Virus record (IMG/VR): IMGVR_UViG_3300031673_000065 | Span: 1-52,740 of that record | From: a virus | Reading direction: 5' to 3' (one strand) | Length of the DNA stretch: 52,740 nt | Shown here: piece after piece, positions 1-52,740 of the stretch | Layout: the number at the start of each line of letters is the position of its first letter | How positions within the stretch are numbered: the first letter of the stretch is position 1 | Made by a program: the position numbers and the translations under genes | Notes under the pieces: generated by a model | Told to the model about the DNA's origin: nothing | What the model saw: only the letters and a program-made list of their open reading frames with translations | Databases searched by the model: none

Positions 1-145
1 GGTGTTAACCCTGGCACAAGAGTTGGGTGTGCCGTTGCGTGAGTTGGCGCAGATATTGGGTGTCAATCTTACGCCGATTGACAACACCACGGCGGAAGCC
101 ATTGGCGACTTGGCCGTGTCTTTGGGCGCCGACATTTTTGAATTG
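1..145. repeat. Terminal direct repeat, left copy (circular overlap)
   Basis: These 145 bases recur at 52596-52740. The copies differ at one position only: C at 127, T at 52722. The repeat lies inside one continuous reading frame (tape measure). That fits the overlap left when a circular or circularly permuted genome is linearised, with one real polymorphism or error. A true terminal redundancy is less likely because it would duplicate part of a gene. Confidence 0.95.
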
Positions 146-1153
146 CTGGACGCGTTGGGCGTTGACCTGTTCGCATTGGCGAAAGTGAGCGGTGTCCACA
201 TTGACGAAATGTCAGCCGACCTGGTGGCCGCGTTGGGCGATTTCGCGGAAGCCTTGGGCGTTGACGTGCTAAAACTAATTGACAAAATGGGGATACCGAT
301 TGCTGAGTTAGCCAAAACGTTCGGCATCGGCATCGATCAATTCAGCGCCGAACAATTCAAGGCGCTGGTCGCTTTCTCGGAATCACTTGGAGCCGGGATA
401 ACTGATGTGGCCGAAGCGTTGAATATTAACTTGGGCGATATCCGCGATGCTACGTCCATTCTGAGTCAGGCGCTAGGAATTGCAATCGGTGAATTGCCGC
501 CAGACATTCAAGTCGGATTAGGGCCGTATCTGGAAGCCATTCGTGAAGCGACCAACGATGCTGATGCGAACAACGCAATCGACGATTTGGGCAAGTATGT
601 TCTGAGTCTGCCACCCGACATCGCGGCACCATTAATTCCTTTCCTTGAAGCGATGGGGTTCGAGAACATCGCGCCGGAATTGTCGATGTTGTTTGACATT
701 GAGAAAAACACCCGCAACACGGTGGAGGCAATTCTGAAACAGAAACTTACTCCGACGCAGAACAAAGTGGTTGACATTGCGGATAAGATCAAACCGTATA
801 TGGCCCCTGCCCCGGTTAATCCATACGTTAAACCGCCACCGCAGAAGAACAACCTTGATCCAATCAAGTACGACCCGTACAAGAAAGGGTTCGCAACTGG
901 CGGCTATGTTGGGCAAACGGGATTGCACCAGTTGCATGCCGGGGAATTTGTGATCAACAAATCCGCCAACAATGTCAGCCCGGCGCAGGACAACGAACTG
1001 ACGGTTGCCGAGTTGTCCCAGATACGCACCGTGCTGTCAGATATCCGCGACCAGCAACGAAGGTATCAGGAAGCCGATTTGGCTTCGTCACGCAACATTG
1101 AATCCAGTATGAAACAGCAAGCCGAACAGACCAGGCGGACATCCAATGGTTGA
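2..1153 (+). CDS. Tape measure protein, C-terminal part (continues from 48589..52740)
   Basis: This is the C-terminal 383 residues of the tail tape measure protein; the N-terminal 1,336 residues are at the right edge. The frame is shared exactly across the junction, so the GTG at position 2 is an internal valine codon and not a start. The first 150 residues contain three copies of an approximately 44-residue helical repeat carrying LGV(D/P)hxxLAxxxGV cores. The end has GFATGGYVGQTG followed by an HAGEFVINK element, a pattern common at the C-terminus of siphovirus tape measures. The stop codon overlaps the next gene by 8 bases. The assembled protein is 1,719 residues. By the usual 0.15 nm per residue this implies a tail of roughly 250 nm (inference). 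Confidence 0.9.
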   Translation: MLTLAQELGVPLRELAQILGVNLTPIDNTTAEAIGDLAVSLGADIFELLDALGVDLFALAKVSGVHIDEMSADLVAALGDFAEALGVDVLKLIDKMGIPIAELAKTFGIGIDQFSAEQFKALVAFSESLGAGITDVAEALNINLGDIRDATSILSQALGIAIGELPPDIQVGLGPYLEAIREATNDADANNAIDDLGKYVLSLPPDIAAPLIPFLEAMGFENIAPELSMLFDIEKNTRNTVEAILKQKLTPTQNKVVDIADKIKPYMAPAPVNPYVKPPPQKNNLDPIKYDPYKKGFATGGYVGQTGLHQLHAGEFVINKSANNVSPAQDNELTVAELSQIRTVLSDIRDQQRRYQEADLASSRNIESSMKQQAEQTRRTSNG

Positions 1154-2795
1154 CCGTTACTCAAGCGAGATTCTTGCGGTTGTCACTGCTGTTGAATGGG
1201 ACAGCGCTCCTGCCCTGTCGGTGCTGCGGGTAGCGTTGTTTGGTGGCTTGTATGCCGAACCGGATAACCCAACCAACCCGGCAACCCATTACCAGGGTTG
1301 CATCAAGTCGGACATTCTTTTCAAGAAACAAATCGGAATTGAGTTCTGGAAAGAAGATTCAGCCATCGACTTCGGTTATCTTGACCTGGCTTTGGAGAAT
1401 CAGTCGGACGAATTTATCAATTTCGGCAAGAACGTCACAGTCGCATCAGTAGACATTTACCGCGTCAACCTTTCGAACACAGTTGCCACTCAACTGGAAA
1501 TTCTGGCATCGGCGCGTTGTTCAGACATCGGGTTCGCTGATGAAAACACTTTGCGCTTGCGGCTGGAATCTATTTTGCAAACGGGGTTTGATGGGCCGAT
1601 TAACGAAAGATACTACGGTTATGAATACCCGCAACTTACTGGCAAGCCCTACCCAATCGCGTGGGGACTGATTACCGACCCGCAACAAATCCTTCCGACC
1701 ATTGAGGTGGACGGTACAACCCTGCTTTACCACATCACCGATCTGGAAATCGACAGCTTTGAAACGGCGATCTATGATCGCGGAATCCAGCTGTTCGAGC
1801 CGACATCATTCAATGCTACGACTTATGGGTTCACCCTGAATCAGAATCCAAACGGGCGCATCACGTCGGGCCGGGTGTTGCTGTTTGACCCGTATGAAAC
1901 AGGACAGCACATGCACGGGCTGTTCCGCTTTGTGCGGCTGGCAATGACCCGTTCCGGTATCTGGACGTATGCCAACCAGGCCGAACTTACCCAACTGGAA
2001 ACGGACATCGGATTCGGCGATTTGTTCCCGCAATTCTTTACGTTTAACGTGGTGTCGCTGGAAAGTTTTCTGAAAATAATATTCGCAGGCGTGACCGGCT
2101 GGTATTACGTTGACGAACTGACAGAAATTCATTTTGGCAGGATGACCGACCCGGACGCCGAATCAGCCCCGCCGTTTGACTTCACCGACACAAACGTGGT
2201 CGGGAAAATAAAGGTCGAGGATGACAAGGCGCCGGGCCTCACCATTAACTTGAGTTATGCCTACAGCCCTGGCGCTTATGGCCCGGACGAAATTGCGGGC
2301 GGTGTGTACGGCGAAGACCGTGTTGACCTAACGAACGAAAGTCGCAAGGTGACGACGGCCGGATACTTCCAGACTTTATTATGGAAGGCTGATGCCGCGG
2401 ACTGGACAGTCGACAATATAATTTACAGTGCTGACGGTTATGCCGGGGAAGAATTTGTTGACCCGGTAACTAAGACTTATTGGGCCAAAATCGAAACTAG
2501 AACCCCGGTTTGGATTCCGATTGCTTATTCGGACGGCAGTCCATCGTCCTTTGACCTGGCTGAAGGTGAGGTCACGCGCTGGTGGTCAGAACTTTATTAC
2601 AAGCGCCGCAGGTTCTACACCTTCACCGTTAAATTGAATGATCCGCAATTCAATTCGGTTCTGCCGCAGTTGGGTGATTTTTGCACCTTGCAATCTGATC
2701 GTTTCAAATTGCTTGACGATCCCAAGAACCTGTTTATCCGGCGCATGGAATACAACTACAGCAAGAATCAACTCACTATTGAGGGCTGGGGATAA
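1146..2795 (+). CDS. Tail tip / baseplate-like structural protein
   Basis: A 549-residue protein immediately downstream of the tape measure, overlapping its stop by 8 bases and joined to the next gene by a TAATG overlap. It has no signal peptide or membrane segment. It is rich in aromatic and beta-strand-like sequence, with phrases such as FDGPINERYYGYEYPQL and a C-terminal RRMEYNYSKNQLTIEGWG strand pattern. In siphophages this position is occupied by distal tail, hub or tip proteins. I infer that role from position and composition; I do not recognise a specific family. Confidence 0.6.
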   Translation: MVDRYSSEILAVVTAVEWDSAPALSVLRVALFGGLYAEPDNPTNPATHYQGCIKSDILFKKQIGIEFWKEDSAIDFGYLDLALENQSDEFINFGKNVTVASVDIYRVNLSNTVATQLEILASARCSDIGFADENTLRLRLESILQTGFDGPINERYYGYEYPQLTGKPYPIAWGLITDPQQILPTIEVDGTTLLYHITDLEIDSFETAIYDRGIQLFEPTSFNATTYGFTLNQNPNGRITSGRVLLFDPYETGQHMHGLFRFVRLAMTRSGIWTYANQAELTQLETDIGFGDLFPQFFTFNVVSLESFLKIIFAGVTGWYYVDELTEIHFGRMTDPDAESAPPFDFTDTNVVGKIKVEDDKAPGLTINLSYAYSPGAYGPDEIAGGVYGEDRVDLTNESRKVTTAGYFQTLLWKADAADWTVDNIIYSADGYAGEEFVDPVTKTYWAKIETRTPVWIPIAYSDGSPSSFDLAEGEVTRWWSELYYKRRRFYTFTVKLNDPQFNSVLPQLGDFCTLQSDRFKLLDDPKNLFIRRMEYNYSKNQLTIEGWG

Positions 2796-3823
2796 TGGCA
2801 ACGCAAAATTCGATCATCAGTTACACACCGCAACCTTATTATGATTCCGGCACAGCTACGATTGCCGGGTACACGGCGATCAATTCGATTGAGAACACAG
2901 GCGGAATTTTCGACCCTGACCTGTCAAACTACACCACCGTCGTGCCCAACATTAGCGCGGCCACCTTTGCTGTGAAAATCGACTTCAATAAACAAAGCGC
3001 ACACTTGACTGCGGTAGATTTGTCGTTGGCCTTTATCGGGTGCAGTTTGCTGACATACGAGAACAGCGGTGGTAGTCCCGTGCTGGCTTCCGAATTCTCC
3101 GAAAACATCAATGCGGTGATGTCGTCCAACGTTGGTGCGTTGGCTTCGGAACTAGCCAGCTTCGCGCACAATTCGCAGGACAGCATTCAAACGTTCAACG
3201 CGACAGCCATGCCGTCTGTGATCAGTGGCGGCCGCGCTAATGTGCTGTTCAATGGCATTGGCTACAGTACCGCCGGAACCACCGCCACGGTCTATCTGAC
3301 TGTCACACGCAGCGCAGCAGACGTTACCGCCAGGCCGCATTCGCGCCTGATCCTTGGTAACCTGTTCATCGGAGTGGACATCCCGGTCACGATTGACCCG
3401 ACGACGTTTAGCTGGACGATGCTGGTTGAGAACATGCGCTTTGTCGCTCGGGACTTTGGCGCAATCAGTTCAGACGGCACGCTGGTCAAACGGTCAGCCG
3501 GGGAAATTATCAAGATTCCGAATAGCCGCCTGATTGGTTCTGTAGTGTCAGCGGTTTCACCCAGCATGACGGTTTCTAATGTTGCGAATTATTTTGACCT
3601 GATCAAAGTCAATACATCTTACCCGTTGCTGTTCAACCCGTACCCGTTGGGGCCGGTGATTGATAGCATAATTACGATAAGCGAAGCCAACCTGACGGCG
3701 CGACAGAACTTCTTCTCAATCTATGGATTCATGGAAGACCCGCTTGAATTGTTGGTCGGCGAATTCCGTGACGGCCTGAATTCCGAATACCGCGCCAGGT
3801 TCCGAATTGTCGAGACCCGTTAA
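2795..3823 (+). CDS. Tail-associated structural protein, unassigned
   Basis: A 342-residue protein rich in Ser, Thr, Ala and Val, with alternating beta-strand-like segments and no visible catalytic motif or signal peptide. It is translationally coupled to the preceding tip gene (TAATG). It is the last gene of the rightward structural operon: its stop overlaps the stop of the convergent leftward gene by 4 bases, and no terminator is visible between them. A tail-tip or adhesin role is inferred from position only. Confidence 0.5.
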   Translation: MATQNSIISYTPQPYYDSGTATIAGYTAINSIENTGGIFDPDLSNYTTVVPNISAATFAVKIDFNKQSAHLTAVDLSLAFIGCSLLTYENSGGSPVLASEFSENINAVMSSNVGALASELASFAHNSQDSIQTFNATAMPSVISGGRANVLFNGIGYSTAGTTATVYLTVTRSAADVTARPHSRLILGNLFIGVDIPVTIDPTTFSWTMLVENMRFVARDFGAISSDGTLVKRSAGEIIKIPNSRLIGSVVSAVSPSMTVSNVANYFDLIKVNTSYPLLFNPYPLGPVIDSIITISEANLTARQNFFSIYGFMEDPLELLVGEFRDGLNSEYRARFRIVETR

Positions 3824-4029
3824 AGGGTCCACTTGCCTTCAAGCTGCTCTGTGCCGTCTAAATTTATATGAAACCACTGGGCATTTACCAGTTCTAAAAA
3901 ATCACCAGATTCAAGCCAAAGCGGCTCGTCAAATACAAACCGAACCTGGTTGCTAACGACCCCAATTCCAATTTCGTTGAGAACGCCAGCACCTTCAATG
4001 CAATAAAGATCGCGCGGCTTAGTCTTCAT
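3820..4029 (-). CDS. Hypothetical small phage protein (69 aa)
   Basis: I chose the internal ATG at 4029 (MKTKPRDLYC) because AGGAGG lies just upstream of it with good spacing; the longer frame has no ribosome-binding site. The 69-residue protein has a short beta-rich pattern (VRFVFDEPLWLESGDFLELV) and no recognisable domain. It overlaps the stop of its upstream neighbour by 11 bases. It is the last gene of the leftward operon. Confidence 0.55.
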   Translation of the reverse strand: MKTKPRDLYCIEGAGVLNEIGIGVVSNQVRFVFDEPLWLESGDFLELVNAQWFHINLDGTEQLEGKWTL

Positions 4030-4378
4030 CGATCCTCCTGCTGAACGGTTCGCCAACTTCGCCGGTTAGTGTGTCCTTGATCTTGCCGTTGCTGAGTGTG
4101 CGGTGTGGCGGTTCCGGCACGTAGCCTCCCAGCGCTTTGTCCAGCATCTTCACGGCATGTGCGTTTGTGCATTGGGTGTCCAGGTCGACAATCACCCGTT
4201 CAACATCACCCAGTTTGGCTTGAAGTTCTTCGGCTTTCGTTTTCCAGAAATAGACATCGCACTCAAGGTCGCTGATCAAACCCTTCTGCGCTTCGTTATG
4301 CTCACGCAACATCCGGCAGCTTTTCTCTAATTCAGGCCGTGTGCGCACTTTCTTCGGTTCGCGGAAATAGTCACTCAT
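4019..4378 (-). CDS. Coiled-coil hypothetical protein (119 aa)
   Basis: The start at 4378 (MSDYFREPKK) is preceded by AGGAGAgacgaa, matching the GGAG-nnn-GAA-ATG pattern used throughout this arm. Residues about 15-70 are strongly helical and charged (CRMLREHNEAQKGLISDLE, KAEELQAKLGDVERVIVDL), consistent with a coiled coil. The C-terminus is polar. I recognise no family. Its start overlaps the stop of the upstream methyltransferase by 4 bases. Confidence 0.55.
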   Translation of the reverse strand: MSDYFREPKKVRTRPELEKSCRMLREHNEAQKGLISDLECDVYFWKTKAEELQAKLGDVERVIVDLDTQCTNAHAVKMLDKALGGYVPEPPHRTLSNGKIKDTLTGEVGEPFSRRIDED

Positions 4379-4896
4379 TTCGTCTCTCCTGCTGGTTTCT
4401 TCCAAGCCAACGCCAGCCGCGGCATTGCGCTTTCTATGTCACCTTGCTTCCATTCCAACCGGGTAGCCACGCCTGCAATTTTGCCCATCCACAGCACGCT
4501 CTCAAGATGTTGTTTGCGTTGTGCGTCGTCAAACACCAGCCACCCGCCAGGCTTCAGCAGCCGCCACGCGTTCGTCGTTGCCTGATATCGATGAGCTTCA
4601 GCACAGTCGATCAGGATCAGATCAACGCAATTATCTCCCAAGTCGCGGCAAACATCAGCCACTTGTTTCGTCAATCGCAATTCCAGATTACAATTGGCAC
4701 CTTGTAGATCATTCGAGACTTTCGTGAACCAGCGCGGATCAGTTTCGATTGATATCAGTCGCCCACACCGGTCAGCGAACCAGCGCGATGACCAGCCTGC
4801 ACCGTACTCAAGCACGAAGGATTCTGGCGATAGTTTATCGTCCATAAAATCTAGCACCGATTGATTCAAGCAAATTCGTTTCATATTTGTACCCAT
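4375..4896 (-). CDS. Class I SAM-dependent methyltransferase
   Basis: This 173-residue protein has a Rossmann-type methyltransferase core. The glycine motif VLEYGAGWSSRWFA (about residues 28-41) would bind S-adenosylmethionine. A following acidic residue ends strand 2 (ISIETD). A motif IV-like VDLILIDCAEAHRY is followed by LLKPGGWLVFDDA, the usual motif VI region. The substrate is unknown. It overlaps the glycosyltransferase upstream by 16 bases, so the two may act on the same glycan or sugar (inference). Start at 4896 is supported by GGAG 11 bases upstream; an internal ATG four codons later is an alternative. Confidence 0.75.
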   Translation of the reverse strand: MGTNMKRICLNQSVLDFMDDKLSPESFVLEYGAGWSSRWFADRCGRLISIETDPRWFTKVSNDLQGANCNLELRLTKQVADVCRDLGDNCVDLILIDCAEAHRYQATTNAWRLLKPGGWLVFDDAQRKQHLESVLWMGKIAGVATRLEWKQGDIESAMPRLALAWKKPAGETK

Positions 4897-5606
4897 GATT
4901 CAGGTTTCTCCATTAATTGACGCCAGGTGTAAAGCGTGCGGTGAAAATCGGATAACGTGTGAATAGCACGACCTTTTCTGGCTTGCCACTTCACCTGGTA
5001 TCGTTTCGGAAAATACTTTGCATAGTACTCACAGGTATCTTCCCAATGTTGAATGGACAGGCATTTGCCATAGTGCCTGACATATACCGGAGCAAGCGCT
5101 ATGCTCCCCGCCACGATGGGTTCACGCTGGTCCAGACCTTTGTACTGGGCGCTGTCTGTTCTGAACAGCATCAGGATGTCGCGATATTCTGGCCCCCAAA
5201 GCCGCGGCAATTTAGCCAGAGAACCGCGTCGGTGTGGGTCGCAAAAGGCGGATGTCATATAGCCATCAAATAAACGAAAACAGAAACCAGCCCCACGCAA
5301 TTCAGGCAGTTCACCTTCAAGCCGCTCGTCAGCGTCAAAGCACAACACCCAATCAGCCCCCATTGAACGGGCCTCACCCAACAGGAGAGACCGGTGTCGG
5401 GTTTCTTCTGCCACCCGGTTGAGGCTCCAGTGATCGCCGCGGATCAGCGACAGCCGGTCTCCACCGGCGCTCAGAGCAAGCGCAACCGTGTCATCAGTTG
5501 AACAGTCGTCATACAGGATGACGTGGGCGCAGTATCCCAGGAAATGCTTGATCGTGTCTTCGATGATAAGTGCTTCATTTCGAACCCGTGTTATTCCGAT
5601 TAACAT
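4881..5606 (-). CDS. Family 2 (GT-A) glycosyltransferase
   Basis: A 241-residue GT2-like enzyme. The N-terminus LIGITRVRNEALIIEDTI leads into a strand ending in DDCSTDDT, the nucleotide-sugar binding region. A DxD-like DADE lies near residue 95 in WVLCFDADERLEG. The start was moved from GTG 5612 to ATG 5606: GGAGG lies 9 bases before the ATG but only 3 before the GTG, and the ATG forms a TAATG overlap with the upstream small membrane protein. Donor and acceptor are unknown. It could modify virion protein, DNA or host glycan; no motif decides. Confidence 0.75.
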   Translation of the reverse strand: MLIGITRVRNEALIIEDTIKHFLGYCAHVILYDDCSTDDTVALALSAGGDRLSLIRGDHWSLNRVAEETRHRSLLLGEARSMGADWVLCFDADERLEGELPELRGAGFCFRLFDGYMTSAFCDPHRRGSLAKLPRLWGPEYRDILMLFRTDSAQYKGLDQREPIVAGSIALAPVYVRHYGKCLSIQHWEDTCEYYAKYFPKRYQVKWQARKGRAIHTLSDFHRTLYTWRQLMEKPESWVQI

Positions 5607-5740
5607 TACCACACACCTCCATTCAAAAAGTCATTGGCTAGTGCAACCAAGGCATAAGCCATGATAAGCAAAACCGCCACACCAACGGCGTCGAAAAACA
5701 CGTCAATGATGAATTTCAGACGGCTACGAGGTCGGTTCAT
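5606..5740 (-). CDS. Small single-pass membrane protein (44 aa)
   Basis: The ATG at 5740 is preceded by caggagaatgaa, the standard start signal of this operon. The longer upstream frame would read through a hairpin and lacks a ribosome-binding site. The basic N-terminus (MNRPRSRLK) is followed by one hydrophobic helix, about residues 9-34 (FIIDVFFDAVGVAVLLIMAY). Function is unknown; small early membrane proteins in phages often act on the host envelope or exclude other phages (general knowledge, not shown here). Confidence 0.55.
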   Translation of the reverse strand: MNRPRSRLKFIIDVFFDAVGVAVLLIMAYALVALANDFLNGGVW

Positions 5741-5767
5741 TTCATTCTCCTGTAAAATAGTCCGGGT

Positions 5768-5806
5768 GCACTCCAACAAACGAACTTGGCCAGCGTGTTG
5801 GAGTGC
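5768..5806 (-). other. Intercistronic hairpin, 11-bp perfect stem
   Basis: GCACTCCAACA at 5768-5778 pairs with TGTTGGAGTGC at 5796-5806 across a 17-base loop. It lies in the gap between the SNF2-type helicase and the small membrane protein. There is no T-tract after it on either strand, so it is not a standard terminator. An mRNA-processing or stabilising element is more likely. Confidence 0.7.
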
Positions 5807-5853
5807 TTGCCGCTTCCCGGCGAGCGTTAACAGGATCGCTGGCCTGACTTTCA

Positions 5854-7425
5854 TTAACTCAAAAACAACTTGCTAGCTTCAACATCACCAACAAGCGTCC
5901 TGACTATATTATCTTTTCGTTGCAACGCGGCGACAACCTGTTCTTCAATTGTACCTTCCGCTATGAAGTCATGGTACACAACGTGCACGTGCTGACCGAT
6001 GCGATGTGCCCTATCTTCAGATTGCAAGCGGTGTTCCAGGTTGAAAGAGTTGCTGTAATAAAAAACATGCTCAGCAGCGGTCAACGTCAAGCCAACCCCA
6101 CCAGATTGCTGCTGACCTATGAACACTTGCGCCGTGCCGTCTTGGAATTCATTGATGGCTGCGTCTTTTGCAGCATCACCAACCCCACCGTGATATTCAA
6201 CAGCCTTGATGCCTAGCTCTTTGCAAACTTTGGCGATGTCTTTCAGCTCCTGACGCAGCAAGCCCCATATGATTACAGATTTGCCGCAGAGATCTTCCAA
6301 GCGTTCTTTCAACACTAGTAATTTTGGGTTGTCTCCTGCGATGCGTTGCACGCCGTCGTCTGGTGTTATGAAATATCCCGAACAAACTTGCGACATCTTC
6401 TGCATGGCTGTGAGCTTGATCATTGGCAACACGGTCTCGTCGTCAAACATCAATCGCAACCGGTGCTTCAGCTCATTGTATATTTTTGTTTGCTGCGGAG
6501 TCAGTTCAAAGAATGTCTGCGTGTAAATTTTGTCTGGCAGATCCAAACATTCTTCCTTGGTGACGCGAAACGAATAGTGCGACACCGTTTCCTTCAGCTC
6601 CAACAAATTTTTGTAAAGTGGACTGCCATCAAATCCTTTGCGTACCATCTGCGGAGCTCTTTGCTCTGTAACTTTGTCAACCCAAGCTTCCGGTTTATCT
6701 GGGTTGCTGCGCTTCAGCTTTGCGCGGATTTGTCGCTTGATTGCTGCGTACACGTGGTCCGCATCGTCCATCATAGCAGCGTGCCGGGCACAGAATGCCC
6801 GGTAAGAAATGCCATCCAATATAGCAGGGCTCAAGAACATCATCTGCGACCAAAAATCAAACGGCGATCCAGTACTAGGCGTGCCGGTCAGCGCTCTGCG
6901 GTAACCACATTGCCGGGCTAACCGTAATGCTGCTTTGGTGGTTGCTGCTGTTGGCGTTTTGATGCGGTGGCTTTCATCCGCGACAATCATAGCAGGACCT
7001 CCCGTCACAAACATCTCCGCGCAGCGCCAGCCGCGCTCGGAACGTATGGCTTCCCAATTCATGCACAGGATTTTGAACCGTTCGTATTCAAACAAATCCG
7101 TTAGCTCTTTGATCTTGGCTTTGGTTTTTTGCGGACGCCAAAGCGCAGCGTGCCAATGGAAGCTTGCGTGGTCTGGCGCGTGCGCTGGAAGTTCCTTGCG
7201 GAACCAATTTGAGTCTACGCCTTTCGGCGCCAGCACCAGAACGCGGTCGATTTCTCCGAGCTGATTCAATGCGAACATCTCCGCTATGGTGCTCCATGTT
7301 TTGCCGGTGCCTTGCTCAGAGAAATTTGCAAAAGCCCGCACCAGATTCGCCTTCAGCAAGGAGTTGATTTGGTGCTCGTAAGGTTTCGTACTCATGACCG
7401 AAACGAGTTCTTTAATGTCGTCCAT
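5854..7425 (-). CDS. SNF2-type superfamily 2 helicase/ATPase
   Basis: A 523-residue two-lobe SF2 ATPase. Lobe 1 has FSEQGTGKTW (Walker A, about residue 36-45), VLVLAPKGV (Ia), ADESHRIKT (DExH box) and ALTGTPSTGSPFDFW (motif III). Lobe 2 has VEYHGGV, GVGLTLTAAEHVFYYS (V) and RLQSEDRAHRIGQ (VI), the last typical of SNF2/RapA-like remodellers. It probably remodels protein-DNA complexes or assists replication or repair. Start 7425 has AGGAAAG upstream, giving a 34-base overlap with the VRR-NUC-like gene. ATG 7392 in the same frame would remove the overlap but lacks a ribosome-binding site. Confidence 0.88.
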   Translation of the reverse strand: MDDIKELVSVMSTKPYEHQINSLLKANLVRAFANFSEQGTGKTWSTIAEMFALNQLGEIDRVLVLAPKGVDSNWFRKELPAHAPDHASFHWHAALWRPQKTKAKIKELTDLFEYERFKILCMNWEAIRSERGWRCAEMFVTGGPAMIVADESHRIKTPTAATTKAALRLARQCGYRRALTGTPSTGSPFDFWSQMMFLSPAILDGISYRAFCARHAAMMDDADHVYAAIKRQIRAKLKRSNPDKPEAWVDKVTEQRAPQMVRKGFDGSPLYKNLLELKETVSHYSFRVTKEECLDLPDKIYTQTFFELTPQQTKIYNELKHRLRLMFDDETVLPMIKLTAMQKMSQVCSGYFITPDDGVQRIAGDNPKLLVLKERLEDLCGKSVIIWGLLRQELKDIAKVCKELGIKAVEYHGGVGDAAKDAAINEFQDGTAQVFIGQQQSGGVGLTLTAAEHVFYYSNSFNLEHRLQSEDRAHRIGQHVHVVYHDFIAEGTIEEQVVAALQRKDNIVRTLVGDVEASKLFLS

Positions 7426-7823
7426 TTTTCTTTCCTCATTGGTTTTGGTTCACAGAACAAACTCACTTCAGCAAGCTCTGCCACCGTCATAAAATTGATG
7501 CGCTCCGCAACACAGCCAGAAACCACCAGCACCCGCTGATCAGTATCAATCAGGAAGTAACTCCTGCCGCCGCACTGCCATTGATGTAGGTGCCAGTTTA
7601 TCTGCTGGCGGCTTACGTCGTGGTTGGATCCGAACAGCGGCGTCGCAGGGCGCTTTGGCTCTGTTGGTGCTTTTATTTCCACCCAGAATTCACCGATGCC
7701 TTGGAAGCAGCAGTTGGTGTCTGGCATGCCGGGCGTGATTGGGTTCTCAACCCGATTGATGCGGTTGAAGCGTCCTGCCAGGTTATTGCGGAACCGGTCG
7801 TGCGCTGTTTTTTCGCTAGGCAT
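7392..7823 (-). CDS. VRR-NUC-like endonuclease
   Basis: A 143-residue protein with a PD-(D/E)xK arrangement: GMPDTNCCF, then FWVEIKAPTEPKRP (D and ExK), then a later QINWHLHQWQCGGRSYFLI segment. This matches the VRR-NUC family found in phages beside SNF2-type helicases. It may process branched or recombining DNA together with the helicase, whose gene overlaps it. ATG 7823 is preferred over TTG 7826 because GGAGGA is properly spaced for it. It overlaps the end of the polymerase gene by 8 bases. Confidence 0.78.
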   Translation of the reverse strand: MPSEKTAHDRFRNNLAGRFNRINRVENPITPGMPDTNCCFQGIGEFWVEIKAPTEPKRPATPLFGSNHDVSRQQINWHLHQWQCGGRSYFLIDTDQRVLVVSGCVAERINFMTVAELAEVSLFCEPKPMRKEKWTTLKNSFRS

Positions 7824-10578
7824 CAATCCTCCTCCACTTCACAACCCAACCGAACCGATAGCCAGGCACCAGCCTCACGCGAATCATCAACACAGCTCCG
7901 ACGGGAACTTCGTTGAACAACTGCTTGCCCATACGCTCATAATCAAAGCGCCCAATCCGCACTAGCAATTGCTCAGTGTCGTCGTGCACTCGGAAATCCA
8001 AATAAGTCGTAGGTTCAGAAACAACCTCTCCTCCGCGTTTCTTGATGTTGATTTCCTCGTTGGCATCGCGCAAGTTCTTGTAGATGAGTTTGCCTATCAA
8101 CACACACATTCCATCCTGCTCGCCGGTAATCTGTTCCAGCCGGACAACGTCTCCAACAACCTTTTCATCCCCGTCGTAATAGTTGGCGTATGCATGTTCA
8201 ATCGGAAACAAATCGTCAAAGTCCTTTTGCGCAGACTCAATTTTCTCTATCTGCTTTGCTGTCAGCGTTCCAGCTTCACGGTCTTTGATAAACTTCTCAG
8301 ACAGCTTTGGGCCGAAACCTTTGGCAGAGTCCAAGCCGGGCATCAGTGCTCCGTTCTGCACCGACCAGCTGGCATCCGCTTTGCGCCAATCCAGTGGCTG
8401 GTGCTTGATCCTGCCGGCAGTCACCATCTCACGTATCAGCTTGATGCCTTTGTCGGAGTCCATGCCGGAGCGCAAGCAACTCAAAACAAACGGAAGCGGG
8501 TGGTGCGCCTTGAGCCATGCGGTCCAATAGCTCAGCACGGCATAGCTGTAGGTGTGCGCTTTGTTCATCTGCCAAGCGCCCATCGTGTTGATTGAGTCCC
8601 ATATCTGCCGGGCGTCCTCTTCACTCAAGCCATTTTCCAATGCGCCTTTGCGGAACTTGTTCCAGAATGTTTCAAAGTACTCCACACCCATACGCTTGGA
8701 GATCAACTTGCGGATGCGGGCTGAATCTGCCCAGCTGAACTTGCCGATGTTGCGAACAATGATCAGCGTTTGCTCCTGATAGATTGGCAAGCCTTCCGTG
8801 TTCAGCATGTGGTCTGCGACCAGCGGGTGCGCCTTGATCTTTTTGCCGGAGTTGCGTGACACAAGGTACTGCGCCGTGATGCCAGAACCGAATGGGCCGG
8901 GCCGGGCTAGCGCTGTCACAGCATCAATGTCGTGCATGGATTTGAACGGTACGATCTGCTTGGCGATTGAACGCATGGCATCCCCTTCAAACTGAAATAT
9001 GCCGGACAGCGCTTGGTCGTCGAATATCTTCAATGTTTCAGCATTGTCCAGCGGCAACGAATACCACTCCTCATTGCTCAGCACGTTAGCATTGTCCAGC
9101 ACGGAAAGCGTACGCAGGCCCAACACATCTATCTTCAATAGGTTGAGGTCCTCTGCGCTGTACTTTTCGATCTGTGCTATGCCTTCCGCTGTGACGGAGC
9201 AGTAATTGGTTATGGGGTCGTTGCAGATCAGCAACCCTGCTGCGTGCACGCCGGTGTGTGACGCGTGACCTTCAATCTCTGCCGCAACCATGACCTCTGG
9301 GAACATGCGCTTGAGCTGCTTGCCGGGGTCTGTTGTTTCAAGCGTATCGCGCAAACAATCACTCACCCGCGAATCCGCACTGCTACGTTCAATCATGGCA
9401 ACCTTGACCGAGGCAGTCGCCGCGGCTGGAATGCCGAGCCGCTTGCACGCTGTTATCAGCGATGACTTGGCTTGGTAGCGGGAGATGGTGCCGATGTGCG
9501 CTACGTTTTGGCTGCCGTACTTGTCTGCCATATATTCAAACACAAGATGGCGCTTTGCGTCTGGGAAGTCCAAATCGATATCCGGCAAATCCTCTCGCGT
9601 CGCATCAATAAAACGTTCGAAGATCAAGCCCGGTGGAATTGGGTCGATCTCTGTGATGCGTGTCAAGTAGCAAACCAACGAGCCAGCAGCGCTGCCGCGT
9701 GACGGTCCAACCAACATGTATTGCTTGGCGAATTCGCACATGTCCGCAACCACCAGGAAGTAGCTGGCGAAATCTTTGTCTTTGATCAGGCCCATCTCCT
9801 TCTTCAGCCGTTGCTCATATTCATCCGTCCACTCCAGCCCATTCAACTTTGCGCGGTACTTGATGCCTGCGCGGCAAAGTTTCCACAGCTTGCGGTGTGC
9901 GTCTGGCACCGAGATGATTGGGGCTGTTGGCAGATCGAAATCTTCCGGCAACAACTCAGTTTGATTTTCCCCTGTGTCATAAAGGTGCTGCGCAGATGGC
10001 TTCAAGTTGCGAGGTGCAACAATGTCCAGCAGCGTCTTGTCAGGTTCCCTGGAATAAGCATTATCACAGCACTGGACAACGGTCAAACCGTGCGCCGCAG
10101 CTATGCGCTTTTTTGAGTGCTGGGCGATTATTGAAGCGGGAGAAAGGTCAATCCAAGCTCCAGCTCCGACAAGGAATTCTTCGTCCAGGACGTCGCCGGC
10201 AAACTTGATGACATTGTCGCTGATGCCAAGCACATCAGAGCGGTAAAGCCTTGGCACCTTGCCGCGTTTGGTCGAGAGCATCTGGTCGTGCGCACGGCTG
10301 GTAAAGCCGTACAATTCTCGCAACCCGGCTGGGTTGCGCGCGACGAACGCCATAGTGTTTTGCTCGTCATTTTCCGCCACAACCAGTTCCACGCCGTACA
10401 TCGGCATAACCCCAGCCTCCCTGCACGCTTTCTGCCACGGGAGATGTCCCCAGGTTCCGTTTTTGTCCACTATCGCTGCAGCCCTACAGCCTAGTTCCTG
10501 CAACCGCTCCACGACCACCTTAATTGGTGCGAATGTTTCACCAAAACTGTACTCTGTCCTAACTCGCCACTGAATCAT
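7816..10578 (-). CDS. dnaE: DNA polymerase III alpha-like (C-family) DNA polymerase
   Basis: A C-family replicative polymerase of 920 residues, against about 1,160 for bacterial DnaE. GPSRGSAAGSLVCYL and the catalytic PDIDLDF (near residue 330) mark the palm. Later segments such as GHASHTGVHAAGLLI and ALARPGPFGSGI are typical DnaE finger/palm elements. The N-terminal PHP domain is present but its metal-binding HxH is replaced by RTEYS, so PHP exonuclease activity is probably lost. The C-terminus has a short OB-like stretch and lacks the tau-binding extension. Start 10578 has GGAGG upstream and a 4-base overlap (ATGA) with the exonuclease gene, which likely supplies proofreading. Confidence 0.92.
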   Translation of the reverse strand: MIQWRVRTEYSFGETFAPIKVVVERLQELGCRAAAIVDKNGTWGHLPWQKACREAGVMPMYGVELVVAENDEQNTMAFVARNPAGLRELYGFTSRAHDQMLSTKRGKVPRLYRSDVLGISDNVIKFAGDVLDEEFLVGAGAWIDLSPASIIAQHSKKRIAAAHGLTVVQCCDNAYSREPDKTLLDIVAPRNLKPSAQHLYDTGENQTELLPEDFDLPTAPIISVPDAHRKLWKLCRAGIKYRAKLNGLEWTDEYEQRLKKEMGLIKDKDFASYFLVVADMCEFAKQYMLVGPSRGSAAGSLVCYLTRITEIDPIPPGLIFERFIDATREDLPDIDLDFPDAKRHLVFEYMADKYGSQNVAHIGTISRYQAKSSLITACKRLGIPAAATASVKVAMIERSSADSRVSDCLRDTLETTDPGKQLKRMFPEVMVAAEIEGHASHTGVHAAGLLICNDPITNYCSVTAEGIAQIEKYSAEDLNLLKIDVLGLRTLSVLDNANVLSNEEWYSLPLDNAETLKIFDDQALSGIFQFEGDAMRSIAKQIVPFKSMHDIDAVTALARPGPFGSGITAQYLVSRNSGKKIKAHPLVADHMLNTEGLPIYQEQTLIIVRNIGKFSWADSARIRKLISKRMGVEYFETFWNKFRKGALENGLSEEDARQIWDSINTMGAWQMNKAHTYSYAVLSYWTAWLKAHHPLPFVLSCLRSGMDSDKGIKLIREMVTAGRIKHQPLDWRKADASWSVQNGALMPGLDSAKGFGPKLSEKFIKDREAGTLTAKQIEKIESAQKDFDDLFPIEHAYANYYDGDEKVVGDVVRLEQITGEQDGMCVLIGKLIYKNLRDANEEINIKKRGGEVVSEPTTYLDFRVHDDTEQLLVRIGRFDYERMGKQLFNEVPVGAVLMIRVRLVPGYRFGWVVKWRRIDA

Positions 10579-11117
10579 AACACCTCCAATAACCCGGATG
10601 CTGCACAGCAGGTGAATAGAGCTTGCGCGTCGTCCAGTGCCCTGTGCGTTTGCTGCAGCTTGTTGCCTGTGAAATACTGGTATGCGTCCAGCAGCCGGGG
10701 CCGATAACCCATCAACACATGGAATTCCTGCGCCGTGCAAACAATGCGCTTGGGCCACGGGAAATCCTCACACTGCAGCCTTGCCAATTCCAGCTGCAAC
10801 ATGGTCTTGTCGAACTGAGCGTTGTGGGCGATCAACACATCTGCGCTGCGGAACAATTCGGTCAGCTCCGGCAGGAACTGCGCAAAGGTGCGCTTGCCTG
10901 CCAAGTCCGCGTCCACGATGCCGGTGATTTTGGTGATTACTTCTGGCAACTTGGTTTGCGGGTCAAACAGCTCGCTAACCTCAAGCACACACTGCCCGCG
11001 CTCCACCACCACAGCGCCGAATTCGATCACTTGCGGTTGCCGGCTGAGTGGCACGGCGTCTGGCTGCGGCAGACCGGTTGTTTCCGTGTCAAAAATTATT
11101 ATCCTTGGCTCATCCAT
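10575..11117 (-). CDS. DnaQ-like DEDDh 3'-5' exonuclease
   Basis: A 180-residue proofreading-type exonuclease with all DEDDh motifs: FDTETTG (D10, E12), the ITGI element, IAHNAQFDKTML (about residues 93-104) and THRALDDAQAL (about 157-167). It overlaps the polymerase start by 4 bases and the upstream nucleotide-hydrolase gene by 8. This suggests it is co-produced with the phage polymerase as an epsilon-like partner that compensates for the degenerate PHP domain. GGAGGAATT precedes the start. Confidence 0.9.
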   Translation of the reverse strand: MDEPRIIIFDTETTGLPQPDAVPLSRQPQVIEFGAVVVERGQCVLEVSELFDPQTKLPEVITKITGIVDADLAGKRTFAQFLPELTELFRSADVLIAHNAQFDKTMLQLELARLQCEDFPWPKRIVCTAQEFHVLMGYRPRLLDAYQYFTGNKLQQTHRALDDAQALFTCCAASGLLEVL

Positions 11118-11871
11118 TTAACAATTCCTCCATCATCGCAGCATACACCATCAAGTCGTGTACGGAGTCCGAGTGCTGCATATCCGCATTGGCGAACCGG
11201 GTGAGCTTGGAAACAATTTGTACAAATACTCCGAGCCGGTTCCAGTCCTCAGCAGTGCGCACTTTCAACCCCATCGGGAACATGCTCTCCATGGTATACC
11301 CAAAGCGCTTGTAATTGTCGCCGTAAGCTGCATTGCGGGCCGCATAGGTTGCTGCGCCTTTTTGCAGTATCTCAGCCGCGCTAGGATGGTCCAGGAGCCC
11401 ATCATTTTCTCCGGCCACAGCCTCGGCAGGGTTATCGGAGCAAGTGGTGACGTGAGTCACAGGGTAGCCTTCCTGCCGCAGCACGGAACAAACGTCCTCC
11501 CGATCTTCATAAATCTGAACGATGTCGTATTCCTCAGCGATCGACTGCACCATCATCAGCTTAACTTCTGGGGACGGTCTGGCGTCCTGCAATGCGCGCA
11601 TTACCAGCATGTGCGGCGTGTTAGAGAATGCCCACCGCACCCAACGAGATGTTGCCTCGTAGTAATTGATTGGACGGCTGGTGGCGAACAGGATATTGTT
11701 GCCAGCCAAGACGTGTTTTTCAAGCAGGTGCCGGTTGATCGGCTCGTCTGCCGCAGCAGCGCAATGATAACGCTCGTAGCGTTTAACCCTGTCCGTTGTG
11801 TTATAGTCAATCAGGTTCCTGCGCCAACGGTCATCCGCAACAGTTCCATCAATGTCAAAGATTGCGATCAT
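11110..11871 (-). CDS. HAD-family phosphatase fused to a nucleotide-hydrolase-like domain
   Basis: A 253-residue two-domain protein. Residues 1-150 look like a HAD phosphatase: IFDIDGTVADD (motif I), FATSRPINYY (motif II), then QIYEDREDVCSVL as the acidic motif. Residues about 165-253 (AATYAARNAAYGDNYKRFG, HSDSVHDLMVYAAMMEEL) resemble the small phage domain often annotated DUF6378, related in pattern to MazG-like all-alpha hydrolases. A role in dNTP pool control fits its place between thyX and the exonuclease gene (inference). It overlaps both neighbours (4 and 8 bases). Confidence 0.7.
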   Translation of the reverse strand: MIAIFDIDGTVADDRWRRNLIDYNTTDRVKRYERYHCAAAADEPINRHLLEKHVLAGNNILFATSRPINYYEATSRWVRWAFSNTPHMLVMRALQDARPSPEVKLMMVQSIAEEYDIVQIYEDREDVCSVLRQEGYPVTHVTTCSDNPAEAVAGENDGLLDHPSAAEILQKGAATYAARNAAYGDNYKRFGYTMESMFPMGLKVRTAEDWNRLGVFVQIVSKLTRFANADMQHSDSVHDLMVYAAMMEELLNG

Positions 11872-12626
11872 GATGCCATCCCCTTTTTTGCGATTGGGTT
11901 GGCGGATTTGATGCTTGTGTTCCAGAACATTGCCTTGGTGTCACGCTTCACGGCATCGTTGTCCATCCGTAAATCCCAGAACGGGCAATCCGCACGACCA
12001 TAGCGCGGGAACGCACAGGTGCCGGTGCTGACGCAGTGCACTTGGATGAACGGTTCTGTCCACGGATGAACGGCTAGCACCGCTTCGCGCATTGCGCGGA
12101 ACACTTGCTGATATTCGCCTTGAGTGCGGGTGCAGAGCCTGACCTTTGCCATTTCGTGCAGGCAGCGCAGGTCGAACTTCGCTACGATGCTGGTGAGAGT
12201 TGCGGTCGGCAAGACACCGCGTGCGTCCTGTATCTCAGCGCCTTCCTCAATCAACCAGTTGTAAGATTGGAAAGCCGCGTGGCAAATCTCGTCATATTCT
12301 TCTCCGAGGTGCGGTCTGTTACTCAAGGACTCCGGGATCAAATATCCGTTTTTAGCTACGACCGTTCGTTGAGACTCCTGAGCGTAGGAACCGGTGCGGG
12401 TGCGCACCAACTGATGGGTGAATGCGCGGGTCACGCCGCTGATGCGGAAAACATAGTCAACGAATTCCCAGGACGACTTGATCGTGCCCAACATGTAAGC
12501 CAGGTGCTCGGCCTTTTGCTCATCCGTCCAACCTTCTGGGTCCTCATCAAAGGCCAGCCGGGTGTTCTTGGTGCGCAGCAAAAGGTTGAGTGCGTCGGGC
12601 GTGCAGGACAATAATTCGACTTTCAT
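11868..12626 (-). CDS. thyX: Flavin-dependent thymidylate synthase (ThyX-like)
   Basis: The 252-residue protein converts dUMP to dTMP using FAD and methylene-tetrahydrofolate if it is a standard ThyX. The signature region reads FTHQLVRTRTGSYAQESQR (about residues 70-88), a variant of the RHRxxSxNExSxRY motif also seen in phage ThyX-like proteins. RGVLPTATLTSIVAKFDLR followed by VRLCTRTQGEYQ corresponds to the dUMP-binding/catalytic C-terminal half. The start at 12626 has GGAGAACGAA upstream; a longer frame into the terminator is rejected. A terminator lies directly upstream, so expression relies on read-through or a local promoter. Confidence 0.85.
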   Translation of the reverse strand: MKVELLSCTPDALNLLLRTKNTRLAFDEDPEGWTDEQKAEHLAYMLGTIKSSWEFVDYVFRISGVTRAFTHQLVRTRTGSYAQESQRTVVAKNGYLIPESLSNRPHLGEEYDEICHAAFQSYNWLIEEGAEIQDARGVLPTATLTSIVAKFDLRCLHEMAKVRLCTRTQGEYQQVFRAMREAVLAVHPWTEPFIQVHCVSTGTCAFPRYGRADCPFWDLRMDNDAVKRDTKAMFWNTSIKSANPIAKKGMAS

Positions 12627-12650
12627 TTCGTTCTCCAGTGTTTTGGTTTG

Positions 12651-12694
12651 TAAAAACGAGAAAAGCCCTGCCACCGAAGCAGCAGGGCTTTCTC
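12651..12694 (-). terminator. Rho-independent terminator with UUCG-capped stem (leftward)
   Basis: On the minus strand GAGAAAGCCCTGC (12694-12682) pairs with GCAGGGCTTTTCTC (12671-12658) around tgcttcggtg, which gives a C(UUCG)G tetraloop. This is followed by GTTTTT (12656-12651). It sits between the Lys-Ala-Pro repeat gene and thyX, so it would lower transcription into thyX and the polymerase genes. Confidence 0.85.
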
Positions 12695-12700
12695 AAATTA

Positions 12701-13306
12701 TCAGCTTTCTTGCTGATGTGCTGTGAAGTTGTATTTTTTGCCGTCATGCTCGAAGACTTTCTTGCCTTCGGCTTTCAACGCCATCCGGAACCCAATGTGC
12801 TTGCCGAGTGGCAACCCAAGTTCCTCGAACGCTTTGGCAACGGAGTTGTAGGTCGTTTTGTTGACCGTCACAGCATGCCGGGTAGTGCGTGCTTTGAACA
12901 CGTTTGCGTCGGTCCAGGACTTGGCAATGGCTACGCTGGAATTGCGCGGCTCTGTTGGAGCTTTGGGCGCTTTGGGCGCTTTGGGCGCTTTGGGCGCTTT
13001 GGGCGCTTTGGGCGCTTTGGGCGCTTTGGCTGGCTTGTCGGTGGACTCGAACATCGGCACATCAGCCGCTGCCAACGCTTTCTCCACCCGCTCCACGGCG
13101 TAGGGTTTGCTGGGGAACTTCTTCACGTCCGAGCTGGAAGTGGCGTTGTAGATTTTGGCAAGTTCTGCCAGCGTCAAATTTTCCAGCTTGTCACAGAAAC
13201 CGTTGGGAATGCTTTCGCACGCCGCGTCGATCTCGCTGTTGGTTGCATTTGCTTTCATGCGGAAAGCGACTTTGTGTGTCTTGCTGTTGTATGTGATCAA
13301 TGTCAT
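12701..13306 (-). CDS. Lys-Ala-Pro repeat linker protein (201 aa), likely DNA-binding
   Basis: ATG 13306 is preceded by GGAGAAATGAA. An N-terminal region of about 95 residues is joined to a C-terminal domain of about 75 residues by a linker of eight KAP triplets, a histone H1-like basic hinge. The C-terminal part (SVAKAFEELGLPLGKHIGF, then a short FEHDGKKYNF strand pair) resembles small phage DNA-binding modules, but I do not recognise a family. It is the last gene before a strong terminator. A nucleoid-type or regulatory role is only inferred. Confidence 0.65.
   Translation of the reverse strand: MTLITYNSKTHKVAFRMKANATNSEIDAACESIPNGFCDKLENLTLAELAKIYNATSSSDVKKFPSKPYAVERVEKALAAADVPMFESTDKPAKAPKAPKAPKAPKAPKAPKAPKAPTEPRNSSVAIAKSWTDANVFKARTTRHAVTVNKTTYNSVAKAFEELGLPLGKHIGFRMALKAEGKKVFEHDGKKYNFTAHQQES
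12961..13023. repeat. 9-bp tandem repeat (CTTTGGGCG x 7)
   Basis: Seven perfect copies of CTTTGGGCG followed by a degenerate one. On the minus strand they encode the KAP tripeptide repeat. The unit is a multiple of three, so copy-number slippage would change linker length without breaking the frame. Confidence 0.95.
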
Positions 13307-13328
13307 TTCATTTCTCCTGCGATTTAAG

Positions 13329-13721
13329 TTAACATCCCATCCGGATTTCTGCCATACGCTCTGCGTCATAATAAGCGTCGTCTTCAAGTTGCTGCCTGTA
13401 CGCTGCAGATTGCTCGTTGGTCATGCGGTCCCAATCGGCCACCTTGACGACACGCTTGCCGCCGCAGTGTTCGCAAACCACATCATACACTCCGCCAAAA
13501 TAGCTCTCTTCAAACTCAGGGTCATCCGCAAACTGTTCAGCGGTTATGCCGCTTGCGTCGATGGAGGGATTTACGTACTTGCCCTCACCGTCACAAACGT
13601 CACAAACTTCCCAACACGTTGGGAGTTCTTGCTCGGTGCCGTCCTCGCACTGCAGCGTCGGCTTCTTGGCTTTGCCCTTGGTGCGCGGGTCGCTGTAATA
13701 ATTGAGGTCATCAAGTGTCAT
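13329..13721 (-). CDS. DnaJ-type zinc-finger-like small protein (130 aa)
   Basis: Start at 13721 with AGGAGCACGAA upstream. Two CxxC pairs, CDVCDGEGKYV (about residue 40) and CEHCGGKRVV (about residue 84), resemble the cysteine-rich repeat of DnaJ, with a CxxCxGxG first half. They probably bind one zinc ion. There is no J-domain. The C-terminus is helical and acidic. Function unknown. Confidence 0.65.
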   Translation of the reverse strand: MTLDDLNYYSDPRTKGKAKKPTLQCEDGTEQELPTCWEVCDVCDGEGKYVNPSIDASGITAEQFADDPEFEESYFGGVYDVVCEHCGGKRVVKVADWDRMTNEQSAAYRQQLEDDAYYDAERMAEIRMGC

Positions 13722-13733
13722 TTCGTGCTCCTG

Positions 13734-13925
13734 TTAAGGTTGTGGGTGGCGCTGGGAAAATGTTTCCATCCAATAAGCAAGGATGGTCCTGGCTGCCCAT
13801 GATGGTAGTGAAAATTCGTTGGCGACATAAGGAGCTGCACCGAACATATTGGTCTCTCCTGATTCGCGCAATTCGTCCAAATAAACAAGGTGTTCTTCAG
13901 TAACGATCTCTGGTTTCAGTTGCAT
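13734..13925 (-). CDS. Small early protein, paralogue of a module in the protease polyprotein (63 aa)
   Basis: The sequence EEHLVYLDELRESG, then NMFGAAPYV, then ARTILAYWMETF is clearly related to residues of the protease polyprotein around 28870-29015 (EEHLRWLNSIRESG, NMFGAGEYL, AREVLSYWMKSF): about half the positions are identical. It is a compact helical domain that I have seen as a free-standing phage protein; its function is unknown. AGGAGAAATGAA precedes the start, and the start overlaps the upstream gene by 10 bases. Confidence 0.7.
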   Translation of the reverse strand: MQLKPEIVTEEHLVYLDELRESGETNMFGAAPYVANEFSLPSWAARTILAYWMETFSQRHPQP

Positions 13926-14128
13926 TTCATTTCTCCTTCAGGTGTTGCAGTGAACGTGAGAAAACCAACATGGCTGATGTCCATTTGCACATGGAACAGG
14001 TCGTGTTGGATAGCGACCTCCGTAAAATCTTCAATGGCACGAACGAACAGTTCGGGATTTTTTACCATCCAGCCGGTGCTGATTTCAGTCGCATATTTCG
14101 TCGTGCACCCGATGCCGTTTCGTTTCAT
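13916..14128 (-). CDS. Hypothetical early protein (70 aa)
   Basis: Start 14128 has GGAGGAATGAA upstream. The protein has a mixed alpha/beta pattern (LFVRAIEDFTEVAIQHDLFH, then HVGFLTFTATPEG) and no recognisable motif. It is one of a run of small early genes with the same ribosome-binding layout and overlaps the next by 10 bases. Confidence 0.55.
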   Translation of the reverse strand: MKRNGIGCTTKYATEISTGWMVKNPELFVRAIEDFTEVAIQHDLFHVQMDISHVGFLTFTATPEGEMKCN

Positions 14129-14129
14129 T

Positions 14130-14348
14130 TCATTCCTCCACGTCGGCGCATTGCCGGCAATAAGCGTATGGGTTGTCTTCCGAGATTTGGTAGCTGTTGT
14201 AGGGAGCTACCGTTGCCCCACAATCAGGACAACCGTTCAAAATGGCAACACCGACTCTGGCCAACTCGCCACCCGTCATGCTGCCGTCTGCGCTTTCCTT
14301 GGCGCCGCGTTCCAGCGCGATTGTGTACCATGATTTTGGATAGTTCAT
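14130..14348 (-). CDS. Small zinc-ribbon-like protein (72 aa)
   Basis: I chose ATG 14348, which overlaps the upstream stop by 4 bases (ATGA), over the longer frame from 14405. CPDC and CRQC pairs about 25 residues apart (NGCPDCGATV, AYCRQCADVEE) form a probable zinc ribbon. The N-terminal half is helical (TIALERGAKE). Function unknown; such proteins often bind DNA or host polymerase. Confidence 0.6.
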   Translation of the reverse strand: MNYPKSWYTIALERGAKESADGSMTGGELARVGVAILNGCPDCGATVAPYNSYQISEDNPYAYCRQCADVEE

Positions 14349-14656
14349 TGTTGCATCCCCATGGCAGTTGGGCCTGAGCGTAAATCCAAAGCCCGGTAAA
14401 AACAAGCCTCCCGTTCATAGTCAGCTTCAATCACAGCAAACTCCACAGCACCAACAGGCACGCTGAAGCGCTCTGCCACGTACTCGGCAACTTCACTCTC
14501 CACCCTCTGCCAGTTGTCACCCCATGCGGGGCCGGACCATTCGCCTGCGTCGTATTGGCTGTCGCAAGCTTCTGCTTCTTCCCAGCCTTCCGTGCGCTGG
14601 GCCAAAATGCGGTTGTAAGCCCGCACGATGTATTTGGATCGTTGCAATGTGTTCAT
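14345..14656 (-). CDS. Hypothetical early protein (103 aa)
   Basis: Start 14656 has AACAGGAGAATGAA upstream and the repeated CCTTAACAGGAG leader. The protein is acidic and rich in Trp and Glu (GWEEAEACDSQYDAGEWSG), with a predicted alpha/beta end (VEYVAERF-like VAEYVAERFSVPVGAVEFAV). It has no recognisable family. It is translationally coupled to the zinc-ribbon gene downstream. Confidence 0.55.
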   Translation of the reverse strand: MNTLQRSKYIVRAYNRILAQRTEGWEEAEACDSQYDAGEWSGPAWGDNWQRVESEVAEYVAERFSVPVGAVEFAVIEADYEREACFYRALDLRSGPTAMGMQQ

Positions 14657-14679
14657 TTCATTCTCCTGTTAAGGTTGGT

Positions 14680-14901
14680 TTAACACGCTTCGCATTCAAT
14701 CAATGTGGTTCCATTGCGCTGGGCGTAGGACGCAAGTTCTTTAACAGCTTCCGTCCAGTTCTTGGCGCCATCGGCCCAAATGCCGTCAAAGGCTTCGTCG
14801 GCAAACACTGCAGTGCAGTTGCTGTCTTCAAGCCATTCGCCGTAACAGTGGACCTTTGGGTGGCCATTGCCAGGTTTGATGATAGTTACTTTTGGCCTCA
14901 T
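14680..14901 (-). CDS. Hypothetical early protein (73 aa)
   Basis: ATG 14901 is chosen because GAGGAGCATGAA lies upstream; an earlier ATG at 14928 lacks a ribosome-binding site and would overlap the neighbouring gene. The protein has basic, beta-like N-terminal sequence (RPKVTIIKPGNGHPKVH) followed by a helix (WTEAVKELASYAQRNG) and a C-terminal CEAC. No family recognised. Confidence 0.55.
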   Translation of the reverse strand: MRPKVTIIKPGNGHPKVHCYGEWLEDSNCTAVFADEAFDGIWADGAKNWTEAVKELASYAQRNGTTLIECEAC

Positions 14902-14911
14902 TTCATGCTCC

Positions 14912-15259
14912 TCAATAGTTGACTTCATAAAGCCGCGTGCCGCTATTCACACGAGACCGCAAGTAACCTTTCCTGACCATCCTGCTCATAACTTTCTGTG
15001 TCAGCCCGATGTCCCACGAGATGCCTTGGTTGAGTGCTTCGGCGAGTTTGTGCCAGTTGGCAACGGTGTTGGACAGCGAGTGAGCTGCGATGAAAGCACG
15101 GGCGAGTGACATTTGAACCATCGCTTCGTTCCATGACTTGGTTTGAACGTTGGCAAGCTCCCAGGCTTCGCTCATGATTTCGCGGGTCTTGAGTTCGAAC
15201 TCATGAACCTCCAGCAGGGAGTTGAATTCTTCCGGGTTGGTTTGGTATGTTGTTTTCAT
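14912..15259 (-). CDS. Hypothetical early protein with winged-helix-like C-terminus (115 aa)
   Basis: AACAGGAGTACGAA precedes the start at 15259. The protein is mostly helical. The C-terminal stretch ISWDIGLTQKVMSRMVRKG followed by YLRSRVNSGTRLYEV looks like a small winged helix, with a helix-turn-helix followed by a beta wing. That would suit a DNA-binding regulator, but this is a pattern judgement only. Its leader shares about 40 bases of near-identical sequence with the leader of the next gene upstream. Confidence 0.55.
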   Translation of the reverse strand: MKTTYQTNPEEFNSLLEVHEFELKTREIMSEAWELANVQTKSWNEAMVQMSLARAFIAAHSLSNTVANWHKLAEALNQGISWDIGLTQKVMSRMVRKGYLRSRVNSGTRLYEVNY

Positions 15260-15298
15260 TTCGTACTCCTGTTAAGGTGTGTAATAATAAAAGGTCAA

Positions 15299-15607
15299 TC
15301 AGCCGTAATAGTACCTAGCGATCAGTTTGGCTGCCTCCCGGAATTCGGGACAGTAATTGCCTTTGTGCTCGTGGCACTCGCCGTCGCAGATGCGGTCAGC
15401 CATGCAATCTGTCAGCGTGTCGCGCATTACGGTGTCGTCCGGTTCGCGGTCATACTCTTGCGTCACGAATTCGTCTCCAGAAGCTTCTGCTTCCATCCAA
15501 GCCGCTGTGACATCAACGACGCCAACAGAGTCTATCAGGTCCGGCAGAAGCTGTTCTGCCAACTGCCTGTACTCATCAACCAACAATTCAACTAATAAGT
15601 TGTCCAT
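15299..15607 (-). CDS. Hypothetical early protein (102 aa)
   Basis: Start 15607 has AACAGGAGAATGAA upstream. The protein is very acidic (LVELLVDEYRQLAEQLLPDL, then EASGDEFVTQEYDREPDD) with a cysteine-bearing segment (DCMADRICDGECHEHKGNYC) of four Cys and two His that could bind a metal. It is the first protein gene downstream of the candidate structured RNA and may lie on the same transcript. Confidence 0.55.
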   Translation of the reverse strand: MDNLLVELLVDEYRQLAEQLLPDLIDSVGVVDVTAAWMEAEASGDEFVTQEYDREPDDTVMRDTLTDCMADRICDGECHEHKGNYCPEFREAAKLIARYYYG

Positions 15608-15649
15608 TTCATTCTCCTGTTAAGGTGTGTGTAATAAAAAGGTGTAAAA

Positions 15650-16180
15650 TGCGGATTCTCGATCACGCCCGATCCGGCCGGGTGCTCACCATTGGGTGGT
15701 GTCATTTTGTGCGGTGGTATTTGATTCTAGCCATGCCCTTTAAAAAAGGTCACATCAAACATGGCACCGCGTTTGCGTGTATGCCGCCCGGATGGCTAAT
15801 CCGGAGGAGCGCTTTGCCGTGCTGCTCCCGCGTGCGGGCCGATCTTTCACCGAATGCTGAGCTGCTACTGAAATCCGAATGGATAGCACTGATCAAAACT
15901 ATATTGCGGTTGTGCCTTTCGCGGGGCCGCCTTTGTTGCGCGGCGCTGCTCGGCGCTCGTCAGAGATCGACTGCGACACCCCCAACGCCCGCCCGGTTGG
16001 CTTGGGCCCGCCTCGCGTTAGGTTTTTTTGTTGCCGTCGCCTCCCGGCGATGGGTCTTGGTACCTAACTCGGCGGTCCCCTGCCCCTGGTTGGGTGGAGA
16101 CTTTTGGCCTCGCGGCCTGGGCGCGCATGCCCAGCAGGCTTCTTGTATCCCGGTCCTCGTGGCCCGGCTCCCCTAAGGGA
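15650..16180 (-). ncRNA. Candidate large structured RNA, about 530 nt
   Basis: No convincing gene occupies this stretch, yet it is GC-rich (42 of 60 bases at 15961-16020) and full of inverted repeats. Examples: 16017-16023 with 16062-16068 (7 bp), enclosing 16037-16041 with 16046-16050; 16106-16109 with 16114-16117; 16118-16122 with 16129-16133; 15788-15793 with 15799-15804; 15730-15735 with 15760-15765. Read on the minus strand, two hairpin loops become GNRA tetraloops (GGGA, GCGA) and single-stranded gaps are A-rich, as expected of RNA made leftward. A sigma70-like promoter abuts its 5' end. I cannot assign it to a known class; large phage RNAs such as GOLLD or ROOL are the sort of thing to compare. 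Ends are approximate. Confidence 0.6.
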
Positions 16181-16185
16181 CTTTA

Positions 16186-16214
16186 ATTATGCGCCATTTT
16201 CACAAAAAAGGCAA
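16186..16214 (-). promoter_or_regulatory. Sigma70-like promoter for the structured RNA
   Basis: On the minus strand TTGCCT (16214-16209) is separated by 17 bases from CATAAT (16191-16186). Transcription would begin near 16180, at the first stem of the candidate RNA. The -35 element is embedded in a 15-mer, TTTTGCCTTTTTTGT (16216-16202), that occurs exactly once more, ahead of the rightward terminase operon. Confidence 0.6.
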
Positions 16215-16252
16215 AACTTTTTGAATAATTATATATCAGCATAAACAATCAG

Positions 16253-17164
16253 TTACACAGCCCTTGCGCGGCCTCTGGCATAGCTATCCGCCAGCAGTAG
16301 CCGCTTTATTACGGCGCAGTCGTGCACTACGTCGTCCAAAAGTATGTTGCGCCAAGTGCCGAATCGGCCCAAGGAATAAACACCAAACTGGTCTGACAAA
16401 CGGTAAATGAAGCCACGGCGGAAGGCTTCGTCGATTGGGGCGATCTTGCCGTAACGCTGCGAAGAGATTTCGCACTGGTTCAAACGAACAGGTCCCAAGC
16501 CAAAAGCCAACTGCACGGACACAAGGTCTCCTTGTTGCAAATCGTCCACAGCTTCAATGATCAACGTGCTGCCAGTGATGCTTGCGCGGTAAACCAGCGT
16601 GTCGACGAATGGAAAGTAAACGGTCTGGTGCACGTCGCAGCCTGTTCCCAGGTCCAGCCGATAGACTTTGATTGGGTTGAAACTGAATGTTGGTGCGGCT
16701 TGCTCGCCAACCTGCTTCGCCACGATGCCCATCGGCACGGTGGAGATCACACTTGCTGCTGTTGGGAGCGCTTTGAAATTGAAGGGTGTGCCGTACTCAA
16801 CCCGGCTGCTAAGATTTTCTCGCAACTGCTGAATGAAGTTCATCGGCGCGATCCAGCGGTGACAAGCATCAACGTTCCATACGCTGCGCGGCAGGATCTT
16901 GCCGGTGCACTTCATGGAGTAAGAGTTTGCGGCGCAAATGTTCGGCTCAATAAAACGGTTGCCGTCCCAGATGCCCTTGCGCACTGTCACAGCGCGGAAC
17001 GGAATGCCCGTAGCCTCACTCACAACCTCCGAACGGAACCGCAACAATGCCCTGTGCTGTCCCAGCTCTGCTTCCGGTGTTGCTTCTAGCACGCGGGCCT
17101 GCGGGAAGATGTGCGCGGCTATCATGCCGGTCAGCCCGGCGCCAACTATGGTTATGTTGTTCAT
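16253..17164 (-). CDS. FAD/NAD-binding oxidoreductase, UDP-galactopyranose mutase-like
   Basis: The N-terminus NITIVGAGLTGMIAAHIF contains the GxGxxG dinucleotide-binding motif, followed by an acidic end of strand 2 (RVLEATPE). Near the C-terminus FGVYSLGRFGTWRN resembles the GRxGxxxY/W flavin contact of UDP-galactopyranose mutase and amine-oxidase folds. At 303 residues it is shorter than UGM (about 370). Substrate is unknown: a sugar, an amine or a modified nucleotide are all possible. It overlaps the upstream gene by ATGA and ends 73 bases before the RNA start. Confidence 0.7.
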   Translation of the reverse strand: MNNITIVGAGLTGMIAAHIFPQARVLEATPEAELGQHRALLRFRSEVVSEATGIPFRAVTVRKGIWDGNRFIEPNICAANSYSMKCTGKILPRSVWNVDACHRWIAPMNFIQQLRENLSSRVEYGTPFNFKALPTAASVISTVPMGIVAKQVGEQAAPTFSFNPIKVYRLDLGTGCDVHQTVYFPFVDTLVYRASITGSTLIIEAVDDLQQGDLVSVQLAFGLGPVRLNQCEISSQRYGKIAPIDEAFRRGFIYRLSDQFGVYSLGRFGTWRNILLDDVVHDCAVIKRLLLADSYARGRARAV

Positions 17165-17613
17165 GCCGTCCCCAGGGAGTGGTGTGGTTTGGAGTGTGAC
17201 ACATAGTCCGGCCTATACCACCACCCTCCAGTAACCTCCCAAACCAACAGACACTCTCCTTCAAACCTCTGCACTGAGTTGCGGTATGTAACGACATATT
17301 TTTGCAATTGAATTTCACCGCGCAAAAACTTGAGTGCTTTCTCAGTCAACACCCAACAACCACCTTTGCCTTCGTTGTCGTCTCCGGGTGGCTTTTCGAT
17401 CAAGCCCCAATACTTCAACTTGTGCATGTTTGACAATTGATTGTGTGTCAGCTTTATTAGCTGACACACCTCAAACTCTGCGCAGCCGTTTTCAACCGTC
17501 ACGCGCAAAATGCCAACCAGCACGCGCAGCAGGCTTTTTGAAATTGAATGTTTGTATTCAACCATCTTTGCTCCGCAGCATTCACAATATGCCAATTTGT
17601 TTCCTTCATTCAT
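17161..17613 (-). CDS. Zinc-knuckle / winged-helix protein (150 aa)
   Basis: The N-terminal AYCECCGAKMVEY is a CxxC half-site. It is followed by a helix-turn-helix-like core (FEVCQLIKLTHNQLSNMHK, LKYWGLIEK) and a wing ending in GGCWVLTEKALKFLRGE, which is the typical pattern of a winged-helix DNA-binding domain. AGGAGTTTTGAA precedes the start. It sits between primase-helicase and flavoprotein genes and may be a transcription regulator (inference). Confidence 0.6.
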   Translation of the reverse strand: MNEGNKLAYCECCGAKMVEYKHSISKSLLRVLVGILRVTVENGCAEFEVCQLIKLTHNQLSNMHKLKYWGLIEKPPGDDNEGKGGCWVLTEKALKFLRGEIQLQKYVVTYRNSVQRFEGECLLVWEVTGGWWYRPDYVSHSKPHHSLGTA

Positions 17614-17614
17614 T

Positions 17615-19807
17615 TCAAAACTCCTGTTTCAAATCTGATATCTTTTCAACGGCTTCTTTCAACTGGACCTTGTCCGGGTTGTAGTAAACTTGCACCCGCG
17701 CCATCCTGCCAAGATCCGACTCCAACCTCCAACGTCCATCACGGATGGCCGGGTTGACCAGCCGCACATAACCCAACCGGCGCAATGCGTGTTGTGCACA
17801 ACCGTTAAACTTCTTGCGGGACATCTCAGGATCAACCTGTTGCACGGCGCTCCATAGGTTGTCCGTGCGCAACACGGATTCGTCCTTCAACAAATCAATC
17901 GCGTCCGCTGCCCATTGGTCGTGCGTCATGCCGATCTGAATCAACTCCCTGTGTGCTGCGGTGGAGCGCTGGCCGGAGTTGGCGGAGAACTTGCTGATGT
18001 CGCGTTCCAGCAGTGCCGCATAAACGCTGGCAGCGCCATTTTGCTCCTCGTACCAACGCCACAGCCCGTCGAAATAATCCCGCCGCTGCTCCAACGACAT
18101 CAAGCACATCTCCCTCCTCGTAGCACAATCAATCACGTCATAGCGCCGGTCATCGTCCGGAATATAAAGCCCAGAGCTGAGATGGTTGGTGGTGATGATC
18201 ACGCCGCAATGCAGCCGCACCGAATACTTGTGGCCGTACTTTGGGTTGATGGTCAGATAATCCGGCTGGCCTGCAATCAGGACTTTGAGCCGCTCGTTGA
18301 ATGCCCACTTGCTCATGTCTGCGCTGTTGGCAGCTTCGGAAACAACCACCAACACCGATGCCGCGTGCTCATTAAAAGATGAGTCCAGGTGCGCAGCCTC
18401 AATGGAAGAAATGTTCCAAACGCCAATGCCAGCGCTCGCCATAGTGATTGCGGTGTCCTTGCCTACGCCTTGCTCGCCTCCAAGCAACAATGCAAAACGG
18501 GGCTTCTCGCCGGGGTTCTGGATGCGGTGCGCCATGTAATCCAAAAATTGGTCTGCGTCGCCCGGCCCAGGCATCAACCTGCGCACATGCTCAATGTAAG
18601 GTCCTGCGTGGCGCGGATCGCCGCGGGTGATGCTTGGTGGACGGTAGGCATTGTAGAGACACGCTCCTTCGTTTTCGATGAAATCGCCGTCGCGGTAATC
18701 CACGTTCGCAGTCAACATGTCCGGGATCAACGGATCGGAAGACATGCTGGTGACGGTGCGGTTGCGTTTCAGCCATTCTGTTGGGTTGACGATTTCGCCG
18801 TCTACGTTCTGACAGGCTGCTGCACTGTTGACACTTTCCGCTGGCCAGAAGGAGCCGGTGGGGATGTAGATGTAGTTGTTGCCCGGCGCAAAGTAAACGA
18901 ACCGATCCGTCGGCACCTGCCCGGTCTTTGGCACCCAGCCGCCTTCCAACGCTTCGTAAACCAACGTGCCCATGCTGAGCTCGCCTTCATCCATGGACAG
19001 CTCGTAAAATGCCTCCCGCATTATTTCGTCGTGGTTGCGTCCTTTTGCCCCACCCCAGGAGTCTGCCCACTCGTTGTAGACTTCCCAGGCAGCGTCGGCC
19101 CTGCCAAACTCCCTGCCCATAATGATGCCAACGTTGCGCCACAACGTGCGGTCATCCGCTGGGACGAACTGTAGCATGTTTTGGACTTCTTCCAGGGTGT
19201 ACTTCCTGCGGGTGGGGTCATGCTTGCGCGGGCGACCGGGCTTGCGCTTGGCCTTTTGGGTTAGGTGCGATGGCAAGTCGCCCACTGGCAATTCATTGAT
19301 CCAGCTGTAAGCGTTGCCGGAACGGTGGGAGGAAGGTGGCGCCACAACGTAGCCTTTGTCGTTGCGGGTGTCTACGCCGGGTCCGAGGGTATTGGTGCTG
19401 GTGTTGATGGAGGAGTTGTACTTGAAATAAGCGTGCACCCCACCGGAGCCGGTTTGGGCCATTAGGGTTTGCGGCTCGCCGCTGTCTTTGTTGAGCTTGG
19501 CCCATGTGTCATCGCCTTGCTTGTTGGGGCCGATGTCGATGTCTATTACGGTGATGCCGGAAAGCTGGCCAGTCACCACACCGATGCTGCGGTCGCCTTT
19601 TTTGAACCAGTTGGTTATGCGCTCTTTGTCGCGGGTTGCGTCCCGCAGACCTGATGTTGTTGATGGATGTTTACCCGCGTCTGGGCAATTCTTGATGCCG
19701 CACGAACATTGTCCCGCTGAGTTCACTGAGTGAAGCGGAAACACGTGCCAACCAAGATCTGCATAGCCCAACGCGGCGGTCAATACTGCTGATTGTTTTT
19801 TCTCCAC
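17615..19807 (-). CDS. Bifunctional primase-polymerase / SF3 helicase
   Basis: The N-terminal domain (about residues 10-190) reads as a PrimPol: GYADLGWHVFPLH, a zinc-like CSCGIKNCPDAGKHP, GVVTGQLSGITVIDIDIG with the catalytic acidic pair, and GSGGVHAYFKY. The C-terminal half carries the D5/SF3 helicase Walker A GGEQGVGKDTAI (about residue 442) and a later ITTNHLSSGLYIPDDDRR sensor region. It primes and unwinds at the replication fork. I prefer GTG 19807 with AGGGA six bases upstream; TTG 19813 is the longer alternative. Final length about 730 residues. Confidence 0.88.
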   Translation of the reverse strand: MEKKQSAVLTAALGYADLGWHVFPLHSVNSAGQCSCGIKNCPDAGKHPSTTSGLRDATRDKERITNWFKKGDRSIGVVTGQLSGITVIDIDIGPNKQGDDTWAKLNKDSGEPQTLMAQTGSGGVHAYFKYNSSINTSTNTLGPGVDTRNDKGYVVAPPSSHRSGNAYSWINELPVGDLPSHLTQKAKRKPGRPRKHDPTRRKYTLEEVQNMLQFVPADDRTLWRNVGIIMGREFGRADAAWEVYNEWADSWGGAKGRNHDEIMREAFYELSMDEGELSMGTLVYEALEGGWVPKTGQVPTDRFVYFAPGNNYIYIPTGSFWPAESVNSAAACQNVDGEIVNPTEWLKRNRTVTSMSSDPLIPDMLTANVDYRDGDFIENEGACLYNAYRPPSITRGDPRHAGPYIEHVRRLMPGPGDADQFLDYMAHRIQNPGEKPRFALLLGGEQGVGKDTAITMASAGIGVWNISSIEAAHLDSSFNEHAASVLVVVSEAANSADMSKWAFNERLKVLIAGQPDYLTINPKYGHKYSVRLHCGVIITTNHLSSGLYIPDDDRRYDVIDCATRREMCLMSLEQRRDYFDGLWRWYEEQNGAASVYAALLERDISKFSANSGQRSTAAHRELIQIGMTHDQWAADAIDLLKDESVLRTDNLWSAVQQVDPEMSRKKFNGCAQHALRRLGYVRLVNPAIRDGRWRLESDLGRMARVQVYYNPDKVQLKEAVEKISDLKQEF

Positions 19808-19825
19808 GGTCAATCCCTGAGTTAT

Positions 19826-19850
19826 AGCAGGGAACGCTGGGTTCCCTGCT
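19826..19850 (-). other. Intercistronic hairpin, 10-bp perfect stem
   Basis: AGCAGGGAAC (19826-19835) pairs with GTTCCCTGCT (19841-19850) across a 5-base loop, in the gap between the genes ending at 19867 and starting at 19807. It has no U-tract. A processing or mRNA-stabilising site, or a weak attenuator ahead of the primase-helicase, fits better than a full terminator. Confidence 0.75.
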
Positions 19851-19866
19851 GTTGTTGTAGGATGAA

Positions 19867-20685
19867 TTAAAATGCTTCACCGTTATCTTCTGCTGCTGCG
19901 GAGTCCAGGTCTTCGTGTTGGACTCTGACCTTGCCGGCGACGATCTGCTCATAAAACTTTTTGCCGAGCATGTAAACTTCCGCATTGATGACCCCACCGG
20001 GGTTGGTGTTCAACTCTTCATTGGGCCGGATGGCAATGCCGTGCCACTCGCCTTTGTTGTTGGATTCCTTTTGGGAGGAGACGGTGTATGCGCGGGCCCA
20101 ACTGGGAGGTGTGATCACCTGGTCACCGTGCTCAATCTTGAAGTTATTGATCTGGGTGATCCAGTTTTTGGACTTTTTGATCTGGGTGGAACCGCATGCC
20201 AGTACCGCAGGGGTCCAACCGCCAACCGCGTCCTGCATCAGCACGTAATGCTGCCGGGTGTCTTTCAAGGATTCAATCTCACTAGCCCGAATGTCCAAGC
20301 CGTCCGGCGAACGCTCTGCTTCGCCGTCAGCCAACATCTCTTCCACTTCCAGCGGGGAGTAGGAACCTTTGAACCCACCGCCTGCTGCACGGTCAACCCA
20401 ACGCAAAAACTGCCGCTCAAAATAAACGGGTATCACGTTGACGGTTTTGAACAGCTCGTTGGTGACGGAATTGATGAACAAACCGGGCCGTGCGCCTTCC
20501 ACTGTTTCCAACTGCGGGGAGAGACCTTGGAGGCAAATGATGAAGGGTACGGCGAATGAATCTTTGTCTGCGTTTTCGATGCCTTTGCCGGCGTCGGAAA
20601 GCATTGTGGAGAACAGGTCATCGGGTGCGAGTTCTTGCTTGCCTTTGGCCTTCAATGCGGTGGTCTTCTTCTTTGTTGCTGTCAT
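19867..20685 (-). CDS. Conserved phage replication-associated protein, possible ssDNA-binding (272 aa)
   Basis: A lysine-rich N-terminus (TATKKKTTALKAKGKQE) is followed by an AVPFIICLQGLSPQ segment, a GARPGLFINSVTNELFKTVN strand cluster and VIPVYFERQFLRWVDR. I recall this layout from many phage genomes, next to primase-helicase genes, usually without an assigned function. The acidic C-terminal tail (HEDLDSAAAEDNGEAF) is reminiscent of single-strand binding proteins. The role is inference. CAGGAGCAACAATC precedes the ATG at 20685. Confidence 0.55.
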   Translation of the reverse strand: MTATKKKTTALKAKGKQELAPDDLFSTMLSDAGKGIENADKDSFAVPFIICLQGLSPQLETVEGARPGLFINSVTNELFKTVNVIPVYFERQFLRWVDRAAGGGFKGSYSPLEVEEMLADGEAERSPDGLDIRASEIESLKDTRQHYVLMQDAVGGWTPAVLACGSTQIKKSKNWITQINNFKIEHGDQVITPPSWARAYTVSSQKESNNKGEWHGIAIRPNEELNTNPGGVINAEVYMLGKKFYEQIVAGKVRVQHEDLDSAAAEDNGEAF

Positions 20686-20708
20686 GATTGTTGCTCCTGT
20701 TGTGTGTG

Positions 20709-21254
20709 TTAAGAGATTACTGCTTTGGTGATTGGCATTGCGCCGAATAATTCTAACGGTACTGCTGTACCGCGCTCCAGCTGCTCCTTGAGGAAGCTGG
20801 CTAGTGTGGAGGGATGGACGGCTTCCTTGGAGCTGACTTTTGCACCGGAAGCGGTGAGCTCGTCGTAGATGGTTTTGGCTTGGGTGTATTCGTCCTTGCC
20901 AAACTGACCGGTGACAGTCAACTTGATCAGGTCTGCGTGACCGTTGTTGACCAGCCAGTCCATCGCCTCCTCGTAGTGCTTGGCGGGGATTGAAGCGTAG
21001 ACTTTGGTTGTGAGCTTGATCTTCTTGCCGTCTGTCAGGGTGATGGAACTTAGACCTAGCTCCTGCATGAAAGCGGGAATGGACTCCTGCTCTATTGAGA
21101 CCAGTTCTTTCTTCAGCTGCTTGAGTTGTTCTTCAGCTGCTGCTACTGCTGCTTGCTTGTTTTGCATTAGGTTGGCGTAACGCGCAAGTTGTCCGAGCCG
21201 TTCTTCATTGATTGCGGTAATGCTCGGTGCCGCGAATGGATCTGTTCTTGCCAT
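20709..21254 (-). CDS. Conserved phage early protein, coiled-coil plus C-terminal domain (181 aa)
   Basis: ATG 21254 follows AGGAGGccatc. Residues 30-65 form a coiled coil (QAAVAAAEEQLKQLKKELV). The remainder (MQELGLSSITLTDGKKIKL, DWLVNNGHADLIK, VHPSTLASFLKEQLERG, PLELFGAM) matches a widespread but uncharacterised phage family whose genes usually accompany replication genes. It is the first gene of the leftward transcript and has a long stem-loop in its 5' leader. Function not known. Confidence 0.65.
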   Translation of the reverse strand: MARTDPFAAPSITAINEERLGQLARYANLMQNKQAAVAAAEEQLKQLKKELVSIEQESIPAFMQELGLSSITLTDGKKIKLTTKVYASIPAKHYEEAMDWLVNNGHADLIKLTVTGQFGKDEYTQAKTIYDELTASGAKVSSKEAVHPSTLASFLKEQLERGTAVPLELFGAMPITKAVIS

Positions 21255-21277
21255 GATGGCCTCCTTTGGTTGCATAA

Positions 21278-21360
21278 GAAGGAACCTCCCCAGCACCCAG
21301 TGAGGGACAAAGGGTTGGCCCGGCACGGAGCGCCGGGAGTGTTACTGGGGTGGTTCCTTC
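21278..21360 (-). other. Structured 5' leader: 15-bp terminal stem with inner hairpin
   Basis: 21278-21293 pairs with 21345-21360 through 15 base pairs interrupted by one T.T (A.A in RNA) mismatch. Inside, CCCGGC 21319-21324 pairs with GCCGGG 21332-21337. On the minus strand the predicted transcription start (about 21361) coincides with the foot of the stem. The ribosome-binding site AGGAGG (21264-21259) lies outside it. It could protect the mRNA 5' end, be cut by RNase III, or sense a signal; no known riboswitch is recognised. Confidence 0.75.
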
Positions 21361-21367
21361 AAGAATA

Positions 21368-21396
21368 ATTATCCTGGATATTTTCTGGCAAAGCAA
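21368..21396 (-). promoter_or_regulatory. Leftward early promoter
   Basis: On the minus strand TTGCTT (21396-21391) lies 17 bases before GATAAT (21373-21368). The predicted start falls at about 21361, the first base pair of the leader stem. The -35 box is weak (TTG only) and the -10 differs by one base from consensus. Confidence 0.55.
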
Positions 21397-21425
21397 ATTT
21401 TGTTCCGGACGAAATTCGTTTTTAT

Positions 21426-21794
21426 CCGTGCGAATGTTGGACGGCTTGGACGTGCTTTTTTCGATGTTGGCCGTGGTAGCCGTGCTTGGGTGGAAACTTC
21501 CTGAATAATCGGCCCGGAGCGCATCTGACCTAAGTCGTTGATAACTGTGGCCGTGCTTGAAAAAATGGCCGTGCTCCCCACTTTTTGCACAAGTCCATGA
21601 AGTTAAAAGGAAAAACACCATTTTCAAGGAATTGTGGCCGTGCTGGCCGTGGGCTACTAACGAGGCATCTAAAAATAGTATTTAATGGATACAATTATAA
21701 TTATATAGGAGGCGTAATAGCGTCACGGCCAGCACGGCCAATGTTTCGGCCTTATCCGTGCGAAATAACCAGAAAAGTGCGAATAAGCACGGCC
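21426..21794. repeat. Iteron array (GGCCGTGCT-like) flanking an AT-rich core
   Basis: Rightward copies begin at 21426 (CCGTGC), 21448 (variant GGACGTGCT), 21469, 21479, 21549, 21567, 21636 and 21645. Inverted copies lie at 21724-21730, 21731-21739 and 21786-21794, and there is a further CCGTGC at 21756. GGCCGTGCTGGCCGTG at 21636-21651 is the exact reverse complement of 21724-21739. The 72 bases between are mostly A/T. TTATCCGTGCGAA occurs at 21422 and 21752. The arrangement suits binding of an initiator or repressor to a replication origin or to the divergent promoters. It is also the only long gap (21361-21889) between the two gene arms. Confidence 0.75.
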
Positions 21795-21800
21795 AACACT

Positions 21801-21815
21801 TTTTGCCTTTTTTGT
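21801..21815 (+). promoter_or_regulatory. Shared 15-mer (TTTTGCCTTTTTTGT), possible promoter element
   Basis: This 15-mer is identical to the one spanning the -35 region of the structured-RNA promoter (16216-16202, minus strand). It sits about 75 bases before the small terminase start and points rightward. A good -10 box is not evident 17 bases downstream (GAATTA), so it may be a regulator site or part of a non-sigma70 promoter. Confidence 0.4.
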
Positions 21816-21889
21816 TGAATTGGTTGAATTATTTTCCAAAGTGGCGCAAACTCGTGCTAATAACCTTTGCCCTTAAAAGGTTGGTGGGG

Positions 21890-22378
21890 ATGGCCAAGCG
21901 CAGACCGGGAAGACCAACAAAATACAAACCAGAATACGTGCAACAATTGTTGGACTTTTTTGGTCGTGAATCTGGTGAGTGGGTTGAAGTTGAAAACAAA
22001 AAAGGCGACATGCAATTCGTCCGCAAAGCCGCTGACCTTCCACTTTACGAAAGTTTTGCCCGCAGCATCGGTGTCAGTTGGGTTACGCTCAGGTCCTGGG
22101 CGCTGGCGCTGGACGGTGATGGTGGCACGCTTTACCCAGAATTCCGTGAAGCCTACGATTCAGCCAAAGGCGATCAGCTGCGCATCTTGATCGAGAACGG
22201 TTTGTGCGGCGGTTATCAACAATCATTTGCAATCTTTACGGCAAAAAACATTTTAGGATGGCGCGATGCAATGTCGCTTGAACATTCCGGAACAGATGGT
22301 GGTCCTATTCAAACAATAACTTCTTCAATGACTCCGCAGGAAGCTGCAGAAGCATATGCAGATACTTTGCGACAATAA
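21890..22378 (+). CDS. terS: Terminase small subunit
   Basis: ATG 21890 (MAKRRPGRPTKYKPEYVQQ) was chosen over the upstream in-frame ATG 21758, because the upstream stretch overlaps the iterons and reads as non-coding. The basic N-terminus and helix-turn-helix region (FARSIGVSWVTLRSWALAL) are followed by PEFREAYDSAKGDQLRILI and AKNILGWRDAMSLEH, the pattern of phage small terminases that recognise packaging DNA. It is the first gene of the rightward operon; its large partner is about 2.3 kb downstream, separated by lysis genes. Confidence 0.85.
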   Translation: MAKRRPGRPTKYKPEYVQQLLDFFGRESGEWVEVENKKGDMQFVRKAADLPLYESFARSIGVSWVTLRSWALALDGDGGTLYPEFREAYDSAKGDQLRILIENGLCGGYQQSFAIFTAKNILGWRDAMSLEHSGTDGGPIQTITSSMTPQEAAEAYADTLRQ

Positions 22379-22393
22379 CAAGGAGGTTGGGCT

Positions 22394-22669
22394 GTGGCTG
22401 ATGAGGTGGGAAAATGGCACCTAGACAAGCGGGTGTCAGTGGGGCATTTGATCACGACATTGGCAATGGTGGGTGCGGCGGCGTTGTGGATGTTACGAAT
22501 AGAAGGACGTATTGACCTAGTGGATTTGCGTGACCTTCAAACCGAGCGGCGTATAGAGCAAATGGAATTGAGCAGGCAGAGCAGTGACGCTGAAATCATT
22601 CGTCGTTTGGAACGCATACAAGACACGCTGGCAGAACACGAACGGTCAACAAAGAAGGAACATGAATGA
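22394..22669 (+). CDS. Holin-like / spanin-like small membrane protein (91 aa)
   Basis: GTG start with AAGGAGG upstream. A short basic N-terminus (WHLDKRVSVGH) is followed by one hydrophobic helix, about residues 18-35 (LITTLAMVGAAALWML), then a charged coiled coil (TERRIEQMELSRQ, IIRRLERIQDTLAEHE). It overlaps the hydrolase gene by 4 bases, so a lysis role is likely. One membrane pass with a helical tail fits either a pinholin-like or an inner-membrane spanin-like protein; the sequence does not decide. Confidence 0.65.
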   Translation: MADEVGKWHLDKRVSVGHLITTLAMVGAAALWMLRIEGRIDLVDLRDLQTERRIEQMELSRQSSDAEIIRRLERIQDTLAEHERSTKKEHE

Positions 22670-23061
22670 TTGACGTTACTGACCTTGATTTCGTGGCCAG
22701 GACGGTGATGGCAGAAGCGGAAGGCGAAGACTATGAAGGCAAGGTGGCTGTGGCGGCAGTGATCTACAACCGGGCACGTCAACCCGGCTGGTGGGGTGTC
22801 AGCATCAAGGACGCGTGCCTGACGGCAAAGCAATTTTCAGCATGGAACGACGACAGTTCCAGAAGAAATAAGATCGGTGAATGGACATTGGAGAACAGAA
22901 CCTTTCGTGAAAGTTTTATGGCCGCGGTTGATGCTTATGGCCGCGACCCCACGGGCGGGGCAGACCACTATTTCGCCCATGATATTGTCAATCCATCATG
23001 GGCAGAGGGATTCCACGTTCGCGTCATTGGCAACCATAGCTTCCTGAGAAGATATGTGTAA
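22666..23061 (+). CDS. Endolysin, SleB-type cell wall hydrolase
   Basis: A 131-residue hydrolase of the SleB/CwlJ family that would cut peptidoglycan. Family hallmarks are ARTVMAEAEGEDYEGKVAV with its catalytic glutamate region, AAVIYNRA, CLTAKQFSAWN, and near the C-terminus DPTGGADHYFA and GNHSFLR. It has no signal peptide, so release depends on the upstream membrane protein. Its start overlaps that gene by ATGA. Confidence 0.88.
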   Translation: MIDVTDLDFVARTVMAEAEGEDYEGKVAVAAVIYNRARQPGWWGVSIKDACLTAKQFSAWNDDSSRRNKIGEWTLENRTFRESFMAAVDAYGRDPTGGADHYFAHDIVNPSWAEGFHVRVIGNHSFLRRYV

Positions 23062-23136
23062 ATGAAATGGCATGCGAACATCAGGGACGATAGACCGGCC
23101 AGGGACGGCCACTGATTTTAACCACAGGAGATTGAA

Positions 23137-23682
23137 ATGGCAGATGTAAGAACGAAGATCGAAGTTGCGCTGGAAGCAGCGGCGGAACGTATTATCAACG
23201 CAGTGGCGGAATCATTCGCCAGTACCGCGGCAGCATCAAGCGGTGGTGCAGCTTCCGGTTCATCTGAATCGGCAACTGGTGCACAGGCCGGAACCGGTGG
23301 CACTTCCGGGCAGTCAGGGCAGGTGACGCAAGGTTCGGCTGGTGAAGTGAAAACCAAAGACGATGTTGGCGCACCGGAAGTGATTGAATCCTTCAACGTG
23401 CAGGCACTCAAAGATGCGGTCATCGCTAACAAGATGCTCGTTGACGGTTATGGCTCACGGCTTGCAAGCAACAGCAAGCTATTTGACATCACGGCAACTT
23501 CACTTGGCATGCTGACACTGGGTGCAACGCATAACCAGACGCTGATTCAGCAAATGGGTGTTGATCACCGCGACCAAAATCACGACAAACAAATCAATCT
23601 GGATGAGCAAATCGCGGCGGCAGCGGCTTTGTATGGTCGGTTGATTGAACGTCTCAACAACCCGACACCACCGGTGGTGTAA
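23137..23682 (+). CDS. Ser/Gly/Ala-rich hypothetical protein (181 aa)
   Basis: CAGGAGATTGAA precedes the ATG. A helical N-terminus (KIEVALEAAAERIINAVAES) leads to a low-complexity Ser/Gly/Ala linker (about residues 30-65). This is followed by a helical C-terminal domain (FNVQALKDAVIANKMLVDG, AAAAALYGRLIERLN). It has no membrane segment or catalytic motif. Position between endolysin and a DUF1353-like gene gives no firm function. Confidence 0.5.
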   Translation: MADVRTKIEVALEAAAERIINAVAESFASTAAASSGGAASGSSESATGAQAGTGGTSGQSGQVTQGSAGEVKTKDDVGAPEVIESFNVQALKDAVIANKMLVDGYGSRLASNSKLFDITATSLGMLTLGATHNQTLIQQMGVDHRDQNHDKQINLDEQIAAAAALYGRLIERLNNPTPPVV

Positions 23683-23739
23683 AGGACGCACAGGATTGGG
23701 GAGTGGCGATGGTTGCTCCCCTATTTTGAGGACAAGGGA

Positions 23740-24096
23740 ATGTCTAAGTTTATTGAAATACCCAGTTTGAACTTTGATGATGACAGTGTCGATTTTATCT
23801 TGGAGGAGCGGTTGGTGTACCAGTCTGATTTAGCCGGTTTGATAATTGTGCCAGCCGGGTTCCAAACAGACCTGGCGTCCATTCCGCGCATCTTCCAAAC
23901 GCTGGTCCCGAAGGTGGACAAGCACATGTTACCTGCTATCGTTCATGACTACCTGGTGCGTCAGCCGGACTTTAGTCGCAGGCTGGCCGATCGTGTTTTC
24001 CTTGAAGCGATGAGGCTGAAAGAAGTCAACCGGGTGCGCAGGCGGCTGATGTACTGGGCAGTCCGAATTGGTGCCATGGTTAGGAGAAAGAAATGA
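23740..24096 (+). CDS. DUF1353-family phage protein (118 aa)
   Basis: ATG 23740 (MSKFIEIPS) has AGGACAAGGGA upstream; the longer frame from 23713 has no ribosome-binding site. VPAGFQTDLASIPRIF followed by AIVHDYLVRQ, RRLADRVFLEAM and a C-terminal MYWAVRIGA is the DUF1353 signature found in phage late regions. Function unknown. It overlaps the following lipoprotein gene by ATGA. Confidence 0.8.
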   Translation: MSKFIEIPSLNFDDDSVDFILEERLVYQSDLAGLIIVPAGFQTDLASIPRIFQTLVPKVDKHMLPAIVHDYLVRQPDFSRRLADRVFLEAMRLKEVNRVRRRLMYWAVRIGAMVRRKK

Positions 24097-24416
24097 CTGT
24101 CCGAGTGACCAGAAATCTATATGCCATTTTGTTTGTTGTCGCGTGGATGTACCTTGTGCTTTTGCTTGCCGGGTGTTCTATGATCACGATGGAGCAGGGC
24201 GCAGAAGGTACGGATTCGTACGAAAAGATTTCGTTCAAAGGGCCACCGAAGGATTTTCAATCGCTTGATTTCAAGTTCGGTCACGACACTCGCCTTAAAG
24301 CAGGCACAGCAGCAACCGCTGAACAGCCGTGGGCCGATGTGGTGGGTGATCTGGCACCACTGTTGCTTAACGTTCAAGCGTATTGCAAAGCATACCCGGT
24401 GATGTGTGTACAATGA
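24093..24416 (+). CDS. Phage lipoprotein, possible outer-membrane spanin (107 aa)
   Basis: The N-terminus has a hydrophobic stretch ending in a lipobox (VLLLAGC, Cys 28), so it should be lipidated and exported. The mature part is polar (KISFKGPPKDFQSLDFKFG). Position near a holin-like gene and an endolysin suggests a spanin-type role. The mature chain is longer and less proline-rich than usual outer spanins, so this stays tentative. It overlaps neighbours on both sides by 4 bases. Confidence 0.65.
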   Translation: MTVRVTRNLYAILFVVAWMYLVLLLAGCSMITMEQGAEGTDSYEKISFKGPPKDFQSLDFKFGHDTRLKAGTAATAEQPWADVVGDLAPLLLNVQAYCKAYPVMCVQ

Positions 24417-24694
24417 CTGTTGACCTCAAATCAGTGTCCATGCACGGGAAGTTCAACCATTCCCGGGTGCGGGTGCTGTGGCGCGATGGCTTATTGCGCG
24501 CCTTTGGCGGCGTTGGGTTGTTGCTGGAACTGAAAACGGCAGAGCCTGTGAGGGTGAAGAAATCTATCAACCGCTGGATCGTCAGCACCGATCTTGGCCC
24601 GCTGATTTTGAAGGGCAAATGTATGACGTGTGGTGGGCCAAGATGGTGGCGGTTAATGCGGATGCCGGAGGATGAGTTGTGGGAAACTCCGTAG
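24413..24694 (+). CDS. Hypothetical protein upstream of large terminase (93 aa)
   Basis: ATG 24413 overlaps the lipoprotein stop (ATGA). The protein is basic and beta-like (NHSRVRVLWRDGLLRAFG, LLLELKTAEPVRVKKSI), with one CMTCGG half-site that might hold a metal as a dimer. No family recognised. It overlaps the terminase start by 16 bases. Confidence 0.5.
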   Translation: MTVDLKSVSMHGKFNHSRVRVLWRDGLLRAFGGVGLLLELKTAEPVRVKKSINRWIVSTDLGPLILKGKCMTCGGPRWWRLMRMPEDELWETP

Positions 24695-26346
24695 CGCGCA
24701 AGTTAGAGGGCACCCCGCCAATCACGACCAATGATTGGCCGGTTGACGTGCTTTCCATTTTGGCCTGGCGGCAACAGCAAGTCATCCTTTTGAAGAATAG
24801 CCCTGCCTTGGTAAAAGGTGCCAAGGCATATTATGCAGAGAATCCTGTTGATTTCATCAACCACTGGTGCGACACATACGACCCGCGCAAGGCAGGCGGC
24901 GGGATGGCAAAAGGACCGTTTGTGTTGTTTAAGCGCCAGGAAGAGCTGGTTGATTTTCTGTTTGCCTGTTTACGCGCTGAAGAACCAGGTCTGATTGAGA
25001 AGTCTCGTGATATGGGCGCGACTTGGGTGTGTTCTGCCTTTTCGGTGTGGCTGTGGTTATTCTGGCCGGGTGCTGCCGTGGGCTGGGGTTCACGCAAGGA
25101 AATCCTGATTGATAAATTGGGGGATCCAGACAGCATCTTTGAGAAGATGAGAATGTTGATAATGGCACTTCCGAGTTTCTTTTGGCCGGTTGGGTTCAAG
25201 ATAAACGAACACATGTCTTATATGAAGTTTGTCAACCCGGAAACCGGCGCGACCATCACTGGCGAAGCGGGCGACAACATCGGCCGCGGCGGGCGTAAGT
25301 TGATTTATTTTAAAGATGAAAGTGCCCATTACGAACGTCCCGAGAAAATTGAAGCCTCACTGTCCGATAACACACGTGTTCAGATAGACCTGTCCTCGGT
25401 GAACGGGCTTGGGAATGTTTTCCATCGCAAACGTGAAGTCGGGGCCGACTGGCACGGCAAGATTGAACCAGGTCGCACACAGGTGTTTGTCTTGGATTGG
25501 CGCGACCATCCGGAAAAGAATCAAGCCTGGTACGATACCCGAAAGAAACGGGCAGAAGACGACGGTCTGTTGCACTTATTTGCACAAGAGGTTGAGCGCA
25601 ATTATAGTGCTGCGGTAGAAGGTGTTCTGATTCAACGGGAATGGGTGCAGGCTTCGATTGACGCTCATATCAAGTTGGGTCTCCAGGAGACCGGGCCATG
25701 GTCGTCGGCATTGGATGTTGCAGACACCGGCGGCGATACAAATGCACAGTCCCAGCGTCAAGGTGTGATATTACGTGAACTTGATGAATGGGGTGCGCGT
25801 GATCCGGCACAGACCGCCAGAAGAGCTATTGCTAATGTCGCTAACAGGGGTAAAATTGAACTTCAGTACGATTGTATCGGTGTTGGTGCAGGCGTCAAAG
25901 GTGAAGTCAATAACCTTGAAGATGCCGGCCGGTTGCCAAGAGGCGTTCGATTGATTCCTTGGAATGCAGGCGGCAAGGTATTGAAACCAAAGGGTCGGGT
26001 GATTGAGTATGATGCGGACAGCCCAACGAATGAGGACTTTTATACGAACCTGAAGGCACAAGGCTGGTGGGAATTGCGCAACAGATTCTATCGTACCTGG
26101 CGTGCAGTGAATGAAGGCGCAACGTATGAACCGGATTCACTTATAAGCATTGACTCTCGGCTCAAAAGGCTTTGGCAACTGGAGAAGGAATTGTGTCAGG
26201 TTACAGCCAGCAAAGGCGCAAGGCTTAAACTGTTGATCGACAAAACACCGCCTGGCACTCGGTCTCCCAACTTGGCTGATGCGGTGATGATGGATTATTG
26301 GCCGATCACAAGTGGTTACGATTTAGAGGCTTTTATCAATGGATAA
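24679..26346 (+). CDS. terL: Terminase large subunit
   Basis: A 555-residue packaging ATPase and nuclease. EKSRDMGATW (107-116) is the phage-type Walker A, KLIYFKDESAHYE with D213-E214 is Walker B, and the C-terminal RNase H-like nuclease starts with SALDVADTGGDTNA (D346). A late acidic site lies in SPNLADAVMMDYW. GTG start with GGAGGATGAGTT upstream. Its family (T4/Sak-like headful or cos-type) cannot be decided by eye. It overlaps the portal gene by 8 bases. Confidence 0.92.
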   Translation: MGNSVARKLEGTPPITTNDWPVDVLSILAWRQQQVILLKNSPALVKGAKAYYAENPVDFINHWCDTYDPRKAGGGMAKGPFVLFKRQEELVDFLFACLRAEEPGLIEKSRDMGATWVCSAFSVWLWLFWPGAAVGWGSRKEILIDKLGDPDSIFEKMRMLIMALPSFFWPVGFKINEHMSYMKFVNPETGATITGEAGDNIGRGGRKLIYFKDESAHYERPEKIEASLSDNTRVQIDLSSVNGLGNVFHRKREVGADWHGKIEPGRTQVFVLDWRDHPEKNQAWYDTRKKRAEDDGLLHLFAQEVERNYSAAVEGVLIQREWVQASIDAHIKLGLQETGPWSSALDVADTGGDTNAQSQRQGVILRELDEWGARDPAQTARRAIANVANRGKIELQYDCIGVGAGVKGEVNNLEDAGRLPRGVRLIPWNAGGKVLKPKGRVIEYDADSPTNEDFYTNLKAQGWWELRNRFYRTWRAVNEGATYEPDSLISIDSRLKRLWQLEKELCQVTASKGARLKLLIDKTPPGTRSPNLADAVMMDYWPITSGYDLEAFING

Positions 26347-27736
26347 CGTTTTGAAGCTAACCGTCGACTCATTCAAAAACTTTGTTGCAGGGCTTGGTAC
26401 GGATCGTGACAAACAGGTCGGTGGGGAATATGCGCTTCTTACGCTGACCGATCAGCAGTGGTCTGTTATCTATCGCACTTCCTGGATGGGCCGCAAGGTC
26501 GTTGACATCCCGGCTGAAGACGCCACACGCAAGTGGCGGAATTGGCAAGCTGAAGAAGACCAGATCGAGGAAATTGAAGAAGAAGAGAAACGTTTGTTGG
26601 TGCCACAGAAGGTCAAACTGGCGCTACAACAAGCCAGACTGTTTGGGGGGTCTGGGATTTATTTCAGTATAACGGGGGACGACCCTGAGAAGCAGCTTGT
26701 ACTTGAGACGATCAAGAAAGGCTCTTTGGCCTTTGCCACCGTGCTGTCGCGCAGCATTTTGGTGCCGGGGCAGATTGAGCTTGATCCGATGGCAGAAGGC
26801 TACGGCAAGCCGCAATATTATGAAGTGAGTAGCACAGGTCAGGGCACTGTGCGAATTCACCCTTCGCGGCTTGCCATTTTTGTTGGCAACGAAGTTCTCA
26901 CGCCAGAAGAGATGATTGGGCGTTATCAAGGTTGGGGCGACAGCGTCTTGCAATCCGTTTATGAGGCTTTGCGCAATGCCGATTCAACAGCGTCCAATAT
27001 CGCTTCACTCGTCTATGAATCTAAAATTGACGTTCTACAGATTCCGAACCTGGCGGCTTTGATGGCGAACCCACGGCACCGGGAATTGTTAGAGCAGCGC
27101 GTTGCGTTGAGTGCCCAACTCAAAGGCAACAACGGAATGCTGATTATCGACGGTGAAGAAAAATACGAACAAAAGAGCTTCACCTTCTCAGGCCTGACAG
27201 ACATCAATTCACAAGCCATGCAAGCTGTATCAGGCGCAGCCGATATTCCCATCACACGCTTCTTGGGACAATCGCCTGGCGGCTTGAACGCAACCGGGGA
27301 AGGTGATCTCAAAAACTATTACGATTCTGTCGCTAGCAAGCAAGCACTTGGAATGACCCCGGCGCTGTTCAATCTTGACGAGGCGCTGATACGCTCTGCG
27401 CTGGGTGACCGGCCGGAAGACATCTGGTATGAATGGGCTTCCTTATGGCAGATGAGTGATGAGCAGCAATCAAGGATCAGTAAAGAAACCGCAGACACTA
27501 TTGGGGCGCTGGTTGCCGCGGGAATATTCCCGGAAGCCGAGTTGGGTGAAGCCGCTGCAAACCTGTTGGTGGAACGCGGCGTGTTCCCGGCGTTTGATAT
27601 TGATGCCGCTATGTTGGAAGAAGTTGCTGAAGAGAAAGCGGCTGTCGCGGAAGCTGAATCTGCTGCGGCAAAGGAACATGACATTGCGCTGAAGTCGACA
27701 GCGCCACAGCCTAAGGAGAAAGACAGTGGAAATTAA
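26339..27736 (+). CDS. Portal protein (DUF1073-like)
   Basis: A 465-residue protein in the canonical place after the large terminase. WMGRKVVDIPAEDATRKWR near residue 50, FGGSGIYFSI, QSVYEALRNAD, and the central TDINSQAMQAVSGAADIPITRFLGQSPGGLNATGEGDL-type region (in part: ITRFLGQSPGGLNATGEGD) are the hallmarks of DUF1073 portals. It forms the dodecameric DNA channel of the capsid. The C-terminal 70 residues are Ala/Glu-rich. It overlaps the protease polyprotein by 11 bases. Confidence 0.9.
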   Translation: MDNVLKLTVDSFKNFVAGLGTDRDKQVGGEYALLTLTDQQWSVIYRTSWMGRKVVDIPAEDATRKWRNWQAEEDQIEEIEEEEKRLLVPQKVKLALQQARLFGGSGIYFSITGDDPEKQLVLETIKKGSLAFATVLSRSILVPGQIELDPMAEGYGKPQYYEVSSTGQGTVRIHPSRLAIFVGNEVLTPEEMIGRYQGWGDSVLQSVYEALRNADSTASNIASLVYESKIDVLQIPNLAALMANPRHRELLEQRVALSAQLKGNNGMLIIDGEEKYEQKSFTFSGLTDINSQAMQAVSGAADIPITRFLGQSPGGLNATGEGDLKNYYDSVASKQALGMTPALFNLDEALIRSALGDRPEDIWYEWASLWQMSDEQQSRISKETADTIGALVAAGIFPEAELGEAAANLLVERGVFPAFDIDAAMLEEVAEEKAAVAEAESAAAKEHDIALKSTAPQPKEKDSGN

Positions 27737-30242
27737 CAAGGTGCGTCACGCCATCGTTGACGAGTACGACCCCAACCAGCCGCGTGCTCCGAAAGGTGAC
27801 CCAGACGGCGGGAAGTGGACGAGTGAAGGTGGCGGGTCAAAACGTGAAGGTGGGTTCGTGGTTCCAGGTTTGCCGGGCGTGTTTTACAGCCAAGAAGAAT
27901 ACAAGGCTGCTAGTGAAAAACAGGAAGCGGAGTTAAAAAAGACCACGTTCAAGACAAGCAAATTTCGGGACGACGACAACGGTGAGAAAGTTACGGTAGA
28001 AAGCTGGAAGGCTGATAACCGTGGACTGTACCGTGTCAAAATCATAAGCCCGAAGTATGGTGAGTACAGCGGTCTCCACCGTGAAGACTCCAGAGGCGAC
28101 GCTGAGTATAAAGCGTGGTTTGTTTGGAATTCAACAAAGACGGGAAAGATCAGTTGGGGCGACAGCGCCATCGTTGACGAGTACGACCCCAACCAGCCGC
28201 GCAAGTCTAAAGGCGATCCCGACGGTGGGAAGTGGACGAAGTCGGGCGCTGGTGGTGAGAAAGGGGAAGGCAGCACGGAGATTAGCGCTGTCTTGAAAAA
28301 GAGAGCGAAGATGTACAATACATCTGCCAAGATTATAGAGTTGAGCGGCGACCGCTTTGGGAAACGCGGACTGTACCTGAACAACCGGGACAACCGGCGT
28401 TCCACAACTTTCACACTTCCCTTTTCAGAAGCGAAGGCGACAGCATGGATCGTGAAGAACGGCCGGAAGTATGGCGACAGCTCAACCGTTGACGAGTACA
28501 ACCCCAACCAACCCCGTGCTCCCAAAGGGGATCCGGACGGCGGCCAGTGGACGAGTGAAGGTGGTAGTGGTTCTTCTGAGAAACCGATCGGTAAACCTAC
28601 AGAAAAACAAAAATTAGATATTCAGGCCATCCGCCAACAGATCGAAGCTCTGGTCGCTGTAAATGCATTCGCCAAAAATCCTGATATCACAAAGACAATT
28701 AATGAATACCGGAAAAGCATTGACCAAATAAAGGCATCATATGGCGACAGCTCAACCGTTGATGAGTACAACCCCAACCAACCCCGTGCTCCCAAAGGCG
28801 ATCCCGATGGCGGCCAGTGGACGAGTGAAGGCGGTTCTTCCGGTGATCCTGACAGACCTGCCAGCGTCAAAGAGGAACATCTCAGGTGGCTGAATTCAAT
28901 TCGTGAGTCAGGGCAAATAAACATGTTTGGCGCGGGGGAATACCTTCGGCAAGCCTATCCTGAATTGAACAAGAACCAGGCTCGTGAGGTTCTCAGCTAT
29001 TGGATGAAATCGTTTGGTGGTCGGCAAAGAGCACTTGGATATAAAGAGGCGGGAGGCGAACTCAAAGCGCTAGGAATTAAGCCTGTGGGAGGTGAACGTA
29101 GAGCACTTGGCTATCGTTATCCGGGTGGCGACAGCGCGATGATGATGTTTGACGCTGTTACCGTTGATGCCTCTCGTGCCAGGTGGACCAAGGACGGCTA
29201 TGTGGTGGCGGAAGCTTCTGTCGCACGCACGGGCGTCCAGTTATACACCGCGGCTGAGTTGGGGATGGACGGTGATCCCGACAAAGTGATCCGGGTCTAC
29301 AGGCCACCGGAAGAAGTCTTCTCCAAAGACGCAATGGCGTCCTACGCGCATCGACCTGTTACGGTTGATCACCCTGGCGTGATGGTTGATGCGTCGAACT
29401 GGAAACAATACGCCAAAGGGCAGACCGGCGACGAAGTTGTGCGGGATGGCGATTTTGTCCGGGTGCCGCTAATGTTGCTGGACGCTGACGCTATTTCAGA
29501 ATGGAAGAATGGGCGGCGTGAATTGTCAATGGGTTACACAATGGACCTCAAGATTGCTGATGGGGTCACTGATGACGGCCAGAAGTACGATGCCGTGCAA
29601 ACGAATTTACGTATGAACCATCTAGCGCTTGTTTCCCGCGCTAGGGGTGGTTCTCAATTGAGACTGGGAGACACTAAACTAGAGGACAGAAGTATGGATG
29701 TGAAGCTGACCACGATTACGGTGGACGGGCTTTCCGTTGAAACTACTGATGCCGGTGTGCAGGCCATTTTCAAGCTCAATAAGGAATTGGTCGACACACG
29801 TAAGGTAGCAGAAGATTCAGCGGTTGCTCATGCTGCAACCCTTGCCGCCAAGGACAAGGAACTTGCAACAAAAGATGCCGAGATTGATCTGCTGAAGGGC
29901 AAAGTGCTTTCAGATGCAAACTTGGACAAGATGGTCAAGGAACGGGCTGATCTGATTTCAGTAGCCAAACAGGTTGCTGATAAGGATTACACCGGCATGG
30001 CCGCCAATGACATTCGCAAAGCCGCGGTTGTTGCTCAACTTGGGCAAGCAGCGGTTGATGGGAAGTCGGAAGAGTACATCACGGCTCGGTTTGATATCCT
30101 GGCTGAAGATGCAAACCAGGATCCAGTGCGCAAAGTTCTTCGCACCGGTGACGCAAACAGGACGACAACGGTTGATCAGGCGCACGCAGGCCTGGTTCAG
30201 AACCTTGAGAATGCCTGGAAACAGACGAAGGAGGTGGCGTAA
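27726..30242 (+). CDS. Modular polyprotein: four linker-separated modules, DUF2213-type protease, scaffold-like tail
   Basis: 838 residues, GTG start with AAGGAG upstream. Four near-identical linkers, VDEY(D/N)PNQPRxxKGDPDGG(K/Q)WT, begin at residues about 11, 150, 255 and 345. Each is followed by a different small module of about 55-110 residues, and the later ones end in GDS(A/S). From about residue 470 a DUF2213-like prohead protease follows (GYVVAEASVARTGVQLYT, YAHRPVTVDHPG, RRELSMGYTMDL, MNHLALVSRARGG). The last 170 residues are a Lys/Ala/Glu coiled-coil tail resembling a scaffold. Maturation would normally cleave protease from scaffold. The extra modules may be capsid-internal cargo released at the linkers (inference). 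Module 4 is related to the early gene at 13734-13925. Confidence 0.85.
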   Translation: MEINKVRHAIVDEYDPNQPRAPKGDPDGGKWTSEGGGSKREGGFVVPGLPGVFYSQEEYKAASEKQEAELKKTTFKTSKFRDDDNGEKVTVESWKADNRGLYRVKIISPKYGEYSGLHREDSRGDAEYKAWFVWNSTKTGKISWGDSAIVDEYDPNQPRKSKGDPDGGKWTKSGAGGEKGEGSTEISAVLKKRAKMYNTSAKIIELSGDRFGKRGLYLNNRDNRRSTTFTLPFSEAKATAWIVKNGRKYGDSSTVDEYNPNQPRAPKGDPDGGQWTSEGGSGSSEKPIGKPTEKQKLDIQAIRQQIEALVAVNAFAKNPDITKTINEYRKSIDQIKASYGDSSTVDEYNPNQPRAPKGDPDGGQWTSEGGSSGDPDRPASVKEEHLRWLNSIRESGQINMFGAGEYLRQAYPELNKNQAREVLSYWMKSFGGRQRALGYKEAGGELKALGIKPVGGERRALGYRYPGGDSAMMMFDAVTVDASRARWTKDGYVVAEASVARTGVQLYTAAELGMDGDPDKVIRVYRPPEEVFSKDAMASYAHRPVTVDHPGVMVDASNWKQYAKGQTGDEVVRDGDFVRVPLMLLDADAISEWKNGRRELSMGYTMDLKIADGVTDDGQKYDAVQTNLRMNHLALVSRARGGSQLRLGDTKLEDRSMDVKLTTITVDGLSVETTDAGVQAIFKLNKELVDTRKVAEDSAVAHAATLAAKDKELATKDAEIDLLKGKVLSDANLDKMVKERADLISVAKQVADKDYTGMAANDIRKAAVVAQLGQAAVDGKSEEYITARFDILAEDANQDPVRKVLRTGDANRTTTVDQAHAGLVQNLENAWKQTKEVA
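27753..28840 (+). repeat. Four copies of an approximately 85-base linker repeat
   Basis: Copies at about 27753-27838, 28170-28245, 28485-28570 and 28755-28840. The last two differ at only about four positions over some 88 bases, including the preceding ATGGCGACAGCTCAACC. Copies 1 and 2 share GTTGACGAGTACGACCCC. Such DNA identity suggests recent duplication and allows module gain or loss by homologous recombination. Confidence 0.92.
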
Positions 30243-30676
30243 TGCCTACTTTACAAAGCACTTATGCTGACAATATTGGCGCAGCTTATAAAGGTGCACT
30301 CGCTAATTTGGAGCCGAAGGTTATCATTTCACGCACCGTGGAAGATTCCGGCGGAATAGACTTCGGCCTTGCGGTTATGCAGGGCACTGAAGACATGGGT
30401 TGCGTGGTCAGCGACGCCAGCGCGTTCCTCGGTGTTACCGTGCGCGATCAGTCGGTTGATCCGACAGCGCCAGATACGTTTGAATACCAGGCTGAAGCCC
30501 GCATCATCACGAAAGGTGTGATTTGGGTGGCAAATTCTGGCGGTGTTGCGGCGGGTGATCCTGTTGTAGCGCTGGCAGACGGCGCATTGGGAACGGGTTC
30601 TAGCCCGTTAGTGGAAGGTGCGCGGTGGGATACCACGGCAACCACCGGCAATCTTGCGCAACTGCGTCTGGGCTAA
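30242..30676 (+). CDS. Capsid decoration / cement protein (DUF2190-like)
   Basis: A 144-residue beta-rich protein between protease and capsid genes. GLAVMQGTEDMGC, FLGVTVRDQSVDP, EARIITKGVIWVANSGGVA and GDPVVALADGAL are typical of the DUF2190 phage cement fold, which sits on the capsid surface. Joined to the preceding gene by a TAATG overlap. High level expected, next to the capsid gene. Confidence 0.78.
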   Translation: MPTLQSTYADNIGAAYKGALANLEPKVIISRTVEDSGGIDFGLAVMQGTEDMGCVVSDASAFLGVTVRDQSVDPTAPDTFEYQAEARIITKGVIWVANSGGVAAGDPVVALADGALGTGSSPLVEGARWDTTATTGNLAQLRLG

Positions 30677-30687
30677 GGAGAGAATAC

Positions 30688-31611
30688 ATGAGAACTTTTG
30701 ACGCACAAGCTGCACTCGGTTTCGTAATTTCACAAACCGCGCATGTTGAATCCAGTGTTTACGCTATCAAGTATGCGGATATTCAGTATCCCGCTTTGAT
30801 TCCTGTCGACACTTCCGCTCACCCGTTTGCAAAGACGGTGACTTACTTCTCGTCTGACAAAGCTGGCGCGGCTCGCTGGTTGAACGGCAACGCTGACGAC
30901 ATTCCGATGGCCGATACTGAGATGACTCAGTTTGAAACCGCGGTTTGGACAGCGGGTATTGGCTATGGTTACGGCTGGGAAGAAATCAACCAGGCTCAAA
31001 TGCTGGGTATTGGTCTGGCTAATGATAAGGCCAACGCTGCCCGTCGTGCTTCTGAAGAGATGATTGAACGAATCGCTCTTGAAGGTGACACGACCAAAGG
31101 CATTGAAGGTCTGTTTGATCATTCTGCTGTTACCGCTACTGGCGCAACAACCGGCGATTGGAACGGCGGTGTGACCACTCCGGACGAAGTGATTGAGGAC
31201 GTCAACGACGCACTGACCAATGTGCAAACGGCGACTAATAACATTGTCCTGGCTGACACTCTGTTGCTGCCGTACAGCAAATGGAACTACCTGGCTTCCC
31301 GGCGCTTGACCGACACCAATATGACCATTCTTGAGTTCATCCGGCGCAACAATGTGTACACCGCGCAAACGGGTTCGCCATTGGTCATTCGTGCGACTCG
31401 TAAGCTTGATACCGCTGGTGTCAGTGCCACGGCACGTATGGTGGCTTATCGTCGCAACCCGGAAGTGCTGAAGCTGCACATGCCAATGCCGCACCGCTTC
31501 TTGCCCGTTTGGCAGGCCGGTCCATTGCGTTGGGAAATCCCCGGTGTGATGCGTCTGGGTGGGCTTGACATCCGCTTGCCGAGTGAAGTCTCCTACGTCG
31601 ACGGCATTTAG
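30688..31611 (+). CDS. Major capsid protein (DUF2184-like)
   Basis: A 307-residue protein; ATG 30688 follows AAGGAGAGAATAC. The longer frame (from 30625) overlaps the decoration gene and has no ribosome-binding site. YAIKYADIQYPALIPVDTS near the N-terminus, GIGYGYGWEEINQAQMLGI in the middle and MVAYRRNPEVLKLHMPMPH near the end match the DUF2184 capsid pattern (HK97-like fold). GLFDHSAVTATGA is also typical. It has no evident N-terminal delta domain, consistent with a separate scaffold in the upstream polyprotein. Confidence 0.88.
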   Translation: MRTFDAQAALGFVISQTAHVESSVYAIKYADIQYPALIPVDTSAHPFAKTVTYFSSDKAGAARWLNGNADDIPMADTEMTQFETAVWTAGIGYGYGWEEINQAQMLGIGLANDKANAARRASEEMIERIALEGDTTKGIEGLFDHSAVTATGATTGDWNGGVTTPDEVIEDVNDALTNVQTATNNIVLADTLLLPYSKWNYLASRRLTDTNMTILEFIRRNNVYTAQTGSPLVIRATRKLDTAGVSATARMVAYRRNPEVLKLHMPMPHRFLPVWQAGPLRWEIPGVMRLGGLDIRLPSEVSYVDGI

Positions 31612-31628
31612 CATCAGGAGTAAATGAC

Positions 31629-32036
31629 ATGAAAGTAATCACCAACAAGGGCAGGCGGCGACTCGGGGTTCCGGGTCGTCCTGCCCTAATTTTGGATCCT
31701 GGACAATCGGCTTCGGTTGATAGCCAACAGCTGGAAAGTTTTCGTCGGAACAGGACAGTTTCTCGCTGGCTGGAAGCGGGTGTGCTGGTACTGTCTGACG
31801 AAGTGGGTGTGGTTGAAGTTCCGAAGCCGCAGCCGAAAGTCAGGCCGGGTATACGGGTTGCTGTGGAACGCGATAAGCGTGTTGAGGAGGTTTTGCCGGA
31901 AGGCGTAACAGGTCAAGGCGTTGAGATTTCGCAATCTGGTGGCGGTTGGTATCAAGTTTACGTGAATGGCTTTAAAGTGACGGATCGCAATGTCCGCAAG
32001 GACGAAGCAGAATCAATTTCAGCCGAGTATGAATGA
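31629..32036 (+). CDS. Hypothetical head-region protein (135 aa)
   Basis: Follows the capsid gene, with CAGGAGTAAATGAC upstream. It has a basic N-terminus (NKGRRRLGVPGRPALIL), a central PKPQPKVRP proline/basic hinge and a C-terminal beta segment (GGGWYQVYVNGFKVTDR). Probably a small head or connector-associated protein by position. No family recognised. Confidence 0.5.
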   Translation: MKVITNKGRRRLGVPGRPALILDPGQSASVDSQQLESFRRNRTVSRWLEAGVLVLSDEVGVVEVPKPQPKVRPGIRVAVERDKRVEEVLPEGVTGQGVEISQSGGGWYQVYVNGFKVTDRNVRKDEAESISAEYE

Positions 32037-32566
32037 TGAGCCTAATTGTTGAAGACGGCACCTGTGTTCCGACAGCAAATGCGTTTGTTACGCGCGATGA
32101 GCTGATTGAATATGCGGTGGACTATTATCCTGCCACCATAGTGGGCTATGATGAAACCACCGACAGCGCGATCCTTCGTGCAAGCCGGTGGTTGTCAAGC
32201 TATCCGGAGTGGGATGGTACGATGGCTTGCGGCCGCGGTCTTCAAGGACTGGCCTGGCCGCGTTTAGGTGTGATTGATTGTAATGGTGACAGTATCCCGG
32301 ACGACGAGATTCCGATCGAGGTAAAACAGGCAACATTCTTAGCCGCTCTCGCGGAACTTTCAAGTCCGGGCATACTGGAGCCAACTATCGACCCCGGCAA
32401 ACGCCAGACGAGTGTCAAGGTGGACGTGATTGCTGTCACTTATGCAGAACCGACTAGCTCTGACATTGATGCGTTGCGTCCGGTGATAACGTCGATCAGC
32501 GACATTCTAAAATGTATCGCAACCTTACCGGATGGATTGAAAGTCCCATGGCCGTGGGTAGCTTGA
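32033..32566 (+). CDS. Head-tail adaptor, DnaT-like / head completion protein
   Basis: MSLIVEDGTCVPTANAFVTRDELIEYAVDYY is the N-terminal pattern of phage proteins annotated DnaT-like ssDNA-binding, which in phages act as the first connector adaptor under the portal. RASRWLSSYPEWDG, GRGLQGLAWPRLGV and VKQATFLAALAELSSPG complete the pattern (in parts). Starts at 32033 and 32036 are both possible; the latter gives M-S-L. It overlaps the upstream gene. Confidence 0.7.
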   Translation: MMSLIVEDGTCVPTANAFVTRDELIEYAVDYYPATIVGYDETTDSAILRASRWLSSYPEWDGTMACGRGLQGLAWPRLGVIDCNGDSIPDDEIPIEVKQATFLAALAELSSPGILEPTIDPGKRQTSVKVDVIAVTYAEPTSSDIDALRPVITSISDILKCIATLPDGLKVPWPWVA

Positions 32567-32567
32567 A

Positions 32568-32939
32568 ATGGCGTTTGATTACACAGGACTGAAGCTTGGG
32601 GTGGTGGAGCCGCTGATTGCTGACTTTGGGAAAATCCTGGGTGATGCATGGTTGATATCGCCAGGTGTTAAGACTGGGCCAGCGTACGACCCGCAGACTG
32701 CCGCTTCCGCAACAGTGCCGGTAGATGTTGTGCAAACGCGATTTACGAAAGACAACAATAACGGCACGCTAGTTGAGAAGGATGACGTGCTGTTTTTGGT
32801 TAGCACAAAAGGCGTGACGATTGATCCAATTTTGGTCAACCAGATACACGTTGATGGCGTAACTTATGAAGTGATTCGGGTTGACCCATTGCGGCCTGGC
32901 CCCATTATAATGCTGTGGAAAGTGCACGCGAGAAAGTGA
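32568..32939 (+). CDS. Head-closure / stopper-like connector protein
   Basis: A 123-residue small beta-barrel-like protein after the adaptor. VQTRFTKDNNNGTLVEKDD and VLFLVSTKGVTIDPI then VIRVDPLRPGPIIMLWKV resemble phage head-closure (stopper) proteins that cap DNA before tail joining. Assignment relies on order (adaptor, closure) and length as much as on motifs. Confidence 0.6.
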   Translation: MAFDYTGLKLGVVEPLIADFGKILGDAWLISPGVKTGPAYDPQTAASATVPVDVVQTRFTKDNNNGTLVEKDDVLFLVSTKGVTIDPILVNQIHVDGVTYEVIRVDPLRPGPIIMLWKVHARK

Positions 32940-32940
32940 A

Positions 32941-33165
32941 ATGAATGACGCGTTGGAACCGATCGAAGTTGAGGATGTGACACGGGTGGAATTGAAAGTG
33001 CGCAATATAAATGGAGAAGGTGTTTTGTTCACCGAGGATGGCCAGATGATTGGTCACCAGATTGCGCACATGGGGCATTATTATTACATGGGGCACGGCA
33101 AAGAACGGGTGAAGATGTATCGCGCCACGTTCCGGGTTGACACGATGAAATCCGATGTGCCCTGA
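32941..33165 (+). CDS. Hypothetical small connector-region protein (74 aa)
   Basis: Acidic start (NDALEPIEVEDVTRVELKV) followed by a His/Tyr/Met-rich stretch (GHQIAHMGHYYYMGHG) and an amphipathic end. The histidine cluster could bind metal. No family recognised. TGATG overlap with the MuF gene suggests they are made together. Confidence 0.5.
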   Translation: MNDALEPIEVEDVTRVELKVRNINGEGVLFTEDGQMIGHQIAHMGHYYYMGHGKERVKMYRATFRVDTMKSDVP

Positions 33166-34832
33166 TGCCTGTAACCCGTTCACAGATGGATGCTTTGCTA
33201 AAACGGCTGGAGGGGCCAGTCAAGCAGGCATTCGAGAAAGCGATGAAGACTGCCCAAGGTCGGGCAAGTATAGAAGCAATGATCGCGGCTATTATATCTG
33301 GCGATGAAAACGCCATTTGGGCCGCGGCAGGAATGCGTGATGGGATGTGGACGAATCTAACAGAGACAATTCGCAGTGCTTATGTGCAAAGCGGTGCTTT
33401 CTATGTTGGCGCGACAATTCCAAAGAACATTGGGATGGAATTCAGCATCACCAATCCCCGCGCTGAAGCCTGGCTGCGGAATATTTCGTCCCAGTTAATC
33501 ACCGGTGATGATAGAGGAAGTTTGTTTGCTGGCCAGCGCGAAGCGATTCAGGTAATGCTACAAAACAGCATGGCGCAAGGTATAAATCCGCGCACCACGG
33601 CGCTGGACATCATTGGGCGCATCGGCGAGAATGGCAAACGTTCTGGCGGTGTGATTGGGCTGACAGGGCAACAGGCCGATTATGTTTTGAATATGGCTGA
33701 CGACCTGGTTGAATTCAATGAGCGCTATTTTGATCGTGCTTTGAGGGATAAGCGTTTTGATAAAATGGTTCGCAAGTCATTTGACAGTGGCGTGCCGTTA
33801 CCGGAAGCTGTGCGCAACCGGATCGTTCAGCGTTATGAGAATCGCATGCTCAAGCACCGCGGCGATAACATTGCGCGCACAGAAACGCTGAAGGCGATCA
33901 ATGCCGCGAATGATGCCGCGATGCACCAGGTGGTTGATGAAGGTTTAGCGCCAGCAAACGCCATCACGAAAATATGGCGACATAGTTTTAGTAAGAACGA
34001 ACGTCCTGGGCACCTGGCAATGAGTGGTGAAGTGAAGAAGCTGGGTGAAGCATTCACTAACCCTGTGACAAAATTCTCGCTACAGTACCCTGGCGACAGT
34101 GACGAGGCCAGTGAGGTTATCAATTGCCGCTGCTACATCGAAAACAAGATTGACTTCTTCGCGGTTGAAGTGCCCGCAACTGCTGAACAGGCATCTGCGT
34201 ACGTGCCTGCGTTTAGACTTGGCAGCACCAGTTCAGAGACAGTGGATCAAATCTTTGACGCTCTCGGAGAAATACCAGGAGTGAAAGAACGATTGGCTAC
34301 TATTTCAGATTTCGTTTCTCAAAGAAAAATTGGGACTGTATTTTTCGACGAAATAAAATCAATTGAAGAAAATACAAAACAAGTTGTTTTATGGACAGAA
34401 AAATATTTGAACAATTCTCCTTTGCGAATGGAACTTCTTGACATTCCAAAAAATGTTGGAGGGTTAACCGATCCAGGCTGGGATTTCATAATAGTTCAAT
34501 CTAAAGGATCGATCATTGAGGGTCTTGCCCAAACTTTACGCGATGTCAAGAGAAACTTTAATTTCAAACAAGACAACGCGGGAGGATATACGCCCCTGTC
34601 TGCGTGGTTACATGAACTAGGGCATCAGATTCATTTCAAGGCGACTGTCCCACGCAAATATCTTGATTTTACTGGTTCCGGAATGAAATCTCTCACAGTT
34701 TATGGAGAAACGAATTCTGAAGAATTTTTCGCAGAACATTTTGTTCTTTGGGCAATGGATAGAAAAGGACTCGTAAAAATCCGTCCAGAAATCGCGGAAA
34801 TGATTGACGTAATAGTGGGTAATTTGAAATGA
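33165..34832 (+). CDS. MuF head protein with C-terminal zinc-metallopeptidase domain
   Basis: 555 residues. The first 325 form an SPP1 gp7/Mu gpF-like minor head protein: NIARTETLKAINAAND, RPGHLAMSGEVKKLGEAF and the terminal EVINCRC. The C-terminal 200 residues are a separate domain with a zinc site HELGH (483-487) and a downstream acidic ligand in NSEEFFAEHF (517-526). This is the HExxH plus EExFAE pattern of MuF-linked zincins in polymorphic-toxin-like phage proteins. The base composition drops abruptly in this half (15 G/C in 60 at 34321-34380), pointing to domain acquisition. MuF proteins are packaged in the capsid, so the peptidase may be injected with DNA (inference). Confidence 0.85.
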   Translation: MPVTRSQMDALLKRLEGPVKQAFEKAMKTAQGRASIEAMIAAIISGDENAIWAAAGMRDGMWTNLTETIRSAYVQSGAFYVGATIPKNIGMEFSITNPRAEAWLRNISSQLITGDDRGSLFAGQREAIQVMLQNSMAQGINPRTTALDIIGRIGENGKRSGGVIGLTGQQADYVLNMADDLVEFNERYFDRALRDKRFDKMVRKSFDSGVPLPEAVRNRIVQRYENRMLKHRGDNIARTETLKAINAANDAAMHQVVDEGLAPANAITKIWRHSFSKNERPGHLAMSGEVKKLGEAFTNPVTKFSLQYPGDSDEASEVINCRCYIENKIDFFAVEVPATAEQASAYVPAFRLGSTSSETVDQIFDALGEIPGVKERLATISDFVSQRKIGTVFFDEIKSIEENTKQVVLWTEKYLNNSPLRMELLDIPKNVGGLTDPGWDFIIVQSKGSIIEGLAQTLRDVKRNFNFKQDNAGGYTPLSAWLHELGHQIHFKATVPRKYLDFTGSGMKSLTVYGETNSEEFFAEHFVLWAMDRKGLVKIRPEIAEMIDVIVGNLK

Positions 34833-35020
34833 TACAGCCAGATAACATTGACAAGGTGTTTTTAAACGCTCAACAACTTTGCAGACCGCCTATTTTGCCA
34901 GACGCGCAAGAGCAATTGGACATGTTAAGGAAACATGTTCCTATTGAAAAATTAAAGAGCTTTGACTGGTACTACGAAGCGCTATTCATAGCAAAAGGAA
35001 CACAACGAATTAATGAACAA
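34240..35020. other. AT-rich segment: acquired toxin-like domain and next gene
   Basis: From about 34240 to 35020 the DNA is visibly A/T-rich compared with roughly 50% G/C on each side. It covers only the metallopeptidase half of the MuF gene and the 65-residue gene after it, and ends where the gp10-like gene begins. Such a sharp boundary inside one gene is a typical mark of module exchange. Confidence 0.75.
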
Positions 35021-35026
35021 ATTTAG
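34829..35026 (+). CDS. Small gene after MuF-metallopeptidase, candidate immunity protein (65 aa)
   Basis: Overlaps the MuF stop by ATGA and the gp10-like start by 14 bases, and shares the low G/C of the metallopeptidase domain. The sequence is helical and charged (DAQEQLDMLRKHVPIEKL, FDWYYEALFIAKG), with no signal peptide. In polymorphic toxin loci a small gene placed right after the toxin often encodes its immunity protein. That is the basis of this guess; no sequence match is claimed. Confidence 0.5.
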   Translation: MIQPDNIDKVFLNAQQLCRPPILPDAQEQLDMLRKHVPIEKLKSFDWYYEALFIAKGTQRINEQI

Positions 35027-35489
35027 TCAACAAGTGGAAGCATTCACGCGGAAGGTTGAAGCGCGGTTTCGGGCAGTTGTCAGGGAATCAGTCCAGGAGA
35101 CGGTATCTAAAGCGCAACGTGTGGCAATCAAATCCGATGCCAGCCCGGAAGCGATATTGCAAAGTGCATTGGAGGGCGGGAATGGAAGGATGCGCGTTGA
35201 CACCGGGTTCTTACGAGCTAGCATCCTGGCAGCGGTAGGGAATATCCCCAGCGGTCAATCGGACAACCCAGGGAAAGAGAAATTTGCGATAGGCAAGTAT
35301 GTGGGGGAACCTGTTGGGGTTACGCTTTTGAAGTGGGACCCATACAGGGGTGAAACTTTATACATTGGCTGGACCGCCCATTACGCAAAATACCGGGAAG
35401 CGTACGACGGCTTTATGCGCGGCGCGATTGAACAGTGGGATGTAACAGTGGCGAAAGCACTTAAGAAAGCGGAGAAGACTATTGGCTAA
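35013..35489 (+). CDS. HK97 gp10-like tail-joining protein
   Basis: A 158-residue neck protein. The basic helical N-terminus (QQVEAFTRKVEARFRAVVR) leads into MRVDTGFLRASILAAVG, then LYIGWTAHYAKYREAYDG and a final helical segment, the HK97 gp10 pattern. It helps connect head and tail. It would normally be followed directly by the tail terminator, which here lies 11 kb further on. Confidence 0.75.
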   Translation: MNKFSQQVEAFTRKVEARFRAVVRESVQETVSKAQRVAIKSDASPEAILQSALEGGNGRMRVDTGFLRASILAAVGNIPSGQSDNPGKEKFAIGKYVGEPVGVTLLKWDPYRGETLYIGWTAHYAKYREAYDGFMRGAIEQWDVTVAKALKKAEKTIG

Positions 35490-36060
35490 CTGGTGGGCTA
35501 TTATTGCGTGTGGACCGTCACTCATTCGTGATGACGTTGAAGCATTGCGCGGCCAGGTCGATGCGGTCGCAGTCAACTGCGCTGTGTTCTTCGCACCGTG
35601 GGCTGGCTATCTGTTCGCTGCCGACTCGGTTTGGTGGCGGCATTACGCGGTAAAGGCAACTTGGTATAAAGGCAAGCGCGTAAGTCGCACCCACAAAGCG
35701 CCAGGCATTGAAATGTGGCGTGGGCAAGGTTGGGCGCGTACCGGGGGAAATTCCGGTCATATGGCGATCCAGTACGCGGTAGACCAGGGCGCAAAGAACA
35801 TCGCCCTACTCGGCTTCGATCAACAACGCACTGCAGCAAAGGCCCACTTCCATGCCGACCATCCAAAAATGGAAAGTGATGGCAGGCGCACCAACATGGC
35901 AAACGCTGGTGGAATTTTAGCGTGGCCACGGCTCATGACTAGGACGGCACAGGACTTGGAACAGCGCGGAGTCCGGGTTGTGAATTTAAGTAGAGCGACC
36001 GCGCTTAAATGTTTTGAACGCATGACGATTGATCAATTTTTAAATCACATACAGGAGTAA
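35482..36060 (+). CDS. DUF115-like Rossmann-type protein (192 aa)
   Basis: The TTG start at 35482 has GGAG seven bases upstream, and overlaps the gp10-like stop by 8; no later start keeps the N-terminal motif. ACGPSLIRDDVEALRG, AVNCAVFFAPWAGYLFAAD and TGGNSGHMAIQYAVDQGAK, followed by IALLGFD, are shared by a family widespread in phages that resembles the 6-hydroxymethylpterin pyrophosphokinase/DUF115 and sialyltransferase-like Rossmann folds. Possible sugar-nucleotide transferase. Its clustering with glycosyltransferase genes supports a glycan link (inference). Confidence 0.6.
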   Translation: MANWWAIIACGPSLIRDDVEALRGQVDAVAVNCAVFFAPWAGYLFAADSVWWRHYAVKATWYKGKRVSRTHKAPGIEMWRGQGWARTGGNSGHMAIQYAVDQGAKNIALLGFDQQRTAAKAHFHADHPKMESDGRRTNMANAGGILAWPRLMTRTAQDLEQRGVRVVNLSRATALKCFERMTIDQFLNHIQE

Positions 36061-36066
36061 TACAAA

Positions 36067-36435
36067 ATGTCTGTTGTTTACATTGCAACTTTGAAGAACA
36101 CCCGTCTTGATGCGGTCACTACAGCATTAGGCGCGACCGCTGAACTTGAGATCGGTGATACCGGTTTCGCTCAAGTGCTCGCCACCATTCCGCTCGCTAA
36201 CCCGGTCGCACCTGGCGCGGCTGCTGGTGTGTTGACGTTCACCATGCCTCAGTCGGATACCAATGCTGATAATACTGGTACGGCAGCGGAAGCCAGGATC
36301 ACCGATGGCGCGGCTTCCAATATCGTCACCGGTTTGACGGTTGGCTTGGCTGCTGCGGATGTGATCCTGGACTCGCTGTCCATCACTGCGGGCCAGACGG
36401 TGACCATCAACTCAGCTACCATCACGCACGGGTAA
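36067..36435 (+). CDS. Ala/Thr-rich structural protein (122 aa)
   Basis: CAGGAGTAATACAAA precedes the ATG. Beta-like throughout (GATAELEIGDTGFAQVLAT, ILDSLSITAGQTVTINSA), no cysteine, no charge clusters. It looks like a small virion decoration or fibre-base protein. Position at the start of the 11-kb inserted block. No family recognised. Confidence 0.5.
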   Translation: MSVVYIATLKNTRLDAVTTALGATAELEIGDTGFAQVLATIPLANPVAPGAAAGVLTFTMPQSDTNADNTGTAAEARITDGAASNIVTGLTVGLAAADVILDSLSITAGQTVTINSATITHG

Positions 36436-36439
36436 GGTA

Positions 36440-36520
36440 ATGCCGATCGGCGGGATTGAATTCCACAAAGTGTCCACTCAGCAATGGGTGGACGCTTCCT
36501 TGCGACCTGATAAGGAGTAA
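36440..36520 (+). CDS. Possible 26-residue coupling ORF
   Basis: MPIGGIEFHKVSTQQWVDAS fills most of the 88-base gap between two structural genes. Its last codons include the AAGGAG ribosome-binding site for the next gene, and its stop is three bases before the next start. Translation could be coupled. It is too short to be sure; the gap may otherwise be an unfolded leader. Confidence 0.3.
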   Translation: MPIGGIEFHKVSTQQWVDASLRPDKE

Positions 36521-36523
36521 ATC

Positions 36524-36844
36524 ATGGCAAGAACATTAACCACTCCAGAAGTCAAAACGATAACCGAACAGGCTATCTGGCGATTCAGATTTGAAGTACC
36601 TCAAAAGCGAAATGTCGGTGATACAGGTATGGAGGTGGATACTGATGGAATCTATGTCCATTTTGAGGTGCAATCTTTTGATGCTGATGGCAATGTCATC
36701 AACACTTCTTTTGCGGTGGGTAACTTTGCAGATTGGCCTGCGAACTTCAAGACTGATGTTCAATCGGTCTATTCGATACTGACCAATTATGCAACGTCAC
36801 TTGGACTGATAGCGGGTCCGGGCACTGATGATCCAATAGGATAA
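36524..36844 (+). CDS. Hypothetical structural protein (106 aa)
   Basis: AAGGAGTAAATC precedes the ATG. It has a helix (VKTITEQAIWRFRFEV) followed by beta-like segments (GIYVHFEVQSFDADGN), with a C-terminal helix. No cysteine and no membrane segment. No family recognised; position suggests virion assembly. Confidence 0.5.
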   Translation: MARTLTTPEVKTITEQAIWRFRFEVPQKRNVGDTGMEVDTDGIYVHFEVQSFDADGNVINTSFAVGNFADWPANFKTDVQSVYSILTNYATSLGLIAGPGTDDPIG

Positions 36845-36848
36845 TCTG

Positions 36849-37121
36849 ATGACCATGTGTTCTGGTAATTCAGTGTCGATTTGCTGCGTGTTTAACGGGC
36901 AGCAATGCAAGTATCTGGAAACCAATACCATGCCGGATCGTGTCTGGGTGTGCGGCTTAATGCGCCAGTACGGGCAGGACTGGGATACGGTTATCGCAAG
37001 CCCTGAATACCAGGCAGACGTGATTCCGTTGTATGAAAAATTTGTTTGGCCCTTCAATGAAGTGAAGCATGATTGCAAGACTTGGCCCTCATACACCTGT
37101 GATTGTAAAGGCGGGAAGTAA
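36849..37121 (+). CDS. Cysteine-rich small protein (90 aa)
   Basis: It has eight cysteines in 90 residues: CSGNSVSICCVFNGQQCKYL near the N-terminus, a central VWVCGLMRQYGQDW and HDC plus CDC at the C-terminus. The N-terminal cluster looks like a small zinc or iron-sulfur knot. TAATG overlap with the giant repeat gene downstream suggests co-production. Function unknown; similar cysteine-rich proteins of this size are found in other tailed phages among late genes (recollection, not checked). Confidence 0.5.
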   Translation: MTMCSGNSVSICCVFNGQQCKYLETNTMPDRVWVCGLMRQYGQDWDTVIASPEYQADVIPLYEKFVWPFNEVKHDCKTWPSYTCDCKGGK

Positions 37122-39922
37122 TGACTGTCGCATACCTAGTCCCCAGTGCAAACGCTTCCCCAGCTACCATACTCAGCACTAATACCTATACGCTGATAGA
37201 TGATGGTGGAACGAATGGGTTAGTAGCAGATGCTGATGGCTCTGTTAATACCACAGGTATTAATGAACAGACGGGCACAGCAACTTGGGCACTTACCGAT
37301 TTAACAGAAACACCGACTTCTGTTAGTTCAGCCACGTTTCGGGTACGGGCGCGGTTGGTTTGTCCTGCCAATAATGATGATACAGGAACGTGGCAATTTC
37401 GCCTGTCCGTTGGGGGCAGTACCTACGACATAAACTGGGTTGCAACCACGGACAACAATGCGGGATTCGCAAATCGCACGATTGCAGTAGGCACTGGTTT
37501 TACCAAAGCAGAATACGATGCGGCTACAGTAACGCTCGACCAGACTGCTTACAGCAGGACCAAAGGTGGTGATGGTTTCTACATCGACATTGATGCCTTT
37601 GAACTGGAAATTGATTACTCGGTACTCACTCCAGCATTTTACGATCAGGCAGATTTCCACTGGCGTGATGACGATGGAACGGAGAGCGCAGCAACTTTTA
37701 TAACTGGCGATATTCCAGACGTGTGGACGCAAGCTGCTACCCCCAGCTTTGGTACAGATCATATTCAAGGTGTCACTTACGGCAATGGACTGTATGTAGC
37801 AGTATCCTTCGCTGGAAAAATAGCTTATAGCACTGATGGCGACGCTTGGACACAAGCTGCCACCCCAAGTTTTAGCACGACTGCTATTAACGGTGTCACT
37901 TACGGCAACGGGTTATATGTAGCAGTAGCTTTTTCAGGAAAAATCGCTTATAGCACAGATGGAGATACATGGACACAAGCTACAACGCCTAGCTTTAGTA
38001 CGACTACTATTTACGGTGTTACTTACGGTAACGGATTATATGTAGCCGTAGGTGCTTCAGGAAAGATTGCTTATAGCTCAGACGGGGATAGTTGGACTCA
38101 ATCCACCACCCCAAGTTTTGGTACGGATACTATTCGCGGTGTCACTTATGGTAATGGATTATTTGTAGCAGTAGGTCTTTCAGGAAAAATCGCTTATAGC
38201 TCAGATGGAGATACATGGACACAAGCTGCTACCCCCAGCTTTGGTGGGACTACTGTTTTAGGTGTCACTTATGGCAATGGATTATATGTAGCAGTAGGTT
38301 TCACAGGCAAGATTGCTTACAGCACAGACGGAGATGCATGGACACAAGCTACAACGCCTAGCTTTAGTACGACTTCTATTTATGGTGTTACTTACAGTAA
38401 TGGCTTATATGTAGCAGTAGGTGCTTCAGGAAAGATTGCTTATAGCTCAGACGGGGATAGTTGGACACAAGCCACTACCCCAAGTTTTGGTACGACTATT
38501 GTTCGCGGTGTTACTTACGCTAATGGATTATACGTAGCTGTAGGTGACACAGGAAAAATAGCCAGTGCAGATGCGGCTCTAACATTAAATATCGGTGCGG
38601 GGAACGTTCAAAAGCGACTACGTTTTCTGGTACAAAATTTAGGGGATGAGGGAAGCAGCATTGCGCCTCAACTTGAAGTGGGGATTGATCAAGACCCTGC
38701 TACATGGACTCAAGCTGCTACCCCCAGTTTTTCTGGGGTTACTATTTACGGTGTTACTTACGGCAACGGATTATACGTAGCGGTAAGTACTGCAGGAAAA
38801 ATAGGTTACAGCACCGACGGAGATACGTGGACACAAGCAGCTACACCAAGTTTTAGTACGTCTGGTGTTTACGGTGTTACTTACGGTAACGGACTATTCG
38901 TAGCTGCAGGTGCTTCAGGAAAAATAGCTTATAGCTCTAATGGGGATACATGGACACAAGCCGCTACCCCTAGTTTTGGTACGACTGCTATTTACGGTGT
39001 CACTTACGGTAATGGACTATTCGTGGCAGTAGATGCTTCAGGAAAAATAGCTTATAGCACCGACGGAGATACGTGGACCCAAGCCACTACTCCCAGTTTT
39101 GCTACAACTGCTATTTACGGTGTCACATACGGTAATGGCTTATACGTAGCAGTAGGTCTTTCAGGAAAAATAGCTTATAGCACTGATGGCGACGCTTGGA
39201 CTCAAGCTGCCACCCCTAGTTTTAGTACGACTGCTATTCGAGGTGTTACTTACGGTAATGGTTTATATGTAGCGGTAGGTGGCTCAGGAACAATAGGCTA
39301 TAGCACCGACGGAGATGCTTGGACGCAAGCCACTACACCTAGTTTTGGTACGGATACTATTCGCGGTGTTACTTACAGTAATGGGCTATATGTAGCTGTA
39401 AGTCTTTCAGGAAAGATAGCTTACAGCACTGATGGTGATGTGTGGACACAGGCTACTACTCCTAGTTTTGGTTCGGATGATGTTTACGGTGTTACTTACG
39501 GTAACGGATTATATGTAGCTGTAGGTCAATCAGGAAAAATAGGTTCATCACCCAACCCTGTATGGACTAACATCACAACCAGTTCGTCTCTTGCCAAAGC
39601 ATTCAATAGCACGAATCTAACAGACGGTGCAGATACTACTCAGCAGATAGGCGGGGGGACGTTTGTAACAAACAACAACGGCGTTTGTGAGGATGGGTTG
39701 GCAGGCTCGACCACCTTTACGGGTACAGATGAAGCAGAATATGAATTTACAATAGAGTTGGTTGCTGCGGATTTAACCGCTAGTGACAGACTACAGTTCC
39801 GGCTAGTGATACTGGACAGTTACACCGAAGTTGGGCCGTTTGTGAATATCATAAGTATTGCAACCGGCAAAGCATTTATTTATAACCCGGCGCAACGATA
39901 CGCGCCCTTCCTAGTGAGGTAA
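37121..39922 (+). CDS. Double seven-bladed beta-propeller virion protein (933 aa)
   Basis: Residues 1-200 form a beta-rich N-terminal region. From residue 202 there are seven 41-residue repeats, then a 41-residue spacer (FLVQNLGDEGSSIAPQLE in part), then from 529 seven more. The repeat reads WTQAxTPSFxTTxIxGVTYG NGLYVAVGxSGKIAYSxDGD (shown in two parts); YSTDGDxWTQ is an Asp-box (SxDxGxxW), as in sialidase-type BNR propellers. Seven plus seven strongly suggests two closed seven-bladed propellers, probably for glycan or receptor binding. No sialidase catalytic residues are recognised. C-terminal 120 residues are a separate beta domain. Confidence 0.85.
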   Translation: MTVAYLVPSANASPATILSTNTYTLIDDGGTNGLVADADGSVNTTGINEQTGTATWALTDLTETPTSVSSATFRVRARLVCPANNDDTGTWQFRLSVGGSTYDINWVATTDNNAGFANRTIAVGTGFTKAEYDAATVTLDQTAYSRTKGGDGFYIDIDAFELEIDYSVLTPAFYDQADFHWRDDDGTESAATFITGDIPDVWTQAATPSFGTDHIQGVTYGNGLYVAVSFAGKIAYSTDGDAWTQAATPSFSTTAINGVTYGNGLYVAVAFSGKIAYSTDGDTWTQATTPSFSTTTIYGVTYGNGLYVAVGASGKIAYSSDGDSWTQSTTPSFGTDTIRGVTYGNGLFVAVGLSGKIAYSSDGDTWTQAATPSFGGTTVLGVTYGNGLYVAVGFTGKIAYSTDGDAWTQATTPSFSTTSIYGVTYSNGLYVAVGASGKIAYSSDGDSWTQATTPSFGTTIVRGVTYANGLYVAVGDTGKIASADAALTLNIGAGNVQKRLRFLVQNLGDEGSSIAPQLEVGIDQDPATWTQAATPSFSGVTIYGVTYGNGLYVAVSTAGKIGYSTDGDTWTQAATPSFSTSGVYGVTYGNGLFVAAGASGKIAYSSNGDTWTQAATPSFGTTAIYGVTYGNGLFVAVDASGKIAYSTDGDTWTQATTPSFATTAIYGVTYGNGLYVAVGLSGKIAYSTDGDAWTQAATPSFSTTAIRGVTYGNGLYVAVGGSGTIGYSTDGDAWTQATTPSFGTDTIRGVTYSNGLYVAVSLSGKIAYSTDGDVWTQATTPSFGSDDVYGVTYGNGLYVAVGQSGKIGSSPNPVWTNITTSSSLAKAFNSTNLTDGADTTQQIGGGTFVTNNNGVCEDGLAGSTTFTGTDEAEYEFTIELVAADLTASDRLQFRLVILDSYTEVGPFVNIISIATGKAFIYNPAQRYAPFLVR
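37724..38578 (+). repeat. Seven tandem 123-base repeats (first propeller)
   Basis: Seven repeats of 123 bases beginning at each TGG-ACN-CAA. They include long identical runs such as GGTGTTACTTACGG and GGAAAAATCGCTTATAGC. The high DNA identity between copies favours recombination among blades and makes this stretch hard to assemble. Confidence 0.95.
38705..39553 (+). repeat. Seven tandem 123-base repeats (second propeller)
   Basis: Second block of seven 123-base units, same consensus as the first block, beginning with TGGACTCAAGCTGCTACC. Both blocks end with a degenerate blade lacking the DGD Asp-box (GKIASADAA and GKIGSSPNP), as expected where a propeller closes. Confidence 0.95.
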
Positions 39923-39926
39923 CAAC

Positions 39927-40394
39927 ATGGGCAGAATATACACGGCATCATTCAACGGGCAGGCCGAAACTGTCCAAGTGGATTTGATCGAATTGGTTGC
40001 GCCGTCAACGGCAACTGTCATCGTGCATGAAATCGGCATCAGCCAGTTGCTTGAAATCAAAGACGCGGAAGAAGAAATGCTTTTGTTATTGTTAAAACAA
40101 GGGCAAACCACTACCGGTTCAGGCGGCAATACCATGACGGCTATTCCGCGAATGTTCGGTGATACCGCGTTCGGTGGCACATTGAAGGACACCAACACGA
40201 CGAAAGCCACAGCGGGGACTATTGTCCAACATTATGCGTGGTATTGGAATGTTCGCATTCCGTTCCAGATGATCTGGACACCCGAAACGCGCCCGGTGGT
40301 AGCGCCGTCACGACGCATGACGCTGGAATTGGCAACGACACCGACCGATTCTGTCACGTTCGGCGGTTACATCGTGTTTGAGTCTGAAAGCTAA
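39927..40394 (+). CDS. Conserved virion structural protein (155 aa)
   Basis: Beta-rich protein with a hydrophobic central stretch (AEEEMLLLLLKQGQTTTGSG) and an aromatic C-terminal half (VQHYAWYWNVRIPFQMIWTP, MTLELATTPTDSVTFGGYI). It has the look of proteins of jelly-roll type found among head-fibre or tail-fibre genes. No specific family recognised. It lies between the two giant repeat proteins. Confidence 0.5.
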   Translation: MGRIYTASFNGQAETVQVDLIELVAPSTATVIVHEIGISQLLEIKDAEEEMLLLLLKQGQTTTGSGGNTMTAIPRMFGDTAFGGTLKDTNTTKATAGTIVQHYAWYWNVRIPFQMIWTPETRPVVAPSRRMTLELATTPTDSVTFGGYIVFESES

Positions 40395-40400
40395 AAGCCG

Positions 40401-42860
40401 ATGTCTGTATTTCGCCCATATTGGAGGCAACCGCCGAAACCCAGCCCGCTTGCCGCGCTGACCCTAGCTGATGGGGCAATTCACGGTACCCTGGCGGTAA
40501 CAGAAGCAGCGGATACCCTGGCGGCAACGGGCGACGTTTTCATTCAGGGCGACTTGGCAGTATCCGAGGCCACGGACAGCGCAGCCTTTGCCGGTCAGGT
40601 TATTGTCCAGGGCGATTTAAGTACTACGGAAAACAATGACACGGCAGCGTTCACCGGTGACGTCATCGTTGCGGGCGATCTGGCGGTAACGGAAACCCAG
40701 GACACGGCAAGTCTCGACGGGCTGGTTATAACTACCGGTGATCTAGCTGTTACGGAAAGCGCGGATGCGCTGGTCGCTGCGGGTGTGGTGCTGGTTCAGG
40801 GTGATCTGGCTGTTTCTGAAAATCCCGATGTGCTGGCCGCGGCTGGCATTGTGCTTGTCCAAGGATCGCTTGACACGACAGAAGCAGTAGACACGGCAGC
40901 TGTTGCTGGTGCGGTCCTGGTTCAAGGTGATTTGGCTTCTACGGAAGTCACGGACACCTTTGCCGCTGATGGCGACTTACCCAACACCGGTGACTTAGCG
41001 GTTACCGAAGGCACAGACACCTTCTCCGCCAACGGTGAAATCCTGGTCAGTGGGGACGTAGATGCCACCGAGCAACCAGACGTCCTTGCAGTTGCTGGTG
41101 CGGTGGCCGTACAGGGTGATATCGCTGCAACTGAAACACCCGACGTCTTGGCAGCAGCCGGGGTTGTTGTTATTGCAGGCGACTTGGCAGTAACTGAAAC
41201 ATCCGACACCCTTGCGGCTGCGGGCGTACTACCGACGAACGGTACACTTGATGCCACCGAACAACCCGACACTGTTGTGGTCGACGGTGATGTGATTGTT
41301 ACGGGCAACCTTGCTGCCACTGAACCAGTAGACACGATCGCCGTACTGGGTGACATTGTAGTTCAAGGTGACATGGTTGCCACCGAGCAGACCGACACGT
41401 TTGCCGCCGATGGCAGTCTTATTGTTTCCGGTAATATTGACGCAACCGAAACCCAGGACGCCGCCGCCTTCACAGGCGCTTCGCAAATCGTGGGAGACCT
41501 TGCCGTCACAGAAGGACAGGACACCGCGGCCATTACTGGTCAGGTGGTGGTTGCTGGTGACCTAGATACCACGGAAGGGCAAGACACGTTGGCCGTGGTT
41601 GGTGACGTTATTATTTCCGGGACGCTTGGCACTACTGAACAACCAGATTCAGTGGATGCCACCGGCGCGATTACTGTGGCTGGCGATTTGGCAGTTACAG
41701 AATCTGCTGATGTGGTGGCTGCAGCTGGTCAAGTGATTGTGGCTGGAGATTTGGCTGCTGCCGAAACACCTGACACGTTCGCTGCCGCCGGGTTGGTTAT
41801 CACCAAGGCGGATCTAGCGGCCACGGAAACCCCTGACGCGGCGGCGCTGGCTGGACAGGCGGTAGTTGCCGGTTCACTGGTCACAAGTGAAACACCCGAC
41901 ACCGCTGCCCTCACAGGCAAGGTAGCCGTCCAAGGTGATCTGGCAGCGACAGAAACAGCGGACATAGTGTTCTTCTCGGGGACGTTTTCGGTAGCCGGTG
42001 ATCTTGCTGTTACAGAGGGCAGCGATATAGCCGCCTTGGCTGGCGTTGTACCGGTCGTTGGCAGCGTTGCGGTAACGGAAAGCCCAGACGTCCCGGTGGT
42101 GTCTGGCGTGGTACTGGTGACCGGTACCCTGGCAACCACGGAACAACAGGATACCGCGGTCCTTGCGGGCAAGGTGGTTGTCCAAGGCGATTTGGCAGCG
42201 ACAGAGGACCAGGACGTTGCCGCGCTGAATGGAAGTAGCGGTATCCTCGGTGCTTTAGCCGTCACGGAAAGCCAGGACAGCGCGGCCATTGCCGGGGTTA
42301 TCAAGGTTGCTGGTGATTTAGTTGCTACGGAAGCTGCCGACAGCGCTGTTGTAACAGGTGTGGTTGCGATTGCTGGAGACGCCATTTTAACAGAGCAACC
42401 AGATATCGCGGCGTTCAATGGTGGCTTCGCGGTTATCGGCAATCTGGCGGTCACAGAGATCGTGGATGTTGCGGCGCTGATTGGCAACGTTTACGTGCTG
42501 GGTGATTTGGTTGCGACAGAGGCTCAGGATACGGCGTCTATTGCTGGCCAGCTCACTGACATAACGACAGGTGACTTGGCTGCGACAGAGGCTCAAGACA
42601 CAGCCAACGCGACGGGTGTTGTGCTTGTCGTTGGTGACGTTGCCACCAGTGAACTGCCCGACCAAATGGCTTTCGTTGGGGCTGGGCTGATTTTTGGTGA
42701 CTTGGCAGCATCGGAAAACACGGATGTACTGTCCTTCTTGCAGACGGTATATGGCCAGCCGGTGATCAATATAGTGGTCGAATCGGACGTCGTCAACGTG
42801 GAAGTTCCTTCCGACAGTATCAATATCATAGTGCGCAATGCGCGGGGAAATTCATGGTAA
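40401..42860 (+). CDS. Giant acidic repeat protein: 36 x 21-residue repeats (819 aa)
   Basis: After 28 residues of leader, about 36 near-regular repeats of 21 residues follow (one of 23), consensus GDLAxTExxDTxAxxGxVxVx. The Glu and Asp of TExxD are almost invariant, so each repeat presents an acidic patch that could bind cations. The alternating pattern with Gly at fixed places suits a beta-solenoid or stacked beta-strand fibre. The last 35 residues (NIVVESDVVNVEVPSDS) form a cap. Likely a fibre or surface filament; not recognised as a family. Confidence 0.75.
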   Translation: MSVFRPYWRQPPKPSPLAALTLADGAIHGTLAVTEAADTLAATGDVFIQGDLAVSEATDSAAFAGQVIVQGDLSTTENNDTAAFTGDVIVAGDLAVTETQDTASLDGLVITTGDLAVTESADALVAAGVVLVQGDLAVSENPDVLAAAGIVLVQGSLDTTEAVDTAAVAGAVLVQGDLASTEVTDTFAADGDLPNTGDLAVTEGTDTFSANGEILVSGDVDATEQPDVLAVAGAVAVQGDIAATETPDVLAAAGVVVIAGDLAVTETSDTLAAAGVLPTNGTLDATEQPDTVVVDGDVIVTGNLAATEPVDTIAVLGDIVVQGDMVATEQTDTFAADGSLIVSGNIDATETQDAAAFTGASQIVGDLAVTEGQDTAAITGQVVVAGDLDTTEGQDTLAVVGDVIISGTLGTTEQPDSVDATGAITVAGDLAVTESADVVAAAGQVIVAGDLAAAETPDTFAAAGLVITKADLAATETPDAAALAGQAVVAGSLVTSETPDTAALTGKVAVQGDLAATETADIVFFSGTFSVAGDLAVTEGSDIAALAGVVPVVGSVAVTESPDVPVVSGVVLVTGTLATTEQQDTAVLAGKVVVQGDLAATEDQDVAALNGSSGILGALAVTESQDSAAIAGVIKVAGDLVATEAADSAVVTGVVAIAGDAILTEQPDIAAFNGGFAVIGNLAVTEIVDVAALIGNVYVLGDLVATEAQDTASIAGQLTDITTGDLAATEAQDTANATGVVLVVGDVATSELPDQMAFVGAGLIFGDLAASENTDVLSFLQTVYGQPVINIVVESDVVNVEVPSDSINIIVRNARGNSW
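40485..42755 (+). repeat. 36 tandem 63-base degenerate repeats
   Basis: The 21-residue protein repeats are encoded by about 36 tandem 63-base units that have diverged more at DNA level than the propeller repeats; TGATYTGGC and ACNGAAAC runs recur. The lower DNA identity suggests older duplication. Confidence 0.9.
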
Positions 42861-43156
42861 CTCATACAACAGTCACATGGAAGCAGGGGTTGACGCTGCC
42901 ACACGACCCGGACGATATCAACGACATCACGCTTGATATGACCGCGGTGGTCGGAACGACCGACAGCTTATCCGCTGCCAACGTCAGCGCGGTTGGTGTG
43001 ACCGGGGCGCTGCTGACTTCAACGCCACAGGGTCTCGTCACCTTCCGGGTCAGTGGTGGCGCTACAGGTGCGGACAGCGCGGTCACCGTACAGATAACCA
43101 TGACAGCGGGCCGCAAGCAAAGCCGAACTGTCAACTTCAACGTATTGGAGCGATGA
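42854..43156 (+). CDS. Small beta-rich virion protein (100 aa)
   Basis: Overlaps the repeat protein by 7 bases. Sequence is Ig-like in pattern (TVTWKQGLTLPHDPDDIND, then VQITMTAGRKQSRTVNFNV), with strands separated by short loops and no cysteine. Probably an accessory fibre or decoration domain. No family recognised. Confidence 0.55.
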   Translation: MVTHTTVTWKQGLTLPHDPDDINDITLDMTAVVGTTDSLSAANVSAVGVTGALLTSTPQGLVTFRVSGGATGADSAVTVQITMTAGRKQSRTVNFNVLER

Positions 43157-43157
43157 A

Positions 43158-43661
43158 ATGCCGTTAACACTTACCGCCGTCAATGTCGGCTCAGCGCCAG
43201 GTGATAACACCGGCGATCCTGGTCGGACAGCGTTTCAAACGGTCAACACGAACTTTGCCATAGTCGCAGGTGCGATTGAAGATGCTGAATTGAAAGCGTT
43301 CGTCGTCGGTTGCACCGGCAAAGGTGTGGACCTCGTCGTTGAGGATGTTGTTGAGTATTTCCCAATGCCGTACTCATTCGTACTATTGGACGCACGGGCC
43401 GAAGTGTTCGTTGCCCCGACCGGTGCCGACATCGTGCTGGATATTCAGGAAGGTGGATATTCCGTTTTACAAAGTGGTGGCTTGATCATCCCAGACGGCA
43501 CGTTGACCAGTGAATCAACCGCGGGGAATCCGGTCACGCCTTATACGATTTTGAACACAGGTTCAGTGATCACCATTGACGTGAATGGCGTCGGTTCAAC
43601 TGCCGCCGGTCAATGGTTGAAAGTCACCTTTATCGGTTATGTAATTTGGACGAGTTGGTAA
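43158..43661 (+). CDS. Tail-fibre-type protein with phage attachment motif (167 aa)
   Basis: The N-terminus LTAVNVGSAPGDNTGDPGRT followed by AFQTVNTNF is the recurrent motif (NIGxxxxDxTGDPxRTAFxKVNxNF) seen at the start of phage fibre and virion proteins that are attached in series. The rest is beta-rich (DLVVEDVVEYFPMPYSFVLL, SESTAGNPVTPYTILNTG). Probably a virion fibre protein or a fibre adaptor. Confidence 0.65.
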   Translation: MPLTLTAVNVGSAPGDNTGDPGRTAFQTVNTNFAIVAGAIEDAELKAFVVGCTGKGVDLVVEDVVEYFPMPYSFVLLDARAEVFVAPTGADIVLDIQEGGYSVLQSGGLIIPDGTLTSESTAGNPVTPYTILNTGSVITIDVNGVGSTAAGQWLKVTFIGYVIWTSW

Positions 43662-43662
43662 C

Positions 43663-45306
43663 ATGACACAGATGCTGATCAAATCGCCGATAGCCGCCCT
43701 GCTGGAAAGTTGGGCGACCCCGGCTTATTGCTTTTATACCATCGCAGATAATTGGCCCGTTTCTGGTTTTGCGGTTGCTCAATTTGAACTTCAATATTTG
43801 GACGGGGCATATTATTATGGCACCCTTCCGGGTTATCCATGGCTGGTATACCCGCCATTTTACGGCGATTTCGTATCCTACGGCCAAATCGTTTTCAAGG
43901 CAGACATTATTTCTACAACCGGCGTTGCCGATAATAATTACATCAATGGAAATGCAACCCGGTTTGGACAGTGGTGGGATTACAATACTTATTGGAGAAT
44001 CGAAGTCGATGACAGCCGCAAAAATGGCTTGGCGGTTTCCGCACTGATAAATATTTCCATTGCTGAAGGCGACGGCGCAGGCAACCCCATAACCGGAACC
44101 ATTGTTACGAAACCCGTCACCTTTTACGCTTATCGTGGTTATAAGGAAACCATTTTGCGTGATGAGTTCACCGACACAAATCGCGCTTTGAACACGCACA
44201 CGCCGAACCTGTATCGCAACCCCTATACATCCACTGGAACAACACCTTGGATTGACTTATACCAAGCCGAATCAAATTACGATGCCGGGCAATTTCGCAT
44301 TGCATCAAATAACGTTTATGCAACCGTTGACGGAACGACCGCTTTCCCCGGTGCCATCAGTGTTCTGGATACCTTGATTACTGACTTTTCGTTCGGTGTC
44401 GGAGTGGACTATGGCTTCGGCGGCGAGGGTGGTTTTGGAATCCTTGGGCGCGTTCAGGATTCAGAAAACTTTTGGCTATTGCAAGCGGACGGCATACTGA
44501 CGGCGAACCCGGTATTGAGTTTGATCAAAATGTTGGCCGGGACGCCAACCACCGTTGCCACTTATACGATGACCGGATACGGCCCACTTGCTTGGTCGCA
44601 ATTCAAGGCTATGCGCTTGGAATTTGTAGGCGACAATATCACCGGAGCATATGACATCGACGAAGGCAACCCCGGCATCGCCATCGAACCGATTCAAGTC
44701 ACTTATACCGACAGCGCGTTCAATACAGAAACCCGCTGCGGCTTGTATTCTGATGGAACCAACGCGGGCACATCCGGCTGTCATTTCCGGCGGTGTACTG
44801 TTCTTCCTGCCGTTATGGGATTCGACGCGATTGTCTGGAGTGCTAGTCCATTTACAGCAACTTGCAGCAATCCGCAAACGACCTCGAACAATCAGAGCGC
44901 ATATTGCTTTCTGTACTTTTACCCCGGCTCAAATGGGTTAACCGTGGAACCTTATGATTCATCGTGCTTTTACAATGTCCCTCCCGGAGACACCGGCGAA
45001 GCGTTTGCCCATGTCATTGACTGGAGGTGCGTTACATTATCATTCCCTTCACCGTTTATTGTGAAATATGAAAATGTTTCTGGCGACACTGGTCGGCTTT
45101 CGTGGAAATATACAGGGCCGAATCCCGGCGTGTGGATTGATTTGTATAACGCGACGATCGACCTCGACGCAGATGCAAATTACCCCGGCGAATATTTGAC
45201 AGCGGTTGTCGATATTACCGTCGCGCTGGATGACGGAACCGGGAATCCGGTAGCAGGAACCGAGCACACGAAACGTGTGACGATGAACGCGGATAATACG
45301 GCATGA
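43663..45306 (+). CDS. Large virion protein, unassigned (547 aa)
   Basis: Contains two copies of a strand pattern: VDDSRKNGLAVSALINISIA with GDGAGNPITGTIVTKPVTF near residue 140, and DLDADANYPGEYLTAVVDIT with LDDGTGNPVAGTEHTKRVTM at the C-terminus, so a duplicated domain flanks a central concanavalin-like region (DEFTDTNRALNTHTPNLY). Such DEFTD-led domains are common in phage carbohydrate-binding virion proteins. Probably glycan-binding. It overlaps the glycosyltransferase downstream by 4 bases. Confidence 0.6.
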   Translation: MTQMLIKSPIAALLESWATPAYCFYTIADNWPVSGFAVAQFELQYLDGAYYYGTLPGYPWLVYPPFYGDFVSYGQIVFKADIISTTGVADNNYINGNATRFGQWWDYNTYWRIEVDDSRKNGLAVSALINISIAEGDGAGNPITGTIVTKPVTFYAYRGYKETILRDEFTDTNRALNTHTPNLYRNPYTSTGTTPWIDLYQAESNYDAGQFRIASNNVYATVDGTTAFPGAISVLDTLITDFSFGVGVDYGFGGEGGFGILGRVQDSENFWLLQADGILTANPVLSLIKMLAGTPTTVATYTMTGYGPLAWSQFKAMRLEFVGDNITGAYDIDEGNPGIAIEPIQVTYTDSAFNTETRCGLYSDGTNAGTSGCHFRRCTVLPAVMGFDAIVWSASPFTATCSNPQTTSNNQSAYCFLYFYPGSNGLTVEPYDSSCFYNVPPGDTGEAFAHVIDWRCVTLSFPSPFIVKYENVSGDTGRLSWKYTGPNPGVWIDLYNATIDLDADANYPGEYLTAVVDITVALDDGTGNPVAGTEHTKRVTMNADNTA

Positions 45307-46100
45307 GAATCCTACTCGCCGCCAAGCACGCACCGCACGGTAGCCGACCGATCGGCGGCGTTCAATCGTGGTGTCGTACGGTGGCGAATGAACTGACGTT
45401 GCGCGGATACGATGTGACGACATGGGGGCCGGAACAAGGCATCCCGGTCGGCGGGTTCGACTTGGGTATAATCGCCAACGCGTCTGACACATCACGAGCG
45501 TTCGCGTGGTGTCGTAAAACCTTAAACATATGCCACGGTATCATCCCGGCAGAAAAGCCCGCCACAAACGATTTGACGGTCTTCACTTCCGAAGAAATCC
45601 GCGACCACTGGCACGGCGAAGGGCCGATTATTCGTCAACCTATCGACACCGCGTTCTGGTCGCCAGGGCAATGGCCTTTGCGAATCAATCTGACTCGCTT
45701 CAGCTATCGCGCCGGGTTGCCGTTCGTGCGCAACATCGCACAAGCGATGGAAATGCCTTACCACCATTTGCGCGATCAGAACGAAAATGCCGTGCGTAAC
45801 GTGTTGCAAAAATCCGGCTGTGTACTGGCAACCGGCCGTGCCGCGCTGGAAGCGATGTCGTGTGACGTGCCGGTGGTGCTGTGTGACCATCGCAGCGCGT
45901 ATCAAGGCCCATTGATGGACTTGGATATTGAAAGCGCGATGACCCGCAATTATTCCGGGCGTGGCGGCACCGCACCGACGGTTGAGAATGTGCGCCAGGC
46001 GATTGAATCGGCAATGGAATCAAAAACGCTGCGAGATCACGTTATCAAGCATCATCGGGTCGAAGATACCGTCGATCAGTTGCTGGGGGTTGCTTTGTGA
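45303..46100 (+). CDS. GT-B type glycosyltransferase (family 4-like)
   Basis: A 265-residue GT-B enzyme. The N-terminal RPIGGVQSWCRTVANELTLRG is the GGxxxxxxxLAxxLxxxGHxV motif of family 4 acceptor domains. GCVLATGRAALEAMSCDVPV near residue 180 is the donor-side ExxxxE-like motif (ALEAMSCDVPVV). At 265 residues it is shorter than usual, so the domains are compact. It is coupled to the next transferase gene (ATGA). It may glycosylate the fibre proteins encoded beside it (inference). Confidence 0.72.
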   Translation: MRILLAAKHAPHGSRPIGGVQSWCRTVANELTLRGYDVTTWGPEQGIPVGGFDLGIIANASDTSRAFAWCRKTLNICHGIIPAEKPATNDLTVFTSEEIRDHWHGEGPIIRQPIDTAFWSPGQWPLRINLTRFSYRAGLPFVRNIAQAMEMPYHHLRDQNENAVRNVLQKSGCVLATGRAALEAMSCDVPVVLCDHRSAYQGPLMDLDIESAMTRNYSGRGGTAPTVENVRQAIESAMESKTLRDHVIKHHRVEDTVDQLLGVAL

Positions 46101-46795
46101 ACGTTTACGCACTCACACCCACAGGGAACAGATCCGAAGGGTTGGCGTTGCTTGCCGAATATCTCAACGAGCAAACATATTGCGGTGAACTGACTTGGAT
46201 TATTGTCGACGATTGTTATCCGTTTTCACACGTGCCAAAAATGCGCAACGGTATCCGGGTTGAGTTCATTCATCCTGATTGGCTGTGGGAGCCCGGAATG
46301 AATACTCAAGCGATAAGCCTGGCGGCGGGATTGGGGCACGTGCCGGATGACGCTGCTGTTTTGGTGCTAGAGGACGACGACGTTTATTTGCCGGGGCACG
46401 TTTTGAATTTGGTACAAGCTCTTGAGAATTCAGACCTGGTGGGCGAAAAGGTTTCGAGATATTATAACGTTGCAGAAAATCGCTATCGTGTGTTGCCCGG
46501 AACGCGCCACGCATCGCTTTGCTCAACCGGGGCAAGAGGAAAGGCGCTAGATGCGTTTAAAGCCACCTGTAAGGCTTTTAGCACCCGTATCGACTTCTTG
46601 CTTTGGCAAAGGTACACAGGCACCAAACGGTTGCTTAATAGCGCAAATGTAGTGGGGATAAAAGGCTTGCCAGGACGACCAGGTATCGGTGTCGGGCACC
46701 GCAAGAATTTTGGGTCACCAGACGACGGCACAGTGTTGAAAAAGTGGATTGGGGATTTAGCGTATAATTACAGCATCTTCAGGGAGGTTGCATGA
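46097..46795 (+). CDS. GT-A type glycosyltransferase (232 aa)
   Basis: VYALTPTGNRSEGLALLAEY followed by WIIVDDCYPF and, near residue 95, AVLVLEDDDVYLPG, gives a GT-A fold with a DxD-type metal site. No transmembrane segment. It overlaps neighbours by 4 bases on each side: the GT-B gene and the tail terminator gene. Acceptor unknown. Confidence 0.75.
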   Translation: MNVYALTPTGNRSEGLALLAEYLNEQTYCGELTWIIVDDCYPFSHVPKMRNGIRVEFIHPDWLWEPGMNTQAISLAAGLGHVPDDAAVLVLEDDDVYLPGHVLNLVQALENSDLVGEKVSRYYNVAENRYRVLPGTRHASLCSTGARGKALDAFKATCKAFSTRIDFLLWQRYTGTKRLLNSANVVGIKGLPGRPGIGVGHRKNFGSPDDGTVLKKWIGDLAYNYSIFREVA

Positions 46796-47193
46796 GCACC
46801 ACCGACATTACAGAAACGGCATTCCAGTTGCTGGAGACGTTCGTGTATGTACCGCAGCCAGCCATCCTTTATCCTGGCGTCCAAAATGATCCGCCGCAGA
46901 CGGGTATGTGGTTGCTGCCGAGTGTCTTTCCTAATGAGCCGAATGATATTGCGTGGGACAATGATTCATGCGTTGATACCCGCGGCTTTGTACAAATATT
47001 AGTTTATTTTCGACCGGGACAGGGTGTTATTGAGCCGTCGGAGCTGGCCGACGCTTTGATTGCGTTCTTCCCAAAAGGATCTCAACTTGGGCCTGTACGG
47101 GTGCGCAAGCGTCCTTGGCAGTCACCTGTTGTAGTTGAAGATTCCAGCAAGCTTTTTATTCCGGTTACGATACCGTATAAAGGCTTAACATAA
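46792..47193 (+). CDS. Tail terminator-like protein (DUF4128-like)
   Basis: A 133-residue protein directly ahead of the tail tube gene. MWLLPSVFPNEPNDIAWD, then RGFVQILVYFRPGQGVIEPS, ADALIAFFPKGSQLGPV and VRVRKRPWQSP match the DUF4128 tail-terminator pattern (gpU-like fold). It stops tail polymerisation and joins tail to head. Confidence 0.72.
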   Translation: MSTTDITETAFQLLETFVYVPQPAILYPGVQNDPPQTGMWLLPSVFPNEPNDIAWDNDSCVDTRGFVQILVYFRPGQGVIEPSELADALIAFFPKGSQLGPVRVRKRPWQSPVVVEDSSKLFIPVTIPYKGLT

Positions 47194-47253
47194 ATGAATG
47201 ATGCCCCTGAAATGGGTTTCGCGAAACCATTTTTTATTAACTGGAGGATTTAA
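47194..47253 (+). CDS. Possible 19-residue leader ORF ahead of tail tube gene
   Basis: MNDAPEMGFAKPFFINWRI is an open frame of 20 codons that starts one base after the terminator gene's stop and ends three bases before the tail tube start. It runs straight through the hairpin at 47210-47232, so its translation would melt that hairpin. A leader peptide that controls attenuation is possible; no independent ribosome-binding site is obvious. Confidence 0.3.
   Translation: MNDAPEMGFAKPFFINWRI
47210..47235 (+). terminator. Terminator-like hairpin ahead of the tail tube gene
   Basis: AAATGGGTTTC (47210-47220) pairs with GAAACCATTT (47223-47232) with one bulged G and a very short loop, followed by a T-run (47230-47235). 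It resembles a Rho-independent terminator or attenuator for rightward transcription. Confidence 0.65.
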
Positions 47254-47255
47254 TC

Positions 47256-47720
47256 ATGGCAAGTTGTGGTGCAACAAACTTTGGAGGTACGTTTTCGATT
47301 TCGACGACTGCCACCAATCTTGATCTGACGCTGTCAGAATTCCTGGGATTGAGCTATACGGAAATCCCGAACCTTGTAACCAGTGACCCAACGGGTATCA
47401 CACAGAATGTCGTTAGCGACAGCACGTGGGATCGCCCGGTGGTTTGCAAAGGCAAGGGTGAAGCGAATGCGGGCGATCCGAATGTCGAATTCCAGGATAC
47501 CGCATCAGCGGGAATGGATTTGATGGTGGCTGCTGCGGCATACGATAACACCAGCTCGTATGCGTTCTTGTTTCAATGGGCCGATGGCAGCGAAGAATAC
47601 AATCGCGGTCTGGTAACGGGTCCGCAACGCACCAAGGGCGGCAACGAAGATTTCAAGCATGTCATTTTCACGCTTGGGCTCCAACAGCCGCCTGAAGTTG
47701 TAGAAGCAACCTCAGTATAA
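47256..47720 (+). CDS. Major tail tube protein
   Basis: A 154-residue protein between tail terminator and tail chaperone genes, the canonical place of the tube protein. CTGGAGGATTTAATC gives a strong start. Features are a conserved-looking TFSISTTATNLDLTLSEF, CKGKGEANAGDPNVEFQDTA and FQWADGSEEYNRGLVTG. It has a beta-sandwich composition. Expression is probably high, with hairpins on both sides. Confidence 0.78.
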   Translation: MASCGATNFGGTFSISTTATNLDLTLSEFLGLSYTEIPNLVTSDPTGITQNVVSDSTWDRPVVCKGKGEANAGDPNVEFQDTASAGMDLMVAAAAYDNTSSYAFLFQWADGSEEYNRGLVTGPQRTKGGNEDFKHVIFTLGLQQPPEVVEATSV

Positions 47721-47735
47721 CGGGTGCTGAGTATT

Positions 47736-47765
47736 GTTCCCGGTTCATCAGGACCGGGAACCTTT
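47736..47765 (+). terminator. Terminator-like hairpin after the tail tube gene
   Basis: GTTCCCGGT (47736-47744) pairs with ACCGGGAAC (47753-47761), a 9-bp perfect stem with 8-base loop, followed by CTTTTAA. The short T-run suggests partial termination, which would lower expression of downstream tail genes relative to the tube. Confidence 0.75.
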
Positions 47766-47786
47766 TAACGTAATGAGGAAAATGAA

Positions 47787-48197
47787 ATGAACTTAAATGA
47801 AATCAAAAATGCAGTGCAGACCGTCAACCGGGAAGTAGAATTCAAACCGGCAGGAACATCAACGGGTTGGTTCTTTGAATTGCGTCACGAATCCGCACAG
47901 GAAGTGCAGGAAGTGATGCGTAGATTCCAAGCCAAGATTCGTGACTTGACACTGAAAAGAAAGACCAGTCAGTATCAAGCCCTGGTGACGGCGCATGAAG
48001 ACACGTTGCGGATTGCACACGTCGCCGGGTGGAAATGGGAAAATGGCGTCGACGAAGAAGCCGGGCGACCAGCTTTCACGAAGCGGGAACTCAAGACGCT
48101 ACTGAATGATGAGACTTTGAGTTACCATTTGAAATCATTCATTGACGAGGAGATTGGAAGCCTTGACGATTTTTTATCGAGATCGGAGAACAGCTAG
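47787..48197 (+). CDS. Tail assembly chaperone, short form (gpG-like)
   Basis: A 136-residue protein in the place of lambda gpG. GAGGAAAATGAA precedes the ATG. Charged and helical (FELRHESAQEVQEVMRRFQ, AKIRDLTLKRKTSQYQALV, IAHVAGWKWENGV), as in gpG-like chaperones. It ends five codons after a slippery site from which a longer form is made. It binds the tape measure and tube subunits during tail assembly (family knowledge). Confidence 0.85.
   Translation: MNLNEIKNAVQTVNREVEFKPAGTSTGWFFELRHESAQEVQEVMRRFQAKIRDLTLKRKTSQYQALVTAHEDTLRIAHVAGWKWENGVDEEAGRPAFTKRELKTLLNDETLSYHLKSFIDEEIGSLDDFLSRSENS
48170..48176 (+). promoter_or_regulatory. -1 frameshift site T TTT TTA
   Basis: In frame 0 the codons are GAT TTT TTA TCG, so T-TTT-TTA (48170-48176) is a classical XXXYYYZ heptamer, the same as in HIV-1 gag-pol. 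A TGA in the -1 frame at 48164-48166 lies just upstream and the frame-0 stop at 48195-48197 just downstream, so slippage must occur in this small window. Confidence 0.92.
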
Positions 48198-48589
48198 GCG
48201 ATTGCCTGGCGTGGCATGCCCGCTATGAACTCAATTGGGGACATAAGGTTGCTGCCAGAGGCGGTCCTGTTGAAGTTACTCGTAAAGAGTATAACGAACA
48301 GGCCGGGGCTGAGACGCCGGAGCAACCCGCTGTCCCCGAATGCGGGGATCATGTTTGGAAATGGTGGTGGGAACTTAACACACGCCGTCCACCGGGGTTT
48401 GATAACCTGGCTCCGATTTCTTATAGCGAAATTTGTGCTTGGATTTCGTTGTTTGGAAAGTTTGTGTCACCGGAAGAAATTGGTTGGTTGATCCAAATGG
48501 ATAATGCATGGATGGCCGCGATCGCCGACGAACGCAAAGCGCGGAGTGACCGTGAGAAGGAAGAGTCGGATCGCAAAAGGAGTAAGTGA
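48176..48589 (+). CDS. Tail assembly chaperone, -1 frame extension (gpT-like)
   Basis: This has no start of its own; it is reached by -1 frameshifting at 48170-48176. It adds 137 codons to the first 130 of the gpG-like gene, giving a fusion of about 267 residues (47787-48589). The segment KWWWELNTRRPPGFDNLAPI, then SYSEICAWISLFGKFVSPEE, then IGWLIQMDNAWM is the pattern of phage tail chaperone C-termini (Trp-rich, PxxExxLIxxMDxAxM). It ends in an Arg/Lys/Glu-rich tail with TGATG overlap to the tape measure gene. Confidence 0.9.
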   Translation: MEIGEQLGDCLAWHARYELNWGHKVAARGGPVEVTRKEYNEQAGAETPEQPAVPECGDHVWKWWWELNTRRPPGFDNLAPISYSEICAWISLFGKFVSPEEIGWLIQMDNAWMAAIADERKARSDREKEESDRKRSK

Positions 48590-51500
48590 TGTCAGTTGAT
48601 CTTGCACAGCTAGGATTTTCGGTCGACAGCACGGGCGCTATCAAGGCCACCAAGGATCTTGAGAACCTGACGGAAGCCGCGAATGACGCTGAAGGTGCTG
48701 TTGACGATTTAGGCAAAACATCGGAGAAATCTGCCGACGCTCAAGCGCGACTAGCAAAGTCTGCCGAACGGTATGGAAAGATCCTGGGTAAGACTATCAA
48801 GTGGTCCATTGTTGCCATGACCGGATTGGCGGCCAATTCTTTGCGACTCGGCATAGCGGTAGAAGAGACTGCCAATAAGTTTCAAATGGTGTTCCGCGGG
48901 TCGGTGGAGAAGGTTAACAACGAGCTGATAGCACTGACCAAAACGATCCCCATCACAGTTTCACAAGCCCGTGAACTTGCGTCCGGTATTCAGACGGTGC
49001 TTGTCCCAATGGGGATGGCACGTGAGGAAGCCGCGAACTTCTCGGTTGAGGCTGTCAAGATGTCCGGCGCTATCGCGACTTTCAACAAGACTAAGGCGGA
49101 CGTCGTACTCAAGGATATCCAATCTGCCCTGGCCGGTTCTTCCCAGCAGTTGCAAAAGTACGGTATCGACGCAACCCAAGCCCGGTTGAAATCCCTTGCC
49201 TATGAGAAAGGCTTGATTGGTGTGGGTGAAGAACTTACCCGGACGGCACGGGCGCAAGCTTTATTCATTGCGATCACACGAGACGCGAGCGACGCACTCA
49301 AGGCCACCGACGACGCTGTACTTTCTACAAGTGACCAAATGGATTTCCTACGCCGTGATTTCACCCAAGCGTCAGAAGATTTGGGGCAGGCGTTGGTGCC
49401 TGCATTCAGGTCCCTGCTTGAAGTGTTGCTGGAAGTAGACGCGGAAGGGTTAACACCGTTACAAAGGGGCATGCAAGCTATAGCAACATTTATTCTCCTG
49501 GTCACTAAGTATGTGTTGCTGATGGTGGCCGGATTCCTGAAAGCGGAATACGGGATAATTCAGTTCATCAATACAATTGACAACGCCTTAACACGGCTGT
49601 CCGAAATGTCCCCGAAAGACTGGTGGGACGATGCGATGGCCGGTATGAATTTCCTTAACACGGGTGTTGATACTACTAACACGGAAGAAGTGGATGCTGC
49701 AATAGAGGACGCTCGCAAAAGCAGTGCAGAACTCAACGCTGAACTTGAAACTAGGTTGGCCGGGATCTTCGCGCTCGTTGATGGTGTTAATGCCTCTATA
49801 GTAGAACTGGCCAGTGGGGTTGACCGTTCCTTGGACGACGTCAATGCGGGAATGCTAGAATTGCTCGACACAGAGGCGGCGCTAATCCAGTTGACACCGG
49901 AGGAAGCCAAGGCGTTTGAAACTTTGCGCGGCGTCCTAGACCCAACCGGCAAAGCGGTGAAAGCATTGGCGGCCGCGAAAGTATTGCTGAAGAAGGCATT
50001 TGATGCAAAAGCTATTAATGCCAAAGAATACGAAATGCTTGCCAAAGCACTCGACAAGTCTGCGCTGGCCCTGGCAGCTTACGGGGAAGAGGCGTTCAAG
50101 CTGAGGGAAATGAACTTCACCATCAAAGCCACTCTCGAAACAAATATGGAATTCGTTGACGGGCTTGAGGAAGCGGAGAATGCTTTCAATGCGCTGGAAC
50201 GTTCACTGATTCCAAGCATGGGCGCATTGCAGGATTGGCAGGACACCTATAACGAGGCGTTCCAAGCTTATGTTGACGGGGACATCGACCCGGAACGCTG
50301 GGATCGATTACAGAAAGCATTGAATGAGGCGGAATTTGCCGCTGGGAAATGGGGTGATTCTTTCGAGGAAGCCGCCCGCGGCTGGTTGACCACCTTGGAA
50401 AGTCTGCGCGATTCTTACGACGAAGATTCCCGCCAGGCGCTAATGCTGAATTCAGTCATTCAATTATTGAATGTTGCGCTGGGTATTCAGGCGGTCATTA
50501 AGCAACTTGCCGGTGGAGATGTCTGGTCAGCAATTCCGCGTGCACTGGGTGTGGCGGCAATGATCGGATCAATGGGTGTGTCCACCGGGGCATCCGGCAG
50601 CGCAGTAGCAGAACGCACGCGGCAGGAAACTCAAGGGACGGGAAGTGTGCTAGGGGATGCCGAAGCCAAATCAGAATCTATTTTGAACGCATCCGAAATT
50701 ACCGCGAAGGCAACCACAGAGCTAGTCGGTATAAACCGGGGCATGCTCAACGCCTTGCAAAGTCTCACAGCCGGGGTGGGTGGCGCGTCAACACAATTGG
50801 TGCGCGGTGGTGTAGGCGATACCAGTTTCGGTGGGTTGCCCAAGGGTTTTGATTTTGAAACCGCTGGCGCTGTTGCTGGCGGTGGTCTCGGTGCTTATGC
50901 TGGCGCGGTTTATGGCGCAATACTTGGTGGACCGATCGGCTTGGCTATTGGCGCGGTGCTTGGCGCGTTATTTGGCAGCATTGTCGGGAAGATACTCGGA
51001 AAAATAATCGGCAGTAAATCTAAGGTATTAGACCAAGGGATACAAATAATCGGTGGCACGCTTGGCGACTTGTCGAACGAAGTTCTGGTGCAGGCGTTTC
51101 AAGATTACAAGACGAAAAAATGGTGGCTTGGCGGCTGGAAAGAACACACTACAACGCAAGGTTTACCGGATGAAATCGGCGCGCAACTGGCGCTTGTATT
51201 CGGCGCCATTGGGCAAACCGTAATGGAGGCGGCTGTTGCTTTAGGGCTACCGCTGGACCTCATAGAGGAACGCATATCGAAGTTTGAAATAGCAACGACA
51301 AAAATCAGCCTCGAAGGACTTAGCGGTGAAGAACAGCAAGAGGCAATTATAGCGGTATTCTCAAAGATTTTTGATGACTTGGCTGGAGACGTTGTGCCGT
51401 TCATTGGGCAATTTCAAAAGGTGGGCGAAGGGCTGGGTGAAACCCTGGTGCGGGTGGCAACGTCGGTACAGGTGTTCCGGGAAGCGGTCGATGCCTTGGG

Positions 51501-52740
51501 CTTCGTTATTGATACCGCTGACCCTGAGTTGTTTGCGCAAATCGCGGTGGGCTTGGTTGAACTCACTGGCGGCGTGGAAAACTTCATCAGCATGTTCACC
51601 ACTTTCTTTGACCTGTTCGCCAGCGAAGAACAGAAGCTGGAATTCATCACGAACCAAGTCACCCGTGCCTTTGAAGGCGTGGGCTTGACGCTGCCGAAAA
51701 CACGTGATGCAATTTTTGATCTGATGATGACGCTGGACGCAACGACCGAAGAAGGCCGCAGACAGATAGCGATGTTGCTGGAACTGGCCCCGGTGCTGGA
51801 CGAGTATTATAGTTTGATGGAAGAAGGCACCGAGGACCTGGCGGCACAGGCACGCGAGTTTGCCGACATCGTTGGTGCCTTTATTGGCATCGGTGACAGC
51901 AGCCAATTGCGTGCGCTGAAGAACTCTTTCAACGAAGCAATGGACGCGGCCAAAGCGTTGAACGCCACCCAGAAAGAATACGCCATGATCACCCGTGCCT
52001 TTAATATGCAGTTGAAACGGATGGCGGCTGAACTCACCTTGAGTGTGTTGTCGCTGGTACAACAACTGTTTGGGGAAGATAGCACATACGGTGACCCCAT
52101 CAACGACGGTCTAGAAGAAACTAGAGAAGTCGCCAACAGCGTGTTCACCGAGTGGCAACGCGCACTGGAAGACATTTACGATTACACCCAACAATTGTTG
52201 CTGGACGAAAATCTGACAACGCTGACCCCGGCGGAACAGTTATCCGAAGCCCAAAAGCAATTCAATGAAATCCTTGCCAAAGCACAGGCGGGTGATGTGG
52301 AGGCGGCAGCGGCGTTACCGGATGCTGCGCAAGCCCTGTTGGAAGAAGCGCGGTTCATGTTCGCCAGCGGCCAACAATATACCGACATTTTTGATATGGT
52401 GCTGGCAGCTTTGAACAGCGTTAAGATCCCGGCAAACGTTCCTGAATTCATCAAAGAAGAAGAAGACAAAAACGCAGGAATCGTTGATCCCATTGTTACC
52501 GCAATTGATGAACAGACCAAAGCATTGCAACGTTATCTTCAGGCTCTTGACCTGGCGGCTACGTTACGTGACTTGTCGCGGGTTCTGAATGTGTCGGTGT
52601 TAACCCTGGCACAAGAGTTGGGTGTGCCGTTGCGTGAGTTGGCGCAGATATTGGGTGTCAATCTTACGCCGATTGACAACACCACGGCGGAAGCCATTGG
52701 CGACTTGGCCGTGTCTTTGGGTGCCGACATTTTTGAATTG
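48589..52740 (+). CDS. Tape measure protein, N-terminal part (continues at 2..1153)
   Basis: Open from ATG 48589 (AGGAGTAAGTG upstream, TGATG overlap with the chaperone) to the window edge; it continues in frame at position 2. MSVDLAQLGFSVDSTGAIKA and DLENLTEAANDAEGAVDDL are typical starts of TP901-like tape measures. AMTGLAANSLRLGIAVEETA and QARELASGIQTVLVPMGMA follow. Around residues 758-808 a Gly/Ala/Ile-rich hydrophobic block (GGGLGAYAGAVYGAILGGPI) gives two or three membrane-like segments, thought to serve DNA ejection through the inner membrane. The rest is long helix with heptad repeats. Complete length 1,719 residues. Confidence 0.93.
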   Translation, partial: MSVDLAQLGFSVDSTGAIKATKDLENLTEAANDAEGAVDDLGKTSEKSADAQARLAKSAERYGKILGKTIKWSIVAMTGLAANSLRLGIAVEETANKFQMVFRGSVEKVNNELIALTKTIPITVSQARELASGIQTVLVPMGMAREEAANFSVEAVKMSGAIATFNKTKADVVLKDIQSALAGSSQQLQKYGIDATQARLKSLAYEKGLIGVGEELTRTARAQALFIAITRDASDALKATDDAVLSTSDQMDFLRRDFTQASEDLGQALVPAFRSLLEVLLEVDAEGLTPLQRGMQAIATFILLVTKYVLLMVAGFLKAEYGIIQFINTIDNALTRLSEMSPKDWWDDAMAGMNFLNTGVDTTNTEEVDAAIEDARKSSAELNAELETRLAGIFALVDGVNASIVELASGVDRSLDDVNAGMLELLDTEAALIQLTPEEAKAFETLRGVLDPTGKAVKALAAAKVLLKKAFDAKAINAKEYEMLAKALDKSALALAAYGEEAFKLREMNFTIKATLETNMEFVDGLEEAENAFNALERSLIPSMGALQDWQDTYNEAFQAYVDGDIDPERWDRLQKALNEAEFAAGKWGDSFEEAARGWLTTLESLRDSYDEDSRQALMLNSVIQLLNVALGIQAVIKQLAGGDVWSAIPRALGVAAMIGSMGVSTGASGSAVAERTRQETQGTGSVLGDAEAKSESILNASEITAKATTELVGINRGMLNALQSLTAGVGGASTQLVRGGVGDTSFGGLPKGFDFETAGAVAGGGLGAYAGAVYGAILGGPIGLAIGAVLGALFGSIVGKILGKIIGSKSKVLDQGIQIIGGTLGDLSNEVLVQAFQDYKTKKWWLGGWKEHTTTQGLPDEIGAQLALVFGAIGQTVMEAAVALGLPLDLIEERISKFEIATTKISLEGLSGEEQQEAIIAVFSKIFDDLAGDVVPFIGQFQKVGEGLGETLVRVATSVQVFREAVDALGFVIDTADPELFAQIAVGLVELTGGVENFISMFTTFFDLFASEEQKLEFITNQVTRAFEGVGLTLPKTRDAIFDLMMTLDATTEEGRRQIAMLLELAPVLDEYYSLMEEGTEDLAAQAREFADIVGAFIGIGDSSQLRALKNSFNEAMDAAKALNATQKEYAMITRAFNMQLKRMAAELTLSVLSLVQQLFGEDSTYGDPINDGLEETREVANSVFTEWQRALEDIYDYTQQLLLDENLTTLTPAEQLSEAQKQFNEILAKAQAGDVEAAAALPDAAQALLEEARFMFASGQQYTDIFDMVLAALNSVKIPANVPEFIKEEEDKNAGIVDPIVTAIDEQTKALQRYLQALDLAATLRDLSRVLNVSVLTLAQELGVPLRELAQILGVNLTPIDNTTAEAIGDLAVSLGADIFEL
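52596..52740. repeat. Terminal direct repeat, right copy (circular overlap)
   Basis: Copy of 1-145 with one difference (T at 52722 against C at 127). The codon is GGT or GGC, both glycine, so the difference is silent; this makes a real polymorphism in the phage population as likely as an assembly error. Confidence 0.95.

What the first reader, a model, noticed from the sequence alone, without database searches (positions are those of the whole stretch)
15650..16214. Candidate large non-coding RNA with its own promoter
A 530-base GC-rich block without a convincing gene contains at least nine stem-loops. These include a 7-bp stem (16017-16023 with 16062-16068) enclosing a second hairpin. Read leftward, two loops become GNRA tetraloops (GGGA, GCGA) and unpaired stretches are A-rich. 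A TTGCCT-17-CATAAT promoter ends six bases before the first stem. I do not recognise a known family. In phages, large structured RNAs (GOLLD, ROOL, OLE and HEARO are known large classes) are rare and mostly of unknown function, so this could be new.
Basis: partly seen in the sequence, partly recalled or inferred. Interest (0 to 1): 0.88.

Follow-up and report, generated by a model that had tools for sequence, protein, structure and literature searches.

The report
Orphan large structured phage RNA
A 540-base stretch behind a genuine phage promoter codes for no protein and looks like a large folded RNA that belongs to no known family; it has no detectable relatives, but several distantly related phages carry large RNAs in a similar spot, each ending in an RNA that cuts itself.

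Summary
The observation largely holds: 15608-16252 is a 645-base gene-free gap in a leftward operon. It is GC-rich (0.61 against 0.52), its reading frames fail a codon-usage test, and the named stem, tetraloops and promoter are all there. The promoter is the strongest point. The same motif occurs 19 times in 12 of 34 related phage records and never in shuffles, usually 52-90 bases before a gene; here the gene is 607 bases away. The minus strand folds modestly better than shuffles (z -2.3 to -2.6), its unpaired bases are 44% A, and its A-over-T excess is the most extreme in the window. Individual hairpins and local 120-base windows are not above chance. A nested pseudoknot at 15711-15770 is the most unusual local feature.

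There is no Rfam match and no homologue in any collection searched, so covariation could not be tested. Three distant relatives carry different large gene-free RNAs that end in a known self-cleaving ribozyme (two hammerheads, one twister) just before the next gene. The window RNA has no recognisable ribozyme.

Best reading: a real, orphan large structured RNA heading an operon, probably released from it by cleavage. GOLLD or ROOL membership is not supported.

The parts
16186..16214 (-). Promoter TTGCCT-17-CATAAT, a member of a promoter class shared with related phages (TTGCYTTT-15..17-ATAATT)
   Evidence: 20 sites in 35 records, 0 in 10 dinucleotide shuffles; relatives have it usually 52-90 bases before an ORF
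15644..16182 (-). Candidate large structured RNA, about 540 nt; 5' end inferred from the -10 box, 3' end undefined (about 15640-15700)
   Evidence: noncoding, full-length fold z -2.3 to -2.6, unpaired A 44%, most A-skewed stretch of the window; local windows not exceptional
16168..16180 (-). First stem-loop (TCCC-TTAG-GGGA) at the start of the transcript
   Evidence: fold; a promoter in relative L024 is also followed by a CCCCTTCGGGG hairpin
16106..16117 (-). Hairpin GGCC-GCGA-GGCC with a GNRA tetraloop
16017..16068 (-). 7-bp stem GTTAGGT/ACCTAAC enclosing a hairpin with a GGGA tetraloop and an A-rich internal strand
15711..15770 (-). Nested H-type pseudoknot: GCGGT/ACCGC encloses GCCATG/CATGGC crossed by TTTGAT/ATCAAA, with an inner hairpin CCTTT-TTT-AAAGG
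   Evidence: unenclosed form in 6.6% and enclosed form in 0.12% of shuffled RNAs; motif defined after the fact
15299..15607 (-). First downstream gene of the operon (102 aa, no known family); positive codon-usage score
12661..12692 (-). First strong terminator-like hairpin downstream, just before thyX; likely end of the operon
16253..17164 (-). Upstream gene, phrog_4828-like (303 aa); in relatives L038 and L028 a like promoter follows it and leads directly into a gene

Best explanation
The minus strand of about 15644-16182 encodes a large (about 540 nt) structured noncoding RNA. Transcription starts at a phage-family promoter just upstream of the first stem and probably continues into the small genes at 15607-12701, so the RNA is the head of a polycistronic transcript. 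The RNA folds into several hairpin domains with A-rich joints and a 3' pseudoknot. It most likely acts as a separate structured RNA, in the manner of the large phage RNAs GOLLD and ROOL, after cleavage near 15640-15700 frees it from the mRNA. Shown here: noncoding, promoter class, composition, modest excess fold stability, similar layout in three relatives that have a ribozyme at the junction. Inferred: that the RNA is made, that it is released, and that it works in trans. What it does at the molecular level remains inference by analogy.
For: Promoter class with 20 sites against 0 in shuffles, and a promoter-to-gene distance of 607 where relatives mostly have 52-90. No ORF in the gap passes codon usage or hits Pfam. 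Strand-specific signs: strongest A-over-T excess of the window, 44% A among unpaired bases, z -2.56 with 0 of 100 shuffles. Enclosed 3' pseudoknot in 0.12% of shuffles. Relatives: L042 (G027) and L096 (G040) have large gene-free blocks ending in type II hammerheads (47.6 and 40.4 bits, gathering score 37), and G028 has one ending in a twister-P5 match (37.4 bits, gathering 37.6, E 4.8e-6), each just before the next start codon. L096 has nearly the same fold z as the window RNA (-2.52).
Against: No homologue anywhere, so no covariation test. Local fold stability and hairpin count are ordinary. No recognisable ribozyme or terminator at the 3' end of the window RNA, so release is not supported by a known element. 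The relatives' RNAs show no reliable sequence similarity to it (p 0.44 and 0.04), and they sit next to different genes.
Confidence: 0.5

Rival explanations
1. A very long cis-acting leader: the structured RNA stays attached and controls translation or stability of the downstream small genes (protective 5' structure, attenuator or sensor).
For: The RNA lies between the promoter and the first gene with no terminator found in between; a 5'-terminal hairpin follows the promoter here and in L024.
Against: About 540 nt is long for a leader when the same promoter class in relatives mostly has leaders of a few tens of bases; no riboswitch or leader family matches; the first gene has its own Shine-Dalgarno within a short leader that recurs before other genes of the operon.
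Confidence: 0.22
2. Noncoding filler: a foreign or decayed insertion between the ancestral promoter and the operon, with stems that GC-rich sequence gives by chance.
For: Relatives L038 and L028 have a like promoter directly followed by a gene, so the block looks lineage-specific; hairpin number and local fold z are ordinary; no homologues.
Against: Full-length z of -2.3 to -2.6, extreme strand-specific A bias placed in unpaired positions, and the enclosed pseudoknot; a decayed gene would be expected to keep some database match, and none was found by protein or DNA search.
Confidence: 0.2
3. A DNA-level element such as a replication origin or packaging site with hairpins.
For: Intergenic position in the replication-gene half of the phage, near primase and polymerase genes.
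Against: No iterons and no long inverted repeats in the region; strand-specific composition and the promoter point to RNA.
Confidence: 0.05
4. A protein gene, for example the 183-aa plus-strand ORF 15625-16176.
For: The frame is open for 552 bases.
Against: Codon score -0.14, the lowest of all ORFs tested; no Pfam hit and no tblastn relative in phages or viral contigs; antisense to the operon.
Confidence: 0.02

Closest known systems
GOLLD RNA
   Same: Large structured RNA of phages and prophages with unknown function, held together by A-minor contacts (PMC12286853; dispensable in the one prophage tested, cited in PMC7567579)
   Different: No Rfam match at any threshold; about 540 nt against often over 800; no tRNA in this window
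ROOL RNA
   Same: Phage-encoded, complex fold with pseudoknots, unknown function (PMC12286853)
   Different: No Rfam match; no tRNA island here
ICP1 ~800-nt noncoding transcript
   Same: Large ORF-less phage transcript between genes, in a phage without tRNAs (PMC7567579)
   Different: No sequence match to ICP1 in the phage collection search
Ribozyme-terminated large RNAs in relatives (L042, L096, G028; this work)
   Same: Large gene-free block directly before a gene; similar fold z and A bias in L096
   Different: They end in type II hammerhead or twister ribozymes, the window RNA does not; no reliable sequence similarity
Hammerhead ribozymes flanking phage genes (Perreault et al. 2011, PMC3088659)
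   Same: RNA elements at gene junctions in phage operons
   Different: Short processing elements; no hammerhead found in this window

Membership tests
GOLLD RNA | Match to the curated covariance model | tested here: not met
   Rfam gathering scan of the window and E-value scans of 15550-16300 and 15600-15880: no GOLLD hit
GOLLD RNA | Proximity to tRNA genes (frequent, not obligatory) | tested here: not met
   No tRNA in the 52.7-kb window
ROOL RNA | Match to the curated covariance model | tested here: not met
ROOL RNA | Homo-oligomeric RNA nanocage | not testable with these tools
   Needs cryo-EM or native gels
OLE and HEARO RNAs | Match to the curated covariance models | tested here: not met
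Type II hammerhead ribozyme at the RNA's 3' end (as in relatives) | Rfam RF02276 match | tested here: not met
   0 matches in the window at E <= 1; hits over the cut-off in relatives G027, G003 and G040
Twister, pistol, HDV-like and other curated self-cleaving ribozymes | Rfam match near the 3' end | tested here: not met
   Only an sRNA match at E 3.8 in 15600-15880
Conserved structured RNA (any family) | Covariation in homologues | not testable with these tools
   No homologue found in viral contigs, phage or plasmid records, or the relatives' records
Phage promoter class of this group | TTGCYTTT-15..17-ATAATT a short distance upstream of genes | tested here: met
   motif met, but the distance to the gene here is 607 instead of mostly 52-90

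The most novel reading that the evidence does not exclude
This group of phages carries a hypervariable large-RNA cassette near the head of operons, cut from the mRNA by interchangeable self-cleaving ribozymes; in this phage the cutting element is the enclosed pseudoknot at 15711-15770, which would be a new class of self-cleaving ribozyme or processing signal.
Probability: 0.1. Interest if true: 0.85.

Novelty: new variant of a known kind. Interest (0 to 1): 0.5.

Why it matters
Large structured phage RNAs such as GOLLD and ROOL are known but their roles are not. An unnamed one behind a recurrent phage promoter, with layout-alike but unrelated RNAs in distant relatives that end in self-cleaving ribozymes, suggests such RNAs may be more numerous and more varied than the curated families show, and gives a concrete handle (the ribozyme junction) to find more of them and ask why they are cut loose.

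Tried and rejected
Rfam at gathering and permissive thresholds: no family. DNA homologues in phage and plasmid collections: the only hits at E below 1 were a 39-base GC-rich match inside mycobacteriophage primase genes, E 0.7, read as chance; none in plasmids. A 17-base motif scan gave two unrelated hits inside a protein gene that reads like peptide deformylase. Whole records of 45 relatives: only 11-26-base chance-level matches; the two best of the first set, which I opened, lie in coding-looking sequence. A DNA polymerase scan brought a closer phage (L057, 67%) whose contig ends before the region. Scans with the primase and with the neighbouring small gene found nothing. Translating the open plus-strand frame to scan six spots at once: nothing. 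ThyX scan (80 loci): nothing. An apparent nhmmer match in L038 was the shared promoter followed by a coding gene. A by-eye resemblance of 5' domains between the window RNA and L042 (GATACA.GA.GC) failed shuffle tests (p 0.22-0.44 local, 0.03 global on the first 110 bases). A 168-base noncoding gap in L006 looked similar by eye; no Rfam hit. A first genome-wide fold scan timed out and was repeated with shorter windows. A first promoter count used the wrong spacing and was redone.

Full report
What is there. The window is a virus record of 52,740 bases with phage portal, terminase, DNA polymerase and primase genes. Around the finding the genes that score as coding run leftward. Between a phrog_4828-like gene (16253-17164, minus) and a 102-aa gene (15299-15607, minus) lies a gap of 645 bases. 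The stem 16017-16023/16062-16068, the inner hairpin, the GGGA and GCGA loops on the minus strand and the TTGCCT-17-CATAAT promoter are all present as described. The open frames in the gap score -0.14 to +0.02 on codon usage where the 27 genes tested in the window score 0.026 to 0.23, have no Pfam match and, for the longest, no tblastn relative.

Is it more than chance. The promoter is. In 35 phage records including the window, the motif TTG[CA][CT]TTT-15..17-ATAATT occurs 20 times, against none in 10 dinucleotide shuffles of the same records; 19 of these are in 12 relatives, two of which appear to share the same locus. Most lie 52-90 bases before an ORF with a Shine-Dalgarno (two lie 187 and 198 bases away); the window's lies 607 bases away. 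In L038 and L028 a promoter of this kind follows the same phrog_4828-like gene and leads straight into a gene, so the block looks like a lineage-specific insertion between an older promoter and its operon. Base composition is unusual too: the 300 bases from 15901 have the strongest A-over-T excess for the minus strand in the whole window, at GC 0.64. The full-length minus strand folds with z -2.27 (1 of 100 shuffles) or -2.56 (0 of 100), and 44% of its unpaired bases are A. The number of perfect hairpins (5 against 3.3) and the z of 120-base pieces (+0.1 to -1.0) are ordinary. The plus strand folds with z about -1.7 to -2.0. I therefore treat the fold evidence as modest and the promoter and composition as the firmer signs.

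A pseudoknot. At 15711-15770 (minus) GCCATG/CATGGC is crossed by TTTGAT/ATCAAA, with an inner hairpin CCTTT-TTT-AAAGG and an enclosing stem GCGGT/ACCGC. A crossing pair of this kind turns up in 6.6% of shuffled RNAs and the enclosed form in 0.12%; in 1.47 million bases of phage records 56 enclosed cases occur on the two strands, so roughly a 1% chance in 540 bases. I defined the motif after seeing it, which weakens these numbers.

Relatives. No homologue of the RNA was found in phage or plasmid records, in a 17-base motif scan and a six-site scan of viral contigs, in the records of 45 relatives or among the loci brought by phrog_4828, DNA polymerase and ThyX scans. Covariation, the proper test of a structured RNA, is therefore not available. 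Scanning relatives for gene-free, A-biased blocks did find other large RNA-like blocks. In L042 (record G027) a block of about 420 bases ends in a type II hammerhead 20 bases before a start codon (47.6 bits, gathering 37). In L096 (G040) about 650 bases of A-rich sequence end in another (40.4 bits). In G028 about 500 purine-rich bases end in a twister-P5 match (37.4 bits, gathering 37.6, E 4.8e-6) before the next gene. These blocks show no reliable sequence similarity to the window RNA (p 0.44 for L042 and 0.04 for L096; no shared 9-mer with G028), are next to different genes, and have no match in the phage collection. Perreault et al. (PMC3088659) describe hammerheads flanking genes in prophages as possible processing elements; here they also bound large gene-free blocks. 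The window has no hammerhead and no other curated ribozyme at the 3' end.

How it probably works. Transcription from the promoter gives an RNA whose first 540 nt fold, and which then runs into the small genes down to a strong terminator-like hairpin at 12692-12661. In the relatives a ribozyme would separate RNA from mRNA. By analogy I expect separation here near 15640-15700, by a host nuclease or by an element not in Rfam, leaving a stand-alone RNA. That step, and the RNA's role, are inference. The main alternatives are a long cis-acting leader and a noncoding insertion with chance stems.

Comparison with known kinds. It works like, at most, the large phage RNAs GOLLD and ROOL (PMC12286853) or the unnamed 800-nt RNA of ICP1 (PMC7567579): large, ORF-less, phage-borne, of unknown function. 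It is not a member of GOLLD, ROOL, OLE or HEARO by the Rfam test, and there is no tRNA nearby. I rate it a new variant of a known kind, with the reservation that a single sequence without homologues cannot establish a family.

Noticed in passing
L042:3966-4385 (record G027), second hammerhead at L042:4918-4986: Gene-free block of about 345 bases plus a type II hammerhead before a small gene, and a second hammerhead two genes on.
   Followed up: partly
L096:930-1580 (record G040, about 20600-21255): About 560-base A-rich gene-free block ending in a type II hammerhead shortly before a start codon; no Rfam hit other than the hammerhead.
   Followed up: partly
L155:11230-11830 minus (record G028, about 30230-30830); also L240:3961-4240: About 500-base purine-rich noncoding block ending in a twister-P5 match; further twister-like copies appear, by eye, between the following genes.
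   Followed up: partly
L095:1501-1574 (record G003 4244-4317): Type II hammerhead (44.8 bits) between two small genes just upstream of the phrog_4828-like gene.
   Followed up: no
L133:9321-10000 (record G012): Roughly 105-base noncoding tandem repeats with a conserved CCCATATAACCA...TATGGGCC pair; recalls the repeat RNAs of type III toxin-antitoxin systems by eye only.
   Followed up: no
L006:4576-4743: 168-base noncoding, hairpin-rich gap directly after thyX in a relative; no Rfam match.
   Followed up: partly
window 14650-14683, 15253-15295, 15601-15643: Near-identical 34-39-base intergenic leaders (CCTTAACAGGAG) before several genes of the operon, one of them right after the RNA.
   Followed up: no
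window 12939-13038: 9-base tandem repeat inside the phrog_4730-like gene, giving an APK repeat in the protein.
   Followed up: no
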